Position numbers and translations under genes: made by a program | The notes under the pieces: model-generated | The model's database searches: none | What the model saw: the letters and a program-made list of their open reading frames with translations, nothing else | Told to the model about the DNA's origin: nothing | Shown: positions 1 to 26,733 of the stretch, one piece after another | Layout of the letters: each line of letters opens with the position of its first letter | Numbering within the stretch: the stretch's first letter is position 1 | IMG/VR virus record: IMGVR_UViG_3300032086_001327 | Span: 1 to 26,733 of that record | Source of the DNA: a virus | Length of the DNA stretch: 26,733 nucleotides | Reading direction: 5' to 3' (one strand)

Positions 1-1
1 T

Positions 2-64
2 TCTAAGAAGTTTGCTAGTGCGGTTATTGATAACATTAACCAGAGGAATGCACTCTATGTGTAG
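2..64 (+). CDS. C-terminal end of an upstream gene (partial)
   Basis: An open frame enters from the left edge and ends at a TAG at 62-64. It gives about 20 residues ending in NQRNALYV. It is in the same orientation as the tail gene that follows 13 bases later, so it is probably the last part of another virion gene. Too little is present to name a product. A GGGAG ribosome-binding site for the next gene follows directly at 65-69. Confidence 0.5.
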   Translation, partial: SKKFASAVIDNINQRNALYV

Positions 65-77
65 CGGGAGCAAATAA

Positions 78-992
78 ATGGCAGGCAGAACAAAAGAAAA
101 TATTGAAAACAAAGAAGCGGAAAGAACTAAGGAAGCCCCCTCAAAATTAACGACTCCACGGTCACCAGTGGGTTCGTTAGGTAAAGATCCTCGGTTCCCT
201 GGTGATAAATTCGCCGTCGTACCAAGGAGATCTCTTGATGCCGGTGTTACAAACTTAAGAAAAGATGGTGCGTATGATATTAGGATAATTCATGTGCCAA
301 CAGATAAGTCTGTGACCTTTCCCGCAGCGTTAACAAGTTTCTCTGATGGAACGGCAGCTAGCTTTAGTTCAGAGACTTACTACGGCAGGATGGACCCGGC
401 TCCTATATATTCCAATACCACCAGAACGATTACACTTGGGTTTGATGTTATTTCTTATAGCGAAGCGGAAGCTAAACACAACCTAAGACAAATGAACTTG
501 TTACAATCATTTATGTACCCGGAGTACCGTGATGCCGCAGGGGGAGCAACAACCATTAAGTCTGCCCCTTTGCTTAGAGTTAAATTAGCTAATCTAATTT
601 GTGATGCCCAGACTGGTGGACCCCTTTTGTGCTATACTCAACAGACTAGTTTTGATCCTGATTTTACAACTTATGGTGCTTTTATGGATGGGGCTAACCT
701 TATTCCAAAGATGTATACTGTTACGTTAAGCTTAAACGTCCTTCACGAACATACGCTTGGTTGGGGCACCAATGGTTTTGGTGATGGTATTGGCGACAAC
801 TTCCCAAGAAAATTCGGCGACACCCCGTCACCCCCATCCACTAACCAAGAAGCTAATAGGGCTGGGGCGGGCGTAACGGCAGGAACACCAGCAGCGGTCG
901 ATCCCAACGCAGATGGTGTCGCCACAAGACAGCAGGGAACCGAGGAGCAGCGCCAAGCCTCAGAGAATCAACTGTTGGAAAAGAAATTATAG
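78..992 (+). CDS. Tail-tube initiator/baseplate protein (gp48/gp54-like)
   Basis: A 304-residue protein with a GGGAG ribosome-binding site nine bases before its ATG. Residues about 75-235 carry a pattern I associate with baseplate/tail-tube junction proteins of T4-type phages: a segment with FPAALTSFSDG, then SSETYYGRMDP, an NTTRTITLGFDV strand, an acidic helix, LLRVKLANLI, and a closing VLHEHTLGWG. Such proteins cap the baseplate hub and nucleate tail-tube polymerisation. The N-terminal 35 residues are charged, and the last 65 residues are low-complexity (Ala, Gly, Gln, Glu), probably disordered. The LysM and hub-like genes directly downstream support a baseplate role. The assignment rests on remembered family pattern; the virion role is more secure than the exact equivalent. 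Confidence 0.55.
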   Translation: MAGRTKENIENKEAERTKEAPSKLTTPRSPVGSLGKDPRFPGDKFAVVPRRSLDAGVTNLRKDGAYDIRIIHVPTDKSVTFPAALTSFSDGTAASFSSETYYGRMDPAPIYSNTTRTITLGFDVISYSEAEAKHNLRQMNLLQSFMYPEYRDAAGGATTIKSAPLLRVKLANLICDAQTGGPLLCYTQQTSFDPDFTTYGAFMDGANLIPKMYTVTLSLNVLHEHTLGWGTNGFGDGIGDNFPRKFGDTPSPPSTNQEANRAGAGVTAGTPAAVDPNADGVATRQQGTEEQRQASENQLLEKKL

Positions 993-1001
993 GAGATAAC
1001 C

Positions 1002-1346
1002 ATGGCAATCTCAAGGTATGATGTTAGGTTAATTGTAACAAACGAGGACCAAGGCTATCAAGAGGACATCTTGGATCGGAGAGGCATCAAAAAGATCAAT
1101 CACTTTTCAACGCCTAGGTTAAGATATCCAAGCCCGGAAGAAATTTCTGACATGCAGATTATCGCTGACACTTGGAAAAGAGGAGTGAGCCTTTCAAAGC
1201 TGGCAGCAAAACACTATGGCGATCCAAAACTGTGGTGGGTTGTAGCGTGGTATAATAAAAGACCAACTGACGCACATTACAACATAGGTGATAAAGTGTT
1301 TATCCCCAAGCCACTAGAAAAAATACTAAGAAATTTTAGGGTCTAA
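1002..1346 (+). CDS. LysM-domain baseplate protein (gp53-like)
   Basis: A 114-residue protein starting nine bases after the previous stop, with AGGAG (991-995) as ribosome-binding site. Residues about 57-105 form a LysM-like unit: VSLSKLAAKHYGDPKLWW, a tryptophan-rich helix, then YNIGDKVFIPKP, the usual second LysM helix and strand. In phage baseplates a LysM-like fold occurs in T4 gp53, a wedge component that joins wedges to the hub, and in small tail proteins of other myophages. The protein is much shorter than T4 gp53, so equivalence is by domain and position. There is no signal peptide, which argues against a cell-wall hydrolase role. Confidence in the LysM fold is high, in the exact wedge role moderate. 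Confidence 0.65.
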   Translation: MAISRYDVRLIVTNEDQGYQEDILDRRGIKKINHFSTPRLRYPSPEEISDMQIIADTWKRGVSLSKLAAKHYGDPKLWWVVAWYNKRPTDAHYNIGDKVFIPKPLEKILRNFRV

Positions 1347-1347
1347 A

Positions 1348-3777
1348 ATGGCTAACTCAAGAAAAGAAGTAGAAGAAAGAGCAAGGACTAGAAACCCGTC
1401 TATGAACGCTGCCAGGCGCAGCGCCACGTCAAACTATGACGAACAATATATTCTATTCAAATACCTTTCAGAAATCCTAAAAACTAAAAGAGCGATTAAA
1501 AATAGTGGGGAAGCAGGAAAGAAGTCAGTCCAATATCAGAAAATTGTAGAACTTGATATCAGACCTAGAGAGTGTTCAAACTTATTTTATTTGCAAAGGG
1601 CAGATGAGGTAAAAGGATTCTTAGAGGCTTTGCCTGCTGATTACGCATACCTAGTGCCTAAGTTAGAATTATACAAGCCGACGAGGAACTCTGATGGTGA
1701 ACTAATTGACAGGCTTGTTTATATGCCAGACTTTACATTAGCCCCAGGGGCTTATGACGGTGCCCTCGACGATCCTACTCGATTTCGAGAGTCTCTCGCT
1801 GAATTTGATGATGCGGATGATCCTGTCATTTATTCATCGCAAATGGGCATTAACTGCGGTATCACAAGCTTTACATTCGATGAATCACAAATTAATTTCG
1901 GATTTAGTTCTTTTACAGGCAATTTAGTCATGAACTTTGCATCAATGAAAGATTTTAGAGAAAGCAAATACATTGAGTTAATCGATCCGAGACCTGATGT
2001 TGACACACAAACAAACACTGGCGCACAGTTTGCATCTAAAGAAATGCCTGACAACCCCTCTAAGGAGCAAATTCTAAGACAACAACTAGATGCTATTGAT
2101 GCAGAGGCAGAAAATAGCAAATTCTTCAAAGCGAAGCCACAAAACCCAACAATAAAAATCGTGTGCGGCTGGGCAGTTCCAAACACTACTAGCGAAAGCA
2201 TGCCAAGAAATAAGGCTTTGTATGAATATATAAGAACCTCAAAAAGAACTCTAATGTTACATTTGAAAAAGTTTAAAACAAACTTCCAGCAGAACGGGCA
2301 GGTGTCTTTAGACTTTACTTTTGAGGCATCTGTTGAGTCAGACCTGAAAAGACCTGATACTGATATATTTGGCACGGGTGGAAAAACAAAACCTCGCTTT
2401 GTATCGATTTACCTAGATCAATTGCCTCCCCAAAAAATTCAAAGGATTGCAACAGCAAATGAAAGGCTAGAGGTTAGAAGAGAATATGATCTCGCAAAGA
2501 AGTCGGAGGCGGGGTTTTTTGAGGTAACCAAAGGGTCACTAGAGCGAGATCTGAAGAGAATAGAACTTTTATCCAACGCATCAAAAGACGAAAAACAAAT
2601 CGCAGGCTTTAGAAGATTGGTTGCTGTGATTAAAGATTTGCAAACGCTAGAGAAAGAGATCTCTATCACGGAGACCAGAAGAAGATTTATGGACAAGCTA
2701 GTTGGCAGGGCAACGAGAGTAGGTGGTCGAGTAAACAAACTGTTTGAGTTTGCTGTGCCTGGGGCAGAGGTTGGCTTTTCTTACGATAGAGGCACTCCAG
2801 TAAAGCCCTATGATTTTGAAAAGATAAAAACTTCAGTGGAGTCTAGAAAGTATTCAATACCTTTCATGTTTCTTGGTGACATCTTAGACGTAGCGGCTGA
2901 GGTTGGGTTTGCTGACAATGGCAATCTGGTTCTAGGCACAATCCCAGCCCCAGGGTTTCCAAAAAACAGGATCTCCATCGGGGATCTACCGATTGCACTG
3001 GACACATTTACGACTTGGTTCAATGATGTCATTGGAGACCCAGATAGAAGGACAATGCCCTTCCATCTATTCATGACTAGGATGCTTGAAAAGATTATTG
3101 CAAAAAATACTTTCAATCTAAAGGGTCTTAATCAACTTGGCGGAAGAATCCCAGACCTTGAGTTTAACTCTGCTTCTGTTCCCACAGCCAAGTTCAAGGA
3201 TATTTTTGTTCCCGGCGAGCCAGTCAGGCGTAGCCAGCTTTTAACTCCCGACCGCAAGTCTATTAAAACTGGCTCCAACCAAAACGTTGAGGCTGGCGAT
3301 CGTATTGACCTAATCTTCATTACTACGGCGACATCAAGAAACGTAAAGGGGCTTATGGGCTCATACGAACAAGACATTAGAAGAGGTATTTATCATTTTA
3401 CGGTGGGTGCAGACCGTGGACCACTACAGACAATTACATTTACCGAAATGGAAAACAAAGAACAATTAAACCACAACATTGTCAATAGTACAAATAGGGC
3501 AGTTGATCTTGTTTCTACGTTTGCCATGCCTCAAGACGTAACAATGACCCTCAAGGGTAACAATTTATTAACCACAGGCGCATTTATTTTTATAGATGCT
3601 ACACTTGGTCTAGGACGACGAGCCGCTGAAAGATTAAGGCTGGGTGGCTATTACCGCATCACGACTGTTAATCAAACGTTCTCCCCGTCCGGCTGGACAA
3701 CAGACGTGGCAGCACGATGCGAGATAGATTCCCTTAATCTTGCAAACAGAATTAGAAAACAAGAGGGAACCGGATAA
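1348..3777 (+). CDS. Large baseplate hub-like virion protein
   Basis: An 809-residue protein starting one base after the previous stop. No catalytic motif was recognised. The C-terminal 100 residues (VTMTLKGNNLLTTGAFIFID, then GLGGYYRITTV-type sequence and a strand ending in AARCEIDSLNL) resemble the closing beta-domain of phage hub proteins, where a flat ring domain carries a 'xGYYxITxV' strand. Residues about 175-205 are beta-rich and about 370-450 are charged and helical. There is no obvious lysozyme domain. Position between the LysM protein and another probable virion gene fits a central hub or spike-support role. A second possibility is a wedge protein. The virion role is likely; the specific role is inferred. 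Confidence 0.45.
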   Translation: MANSRKEVEERARTRNPSMNAARRSATSNYDEQYILFKYLSEILKTKRAIKNSGEAGKKSVQYQKIVELDIRPRECSNLFYLQRADEVKGFLEALPADYAYLVPKLELYKPTRNSDGELIDRLVYMPDFTLAPGAYDGALDDPTRFRESLAEFDDADDPVIYSSQMGINCGITSFTFDESQINFGFSSFTGNLVMNFASMKDFRESKYIELIDPRPDVDTQTNTGAQFASKEMPDNPSKEQILRQQLDAIDAEAENSKFFKAKPQNPTIKIVCGWAVPNTTSESMPRNKALYEYIRTSKRTLMLHLKKFKTNFQQNGQVSLDFTFEASVESDLKRPDTDIFGTGGKTKPRFVSIYLDQLPPQKIQRIATANERLEVRREYDLAKKSEAGFFEVTKGSLERDLKRIELLSNASKDEKQIAGFRRLVAVIKDLQTLEKEISITETRRRFMDKLVGRATRVGGRVNKLFEFAVPGAEVGFSYDRGTPVKPYDFEKIKTSVESRKYSIPFMFLGDILDVAAEVGFADNGNLVLGTIPAPGFPKNRISIGDLPIALDTFTTWFNDVIGDPDRRTMPFHLFMTRMLEKIIAKNTFNLKGLNQLGGRIPDLEFNSASVPTAKFKDIFVPGEPVRRSQLLTPDRKSIKTGSNQNVEAGDRIDLIFITTATSRNVKGLMGSYEQDIRRGIYHFTVGADRGPLQTITFTEMENKEQLNHNIVNSTNRAVDLVSTFAMPQDVTMTLKGNNLLTTGAFIFIDATLGLGRRAAERLRLGGYYRITTVNQTFSPSGWTTDVAARCEIDSLNLANRIRKQEGTG

Positions 3778-4962
3778 ATGGTCGCCAGATCTCCAGATAG
3801 GCTTATGATTGTAGACAACCCCGAGTCTCGCCCTAGAGAGGCTTTTAACATGGAGGTTGATTATGAGTTTCTTGTGGATGAGGACGTTGTTCCTAACTTA
3901 GTTGACTTTACAGGAATTGACAGATACTACGGTAGCGTTGACACTGATGGTGACGTCATCCTATTGAAACAAGAGGCGCTCTCGCAGCTACGTTACAGCA
4001 ACGAAAACCAGACAAGGTGGGCAGTTAATTTTGTTGCTGATGCCTGGGCTGATCTGGCAGCCAAGATGAGATATTTTGCAAAGAGAGGAAGGATTATTCC
4101 TGGCGGACCTTATGCAAACCCGCAAGTCTTTGAGTCGTTTAAGAACGTGGATGTTGAATATGATATTTATATGAAATATACTTTGTTCCCGTTATTAAGC
4201 AAGCACTTAGAGCAGCGCAAGGAGAGCAAGCAGATAAGAAGCTTTCAGGACTTCCTAAGAAGTTATGCTAGATTTTGCAGACTACAAAGTAGAAGGACGC
4301 CAATTACACGAACTGGGTTTGTTGAAAGTAGGTTTTATGATGTGGCTTGCACTGGTCTTGTGTTGAGCCTGGATGTCGCTCCAAAAGGCGATCGAGCCTC
4401 GGCGCTGGAAGAATATGTTAATGATCCTAATTTTGAATTCTTTGCAGACGTGGCAAAACAACATGGTTTTCTTATAGATAAAAACAATCCGAGCAGAATC
4501 GCAGCAAACTTGAGATCACCAGCTATGCAAAGATATATGGAGAAGAGAGGATTTAACAGTGCTTCTGAATTCTTTCAGCGGGCTTACGACAAATCTCATT
4601 TGTTTGACATGAGGGCTCTTGAGGTGTATACTAAGGATATGTATGAAACATTTTTGGTAGACAACCCTTACCTTTCAACATATGAAACTAGCCCACGACT
4701 TGGTTGCGATACCAAGACCGTGGCGTTAGCTCGCTCGCTTGCACCAGCCGATTCTTTTGGCGGGGAAGATAGTATATTTGCCACAAGATGGTCTCTATCG
4801 ACATACCTTTTTGTCAGGGCGAACGAAAGAAATTTAAACATATCCCCAAATGAATATAAAATAACCTTGCGTACAGTATATACACTGAATGAAACAGAGG
4901 GTGAAGGCTATGATGAAGCCTTTAGGTTTATAATCGATCGTATTATCGGACCAATTATCTAG
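3778..4962 (+). CDS. Probable virion structural protein, unidentified
   Basis: A 394-residue protein whose ATG follows the previous TAA immediately. No known family was recognised. It is rich in aromatic and charged residues and looks globular and mixed alpha/beta. There is no signal peptide or membrane segment. Visible landmarks are NFVADAWADLAAKMRYF near residue 85, a long helical region rich in Arg and Lys around 140-180, and GCDTKTVALARSLAP around residue 310. Tight coupling to the hub-like gene and the operon order suggest a tail or baseplate component, or a protein of the tail/neck region. It is the last gene before the DNA polymerase. Confidence 0.4.
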   Translation: MVARSPDRLMIVDNPESRPREAFNMEVDYEFLVDEDVVPNLVDFTGIDRYYGSVDTDGDVILLKQEALSQLRYSNENQTRWAVNFVADAWADLAAKMRYFAKRGRIIPGGPYANPQVFESFKNVDVEYDIYMKYTLFPLLSKHLEQRKESKQIRSFQDFLRSYARFCRLQSRRTPITRTGFVESRFYDVACTGLVLSLDVAPKGDRASALEEYVNDPNFEFFADVAKQHGFLIDKNNPSRIAANLRSPAMQRYMEKRGFNSASEFFQRAYDKSHLFDMRALEVYTKDMYETFLVDNPYLSTYETSPRLGCDTKTVALARSLAPADSFGGEDSIFATRWSLSTYLFVRANERNLNISPNEYKITLRTVYTLNETEGEGYDEAFRFIIDRIIGPII

Positions 4963-4973
4963 ACGGAGGATAA

Positions 4974-6188
4974 GTGTTATTTCAAACACTGGATGACAAA
5001 GATCAGTGCGTTGGCATCTATTATGACGGCAAGCTAATCTTCAACTTTGAAGAATTTCCACAAGATTTAACAAGAACCTGGCGTTACAGTCCATATTTGC
5101 TTGGCTATCGTGGCGTAGACTACGCAGAGATATACGCTCAGGGCAAAACACTAGACGATATGTGTCCAGAGTACCTTAAAGAAGACTGGGAAGAGGTGTG
5201 CTCCAAACTTAAAGCGTTTCTCTTGTCGTTTAGCTTTGCTAAGGTTAACATGAGGCACAATTGTTTCTTCGATCTGGTGCCACAGAAGTTTTTGAGAGAT
5301 TACTGCCAGGTTAAGAACGAAATAACAAATCATGTTATTGAAAGTTATCCTAAGCCATCAAATTACAAGCACCTTGCTGCTGTGAACGCTATGATACGAG
5401 ACATTGAGTCCCAATCATTGTGCGTTGAGGTAGATTCTTTGTTACCAAAAGTAGCTGATGTTAAGGTATCGAACTTTATTAAAAGAATCAAGGAGTGCGA
5501 TAATCATATCAGGTATAATTTGTTTGGCACTGTGACTGGGAGGCTAACAACCAGAAAGAAGTCGTTTCCAATCTTAACGATGAACAAAGACTACCGACAT
5601 GTTCTCAAGCCAAAGAATGATTGCTTCATAGAGCTTGACTACAATGGCGCAGAGCTTAGGGTGTTGCTTCATCTTCTGGGATATGACCAGCCCGACTATG
5701 ATGTGCATCGCTGGAATTTAGAGAACGTGTTCGAGAACAAGATAACCAGAGCAGAGGCAAAGACATTGTTCTTCGCTTGGTTGTATGGTAGCAATTCTAA
5801 AGAGGTCAGAGAGCACTCATCGCTTCTAAAGAGGAAGTACGACAAAGAGACTTTGGTGGATAAGTATTGGGACGGGCACACGATTAGAACTCCCTTTAAT
5901 CGAGATGTGGTTGCCCCCAAACACAAAACCTTAAACTATCTGATACAATCCGTGACAGCAGACCTTGCACTAGAACAAGCGACAAAGGTATGGGCTTTGT
6001 TGAAAAAGAAACGAGCGAAATCAAGCGTGGCTTTCATTGTTCACGACGCATTAGTTATTGACTTTGATTTAGCAGATAGAGAACTATTTAATGAAGTCCA
6101 AGAGATATTTAGTTTGACTAGGTTTGGTAAATTCCCTGTCAATAAGAGCATTGGCAAAGATTTTGGTTCTATGGAAGAGGTTACATAA
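4974..6188 (+). CDS. polA: Family A DNA polymerase, compact, no visible proofreading domain
   Basis: A 404-residue template-directed DNA polymerase. It starts at GTG with GGAGGA at 4965-4970. Recognisable PolA elements in order: TVTGRL at 186-191; motif A DYNGAELRV with catalytic D222; the O-helix R259...K263...F267...Y271-G272; the Q-helix Q325; and motif C VHDALV with D358. The residue equivalent to E. coli Phe762 is Phe267. The palm and fingers are present, but the thumb region is short. Residues 1-130 show no DxE-type 3'-5' exonuclease motifs. A 5'-3' exonuclease is encoded separately at 10519. A second, unrelated polymerase (DnaE) lies at 18562, so this enzyme may be the repair or gap-filling polymerase, or the two may divide the work. 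Confidence 0.9.
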   Translation: MLFQTLDDKDQCVGIYYDGKLIFNFEEFPQDLTRTWRYSPYLLGYRGVDYAEIYAQGKTLDDMCPEYLKEDWEEVCSKLKAFLLSFSFAKVNMRHNCFFDLVPQKFLRDYCQVKNEITNHVIESYPKPSNYKHLAAVNAMIRDIESQSLCVEVDSLLPKVADVKVSNFIKRIKECDNHIRYNLFGTVTGRLTTRKKSFPILTMNKDYRHVLKPKNDCFIELDYNGAELRVLLHLLGYDQPDYDVHRWNLENVFENKITRAEAKTLFFAWLYGSNSKEVREHSSLLKRKYDKETLVDKYWDGHTIRTPFNRDVVAPKHKTLNYLIQSVTADLALEQATKVWALLKKKRAKSSVAFIVHDALVIDFDLADRELFNEVQEIFSLTRFGKFPVNKSIGKDFGSMEEVT

Positions 6189-6189
6189 G

Positions 6190-7011
6190 GTGGATAAAAT
6201 TTTAGGTCTTGGCAGATCGGTAAAGAAAATATTAAACGCTTTTGCAATCTACCCGCAGTACGAGATTTTTTATCTTAGTGAGGACGACCTTGGTGATCAC
6301 GGGGACATGGAGAGCTATGAAGCTAACTTCTCCCCGCTAAGAGTTGACAGTCACTTGTTTAAGCTTAGGTATGAAGCTGAGATTTTGTTTGTTGTCTTTG
6401 GCGGGGCAGAGGTCAACGGTTGTTCGCTTCGTATACTTGAGATGTTGAAGGATAGCAAAATAACTATTTTGTACATTGACCCGGACAGCGATCTATTAAC
6501 TAAGCGGCAAAGAATGAACAATAGAATTTCTCTAGGGGTGCTGCAAGAATATGCCAGGTCTGGTATGTTTGAGATGTTATATATTGTTTCGGAAGTTGAG
6601 ATCAAGAAAGCTATGGGTGAGGTAAGTTTGTTAGAATATGATGACAAACTAGCAGACTACCTTGTTTCAACTTTTGGGATGTTCAACTATTTTCTTCATT
6701 CTGACCCAATCAGAAGGGTTGAGAAAGAAATTAAAAAGGGCTTGAGGATTGGCACTCTTGGCTTTTTTCAAATGGGAGACAGCAGAGACGAGCTATGTTT
6801 AGCTCCGCTATCTGATATAAAGCAGAAGGTTTATTACTATGGGTTAACTTCGGAAGAAATAAACAACCCAGGGCTAATGACGGAAATAAGAGAGCAGCTA
6901 AGCCGTCAAAAAGAAACAGGCTTTGATTGTTCTTACGAGGTTCACGAAATAGATGGACATCACAACTCAACGATTTTATGTGCCTACACAGACTACACTC
7001 AGCAAGTATGA
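6190..7011 (+). CDS. Possible divergent tubulin/FtsZ-fold protein
   Basis: A 273-residue protein from a GTG two bases after the polA stop, with GAGG at 6178-6181. A longer frame opens at 6124 inside polA but lacks a reason to be used. The layout follows an FtsZ/tubulin N-terminal GTPase domain: beta1 and glycine loop KILGLGRS (3-10); beta2 YEIFYLSEDD (24-33); EILFVVFGGAEVNG (64-77) where FtsZ has MVFIAAGMGGGTGTG; ITILYIDPD (91-99) like TVAVVTKP; KRQRMN (105-110); EMLYIVS (128-134) like SLITIPN; VSLLEYDDKLADYL (145-158) where FtsZ has helix H7; GFFQMGD (191-197). The GTP signature is degenerate, so GTPase activity is doubtful. The coding region is secure; the fold assignment is by eye and uncertain. 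Confidence 0.5.
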   Translation: MDKILGLGRSVKKILNAFAIYPQYEIFYLSEDDLGDHGDMESYEANFSPLRVDSHLFKLRYEAEILFVVFGGAEVNGCSLRILEMLKDSKITILYIDPDSDLLTKRQRMNNRISLGVLQEYARSGMFEMLYIVSEVEIKKAMGEVSLLEYDDKLADYLVSTFGMFNYFLHSDPIRRVEKEIKKGLRIGTLGFFQMGDSRDELCLAPLSDIKQKVYYYGLTSEEINNPGLMTEIREQLSRQKETGFDCSYEVHEIDGHHNSTILCAYTDYTQQV

Positions 7012-7082
7012 GATATGTCGAACTATATACAATACTGAAGGAGCATGTTTGTTAGGTGTCAAATTTCAAAAGAGGGTGTTTG

Positions 7083-7481
7083 ATGGCTACCTTTGTCCGG
7101 GGTAGCGAAGAAGATGTAGAACTAGTAATACAAAGTGTTGTTAACAATGTTTTGTTGACCAATAAATATATTTTTGTAATGAGCGATGAAGAAGATCCTG
7201 AAAACAGGATTATTACTTACAACGCAGACGGTCACAACTCAGACATTAGAGAGGTCACTGGTGGTCATTTTACTTTGAGGCTGCATAGAAAAAAGAAGAC
7301 GAATACATTGTATACGATAAATGGATTGAATCTAGCTATCGAAAGTGAGCACGGCAGAACTGGTAGGGACTTACAGCTAGACTGGGAAAAGTACAGGAAC
7401 TGTATCTTATTGGCTAAGGCTGCTTCACTAAAGGTTGTGCAGGCAAAATTAGAACAGATCTTAGAAGTAGAAAACTTGTAA
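7083..7481 (+). CDS. Unknown 132-residue protein
   Basis: I do not recognise this family. I chose the ATG at 7083 because GAGGG (7072-7076) sits six bases upstream. A GTG at 7056 in the same frame would add nine residues, and its best ribosome-binding site (AAGGAG, 7038-7043) is twelve bases away. The protein is small and mixed: a helix at the start (DVELVIQSVVNNVL), beta strands in the middle (KYIFVMSDEE, HFTLRLHRKKK), and a C-terminal helix KAASLKVVQAKLEQILEV. It has no membrane segment or cysteine cluster. It is the last gene of the polA unit; the hsp20 promoter begins nine bases after its stop. Confidence 0.65.
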   Translation: MATFVRGSEEDVELVIQSVVNNVLLTNKYIFVMSDEEDPENRIITYNADGHNSDIREVTGGHFTLRLHRKKKTNTLYTINGLNLAIESEHGRTGRDLQLDWEKYRNCILLAKAASLKVVQAKLEQILEVENL

Positions 7482-7489
7482 TTTTTTTC

Positions 7490-7517
7490 TTTACAAACGA
7501 TTTAAATCATGTACTAT
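7490..7517 (+). promoter_or_regulatory. Sigma-70-type promoter of hsp20
   Basis: TTTACA at 7490-7495, a 16-base spacer, and TACTAT at 7512-7517, with an A/T-rich upstream stretch (seven T's at 7482-7488). It shares the TTCTTTACA-N16-TAxxxT layout with the promoter before the SSB gene. The start of transcription would be near 7524, leaving a leader of about 85 bases before the hsp20 ATG. Its position directly after the preceding stop codon makes it a natural internal promoter. Confidence 0.6.
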
Positions 7518-7530
7518 TTAATTGTGGAAA

Positions 7531-7599
7531 GCAAGTGGCTGTGCGGTGCTTGCATTCTTGACTGCCTTCGGGAGTCACAACAACCTTGCTTATTAAAGG
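7531..7599 (+). promoter_or_regulatory. Structured hsp20 leader, possible RNA thermometer
   Basis: Three hairpins can be drawn in the leader. The first pairs GCAAG (7531-7535) with CTTGC (7549-7553). The second pairs GACT-CC (7560-7563, 7565-7566) with GG-AGTC (7571-7576) around a TTCG tetraloop, with one bulged G. The third pairs CCTT (7584-7587) with AAGG (7596-7599), which is part of the ribosome-binding site AAGGAGG. A weak hairpin hiding the ribosome-binding site behind stable upstream hairpins is the plan of ROSE-type thermometers found before small heat-shock genes. None of the stems is followed by a T run, so they are not terminators. The thermometer role is inference. Confidence 0.4.
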
Positions 7600-7609
7600 A
7601 GGAAACAAA

Positions 7610-8026
7610 ATGAGCAATTTAGTACGATACAACACACCTAGTCTTCTTGGACGCAGCATCTTTGATGAACTGTTCGGAGACTTCCAATCACTAGCGAGAA
7701 AGTCAACCTCGGGTTATCCGGTGGCTGACATCTTCTCCAATGAAGACGGGAGCACAACTCTTGAGTTTGCTCTAGCAGGCTTCAGTAAAGAGGATCTTAG
7801 TATTGAGATCCAACCAGAAAAAAGCAGTCTAACTGTGCGTGCGGAGGCTAACGGCGACGGGGACAGCAATAGACGTATTGCACGCCGCAGCTTCCAAAAG
7901 ACTTTTGTGAACTATGATAGCAACCTAGACCTAACGGCTAGTACTGCTGAGTTTCACAACGGGCTACTGTCAGTCACTATCCCACGGAAGGCTGAGGTCC
8001 AGCCCGTCATTATTGATATCAACTAA
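7610..8026 (+). CDS. hsp20: Small heat-shock protein (Hsp20/alpha-crystallin)
   Basis: A 138-residue holding chaperone that keeps unfolding proteins soluble. The ATG at 7610 has AAGGAGG at 7596-7602; an in-frame TTG at 7586 lies inside the leader and was not used. The alpha-crystallin domain covers about residues 36-128: YPVADIFSNEDG, LEFALAGFSKEDLSIEI, LTVRAE, the RSFQKTF strand and GLLSVTIPRK. A C-terminal I-x-I motif (IIDI) is present. The N-terminal arm of about 35 residues is short. The gene has its own promoter and terminator, so it is expressed apart from its neighbours. Hsp20 genes are common in T4-like cyanophages and other marine myophages, where a role in particle assembly is suspected. 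Confidence 0.93.
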   Translation: MSNLVRYNTPSLLGRSIFDELFGDFQSLARKSTSGYPVADIFSNEDGSTTLEFALAGFSKEDLSIEIQPEKSSLTVRAEANGDGDSNRRIARRSFQKTFVNYDSNLDLTASTAEFHNGLLSVTIPRKAEVQPVIIDIN

Positions 8027-8047
8027 GGTATCAAAATTCGCACAGCC

Positions 8048-8077
8048 AAAAGGAGGGGGGTTAACCCCCTCCTTTTT
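8048..8077 (+). terminator. Intrinsic terminator after hsp20
   Basis: AGGAGGGGG (8051-8059) pairs perfectly with CCCCCTCCT (8065-8073) around GTTAA. The stem extends through AAA (8048-8050) against TTT, and the T run continues to 8078. It lies 22 bases after the hsp20 stop. This is the strongest terminator in the window and separates the hsp20 unit from the SSB promoter 30 bases later. Confidence 0.92.
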
Positions 8078-8108
8078 CTTAGGAAACAAAAAAAGATTGA
8101 AAAAGTTC

Positions 8109-8136
8109 TTTACAGCATGTCGAAGTGATGTATAGT
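8109..8136 (+). promoter_or_regulatory. Sigma-70-type promoter of the replication genes
   Basis: TTTACA at 8109-8114, a 16-base spacer and TATAGT at 8131-8136. The start of transcription would be near 8143, about 30 bases before the SSB ATG and just upstream of AAGGAG (8161-8166). The layout, including the TTC before TTTACA, matches the hsp20 promoter. Since it follows a strong terminator, it probably drives the genes from SSB onward. Confidence 0.68.
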
Positions 8137-8172
8137 ATGTTTAAGGTCAACTAACCAGCAAAGGAGAATACA

Positions 8173-8949
8173 ATGGGTATTGATCTAAATAAAATGCGTG
8201 CCAAGTACGAGGCACTAACCAACAAAGGCGGAAGCACCGACGACCGATTCTGGAAGCCAGAAGAGGGAACTCAAATTATCCGCATTGTAGCCCCGGAGGA
8301 TGGCGACCCCTTCCGTGACTACATGTACCACTATCGTTTGGGCTCCGAGGGTAAGACCACCTTCATTAGTCCACGATCGTTTGGTCAGAAGGACCCCATC
8401 GCTGAGTTTGGTAACCAGCTTTGGAACGAGGGCACTGACGAGTCAAAAGAGATGGCTCGCAAGTTCTTCCCTCGTATGCGTGTGTTCGCTCCAGTGGTTG
8501 TTAGGGGCGAAGAGGAAAAGGGTGTTCGTCTGTGGGGCTTCTCGAAGACCACTTACGAAGCTCTACTTCGCCTAGTGATCGACCCTGAATATGGTGATAT
8601 CACCGATGTACACACTGGCACCGACATTCGTGTTGATTACGGAAAGAAGGCTGGACAAATGTATCCAACCACTGAGATCCGTCCAATGCGTAAGACGTCT
8701 GCCTTGGCAGATAGTGATGATGCTATCAATGGGCTTTTGGAAACTGTTCCAAACTTTGGCGAGTTGTTCCCAGAGACCACCTATGACCAAGCACATCAAC
8801 TACTTCAGGAGACTCTTAACGCAGGTGTTGAGGACACTTCCGACGGAAGCACTCGTTATGCTTCGTCAACGACGGAAACCAAAAACACCGCTACGGACAC
8901 GAACGCTGTGACCAACATCGATCAAGCGTTTGACGAGCTTCTGGCGTAG
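8173..8949 (+). CDS. gp32-like single-stranded DNA-binding protein
   Basis: A 258-residue protein of the T4 gp32 type. It coats single-stranded DNA during replication and recombination. The family signature is clear: FWKPEEGTQIIRI (26-38), an FRDYMYHY strand, SPRSFGQKDPIAEFG (66-80), VFAPVVVRG and LWGFSKTTYEALL in the core OB region, and an acidic C-terminal tail (about 205-258) ending IDQAFDELLA, which in gp32 contacts replication partners. T4 gp32 holds a zinc ion through one His and three Cys; this protein has no cysteine at all, so the zinc site is gone. It is the first gene of the replication unit, next to the recombinase, as suits its partner role. AAGGAG precedes the ATG. Confidence 0.85.
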   Translation: MGIDLNKMRAKYEALTNKGGSTDDRFWKPEEGTQIIRIVAPEDGDPFRDYMYHYRLGSEGKTTFISPRSFGQKDPIAEFGNQLWNEGTDESKEMARKFFPRMRVFAPVVVRGEEEKGVRLWGFSKTTYEALLRLVIDPEYGDITDVHTGTDIRVDYGKKAGQMYPTTEIRPMRKTSALADSDDAINGLLETVPNFGELFPETTYDQAHQLLQETLNAGVEDTSDGSTRYASSTTETKNTATDTNAVTNIDQAFDELLA

Positions 8950-8953
8950 TTGA

Positions 8954-8982
8954 CCCGTCAGCCCGCAGGGAGGCACGGGGCT
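8954..8982 (+). other. GC-rich hairpin region between ssb and recA
   Basis: CCCGT (8954-8958) can pair with ACGGG (8975-8979), and alternatively AGCCC (8960-8964) with GGGCT (8978-8982). A CCC/GGG pair lies inside. No T run follows, so it is not a good intrinsic terminator. It may stabilise or process the ssb message, or set the ssb to recA ratio. Only pairing potential is visible. Confidence 0.3.
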
Positions 8983-9017
8983 ACAGGTGTCTCTCCATTT
9001 TGGACCAAGAGGTAATC

Positions 9018-10076
9018 ATGACTAAAACTCTCGCAGACGATCTGCGTAAAGAATTGAATAAAGCAGCGAAGGAAACTATCGCTTATGACTTGCACGGGGA
9101 TAACCCCACAGATGTGAAGACTTGGATCTCTACTGGATCAACCCTTCTTGATTATATTATTTCTAATCGACGAGATGGTGGCATTCCTGTTGGTAAACTC
9201 ACCACAATCGCTGGTGAGTCAGCTAGTGGTAAGAGTTTGCTTGTGACACAGATCCTAGCAAATACTCAAAAGATGGGCGGCTTGGCAATTTACATTGACA
9301 CCGAGAACGCAGCATCCCCAGACTTCATGGGACAACTAGGACTGGACACAGAAAACAACTTTATGTATATCCAGCCTGGGACGATCGAAGAGGTGTTCGA
9401 GAGCATCGAGCGGCTGATCAAGCTTGTCCGTGAAAAGGCACCTGAACGCTTGGTCTGTATTGTGTGGGACAGTGTTGCCGGCACACCAGTCAAAGCTGAG
9501 GTTGAAGGTGACTATGATCCGAACAGTCGCATTGGTCTAACAGCCAAGGCACTAGCCAAGGGTATGCGGAAAGTTACAGAGACGCTTGGCAAAGAGCAGA
9601 TCGCTATGGTATTCACTAACCAGTTGAAGACTAACATCGGTGTGATGTTCGGAGACAACCGAGTTGAGCCAGGCGGCAAGGCTCTGCCCTACCACGCTTC
9701 CAGTCGCATCTGGCTGACCCAGCACAAGGGCAAAGCCAACGGACAGATCCTCAACGAGAAGAAGCAGGTCATCGGCTTCCACACCAGTGCCAAGACGATG
9801 AAGTCTCGCTTCGGACCATCACCAAGGAGTTGTGAGTTTGATGTATTATTTGACCTTGCTAACGACCGTGTTGGCGTTGATGATGAAGGTTCCTGGCTTA
9901 GTGCTATCGCTGGCACGCCTGGGTGTGTTCGCAGCGGCGCTTGGTATACTATCAACGTTGACGGCGAAGATAAAAAGTTCCAAAGCAAAGACTTCTTAGG
10001 TCTTCTTGAGGACCCTAAGTTTAAAGAAAAAGTTCTTGACATCTTAGAGGATGAATGTAGGATAGGGAAGAAGTAA
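9018..10076 (+). CDS. RecA/UvsX-type recombinase
   Basis: A 352-residue ATP-dependent strand-exchange protein. I chose ATG 9018 with AGAGG ten bases before; an in-frame TTG at 9000 lacks a site. Walker A GESASGKS is at 66-73, catalytic E97 lies in YIDTENAA, Walker B ends at D151 (VCIVWDSVAG), and the NQ switch is at 201-202. The NIGVMFGDN and EPGGKALPYHASSR segments match the bacterial RecA L2 region and following strand more closely than T4 UvsX does. The C-terminal domain is short and helical. Next to the gp32-like SSB it would drive recombination-dependent replication and break repair. There is no intein. Confidence 0.92.
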   Translation: MTKTLADDLRKELNKAAKETIAYDLHGDNPTDVKTWISTGSTLLDYIISNRRDGGIPVGKLTTIAGESASGKSLLVTQILANTQKMGGLAIYIDTENAASPDFMGQLGLDTENNFMYIQPGTIEEVFESIERLIKLVREKAPERLVCIVWDSVAGTPVKAEVEGDYDPNSRIGLTAKALAKGMRKVTETLGKEQIAMVFTNQLKTNIGVMFGDNRVEPGGKALPYHASSRIWLTQHKGKANGQILNEKKQVIGFHTSAKTMKSRFGPSPRSCEFDVLFDLANDRVGVDDEGSWLSAIAGTPGCVRSGAWYTINVDGEDKKFQSKDFLGLLEDPKFKEKVLDILEDECRIGKK

Positions 10077-10090
10077 GAAATGAGCCAGCA

Positions 10091-10522
10091 ATGGAATATG
10101 ACCCGACAAAAAAGATTCGTAACAAGTTTCTTAGGCTGGCTATCCGCCTCATCGACGGAGAAGAATACGGTCAAGGTATTCAGCACCGGCACGCTGCTGT
10201 TATTGTAAAAGGGGGGCGTGTCCTCTCAATAGGAAGAAACCGAGATAAAACCCACCCCGCTGCTGTTGGGGTAGATGAGGACGGTGAGGTTTTTACTCGG
10301 ACTATCCATGCTGAAATGGACGCAGTTTCTAGAGTAAAGAACAAGAACCACCTAAAGGGTGCGACCATCTATGTGGCTCGCAAAGGCAGAAATGATGAAG
10401 CAGGGATGTCGTGTCCTTGTAAGATGTGTCAAGGTCTCATTAATAAATATGGACTCAAGAGGGCTGTGTTTACGACTGAGTATGGGACTGGAACAATTGA
10501 ATTTACAGGAGAAGACAGGTGA
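10091..10522 (+). CDS. Deoxycytidylate-deaminase-like zinc enzyme
   Basis: A 143-residue cytidine/dCMP deaminase family protein. Zinc-binding and catalytic residues are H73-A-E75 and the P109-C110-x-x-C113 segment (SCPCKMC). Family enzymes turn dCMP into dUMP, feeding dTMP synthesis. The protein is a little shorter than T4 dCMP deaminase and lacks its extra zinc-binding insertion, so acting on another cytosine-containing substrate is possible. The ATG has only a weak ribosome-binding site; coupling with recA, 14 bases upstream, is likely. It overlaps the exonuclease start by four bases. With the RNR and dUTPase in the same window, dUMP/dTTP supply is the likeliest role. Confidence 0.75.
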   Translation: MEYDPTKKIRNKFLRLAIRLIDGEEYGQGIQHRHAAVIVKGGRVLSIGRNRDKTHPAAVGVDEDGEVFTRTIHAEMDAVSRVKNKNHLKGATIYVARKGRNDEAGMSCPCKMCQGLINKYGLKRAVFTTEYGTGTIEFTGEDR

Positions 10523-11469
10523 AGAGAGTATTAGTAATTGACGGCATGAATAACTTTGTAAGATCTTATGTTGTGGATCCAACCTTAGATGCTAATGGCA
10601 ATCCCATCGGTGGCCTATCCGGGTTCTTAAAGATATTGCAAAAAAACATCCGAGAGATCAGACCAGACAAAATCGTCGTATGTTGGGAAGGACCCAGCGG
10701 CTCGCAAAAGCGCCGAAGCATTAATAAGAATTATAAAGCGGGAAGAAAGGCACCAAGATTAAACAGGCAATTTGATCTGACGCCAATCGAAGAAAAAGAA
10801 AACAAAATCCAACAACATGTTCGTCTTCTAGATTATCTAGAACTCCTACCTATCACTCAGTTAGTGATAGACAGTGTGGAGGCAGATGATTTAATCGCCT
10901 GGGCTGTTAGATCAAAGTACTTTGATGGTTGGCAAAAAGTTATTTTGTCAAACGATAAAGACTTTTACCAGTTGTGCGACGATGATACTATAATCGTTCG
11001 CCCAGTTACAAAAGAGATCATCAACAAAGCAAGAATCATTGATGACTTCAAGATCCACCCAGACAACTTTGGTTTAGCTAGGGCTATCGTTGGTGACACA
11101 TCAGACAATATTGCTGGCGTTGCTGGGGTTGGGTTGCCAACAGTAGCAAAGAGACTACCTTTCCTGAAAGAGGAGAAGTCGTTTGATGTGTCAGATGTTA
11201 TAAAATATTGTAAAGAAAATGCAGGGAGTGTCAAAGCCTACACCTCAATTGCAGAAAACGAAAATGTTATATCTGAGAACTATGAGTTGATGCAATTGTA
11301 TATCCCAAGTATCTCTACCCAGGGAATTAGTAAATTACATTGGGCGATGGAAAACACTGGAAACACTCTGAATAAAACAAAACTTCGTGCGATGCTCATG
11401 AAAGATGGCTTAGGAGGGCTTAACCTAAATGAAATGTTGATGTATCTTTCTAAGCAAGGCACGGAGTAA
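10519..11469 (+). CDS. 5'-3' exonuclease / flap endonuclease (RNase H-like)
   Basis: A 316-residue FEN-family nuclease, the counterpart of T4 RNase H or the N-terminal domain of bacterial Pol I. It removes RNA primers and 5' flaps. Metal-binding acidic residues are visible: D8 (VLVIDGMNN), E121-x-D123-D124 (VEADDLIAW), D146 and D148 (SNDKDFYQL), and GDTSDNI at 192-198. The helix-three-turn-helix DNA-binding motif is VAGVGLPTVAKRL (201-213). It starts at GTG overlapping the deaminase stop (GTGA). As the family A polymerase at 4974 lacks this domain, the two together recreate the functional set of a bacterial Pol I from separate genes. Confidence 0.9.
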   Translation: MKRVLVIDGMNNFVRSYVVDPTLDANGNPIGGLSGFLKILQKNIREIRPDKIVVCWEGPSGSQKRRSINKNYKAGRKAPRLNRQFDLTPIEEKENKIQQHVRLLDYLELLPITQLVIDSVEADDLIAWAVRSKYFDGWQKVILSNDKDFYQLCDDDTIIVRPVTKEIINKARIIDDFKIHPDNFGLARAIVGDTSDNIAGVAGVGLPTVAKRLPFLKEEKSFDVSDVIKYCKENAGSVKAYTSIAENENVISENYELMQLYIPSISTQGISKLHWAMENTGNTLNKTKLRAMLMKDGLGGLNLNEMLMYLSKQGTE

Positions 11470-11471
11470 TA

Positions 11472-12947
11472 ATGACAAAAGAACAACAAACTTTTTCCCA
11501 GTTTGGAAAATCTTTCCAAGAAAAGCTGGGACGGATCATACTACACGATCGTGTGTTTGCAAACCAGATGTATGAGGTGTTAGAATATAAACACTTCGAT
11601 AAAAAATATCTACAGGCGTTTGTCCAGTCCGTATTTGACTATAAGGAAAAGTACGGAACTCATCCTACATTTGCGATTATGGTACCAGTCATTAAAGACG
11701 AGTCGCAAGACTATCCCGAGCTAGTCAAGCGCCAGGTGTTTGATTACCTTTCTCGCATTAAAAGTGGCGATGTAAGTGGTGACGACTGTGAATATGTAAA
11801 AGAGAAAGCATTAGACTTCTGCAAGAAGCAAAAACTAAAGGCTGCGATTCTCACGTCTGTAGACCTATTGCAGAAATCAAGCTTTGAAGAGATTCAAAAA
11901 GTAATCAACGAAGCGATGAAGTTGGGCACCGACAATGACCATGGTCACGACTTCATCCAAGACTTTGAGGCCAGGTATTTACCAAAAGCACGAAGCCCAG
12001 TTATGACCGGATGGCAGGAGATTGATAGCATCACTCGTGGGGGTCTTGGGAAGAGAGAGCTTGGTGTCGTGGTGGCACCGACCGGAGCCGGCAAGTCGAT
12101 GGCTTTGGTCCACCTTGGGTCCAGGGCTGTCTTGATGGGTAAGACAGTTGTTCATTATACTTTGGAGTTGGCTGAAACCACTATCGGCTTACGATATGAT
12201 TCTGCGATCACTGGGGTGCCGCTGAGCATGACTTTTGAATACAAAGATCAAATCAAAGAAAAAATTACAAATATTGAAGGAGGCTTGATCGTCAAGGAAT
12301 ATCCAACAAAGTCTGCGACTACAAAGACTTTGGAGAACCATCTCGATCGCCTGCGACAAAAAGGTGTCGAACCAGACATGATTATTGTCGATTATGCTGA
12401 CCTTCTTCGTCCTGCAAGAACTAGTTACAAACAAGAACTTCGTCACTCGCTCGGAGACATCTACGAGGAGCTACGGGGTATCGCACAAAAGTATGACATC
12501 CCTGTTTGGACCGCATCGCAAACCAACAGAGGTGGATTAAATGCGGAGGTTATTACTATGGAGTCAATCAGTGAAGCCTTCAACAAATGTTTTGTTGCCG
12601 ACTTTATCTGCACGATCTCCAGAACAGCCCAAGACAAGACTGAAAACACTGGCAGATTGTTCGTTGCCAAGAATCGTAACGGACCAGATGGTATGGTCTA
12701 TCCTATGAATATGGACACCAGCAAGGTCTACCTAGAGGTGTTGCCTGTTGAAGAGGGTGGGACTATAGATTCAGTGGTTGCTAAAACAAAAGAAGAACAA
12801 CAGAAGTGGTTGACCAGTAAGTATAAGAAGTTTTCTGGTAATGGCGGTAATGCTCGCAGCCAGGAACAGAGAGAGTTCAAAGAAAATATGAAGAACGAGT
12901 TACGTGAATTGAAAGAAAAGCTAGACAAGGAGAAAGAAGCACCATGA
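11472..12947 (+). CDS. DnaB/gp41-type replicative helicase
   Basis: A 491-residue hexameric 5'-3' DNA helicase. The N-terminal domain (1-150) is helical, as in T4 gp41. The RecA-type motor starts near 175: Walker A APTGAGKS (202-209), HYTLELAETT as motif H1a, Walker B MIIVDYADLL with D307, and WTASQTNRGG as motif H3 near residue 345. The last 60 residues are charged and helical. The ATG lies two bases after the exonuclease stop. The stop overlaps the RNR start by four bases (ATGA), so translation is coupled. No primase is in view. Confidence 0.93.
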   Translation: MTKEQQTFSQFGKSFQEKLGRIILHDRVFANQMYEVLEYKHFDKKYLQAFVQSVFDYKEKYGTHPTFAIMVPVIKDESQDYPELVKRQVFDYLSRIKSGDVSGDDCEYVKEKALDFCKKQKLKAAILTSVDLLQKSSFEEIQKVINEAMKLGTDNDHGHDFIQDFEARYLPKARSPVMTGWQEIDSITRGGLGKRELGVVVAPTGAGKSMALVHLGSRAVLMGKTVVHYTLELAETTIGLRYDSAITGVPLSMTFEYKDQIKEKITNIEGGLIVKEYPTKSATTKTLENHLDRLRQKGVEPDMIIVDYADLLRPARTSYKQELRHSLGDIYEELRGIAQKYDIPVWTASQTNRGGLNAEVITMESISEAFNKCFVADFICTISRTAQDKTENTGRLFVAKNRNGPDGMVYPMNMDTSKVYLEVLPVEEGGTIDSVVAKTKEEQQKWLTSKYKKFSGNGGNARSQEQREFKENMKNELRELKEKLDKEKEAP

Positions 12948-14815
12948 GCGAAACTGATCTATCAACAGAAATCCTATCGGATATCACGGTGTATATGAAA
13001 TACGCCCGTTATCTCCCCGAGAAGAAACGTCGGGAGACCTGGGATGAATTAGTATCTCGCAATATGGAAATGCACTTACGCAAATACCCAGAGCTTAAGG
13101 ATGAGATCAAAAGCAATTATGATTTTGTTCGGGGTAAGAGAGTTTTACCTTCAATGCGCTCTATGCAGTTTGCGGGCAAGCCTATCGAAATCTCTCCCAA
13201 CCGCATCTTCAACTGTGCTTACGCACCAGTAGATGACTGGCGTGTGTTCGGTGAGATTATGTTTTTGTTGCTCGGCGGCACAGGCGTTGGCTACTCTGTG
13301 CAGCAGCATCACGTTGATCAGTTGCCTGAGATCCGAAAGCCCAATCCAAACAGGACAAGAAGATATTTAATAAGTGATAGTATTGAAGGTTGGGCAGATG
13401 CTGTTAAATATCTTATTCGCAGTTATTTCTTTGGCGGATCTAAGTTGCGTTTTGACTACAGCGACATTCGAGCCAAAGGCGCTCGGCTTGTAACCTCTGG
13501 TGGTAAAGCCCCAGGACCCCAGCCACTAAAAGAGTGTTTGGTTAAGCTTGAGGGTATTCTATCTGAGAAGCAAGACGGCGATCGATTGAGTGCTTTGGAG
13601 GTTCACGATATGGTATGTCATGTCGCTGACGCTGTTTTAGCTGGTGGCATCCGTCGGGCTGCTCTTATCTCTTTGTTCTCCGCAGACGATAAAGAAATGA
13701 TTTCTTGCAAGGCGGGCAAGTGGTGGGAGACAGATCCACAGCGTGGGCGAGCCAACAACTCCGCTGTGCTTTTGCGGCATAAAGTAACAAAACAATTCTT
13801 CCTCGACCTATGGAAGCGAGTGGAAGCATCCAACGCTGGTGAGCCCGGCATCTATCTGTCCAATGACAAGGACTGGGGAACCAACCCGTGTTGTGAAATT
13901 GCTTTGCGACCATTCCAGTTCTGTAATCTGACTGAAGTAAATGTTAGCAATATCGAGGGGCAGAATGATCTTGAGCAACGAGTCCGTGCCGCTTCGTTTA
14001 TTGGCACCCTTCAGGCGGGCTACACAGACTTCCATTACCTTCGCCCAGTCTGGCAGCGAACCACAGAGAGAGATGCTCTCATCGGCGTGTCTATGACGGG
14101 GATTGCTTCGGGTCGTGTGCTCGAAGATGACATTGATCTCCGGGCTGCGGCTCAAGTTGTGAAGGAAGAAAACGCTCGTGTTGCAGAGTTGATTGGCATC
14201 AACAAAGCTGCTCGCACGACCTGTGTAAAGCCTGCTGGCACAACGAGCCTCGCACTAGGTACTTCGAGTGGTATTCATGCTTGGCACAACGATTATTATA
14301 TTCGCCGAATCAGGGTCGGAAAGAATGAACCAATCTACTGGCATCTATCGATTCACCACCCAGAACTGGTTGAGGATGAATATTTTAGACCTCACGACAC
14401 CGCAGTTATTTCGGTGCCACAAAAGTCACCAGAGGGTGCCATCTTACGAACTGAGTCTGCCTTCCAGCTATTGCGGCGGGTAAAGAAAATTACAAGGGAG
14501 TGGGTTAAGACTGGGCACCGCAGTGGACAAAACGCCCACAATGTTTCAGCTACTATTTCTCTTAGACAAAATGAGTGGACCGATGCTGGCGAGTGGATGT
14601 GGGATAACCGAGAGCACTATAACGGATTGTCCGTGCTTCCCTATGATGGCGGGACATATCAACAAGCACCTTTCGAGGATTGTTCAAAGGAAACTTATGA
14701 GGCAATGATGGGTAATCTTGTGGGTGTTGACATGTCTAAGATCATTGAAGAAGAGGATAATACCGACCTCAAAGGTGAGGCTGCTTGTGCCGGCGGTGCC
14801 TGCGAAATATCTTGA
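12944..14815 (+). CDS. nrdJ: Adenosylcobalamin-dependent (class II) ribonucleotide reductase
   Basis: A 623-residue monomeric RTPR-type enzyme reducing ribonucleotides, using B12 to make the thiyl radical. Active-site residues by comparison with the Lactobacillus enzyme: C91 (FNCAY) and C327 (QFCNLTEV) as the redox pair, C316 and E318 in NPCCEIALRP as radical cysteine and glutamate, and AGGIRRAAL at 233-241. The C-terminal tail ends with C615-x4-C620, the pair that recharges the active site. The glycine usual in NPCGE is Cys here. The protein is over 100 residues shorter than the Lactobacillus enzyme (739), so part of the N-terminal insertion is missing. There is no ATP-cone. The host or community must supply cobalamin. 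Confidence 0.92.
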   Translation: MSETDLSTEILSDITVYMKYARYLPEKKRRETWDELVSRNMEMHLRKYPELKDEIKSNYDFVRGKRVLPSMRSMQFAGKPIEISPNRIFNCAYAPVDDWRVFGEIMFLLLGGTGVGYSVQQHHVDQLPEIRKPNPNRTRRYLISDSIEGWADAVKYLIRSYFFGGSKLRFDYSDIRAKGARLVTSGGKAPGPQPLKECLVKLEGILSEKQDGDRLSALEVHDMVCHVADAVLAGGIRRAALISLFSADDKEMISCKAGKWWETDPQRGRANNSAVLLRHKVTKQFFLDLWKRVEASNAGEPGIYLSNDKDWGTNPCCEIALRPFQFCNLTEVNVSNIEGQNDLEQRVRAASFIGTLQAGYTDFHYLRPVWQRTTERDALIGVSMTGIASGRVLEDDIDLRAAAQVVKEENARVAELIGINKAARTTCVKPAGTTSLALGTSSGIHAWHNDYYIRRIRVGKNEPIYWHLSIHHPELVEDEYFRPHDTAVISVPQKSPEGAILRTESAFQLLRRVKKITREWVKTGHRSGQNAHNVSATISLRQNEWTDAGEWMWDNREHYNGLSVLPYDGGTYQQAPFEDCSKETYEAMMGNLVGVDMSKIIEEEDNTDLKGEAACAGGACEIS

Positions 14816-14840
14816 CATTATATTAAAAGTATTGTAGACT
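14812..14840 (+). promoter_or_regulatory. Sigma-70-type promoter of the accessory cassette
   Basis: A perfect TTGACA (14812-14817), a 17-base spacer rich in A/T, and TAGACT (14835-14840). The -35 box overlaps the RNR stop codon. Transcription would begin near 14847, about 20 bases before the ATG at 14867, leaving the AAGGA site (14851-14855) in the message. It is the best consensus promoter in the window. Confidence 0.68.
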
Positions 14841-14848
14841 TATAAATA
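14841..14848 (+). promoter_or_regulatory. TATAAATA box identical to T4 late-promoter consensus
   Basis: The eight bases are identical to the T4 late promoter -10 element. I found no other copy by reading the window. If it were a -10 box, transcription would begin around 14855, leaving almost no ribosome-binding site for the next gene, which argues against use. It may only be the A/T-rich start region of the adjoining promoter. Confidence 0.22.
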
Positions 14849-14866
14849 TGAAAGGATGTTGTCGTT

Positions 14867-15100
14867 ATGGCTACTTTAAACTTTATTATGCCCGACAATT
14901 TGAAAGAGGGCTTCTGCGAGAGAAGAGAAAAACAGAACAAAGTAAAGCATAGCTGGGTTCCTACGGGGCAGACTAAAGCCATGTTTGGCGATCAGGTTGC
15001 TATTGAATGTTATTGCAAGCACTGCAATAAAAGAGAGTGGACCCAGACCTCAAGGCTTGAGTTTACATTGTTACAAGACTATTGGAAGGAGTTACGATGA
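14867..15100 (+). CDS. Small protein with Cys cluster (possible zinc-binding)
   Basis: A 77-residue protein, family not recognised. It contains C48-x-C50-x-x-C53 (CYCKHC) followed by NKREW, with C17 and H28 earlier, which could form a small zinc-binding knuckle. The surroundings are basic, so nucleic-acid or protein contact is plausible. AAGGA lies eleven bases before the ATG. It is the first gene behind the promoter at 14812 and overlaps the GroES-like gene by four bases (ATGA), so the two are made together. Confidence 0.65.
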   Translation: MATLNFIMPDNLKEGFCERREKQNKVKHSWVPTGQTKAMFGDQVAIECYCKHCNKREWTQTSRLEFTLLQDYWKELR

Positions 15101-15357
15101 AGCCGTTTAACAAAAGAATACTTTTTAAGGACATTGAAAAAGAGGAGCCACAGAAGGGTAAGTTTTTGCTACCTGACGAACTAAAGAAGCCAGAGCCTTA
15201 TCGTCTGGTTGAGGTGGTTAGCAGCGCAGCAGACTGCTCCTCTAAATTTAAGAAAGGGGACAAAGTTATCATCCTGTCCCATCTTGTAGAGGACGTCAAG
15301 GTGAACGGCGATGAATATCAATTGGTCAGCGAAAATGCTGTTGTGCTAACTGTTTGA
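15097..15357 (+). CDS. GroES-like co-chaperonin
   Basis: An 86-residue Cpn10-fold protein. It is the cap subunit that works with GroEL, as T4 gp31 does for folding of the major capsid protein. Family pattern: MKPFNKRILFKDIEKEE, a short loop with KFLLPDE in place of the GroES mobile loop (GGIVLTG), then FKKGDKVIIL and VNGDEYQLVSENAVVL, which match the GroES LKVGDxV and IDxEEVLIMSExDILA strands. I chose ATG 15097, with AAGGAG (15086-15091) and the coupled ATGA overlap. The protein is about ten residues shorter than E. coli GroES. No GroEL gene is in the window, so it would use host GroEL. Confidence 0.78.
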   Translation: MKPFNKRILFKDIEKEEPQKGKFLLPDELKKPEPYRLVEVVSSAADCSSKFKKGDKVIILSHLVEDVKVNGDEYQLVSENAVVLTV

Positions 15358-15388
15358 TACTTACTATAACAAAACAGGAGATTAGCAT

Positions 15389-16087
15389 ATGAAAAAGCTA
15401 TTGAATGAGTGGAGAAAGTTTATTAATGAATCTGGCTTCAACCGGATCAAAAACATTCTTCAGGGCAAGGTAGCGTCTGTTAGTACTGTTGGTTTCATGA
15501 CAGCAGAGAACCCGATGGCTCAACAGCTTAGTCGTAAAGAAAACAAAGCCCTCAACAAAGAGTTGATGGCATTTATGCGTGAGCGTGGTTATGGACCAAT
15601 CCGTATTCGTGGCAGGTTCGGTAACAAGGAGAGATCCTTTATGATTCCAAACATAACTCGTGATGATATTGTGGAAGCTGGTAAAAAGTTCTCACAAGAA
15701 TCAGTTATCTTTGGCGAAAAGACTGGTGACAACGAATTTGTTTTCCAATATATCGAAGGGGACAAGACAATCCAGCGTAGAGACGTTGCTTTGTTTGATG
15801 ATGAAGTGCAGGCTCGTGAAGACTTTTTTTCGCAAGAGAGACAGTCGGCGGGTCGAAAGTTTTATATCCCATTCTTTGATGACCAATATGATATGGACGA
15901 GTCATATCAGTATGAGTATGACTTGCCACAATTGACTGAACAACAAATGGTGGAAAACCAAGATTTGATTAGCGAGATTAACGAGAGAATTGTATACTCG
16001 CTTGATCAGGGGACCACACCAAAACACAGATGGCACCACAGGCAAGTGCTTAAGGTCCGTCTTCGGGAACTGAAGAAGAAATTATGA
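15389..16087 (+). CDS. DUF3293-like protein with capsid-targeting-like N-terminal tag
   Basis: A 232-residue protein with AGGAG ahead of its ATG. The first 14 residues, MKKLLNEWRKFINE, closely match those of the next gene (MKKLMEGFRGFLAE) and resemble T4 internal-protein targeting tags (MKTYQEFIAE) that prohead protease cuts after Glu. Residues about 31-110 resemble the DUF3293 pattern: a strand leading to TAENP, LSRKENKALNKELM, GYGPIRIRG, SFMIPNI and the helix EAGKKFSQESVIFG. DUF3293 has no settled function. The C-terminal 100 residues are acidic, then basic at the end. If the tag works as in T4, the protein would be packaged into the head and delivered to the host. Tag role and family are inference. 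Confidence 0.55.
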   Translation: MKKLLNEWRKFINESGFNRIKNILQGKVASVSTVGFMTAENPMAQQLSRKENKALNKELMAFMRERGYGPIRIRGRFGNKERSFMIPNITRDDIVEAGKKFSQESVIFGEKTGDNEFVFQYIEGDKTIQRRDVALFDDEVQAREDFFSQERQSAGRKFYIPFFDDQYDMDESYQYEYDLPQLTEQQMVENQDLISEINERIVYSLDQGTTPKHRWHHRQVLKVRLRELKKKL

Positions 16088-16563
16088 AGAAACTAATGGA
16101 AGGCTTCAGAGGGTTTCTTGCTGAAGAAAAAGTAAAGAAGGAGCGATATGATCAGGGTGGCACCATGACCCTCTATCACTATGCTCGGTCCACAGACGAA
16201 ACCCTGGTTCTAGATCCAAACTATAAAAGAGGCTCATACTCAACGAGAGAATACCAAAGGGCAACGACCCCACGAGTATTCTTTTATGTGGACCCTGATC
16301 ACCGAGAAAGTTTTTTTGTTAATAGAAAATTATATGAGGTTAACGTCCCGACAGATAAGGTGTATGATCTTAGTGCGGACCCGGAAGACTTTGTAGGACA
16401 GGTGAGACACCCAACCTATGGTCTGCGTGATGGTGAAGAATGGAACACTTTGTTAGAAACCATTAGAGAAAAGTATGACGGGGCTTATTACGATACTGGT
16501 CGTCTCCATATCGTAGTGTGGTTTAAGCCTATCGAAGTTCGACAATCTGAAGAAGAAAGGTAG
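16084..16563 (+). CDS. Tagged protein, possible ADP-ribosyltransferase-like fold
   Basis: A 159-residue protein overlapping the previous gene by four bases (ATGA). It begins with the tag MKKLMEGFRGFLAE, matching its neighbour, including a Glu at position 14. The body starts MTLYHYARS with a nearby STREYQRATTPRVFFYVD and ends YDGAYYDTGRLHIVVWF. This order (Y-H near the start, a Ser/Thr-rich second strand, a 'YDG...VVF' end) recalls small ADP-ribosyltransferase-fold proteins, which open with LYHG-type motifs. A clean H-Y-E or R-S-E triad cannot be assigned by eye. T4 packages its ADP-ribosyltransferase Alt with a similar tag, which makes the comparison worth testing. The function is unproven. 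Confidence 0.5.
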   Translation: MKKLMEGFRGFLAEEKVKKERYDQGGTMTLYHYARSTDETLVLDPNYKRGSYSTREYQRATTPRVFFYVDPDHRESFFVNRKLYEVNVPTDKVYDLSADPEDFVGQVRHPTYGLRDGEEWNTLLETIREKYDGAYYDTGRLHIVVWFKPIEVRQSEEER

Positions 16564-16567
16564 AATA

Positions 16568-16882
16568 ATGAGACTTAAAGGCGAACCCTACGACATCGAC
16601 GTAGGTACATTTGTGATGAACTATCACCACGGACTAATGCGGCTTGGCATTGTCGAGGGTAAGACCATCGGCGATCACGGCTGGGCTTACTTTGATGTCC
16701 ATTTCTTTGAGGATGAGATCCACAAAAACAAAGTTGCGTGGGACAAAAAAATGAACTCTGGAAAGGTACACACCAATACGATCCGAGCAGACTGGCTCAA
16801 ACCGGTTAGCACCAAGTGGTTGCGAAATGTTTTGCTAGCCCATGGAGAATATCAAGATGAGCGAAGACCAGAAGATTACTGA
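16568..16882 (+). CDS. Small protein with SH3-like look
   Basis: A 104-residue protein starting four bases after the previous stop, with GAAAGG as a weak ribosome-binding site. The family is unknown. Residues 10-50 read as a small beta barrel: a strand GTFVMNY, a turn with LMRLGIVEG, a strand GWAYFDVHFF, then a basic helical region ending WLKPVSTKWLRN. This resembles SH3/KOW-like folds in which a conserved pocket binds peptides or nucleic acid. There are no cysteines, membrane segment or signal peptide. Its end overlaps the next gene by 26 bases. Confidence 0.55.
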   Translation: MRLKGEPYDIDVGTFVMNYHHGLMRLGIVEGKTIGDHGWAYFDVHFFEDEIHKNKVAWDKKMNSGKVHTNTIRADWLKPVSTKWLRNVLLAHGEYQDERRPEDY

Positions 16883-17198
16883 AGAGGTTGCTGATGATCT
16901 AATCCCAAAGCCACCGCCTAAGTTGGCACCAAGAGGGATTACCAGTTTCACAGTCTACCGCCAACACGATGAGACAGGGGTTTCGGGCGACGGCGTGGTT
17001 ATCGAAGGCGTCGTTATGGCGACAGGTCAATGCGTTGTTCACTGGCTCTATCCACCACCCCGTGGAGGTATTGCCATCTTTGATAGTATGAGCGACTTTG
17101 TGAAGGTTCATATTGAACCCCACCCAGCAAACCAGACTATTATTACTTATCAAGACGGCACCAAGGATGTGTTTGGGGACAAGAAAGAAGACGACTAA
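16857..17198 (+). CDS. Small unknown protein with VSGDGVV motif
   Basis: A 113-residue protein. I chose ATG 16857 (GGAG nine bases upstream); an in-frame ATG at 16842 would add five residues. The N-terminus is proline-rich. The core, FTVYRQHDETGVSGDGVVIE, then VVMATGQCVVHWLY and a strand IAIFDSMSDFVKVH, matches a small beta-rich family I have seen in actinobacteria and phages ('DxTGVSGTGVVAEGV'), whose role is unknown. The end is acidic. It belongs to the same coupled run as its neighbours. Confidence 0.6.
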   Translation: MSEDQKITEEVADDLIPKPPPKLAPRGITSFTVYRQHDETGVSGDGVVIEGVVMATGQCVVHWLYPPPRGGIAIFDSMSDFVKVHIEPHPANQTIITYQDGTKDVFGDKKEDD

Positions 17199-17672
17199 AT
17201 GAGTAGAGAAAGAGATATTTACAGGAAGATGCGACAAGATGCACAGGAATCGATTAATAGTCAACCAGCATTCAAGCCTAAGCCTGTTAAACCAAACTAT
17301 CTTTCTGCTGTCGTTTGGACATCGGTTGTCGCAACTGTGGTCTGTACGATTTTTATGGGTCTCCTTTTATATGTTGTGAATGAGAGCCGGATTGAGGAGC
17401 GACTTGAACAGGCTGCGAGCCACGCTCTTTACAATTTGGAAAGCGTCATCAAACAACAGAATATAGAGATTCAGCAATTGAAGGCAGAAAATAAAAAGAT
17501 ATACAATCACATTAAATTTTGGACTCCGATAGAACACAGACTTCCACCCGGAGTAAAAGAGATATGGGACATACCCGGCTATGGATTGCCAGAGGTAGTG
17601 CTCCCAGATCGTTTGGATGAGCCACCTAGAAAATATAACTACGATTTACAATTATTACCATTGTGCGAGTAA
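17199..17672 (+). CDS. Single-pass membrane protein with coiled coil
   Basis: A 157-residue protein directly after the previous stop. Residues 1-33 are basic and polar, a hydrophobic segment spans about 35-60 (SAVVWTSVVATVVC and on), and a heptad-like helix runs from about 62 to 105 (ERLEQAASHALYNLESVIKQ). The C-terminal 45 residues are proline-rich. The positive N-terminus suggests the N-terminus is cytoplasmic with the coiled coil outside. Such a shape occurs in inner-membrane spanins, but no lysis gene is near. It could also be a host-envelope or superinfection protein. The topology is fairly clear; the role is unknown. Confidence 0.7.
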   Translation: MSRERDIYRKMRQDAQESINSQPAFKPKPVKPNYLSAVVWTSVVATVVCTIFMGLLLYVVNESRIEERLEQAASHALYNLESVIKQQNIEIQQLKAENKKIYNHIKFWTPIEHRLPPGVKEIWDIPGYGLPEVVLPDRLDEPPRKYNYDLQLLPLCE

Positions 17673-17681
17673 AGGAAAAAC

Positions 17682-18560
17682 ATGAGTCAGCAAAGTGTAA
17701 CAATACCAGGGCATCTAGTATTAGACCCGGAGGAATGCAACAAAGGTGGGGTACAAGAAGTTGAGGCTTTTTATCGTGCATTCGCCATCAGGAAAGTTGG
17801 ATACGATATTCCCATCCCACAAAACTATACACAAGGAGTTAACCAAGTCCGGCAAACTGGATATACGATTCTAAAGAATGTATTTGACAAAGACCTTTTA
17901 TTAAAACTAAAGGAAGAGATGGAGGGCTGCATCGAACAGGGCGGTGATAATCTAAATGTTAATGACGATTACTATGCCACCGTTGAGCAGCCAATGATGC
18001 GTTGCCCCTCAGCAGTACAAGTCGCCTTCTCTGATTTGGTAAGGGACTTTTCCACTGAGTACTTTGAGGTGCAACCAGCCATCGGAACCTTCAACTTAAG
18101 AAAGAGCAGGTTGAATGACTCGGATGCCCACGGTTTTAATAATCATGGTAATCTGTTTTATCACTATGACAACAACAGTCCGCACTTCTTAAAGTTCTTT
18201 TTCTACCTAAATGATGTTGACTTAAAAGGGGGACCGTTCACATATGTGATCGGCAGTCACAAAGAAAAGTTTAAGGGCTGGAAGTTGAGCAAGAGATTCT
18301 CTGATGAGCATATTGAAAGAGTTTATGGAAAAGATAGAATTAAACACTTGACTGCAAACCTGGGTGATGTTATTGTGGCTAACACAAGGGGCATTCACAA
18401 GGGGACAAAGACAGTGGAGAAAGAGAGAAACATGTACACTGTTGATGTGGTTATCCACCCGGAGAACTGGCAGCGTCCAAACTTTAAAATGCGCCAAGAT
18501 GATTTTGATTCGCTTGATGAACAAGCAAAACCATTCGCTGATTTTCTAGTAAAGGTTTAG
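17682..18560 (+). CDS. 2-oxoglutarate/Fe(II) dioxygenase, phytanoyl-CoA hydroxylase type
   Basis: A 292-residue non-heme iron oxygenase of the PhyH type. Iron ligands by pattern: H161-x-D163 (FYHYDNN) and the distal H239 (NTRGIHKGT), with R249 about ten residues on as the 2-oxoglutarate partner. The core strand FFYLNDVDLKGGPFTYVIGS is typical of PhyH. No signal peptide is present. Known PhyH proteins hydroxylate small molecules or modified amino acids; phage PhyH-like proteins have no agreed substrate. It is directly followed by dnaE and near an MT-A70-type methyltransferase, so a link to nucleic-acid modification is possible but unproven. AAAGGA precedes the ATG. Confidence 0.8.
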   Translation: MSQQSVTIPGHLVLDPEECNKGGVQEVEAFYRAFAIRKVGYDIPIPQNYTQGVNQVRQTGYTILKNVFDKDLLLKLKEEMEGCIEQGGDNLNVNDDYYATVEQPMMRCPSAVQVAFSDLVRDFSTEYFEVQPAIGTFNLRKSRLNDSDAHGFNNHGNLFYHYDNNSPHFLKFFFYLNDVDLKGGPFTYVIGSHKEKFKGWKLSKRFSDEHIERVYGKDRIKHLTANLGDVIVANTRGIHKGTKTVEKERNMYTVDVVIHPENWQRPNFKMRQDDFDSLDEQAKPFADFLVKV

Positions 18561-18561
18561 A

Positions 18562-21500
18562 ATGACAAATAGAATAGAGTCGAAGATTCCCTTTGTTGGA
18601 CTTCATGCTCACTCCGGTCTCTCGCCGTTCGACGGTCTGGGTATGCCTGGTGAGCATATGGATTTCGCATACGAGAACGGAATGAATGCCCACGCCTTGA
18701 CGGACCACGGGCATATGAACGGTCTGTCGTTTCAGGTAGAGCATCTCAAAAAGATGCGAGCCGACGGCAAAGAGTTCCGAGCCCTATATGGCTGCGAGTC
18801 CTACTTCATCCGCTCACACAAGAAGTGGCGGCAGATGTACGAGGAGCACAAGGCTAATCAAAAGCGGCAAAAGAAAGAAGAGTTCGGTATGGTCATTGAG
18901 ACCGAAGACCGTAAACTCAAGCGCAATCCGCTCAACGATCGCCGTCACCTTGTGATGATTGCTCAGAACCAGATAGGTCTGAACAACTTATTTAAACTGG
19001 TGTCGGATAGTTACCAGCCTGAAAACTTCTATCGGTATCCCCGTATGGACTTTGAGATGCTGGACAAGTATAATGAGGGACTGATTATCAGCACCGCCTG
19101 TATGTCTGGTCCTCTGTTCGGGGACTATTGGAAGAACCGAGACAAGAGCGCCGACCACGTTCTCGCAGCCATGCGGGATACAATTGCCCAGTTCAAAGAA
19201 ATCTTTGGTGACAGGTTCTACGGCGAAGTCCAGTGGAATGACATCAAAGAACAGCACGAGGGCAACGCTCTTATTATTCAAGCCTGTATTGAAATGGGCG
19301 TAGAGGTCATCAGCACCGCCGACAGCCACTACCCCCGCCCGGAACTCTGGAAAGACCGGGAGATGTACAAGCGTATCGGCTGGGGCGGCAAGGTCCCAGA
19401 ATGGGCTGACCCCGATAGTCTGCTGCCTGCATCCGTGGAAGAGGTCGGCTACGAGTTGTACCCAAAGAACGGCGACCAGATGATGGAGTCGTACAAGAAC
19501 TACTCGTCCAAATATAATATTGAGTACGACGACACATTCATCCGTGATAGTATTGAGCGCACACATCACATCGCCTTTGACCGCTGCGAGGATTTCGTTC
19601 CCAACAGCGAGGTCCGCCTCCCAGAGTTTGTGGTGCCCGAAGGTAAGACAGCCATCCAGGCTTTGACCTCGGACGCTCTTGCGGGTATGAAGAAAAAGAA
19701 TCTGTCAGACCCAGAATATGTGGACCGTCTGAAGTATGAGCTTAACATTATCAAGGAGCGTGGGTTCGCTCAATACTTTCTGACGATGAAAGCCATCTCG
19801 GACAAAGCCCAAGAGGACATGTTAGTTGGGCTTGGTCGAGGTTCAGCAGCCGGGTCACTATTATCATATGTCTTGGACATCACCCAGGTGGACCCAATTA
19901 AATATGGACTCCAGTTTGAGCGGTTCTTGACCAAGGGCGGTAGCGGATATCCCGACATTGACTTTGATGTTGAGGAGCCAATGGAGTTGAAGAAGCAACT
20001 AGCTGATGAGTGGGGACCAACCACGGTTGTGCCCATCAGCAACTTCAACACGCTTCAACTCCGCTCACTCATCAAAGACATCGGCAAGTTTTATAATATC
20101 CCGTTCGCCGAAGTCAACAAGGTGACTGGCGTCATGATGAAAGAGGCTACACCAAAAGCCAAGGCTGCCAAGGGTCAGACCGCTGGCGTCTACACTCCCA
20201 CATTTGACGAGGTAAAAGAATACAGTGAAACACTCCAAGCCTTCTTTGACAAGTACCCAGAGGTTGCTACTCACGTTGATAACCTCTTCGGCAATATGCG
20301 GAGTATTTCTCGGCACGCTGGTGGGGTTGTGGTGGCAGAGAACCTTGACCGCCATATGCCCCTAATCAACTCTGGCGGTGTCATCCAGACTCCGTGGAGT
20401 GAGGGACAGAACGTCAGGCACTTGGAGCCGCTCGGCTTTATTAAGTTTGACTTGCTCGGCTTATCGACTCTCCGTATGATTTCGGGAGCAGTCCGCCACA
20501 TCCTCAAACGCCACCACGGAATTGAAGAGCCAACCTTCGAGCAAGTCAGAGATTATTATAATACACACCTCCACCCAGATGTGATCGACTTTGATAATCA
20601 AGAAGTCTGGCGTGAGGTATTCCACAAGGGCAAGTGGGCTGGTATCTTTCAGATGACCAACGGCGGAGCCCAAAAGTTTTGCCAACAGGCTCAACCAACA
20701 TCCCTGCTAGACTTTGCTGCGGTCACGGCTATCTTCCGCCCCGGACCACTTAGCGCCAAGGCTCACAGTCTGTATGTTGCGAACAAGTCCAACCCTAGCC
20801 AAGTACACTACGAGCACCCAATCATCAAAGAAGTGCTCGGAGATACATACGGGCTGCTGGTCTTCCAAGAGCAGTTGGCTATGCTCGCTCACAAGTTGGG
20901 CGATGACCTATCGCTAGACGAGGGCAACCTGCTCCGCAAAGTCCTAACGAAAAAGGGAACAGGAAAAGATAATATCAAGACCAAGCTTTATAATAAGTTT
21001 GTGAAGGGCTGCGGCAAACATGGCTTGTCTGAAGATGTAGCTAAGAACCTCTGGTCCAAGATGGAGTTCTTCTCAGGTTACGGCTTCAACTTATCGCACG
21101 CCGTATCCTACGGCGCTGTGTCTTTCCAGTGTGCGTGGCTAAGTTATTATTATCCGGTTGAGTGGATGGCTGCATTCTTAGACAAGGAGCCCGAAGACAA
21201 AAAGGCAGGAGCAATCAACACAGCCAAGTCCTTTGGGTTTGAGATTGTCCCGCCAAGCGTCAACAAGTCAGGACGAGTCTGGGAGATTGGCGACGACGGC
21301 AAGACTTTGATTCAGCCGCTCGCAGGCATCAAAGGTCTAGGCGACAGCGCCATTGATCAGATCGTAGCTAACCGACCCTTCAACAGTATTGAGGAGTTTA
21401 TCTTTAACGATAACATTACATACTCTAAGCTTAACAAGAAGGCATTAGATGTTCTGGTCAGGAGCAAAGCACTTGACGAGTTGATGGACGATAGATTTAC

Positions 21501-21972
21501 TGGAATGAAACACTTCTGGTCTGCTGTAGCATTGATGCGCCCGAGAAAAGAAAAGAACCTAATTGAAAACATTGAGATGTATGCACCAGAGGGTGACTTT
21601 ACTGACGAAGAAAAGCTGGAGCACTTTGCGTCTCTTACTGGCATCTTTCCACTCCACGAGATCATGCCCCAGCACATACAAAACAACTTGATGGAACGAG
21701 GGTGTCCACCGGTTAGTGAGTATGACCCTGATCTTGAATTAGTCTGGTTCATCCCTCGTGAGGTTATTCGGCGCAAGACAAAGAATGGCAAAGATTACTG
21801 GATTATAAACACGACGGACAGCAACGCATTTAATGCCCAGATTAGATGTTGGGGTGTAAAAGAAACGGATAGGATTTCTCTTAACAAAGTGTATGTTGCT
21901 AAACTAGAATATGATGAGAAGTGGGGCTTTAGCACCAGAAGCATTGGACGACACTTTAGGAGATTGAGTTGA
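18562..21972 (+). CDS. dnaE: DNA polymerase III alpha subunit (DnaE type)
   Basis: A 1136-residue family C polymerase, nearly the length of E. coli DnaE (1160). The N-terminal PHP domain has all nine residues that bind metal in the M. tuberculosis enzyme, by my comparison: H15, H17, D24, H49, E79, H129, C180, D254, H256. The polymerase core shows GLGRGSAAGSLLSYVLDI, catalytic D465 and D467 (PDIDFD), and D630 (KFDLLGLSTL). The segments SRHAGGVVVA and FSGYGFNLSHAVSYG also match, and an OB-like region lies near residue 1080. A helix-hairpin-helix (IKGLGDSAIDQI) is near residue 925. It is not interrupted by an intein. The ATG lies one base after the dioxygenase stop. Much of the gene is richer in G+C than the structural genes. 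Confidence 0.96.
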   Translation: MTNRIESKIPFVGLHAHSGLSPFDGLGMPGEHMDFAYENGMNAHALTDHGHMNGLSFQVEHLKKMRADGKEFRALYGCESYFIRSHKKWRQMYEEHKANQKRQKKEEFGMVIETEDRKLKRNPLNDRRHLVMIAQNQIGLNNLFKLVSDSYQPENFYRYPRMDFEMLDKYNEGLIISTACMSGPLFGDYWKNRDKSADHVLAAMRDTIAQFKEIFGDRFYGEVQWNDIKEQHEGNALIIQACIEMGVEVISTADSHYPRPELWKDREMYKRIGWGGKVPEWADPDSLLPASVEEVGYELYPKNGDQMMESYKNYSSKYNIEYDDTFIRDSIERTHHIAFDRCEDFVPNSEVRLPEFVVPEGKTAIQALTSDALAGMKKKNLSDPEYVDRLKYELNIIKERGFAQYFLTMKAISDKAQEDMLVGLGRGSAAGSLLSYVLDITQVDPIKYGLQFERFLTKGGSGYPDIDFDVEEPMELKKQLADEWGPTTVVPISNFNTLQLRSLIKDIGKFYNIPFAEVNKVTGVMMKEATPKAKAAKGQTAGVYTPTFDEVKEYSETLQAFFDKYPEVATHVDNLFGNMRSISRHAGGVVVAENLDRHMPLINSGGVIQTPWSEGQNVRHLEPLGFIKFDLLGLSTLRMISGAVRHILKRHHGIEEPTFEQVRDYYNTHLHPDVIDFDNQEVWREVFHKGKWAGIFQMTNGGAQKFCQQAQPTSLLDFAAVTAIFRPGPLSAKAHSLYVANKSNPSQVHYEHPIIKEVLGDTYGLLVFQEQLAMLAHKLGDDLSLDEGNLLRKVLTKKGTGKDNIKTKLYNKFVKGCGKHGLSEDVAKNLWSKMEFFSGYGFNLSHAVSYGAVSFQCAWLSYYYPVEWMAAFLDKEPEDKKAGAINTAKSFGFEIVPPSVNKSGRVWEIGDDGKTLIQPLAGIKGLGDSAIDQIVANRPFNSIEEFIFNDNITYSKLNKKALDVLVRSKALDELMDDRFTGMKHFWSAVALMRPRKEKNLIENIEMYAPEGDFTDEEKLEHFASLTGIFPLHEIMPQHIQNNLMERGCPPVSEYDPDLELVWFIPREVIRRKTKNGKDYWIINTTDSNAFNAQIRCWGVKETDRISLNKVYVAKLEYDEKWGFSTRSIGRHFRRLS

Positions 21973-22523
21973 CAAAGTATCAGATCATATATGCCGATCC
22001 ACCTTGGGATTACAAAGGACAACTTCAGCACACAGGAAAGGGCGGACCTGATAGCGGTGGCGCTGTCCGACACTATGGCTGTATGAAGCTTCCAGAACTC
22101 AAGAAGTTGGACGTGCCAAGTCTATGCGATGAGGACTGTCTGCTTTTTATGTGGGCAACGAGCCCGCATCTTGACCAAGCCATCGAGCTACTCAAGGCTT
22201 GGGGATTTTCCTGGGCAACCGTAGGGTTTGTGTGGGACAAACAAAAAGTAAACCCTGGCTTCTATACGATGAGCCAAGTGGAACTCTGTCTGATTGGCAA
22301 GCGTGGAAAGATCCCTAAACCAAGAGGAGCCCGCAACATCCGCCAATTGGTTTCAGAGATGCGAGGGAAGCACAGCGCCAAGCCGGCGGAAGTAAGAAAG
22401 AGGATTGAAGAGATGTTCCCAGAACAAAACAAGATCGAGTTGTTTGCCAGAGAAGCCCCTGAAGGCTGGGACGTTCATGGCAATGAAGTTGAATCAGGTA
22501 TTACCCTAGAACAAGTTAGCTAG
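21969..22523 (+). CDS. MT-A70-family adenine N6-methyltransferase
   Basis: A 184-residue protein starting at TTG that overlaps the dnaE stop (TTGA). Catalytic motif D10-P-P-W13 (IIYADPPWDY), then the SAM-related strand CLLFMWAT and the segment GFVWDKQK (about 88-95) are as in bacterial/phage MT-A70 proteins. GKHSAKPAEVRKRIEEM and a C-terminal IELFAREAPEGWDVHGNEV match the conserved end ('ELFAR...GWxxWGNE'). The family puts a methyl group on N6 of adenine in DNA or RNA. No restriction endonuclease is next to it, so it is a solitary methyltransferase, perhaps for protection from host restriction or for marking DNA. Confidence 0.88.
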   Translation: MTKYQIIYADPPWDYKGQLQHTGKGGPDSGGAVRHYGCMKLPELKKLDVPSLCDEDCLLFMWATSPHLDQAIELLKAWGFSWATVGFVWDKQKVNPGFYTMSQVELCLIGKRGKIPKPRGARNIRQLVSEMRGKHSAKPAEVRKRIEEMFPEQNKIELFAREAPEGWDVHGNEVESGITLEQVS

Positions 22524-22538
22524 AATAGGAGAACAACA

Positions 22539-23114
22539 ATGGCTAATAGTGTTACGTTTAGAGTTTCTTTTGAACAAATTAATAAACCAGCAACGGAAAG
22601 GCTCAAAGAAATGTTCAGCCGTTTCCAAGATAGCGACTGCAATTTTGGAGATATGTTCGTTGATGGTAAGGAGGGCTCTCCCACTTATGAGGAGACAGAT
22701 AGTCGCAGTTGGTACACAGACAATATTGGCTCAAAGTGGTGTTACCTTGAGGAGTACGACGAGGAGGGTATTTTTGGCAGAAGTGCTTGGGCTGCCCCCT
22801 GGGAAGGTCTTCACTGGCTAGCTGACCAGTTAGGGGAGCTAGACCCGGAGCTTCTAATGAATGTTTCGTATGAAGACGAAGGTCCAAACTTTGTCGGCTG
22901 GATGGTCTTTGGTGGAGTGGACTTGTGGGACGAGGGTAATGAGGATGCGGACGCACTTAAAGGCATTGTTGGTAAGTATTCCCCCGACACCAACCTTGAT
23001 GATGAAGATGAATACCACGACGCCATTTGGGAATCCGTTGACGATTGGCAGCGAGATAACTTCAATCGGGTAGAAAAAGAGATCTTCAACTCAAGAGGGG
23101 CTCTAGATGATTGA
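22539..23114 (+). CDS. Acidic DUF1281/YubB-like protein
   Basis: A 191-residue protein with AGGAG in its upstream region. The N-terminus (ANSVTFRVSFEQINK) reads as a ferredoxin-like strand. The middle, DNIGSKWCYLEE, then GRSAWAAPWEGLHWLADQL, and YEDEGPNFVGWMVFGG, resembles the DUF1281/YubB pattern (WGTKW..., a Trp-rich helix, Y-E-x-G). The function of that family is not known. The C-terminal 50 residues are very acidic and likely disordered (LDDEDEYHDA). It overlaps the dUTPase start by eight bases. Confidence 0.55.
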   Translation: MANSVTFRVSFEQINKPATERLKEMFSRFQDSDCNFGDMFVDGKEGSPTYEETDSRSWYTDNIGSKWCYLEEYDEEGIFGRSAWAAPWEGLHWLADQLGELDPELLMNVSYEDEGPNFVGWMVFGGVDLWDEGNEDADALKGIVGKYSPDTNLDDEDEYHDAIWESVDDWQRDNFNRVEKEIFNSRGALDD

Positions 23115-23664
23115 TGGCAAGGATTTAGTAAAAGGCGAACAGAATTGTTATAACTGTGGTTGCAACTTGAAGCCAGTTTGTCCGGGCTATGAAAAGCCTA
23201 AGATGAAGATCAGAGCACAAAAGTTACATGAGAACGCCAAGCTTCCTGTGCGAGCACACCCAACTGATGCAGGGATGGATTTGTTTTTTTGCCCAGCACC
23301 ACGGGACGACATCCCAAAGCAGATTGAGAGCGTCCTGCCCCACGGCTCTTCGCTCTTCCCAACTGGTTTGAAGATTGAAGTGCCCGAAGGATATATGCTG
23401 GAAATCAAGAACAAGTCTGGTATCTCTTCCAGGCGTGGGCTACTCGTTGGTGCCTGTGTGGTTGACCGAGGGTACACGGGGGAGATCTTTGTGAATCTTC
23501 ACAACCCAAGCGATAGGACACAGACGATTCATGCCGGACAAAAGATAGCTCAAGCAGTTTTTGTAAAGATCAGAGAAGATATCGAAATTGTTGAGAGTGA
23601 AAATATTTATGATAAGGAGACAAGCCGGGGCGACGGAGCCCTCGGTAGCACAGGGGAGGAATAA
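23107..23664 (+). CDS. dut: dUTPase with N-terminal Cys-rich extension
   Basis: A 185-residue trimeric-type dUTP pyrophosphatase, turning dUTP into dUMP and keeping uracil out of DNA. Motifs: DAGMDL (54-59), NKSGISSRRGLLVG, VVDRGYTGEI with the catalytic Asp/Tyr region, IHAGQKIAQAVF, and SRGDGALGSTG (173-183). The last motif has Ala-Leu where most enzymes have Gly-Phe (GGFGSTG), so the stacking Phe is missing. Residues 1-32 hold C14-x2-C17-x-C19...C25, a possible zinc knuckle, before the usual start at Met33. The ATG at 23107 has GAGGGG at 23095-23100, whereas Met33 has no ribosome-binding site, so the extension is probably made. It works with the deaminase in dUMP supply. Confidence 0.88.
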   Translation: MIDGKDLVKGEQNCYNCGCNLKPVCPGYEKPKMKIRAQKLHENAKLPVRAHPTDAGMDLFFCPAPRDDIPKQIESVLPHGSSLFPTGLKIEVPEGYMLEIKNKSGISSRRGLLVGACVVDRGYTGEIFVNLHNPSDRTQTIHAGQKIAQAVFVKIREDIEIVESENIYDKETSRGDGALGSTGEE

Positions 23665-23667
23665 AAT

Positions 23668-23823
23668 ATGGCAGACTGGAAGAAGTTTTTCCTAAAGTAT
23701 TTTGATGCTAATGGCAACAAGGAAGTTGACTGGTGGGAATACCTTATTCCAATTGGATTTTTGCTGGTGATCGAGTTCACTGTCGAGTTCGCAGCAACAT
23801 ACGTTTATAATAATTGGTTCTAA
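23668..23823 (+). CDS. 51-residue membrane protein with EF-hand-like loop
   Basis: A short gene with GGGGAGGA directly upstream (23654-23661). Residues 13-24, DANGNKEVDWWE, fit a 12-position EF-hand loop: Asp1, Asn3, Asn5, Val8, Asp9 and Glu12. Gly sits at position 4 rather than 6. A hydrophobic stretch follows (about 25-47, with LIPIGFLLVIEF) and contains two Glu residues. Its stop overlaps the next ATG (TAATG). Size, ribosome-binding site and coupling all support a real gene. Calcium binding is a guess from pattern; a holin-like or membrane-stress role is equally open. Confidence 0.7.
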   Translation: MADWKKFFLKYFDANGNKEVDWWEYLIPIGFLLVIEFTVEFAATYVYNNWF

Positions 23824-24113
23824 TGAATAACAAGAAAAGACAACAGAAGCTAAAGCGTCGCCTGAAAAGAAAAAAACAAAAAGACAAAAAAAGACTTGAC
23901 AAAGATCTTCAAGACGTCAATAATAAGATAGCATTATTTCAAAGGAGACCAGATGAATGCTCTGCTTGTAACAAAGAATTCCCAGAAAAAGACAAGGAGG
24001 CTCACATGACTTGGCAAGTCGTAGTTCGTAATGAGGAGGAGACAGTTAGGTTGTTCTGCCCAGACTGTCAAGAGAAAGCTAAAAGAGTTGTGGAGAGCAG
24101 CAATGAAGTTTAA
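23823..24113 (+). CDS. Basic protein with C-terminal zinc ribbon
   Basis: A 96-residue protein starting at an ATG that overlaps the previous stop. The first 30 residues are almost all Lys, Arg, Gln and Asp (KRRLKRKKQKDKKR), able to bind nucleic acid. A four-cysteine zinc ribbon follows: C46-x-x-C49 and C79-x-x-C82 separated by 29 residues. No enzyme domain is visible. This shape suits a small transcription- or translation-associated factor. Its end overlaps the GMP reductase-like gene by eleven bases. Confidence 0.65.
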   Translation: MNNKKRQQKLKRRLKRKKQKDKKRLDKDLQDVNNKIALFQRRPDECSACNKEFPEKDKEAHMTWQVVVRNEEETVRLFCPDCQEKAKRVVESSNEV

Positions 24114-25143
24114 GCAGGCGGTTACTTATGATGATATGTTGCTTGTGCCACAGTACAGTGACATTACAAGCAGGAGTCAAGTGGACATCAGCAGCTATAT
24201 GGGGCATAGAGAATTTACTCTGCCTGTGATCGCCTCACCGATGGACACCGTATCAGAGGAGCAAATGGCGATCACTATGAACAGTGTTGGTGGTATTGCT
24301 GTGCTACACAGATACAACACGATCTCCGAACAACAAAAGATGGCACACAAAGTCGTTAACCAAACCGACTGGGCTGGACAAGTCGCTGCTGCCATCGGTG
24401 TGACAGGAGATTATCTAGAGCGTGCCGAAGCTCTCATCGCTACAGGCGTTGACGTATTATGTGTGGACGTCGCTCACGGTCATCATACTTTAATGAAAAA
24501 AGCCCTGACAACTTTGCGGCAAGAATATGGAAATCATATCTATATCATGGCGGGTAACGTCTGCACGTTGGAAGGGATTAATGATCTGGCTGATTGGGGA
24601 GCTAATGCTGTACGCTGCAATATTGGTGGCGGCTCCATTTGTAGCACTCGCTTGGTTACGGGACACGGTTTACCAGGCTTACAAACAATCTTCGACTGTG
24701 CCAGAACAGACCGAGACGTTGCCATCATCGCAGACGGAGGAATCAAATCTTCGGGAGATATTGTTAAGGCGTTGGCAGCGGGGGCAGACTTTGTGATGTG
24801 CGGCTCGCTCCTGGCGGGCACCACTGAGAGCCCAGGCAGAGTCCTAAACCTACCAGATAATACTCGTGTAAAAGAATACAGAGGTATGGCATCAAGAGAT
24901 GCACAAATGAACTGGCGCAACAAAACCTCTACTCCAGAGGGCGTCGCCTCGTATATCCCTTACAAGGGAAGTGTTCGTCTTATCTTAGAGGATCTTAAGG
25001 GCGGCATTAAGAGTGGACTGTCTTACTCTGGTGCCCGTAACTTAGATGAACTTCGCAACAAAGCCGAGTGGGCACTTCAGACTTCTGCTGGCACGACTGA
25101 AAGCGGCACACACATTTTTACTCAGGACGGGAAAAGAAAATAA
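24103..25143 (+). CDS. GMP reductase / IMP dehydrogenase-family protein
   Basis: A 346-residue TIM-barrel enzyme of purine nucleotide metabolism. I chose ATG 24103 with GGAGA just upstream; an in-frame start at 24031 lies far inside the previous gene. Catalytic C180 is in GGGSICSTR (175-183), and the EYRGMASRDAQ loop and PYKGSV follow. It has no CBS domains (IMPDH is near 480). The flap between the GM loop and PYKG is short, as in GMP reductase, and the Arg-Tyr pair used by IMPDH for water activation is not evident. I therefore lean to GMP reductase (GMP to IMP), though IMP dehydrogenase cannot be excluded. Either would shift the host guanine/adenine pool. Confidence 0.8.
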   Translation: MKFKQAVTYDDMLLVPQYSDITSRSQVDISSYMGHREFTLPVIASPMDTVSEEQMAITMNSVGGIAVLHRYNTISEQQKMAHKVVNQTDWAGQVAAAIGVTGDYLERAEALIATGVDVLCVDVAHGHHTLMKKALTTLRQEYGNHIYIMAGNVCTLEGINDLADWGANAVRCNIGGGSICSTRLVTGHGLPGLQTIFDCARTDRDVAIIADGGIKSSGDIVKALAAGADFVMCGSLLAGTTESPGRVLNLPDNTRVKEYRGMASRDAQMNWRNKTSTPEGVASYIPYKGSVRLILEDLKGGIKSGLSYSGARNLDELRNKAEWALQTSAGTTESGTHIFTQDGKRK

Positions 25144-25466
25144 TGTTTTATCGTAAAGATCCAAAAGAACAACAAAAAGAAATTGACAGAAAGCCAACAG
25201 AGGAAGAGATTCGCTACGGTGCAAATCCAACTTGCTTTGGGGTTCATGAAAGATTGTGCGTTAGTTGTGACGAGACGTCTTGCAGGAACTGGATTGACTT
25301 CGAGGAAGATTTAAATTGCGCTGTCATTTGTGCCCGTAAGAATGAAAACGGATTACCGCTAAGAGACGTCGCAGATCGTATGGGTGTCACTTATGTTCGG
25401 GTCCACCAGATTGAGGGCGCAGCAATGAACAAAGCAAAGAAGAGAAACCTTTTTGATTTTGAGTAG
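25143..25466 (+). CDS. Sigma-region-4-like HTH protein with Cys-rich N-terminus
   Basis: A 107-residue protein; its ATG overlaps the previous TAA. Residues 71-100, LPLRDVADRMGVTYVRVHQI then EGAAMNKAKK, match sigma-70 region 4 (the -35-contacting helix-turn-helix, 'VRQIE..AL.K'). Before it are six cysteines at 31, 39, 42, 47, 59 and 63, which could bind zinc. There is no region 2, so it cannot melt a promoter alone. It may steer host RNA polymerase or act as a repressor at phage promoters. Similar region-4-only proteins occur in marine phage genomes. Confidence 0.72.
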   Translation: MFYRKDPKEQQKEIDRKPTEEEIRYGANPTCFGVHERLCVSCDETSCRNWIDFEEDLNCAVICARKNENGLPLRDVADRMGVTYVRVHQIEGAAMNKAKKRNLFDFE

Positions 25467-25540
25467 TGTTTTGCTATTTACGAAACTACTTACTGAGAAA
25501 CCAAATGGTTTTATATTATCACTTGCAAGGAGATATGAGG

Positions 25541-26068
25541 ATGACTAAGAAAAAACTCTTGAATGAGCAAACGATTCGGAGATGGGGCAAGCTAGCAAAC
25601 ATTGCACCTCTCACGGAAAACTTTTTAGAGGAAGAAGATTTCGTCACTGAACAAGAAGACGAAGAAGGCGCTGAAGACATGGGCGCTGAGGCTGAAGAAG
25701 CTGGCGACGAAATGGACGCTGGTGCTGACGCAGAGGCAAGCCCAGAAATGGAAGCCCAAGTTGAAGATATCGTTAGCGCAGTTGTTGACGCTCTCGCACA
25801 AGAAACCGGTGTAGACATTGAGATGGATGCCGGTGGCGATGACGAAGGCGGCGAAGAAGAAGCTGGCGAAGAAGACGACGCAGAAGCTATGATGCGTGAC
25901 AAGGACGCTATGATGCGTGATAAGGAACCAATGGGTCGTGATCCAATGGCTCGTGATCGTGATCCAATGATGCGTGAAGAAGGTCTAGACATCGAAGTGG
26001 TGGACGACGAGCAGCTTACCGAGGCTGTACTTCAGCGAGTTGTAGAAAGACTTCTAAAGCGCAAGTAG
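25541..26068 (+). CDS. Acidic prohead-core/scaffold-like protein
   Basis: A 175-residue protein. I chose ATG 25541 with AAGGAG (25528-25533) seven bases before it; an ATG at 25535 would have a two-base gap. The first 32 residues (TKKKLLNEQTIRRWGKLANI, then APLTENFLEEE) look like leaders I recall in marine T4-like phage core proteins. Residues 33-115 are nearly all Glu, Asp, Ala and Gly, a helical stretch (VEDIVSAVVDALAQE) lies within, a Met-Arg-Asp repeat follows, and the end is a basic helix (TEAVLQRVVERLLKRK). Acidic composition, leader and basic C-terminal helix fit scaffold or prohead-core proteins. Not proven. Confidence 0.5.
   Translation: MTKKKLLNEQTIRRWGKLANIAPLTENFLEEEDFVTEQEDEEGAEDMGAEAEEAGDEMDAGADAEASPEMEAQVEDIVSAVVDALAQETGVDIEMDAGGDDEGGEEEAGEEDDAEAMMRDKDAMMRDKEPMGRDPMARDRDPMMREEGLDIEVVDDEQLTEAVLQRVVERLLKRK
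25886..25978 (+). repeat. In-frame tandem repeat coding Met-Met-Arg-Asp units
   Basis: Two near-identical 21-base units (25886-25906 and 25907-25927, each GCTATGATGCGTGA-type) are followed by degenerate CCAATG-x3-CGTGAT units. They code AMMRDKD, AMMRDKE, PMGRD, PMARDRD and PMMRE. The repeat lies in the acidic protein and looks like slippage-born growth in a disordered linker. Confidence 0.85.
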
Positions 26069-26088
26069 TCCTCTAGGAAGGTAGACAA

Positions 26089-26733
26089 GTGGCTTCAAAT
26101 AAGAACAGTGGTCAAATTCGTTTAATCAAGGAACTTATCAAAGAGGCTATTGAGGAAAAATATAACATCCTATTGGAGCGCCCAGGGCGCTCCAATTTAA
26201 TTAACGAGGGTGTGTTTGACGATGGTATCCTCAAAGTAGTCTTCACCGCTGGCGGACCAGGCAGCGGGAAATCTTTCCTAGCTGATTTGATCTTTGGAGT
26301 TAGGGACGCATCGGGTAAGCCATATTTCGAGAACGCATCCTTTTTGGGTAAGACTGGTCTTAAGTATGTGAACTCTGATAAGTTCTTTGAAAAACAACTC
26401 AAAGATAATAACATTGACGCAGGCGACCTCCAGCGGATCGAAAAGGAAGACCCAAAGCTTTGGAACAAGATTCAAGGGGCGAGCCCTAACTCTCTTCGCA
26501 ACATTGCAAAGGGTAAGCTTGAGATGCTTAAAGGCTTCTTTGAGAGCGGGCGCATTGGGATGTTGGTTGACGGAACTGGTGGTAAGTACGACAAAATGGT
26601 TCGTCAAAAGGAGGCTGCCGAAGCTTTGGGGTACGATACCATGCTTCTCTTCGTTGATACCAGTGAAGAAATTGCGGTGGAAAGAAACGCCAATCGCAAG
26701 CGAAAGCTCCCAGAGAAGAAGGTTAGACAACTG
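26089..26733 (+). CDS. P-loop kinase, zeta-toxin-like (partial, runs off the edge)
   Basis: The first 215 residues of a gene starting at GTG 26089, with AGGAAGG at 26075-26081. Walker A is A54-GGPGSGK-S62 (FTAGGPGSGKS), followed by YVNSDKFF, VDGTGGKYDKM and LLFVDTSEEIAVERN, the order seen in zeta-toxin/nucleotide-kinase folds (P-loop, acceptor Asp region, the 'DGT' strand, Arg-rich lid). The N-terminal 40 residues form a basic helix (IRLIKELIKEAIEE) ending RPGRSNLINE before Gly41; LINE|G fits a T4-type prohead protease site. It may therefore be packaged and delivered. The substrate is unknown: nucleotide, RNA end or UDP-sugar are possibilities. Confidence 0.75.
   Translation, partial: MASNKNSGQIRLIKELIKEAIEEKYNILLERPGRSNLINEGVFDDGILKVVFTAGGPGSGKSFLADLIFGVRDASGKPYFENASFLGKTGLKYVNSDKFFEKQLKDNNIDAGDLQRIEKEDPKLWNKIQGASPNSLRNIAKGKLEMLKGFFESGRIGMLVDGTGGKYDKMVRQKEAAEALGYDTMLLFVDTSEEIAVERNANRKRKLPEKKVRQL
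26172..26196 (+). repeat. Perfect 12-bp inverted repeat with one central base
   Basis: ATTGGAGCGCCC (26172-26183) and GGGCGCTCCAAT (26185-26196) are exact reverse complements around A26184. It sits about 85 bases inside the kinase coding region and is followed by TTAATTAA. In RNA it would form a very stable hairpin with a three-base loop. Confidence 0.85.

Follow-up and report, generated by a model that had tools for sequence, protein, structure and literature searches.

The hsp20 Locus and Its Leader

The window, by which we mean the whole 26,733-nt viral record IMGVR_UViG_3300032086_001327 (26.7 kb; labelled G000) and which comes from a marine phage, carries a gene for a small heat-shock protein, hsp20, followed on its 3′ side by genes for an ssDNA-binding protein (8173) and for UvsX (9000). 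The features of the locus are collected in Table 1. Judging from the position of the sigma-70-like promoter, the mRNA would start near 7524, which would leave a leader of about 86 bases up to the ATG at 7610.

Table 1. Features of the hsp20 locus in the window
Feature	Positions	Strand	Description
Sigma-70-like promoter	7490–7517	+	TTTACA (7490–7495), 16-base spacer, TACTAT (7512–7517)
Hairpin H0	7531–7553	+	GCAAG..CUUGC; loop UGGCUGUGC(G/A)GUG, nearly invariant; clade-specific extra 5′ hairpin
Hairpin H1	7559–7577	+	UGACU[G]CC-UUCG-GGAGUCA; UUCG loop; bulged G7564
Hairpin H2	7584–7602	+	ROSE-type anti-SD CCUU[G]CUU (7584–7591) / AAGGAGG (7596–7602); loop AUUA
Alternative nine-pair helix	7586–7617	+	UUGCUUAUU (7586–7594) / AAUGAGCAA (7609–7617), over the start codon; absent from the earlier note
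Shine–Dalgarno (SD) sequence	7597–7602	+	AGGAGG, within H2; from sequence
hsp20 gene	7610–8026	+	138 aa; Pfam HSP20, E 1.5e-9; phrog_432; arginine equivalent to IbpA R93 present (alignment)
Terminator-like hairpin	8055–8071	+	With a T run, 3′ of hsp20

Every element that an earlier note on this DNA had described in the leader, including two hairpins and a TTCG loop, was found in place. The "weak four-pair hairpin" that it saw over AAGG is real and covers the SD, but was understated, since the helix (H2) amounts to seven pairs once the bulged G7588 is taken into account and spans the whole SD; the letters of each pair were checked. The resemblance of TTGCT to the UYGCU element, also remarked in that note, corresponds to a genuine ROSE anti-SD helix: UUGCU (7586–7590), an instance of the U(U/C)GCU motif, lies opposite AGGA (7597–7600). 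Other traits of ROSE-like elements are present as well, namely a bulged G in the anti-SD helix (G7588), two to four hairpins with a conserved upstream one (H0, H1, H2) and a small heat-shock gene downstream (Pfam HSP20).

Two further pairings were considered in the window. The 5′ arm of H0 (AAGCAAG, 7529–7535) complements every base of the anti-SD strand (CUUGCUU, 7585–7591) and could conceivably act as a release latch; this seven-pair switch was rejected, because the bare leader adopts it as its minimum-energy structure only at 60 °C and it is negligible below that temperature. The energy model prefers the helix over the start codon to H2 in the window (0.94 vs 0.009 at 25 °C). Of its nine pairs, 8–9 are kept in the 14 members of the window clade (defined below), and inspection by eye of more distant leaders whose start regions were displayed did not show it. 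We set this helix aside as the main conserved device, given that the clade in which it is kept is that of the window and that the protein start MSN may account for ATGAGCAA.

Elsewhere in the same phage we noted genes for a bacterial-type DNA polymerase III alpha subunit (18562–21972), a family A polymerase (4974–6188), a B12-type ribonucleotide reductase (12944–14815) and an IMP dehydrogenase (24031–25143). Among the named-phage relatives listed for its UvsX, the nearest, that of Microcystis phage Mel-JY01, is only 40% identical. A DUF3293 protein (15389–16087) matched the S-adenosylmethionine lyase family weakly, under the cut-off, and is a possible counter-defence gene.

Conservation among Close Relatives

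A protein search of IMG/VR yielded 26 hsp20 loci, from which the window and 13 near relatives were taken as the clade set. Mean pairwise identity among these 14 members was 0.895 in the leader, 0.823 in the coding region and 0.346 in the 85 bases upstream. Despite the diverging surroundings, a promoter-like pair with a 16-base spacer occurs 6–12 bases 5′ of the leader in all 14. Because the upstream DNA diverges while promoter and leader are kept, the same promoter–leader–gene cassette sits in different neighbourhoods. A DNA similarity search in named phages gave no match.

Hairpin H0 shows a C-G pair replaced by U-A in L015 and L016. When IMG/VR was scanned for the H0 motif, 21 stretches were retrieved, 18 of them directly 5′ of hsp20, two ending with the contig and one unrelated (L044).

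Occurrence across Phage hsp20 Genes

The same fold precedes hsp20 in most of the phages examined. In a wider protein search, whose best 80 of 127 hsp20 loci were gathered regardless of their leaders, the anti-SD motif could be read in all 79 intact loci, with a varying hairpin upstream; the remaining locus (L010) is cut. Sixteen named phages were picked for diversity before their leaders were seen, and in 14 of them the motif was recognized by eye where the gene is annotated to start. One of the other two, P-HM2 (L178, 293–365), has the motif before a downstream ATG, its hsp20 start having been annotated 5′ of the element; that annotation is thus probably wrong, the true ATG probably being that at 365, after the ROSE hairpin. 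The element is absent from the other, Vibrio phage VpB-34.

A strict UYGCU..AGGA pattern preceded the start codon in 93 of 95 hsp20 leaders (the 79, the window and 15 named phages, P-HM2 being left out), as compared with 601 of 9,400 shuffles that kept the SD (6.4%). The two misses were VpB-34 and Atu_ph07, whose SD reads UGGAG.

We also built a covariance model, R1, from 16 aligned leaders, all of them from phages. R1 matched the leader in 81 of 82 sources (337,678 bases), a count in which a few records overlap and 16 sequences are the model's own seeds. The best match elsewhere in these sources reached 14.8 bits, and the weakest leader matches (14.4–14.8 bits) were no stronger. The window itself scored 60.2 bits at 7551–7612, the next best place 10.6.

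Similar results were obtained with two other types of Hsp20. Among 80 loci retained from 351 of the P-SSM4 type, 78 gave a full R1 match; the exceptions were L480, whose leader is cut by the contig end, and L436, whose contig begins inside the gene. Among 80 loci retained from 403 of the L135 type, R1 matched at the leader in 78. The motif read UYGCU in 69 of these 80 leaders and UUACU in 11, where the bulged G is replaced by A and the paired bases are kept. The UUACU leaders, which end near 400 (L507, L508, L510–L512, L514–L518 and L521), provide a natural test of the role of the bulge.

Covariation

The earlier note had proposed, as a check, that the pairing be kept in relatives. This it passed by a wide margin, in the reading of leaders, in the R1 matches and in the covariation analysis. 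The latter used alignment A6, which comprises 73 leaders fitted to the R1 model (of the 76 sources, L183, L208 and L226 scored under the threshold), with the 16 seed sequences among its rows. Over the 73 leaders, 95.2% of the pairing cells held a pair vs 80.3% in shuffled alignments; 144 cells were changed on both sides vs 41.5 ± 8.3; and the covariation score was 0.431 vs 0.161, with slid versions of the structure attaining at most 0.115. None of 500 shuffles reached the real value of any of the three measures.

Both hairpins contributed. In H1, whose arms vary freely in sequence, compensatory changes were observed for six of the seven pairs. In H2 they were observed for two of the six scored pairs: the outer C-G pair is G-C in one leader (S-RSM4), and an inner U-A pair is A-U in five. 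Next to the bulge, U·G alternates with C-G (53 and 19 leaders, respectively). Three of the six scored H2 pairs never vary, because H2 is so constrained by the SD.

Association with Chaperone Genes

The pattern CTTGCTT-(2–6)-AAGGAGRAAA retrieved at least 120 stretches from IMG/VR. In 114 of the 120 listed, the downstream gene encodes Hsp20, DnaK or GroES: 97 matched an Hsp20 profile, 5 were cut Hsp20s recognized by eye, 11 were DnaK and 1 was GroES, leaving 4 with other ORFs and 2 with none. The cut Hsp20 ORFs, DnaK and GroES were assigned by eye from the starts of the sequences. Since these stretches had been selected for the motif, they attest to its gene specificity, not its frequency. The 96 longer Hsp20s from the listed stretches fell into 39 clusters below 60% identity.

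Among SD-led control genes the motif was found in 24 of 485, of which 13 encode DnaK and 2 GroES; the rest amount to 9 of 470, in a comparison where most of the hsp20 genes and some of these 9 control genes had been retrieved with that very pattern. On several contigs dnaK and hsp20 are consecutive genes, and an element of its own precedes each of the two. That the contigs with dnaK and groES are viral is taken from IMG/VR; their PHROGs matches are mixed.

Eight virus-assigned contigs (L118, L120, L125, L138, L146, L152, L074 and L137) have two elements about 2 kb apart, and in those that were read one element stands before dnaK and the other further on, before hsp20. In L076 and L122 the element precedes groES, which in L076 is adjoined by groEL.

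Family Assignment and Occurrence in Bacteria

When the window was compared with 4,227 Rfam families, the best was ROSE_2 (RF01832), aligned over its full length and in register, with 18.6 bits (E 0.094), far below the gathering cut-off of 65 bits. Of the 16 named phages, four (Melnitz, Atu_ph07, C48C1 and S-B64) had ROSE_3 (RF02523) placed at full length on their hsp20 leaders; the best of these, Melnitz, scored 34.1 bits (E 9e-4), below the cut-off of 43. The leader is therefore not filed under the curated ROSE_2 or ROSE_3 families, as their gathering cut-offs are not reached. At the gathering threshold, Rfam gave no match, and on 12 bacterial loci it returned only a tRNA; a filtered ROSE_2 search of 19 records gave a single 8-bit match. 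Freshwater-2 RNA was dismissed as an alternative family (E 4.4 only). A further profile, A2, was too diverse for searching the collection.

The phage-trained R1 model nevertheless recognized enterobacterial ibp leaders, which supports the ROSE-type plan that had been suggested for this leader. On a 5-kb stretch of E. coli K-12, its two best matches were ibpB (28.8 bits) and ibpA (11.6 bits). In 40 Enterobacteriaceae genomes there were seven matches at E 0.01 or better, six of them preceding an Ibp homologue; 33 of the 40, many under 2 Mb, had none.

R1 found matches in 50 of 97 genomes belonging to the same order as a Pelagibacteraceae genome, with up to 47.3 bits, and all 20 matches inspected precede Hsp20. 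In 291 genomes of the cyanobacterial phylum, weak matches occurred in 22 (at most 29.7 bits), and one of eight inspected precedes Hsp20. One sequence of the cyanobacterial set, L386, has an Hsp20 with an unusually long N-terminus and a phage-like two-hairpin element; it could be host DNA or an integrated phage. The pattern followed by an ATG gave at least 119 matches in bacterial genomes; by a count of tags, 47 of those listed precede Hsp20 and 4 DnaK.

Energy Calculations

Nearest-neighbour calculations on 82 distinct leaders did not reveal SD burial above the shuffled level (SD unpaired at 20 °C, 0.464 vs 0.437 in shuffles). Opening the start region at 15 °C was in fact cheaper than in shuffles (4.34 vs 5.28 kcal/mol). 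The mean computed accessibility of the SD rose gently with temperature, and whole leaders were more stable than shuffles (mean z –1.47). Computed melting did not separate real from shuffled leaders; we therefore rejected it as evidence and treat it as neutral or contrary. ROSE hairpins are described as held together by imperfect and non-canonical pairs (PMC3669281 and PMC11182007). The nearest-neighbour model does not describe such pairs, and a weak lock suits a thermometer; this, however, is an excuse, not evidence.

Proposed Mechanism and Alternatives

The leader is most probably a ROSE-type RNA thermometer of the phage hsp20 gene. Its structure, with the conservation and covariation, its position and its likeness to enterobacterial ibp leaders are observed; the transcription start, the melting, the temperature response and the benefit to the phage are inferred. 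We take it to belong to a branch of the ROSE thermometers that is viral, to which autorepression by Hsp20 may be added. Its transcription would begin at a sigma-70-like promoter of its own. In the cold, the U(U/C)GCU strand would pair with the SD in H2, an imperfect helix with a bulged G, and ribosomes could not start on hsp20 because the SD would then be paired. Upon warming, which opens ROSE switches in bacteria and permits synthesis of the protein, H2 would melt first while H1 stayed folded, freeing the SD and allowing the chaperone to be made. In the window clade the anti-SD strand might instead cover the start codon, offering a second route to the same closed state.

Such a leader could also be mainly a protein-binding site. 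Phage Hsp20 would bind its own leader and block translation until titrated by unfolded proteins, an explanation that we consider possible, if somewhat doubtful. According to PMC10474464, E. coli IbpA represses its own translation via its 5′ UTR and needs R93 to do so. The alignment places an equivalent arginine in the window Hsp20, and a pattern match found it in 79 of 79, 80 of 80 and 80 of 80 phage Hsp20s from three sets and in 13 of the 16 named phages; VpB-34, devoid of the element, does not match the arginine pattern, and IbpB, which has no autorepressor activity, aligns a Q at that position. The nearly invariant H0 loop of the window clade would also suit a protein-binding site. However, this arginine could be kept for other reasons, and the E. 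coli protein also needs R97 and K98, where the window has K and T, respectively. Most phage leaders outside the window clade, moreover, show no H0 motif, and the arms of H1 vary freely in sequence. Autorepression may act together with thermosensing, and as a second layer on top of it we find it plausible.

It is improbable that some other translational control is at work, with a host or phage RNA-binding protein, a small RNA or a ribosomal factor recognizing the leader and temperature being irrelevant. The weak SD burial given by the energy model would fit, as would regA, a gene with the annotation of translational repressor that immediately precedes hsp20 in S-PM2, P-HM2 and S-RSM4. On the other hand, the element tracks chaperone genes (hsp20, dnaK, groES) across very different phages and is found in enterobacteria, SAR11 and SAR86 as well. 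It also fits the ROSE class, and those Pseudomonas representatives of the class that have been tested are temperature-responsive (PMC3669281). It is hardly credible that the leader is passive, i.e., a strong ribosome-binding site that is conserved while its pairings arise by chance, or a product of constraint on coding and promoter alone. By itself AAGGAGG makes a strong SD, and its energy-based burial is not above chance, but the compensatory changes in both hairpins contradict such an explanation, and the rarity of the motif in control genes outside hsp20, dnaK and groES, even with some of these picked by pattern, speaks against it.

Relation to Known Thermometers

The leader closely resembles the short ROSE-like thermometers of Pseudomonas ibpA (PMC3669281), which share the two hairpins, a leader of about 60 bases, a small heat-shock gene and a U(U/C)GCU stretch pairing imperfectly with the SD in the 3′ hairpin. 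The present leader differs in lying in a phage genome and, in the window clade, in adding the 5′ hairpin H0 and the start-codon helix, whereas the Pseudomonas AUG is predicted to be unpaired.

Thermometers reported in phage genomes include those of lambda cIII, SPbeta blyA and a Caudoviricetes sigma-70 gene (PMC4166951, PMC10586365, PMC11182007). That of cIII works in the opposite sense, being open below 37 °C, while the blyA and sigma-70 elements are of the fourU type; as described there, none of the three is a ROSE element and none precedes a chaperone gene. Small heat-shock leaders of cyanobacteria also contain thermometers, in Synechocystis hsp17 and in Anabaena (PMC4166951). Among those of Anabaena, one has been called ROSE-like and one occludes the start codon; Synechocystis hsp17 differs in having a single hairpin.

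In titles and abstract openings of open-licence papers on thermometers or ROSE elements and phages, we found no report of a ROSE element in a phage; an earlier report elsewhere is possible. Three papers dealing with small heat-shock proteins of cyanophages (PMC3827213, PMC5028025, PMC8546028), searched by term, showed no mention of a thermometer or untranslated leader, and a survey of P. ubique RNAs (PMC2704228), searched likewise, none of ROSE or a thermometer.

Implications for Phage Biology

The element lies 5′ of almost every phage hsp20 examined, including those of the cyanophages P-SSM4, Syn33, S-PM2 and P-RSM4 and of Pelagibacter and Methylophilales phages. It may quite possibly be, although we would stop short of expecting it, that phages possess a translationally controlled heat-shock regulon of their own, in which hsp20 would stand behind its own ROSE element, as would dnaK and groES in some of the viruses. 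Such a regulon would have spread among phages that infect proteobacteria or cyanobacteria, some of them cyanophages with hosts that seem, for the most part, to be without the element, and Hsp20 may also bind the element, so that both temperature and protein damage would be sensed during infection. The presence of the element before almost all of these genes makes the role of phage small heat-shock proteins directly testable with cultured phages, and it offers a molecular approach to the ways in which temperature could alter marine infections.
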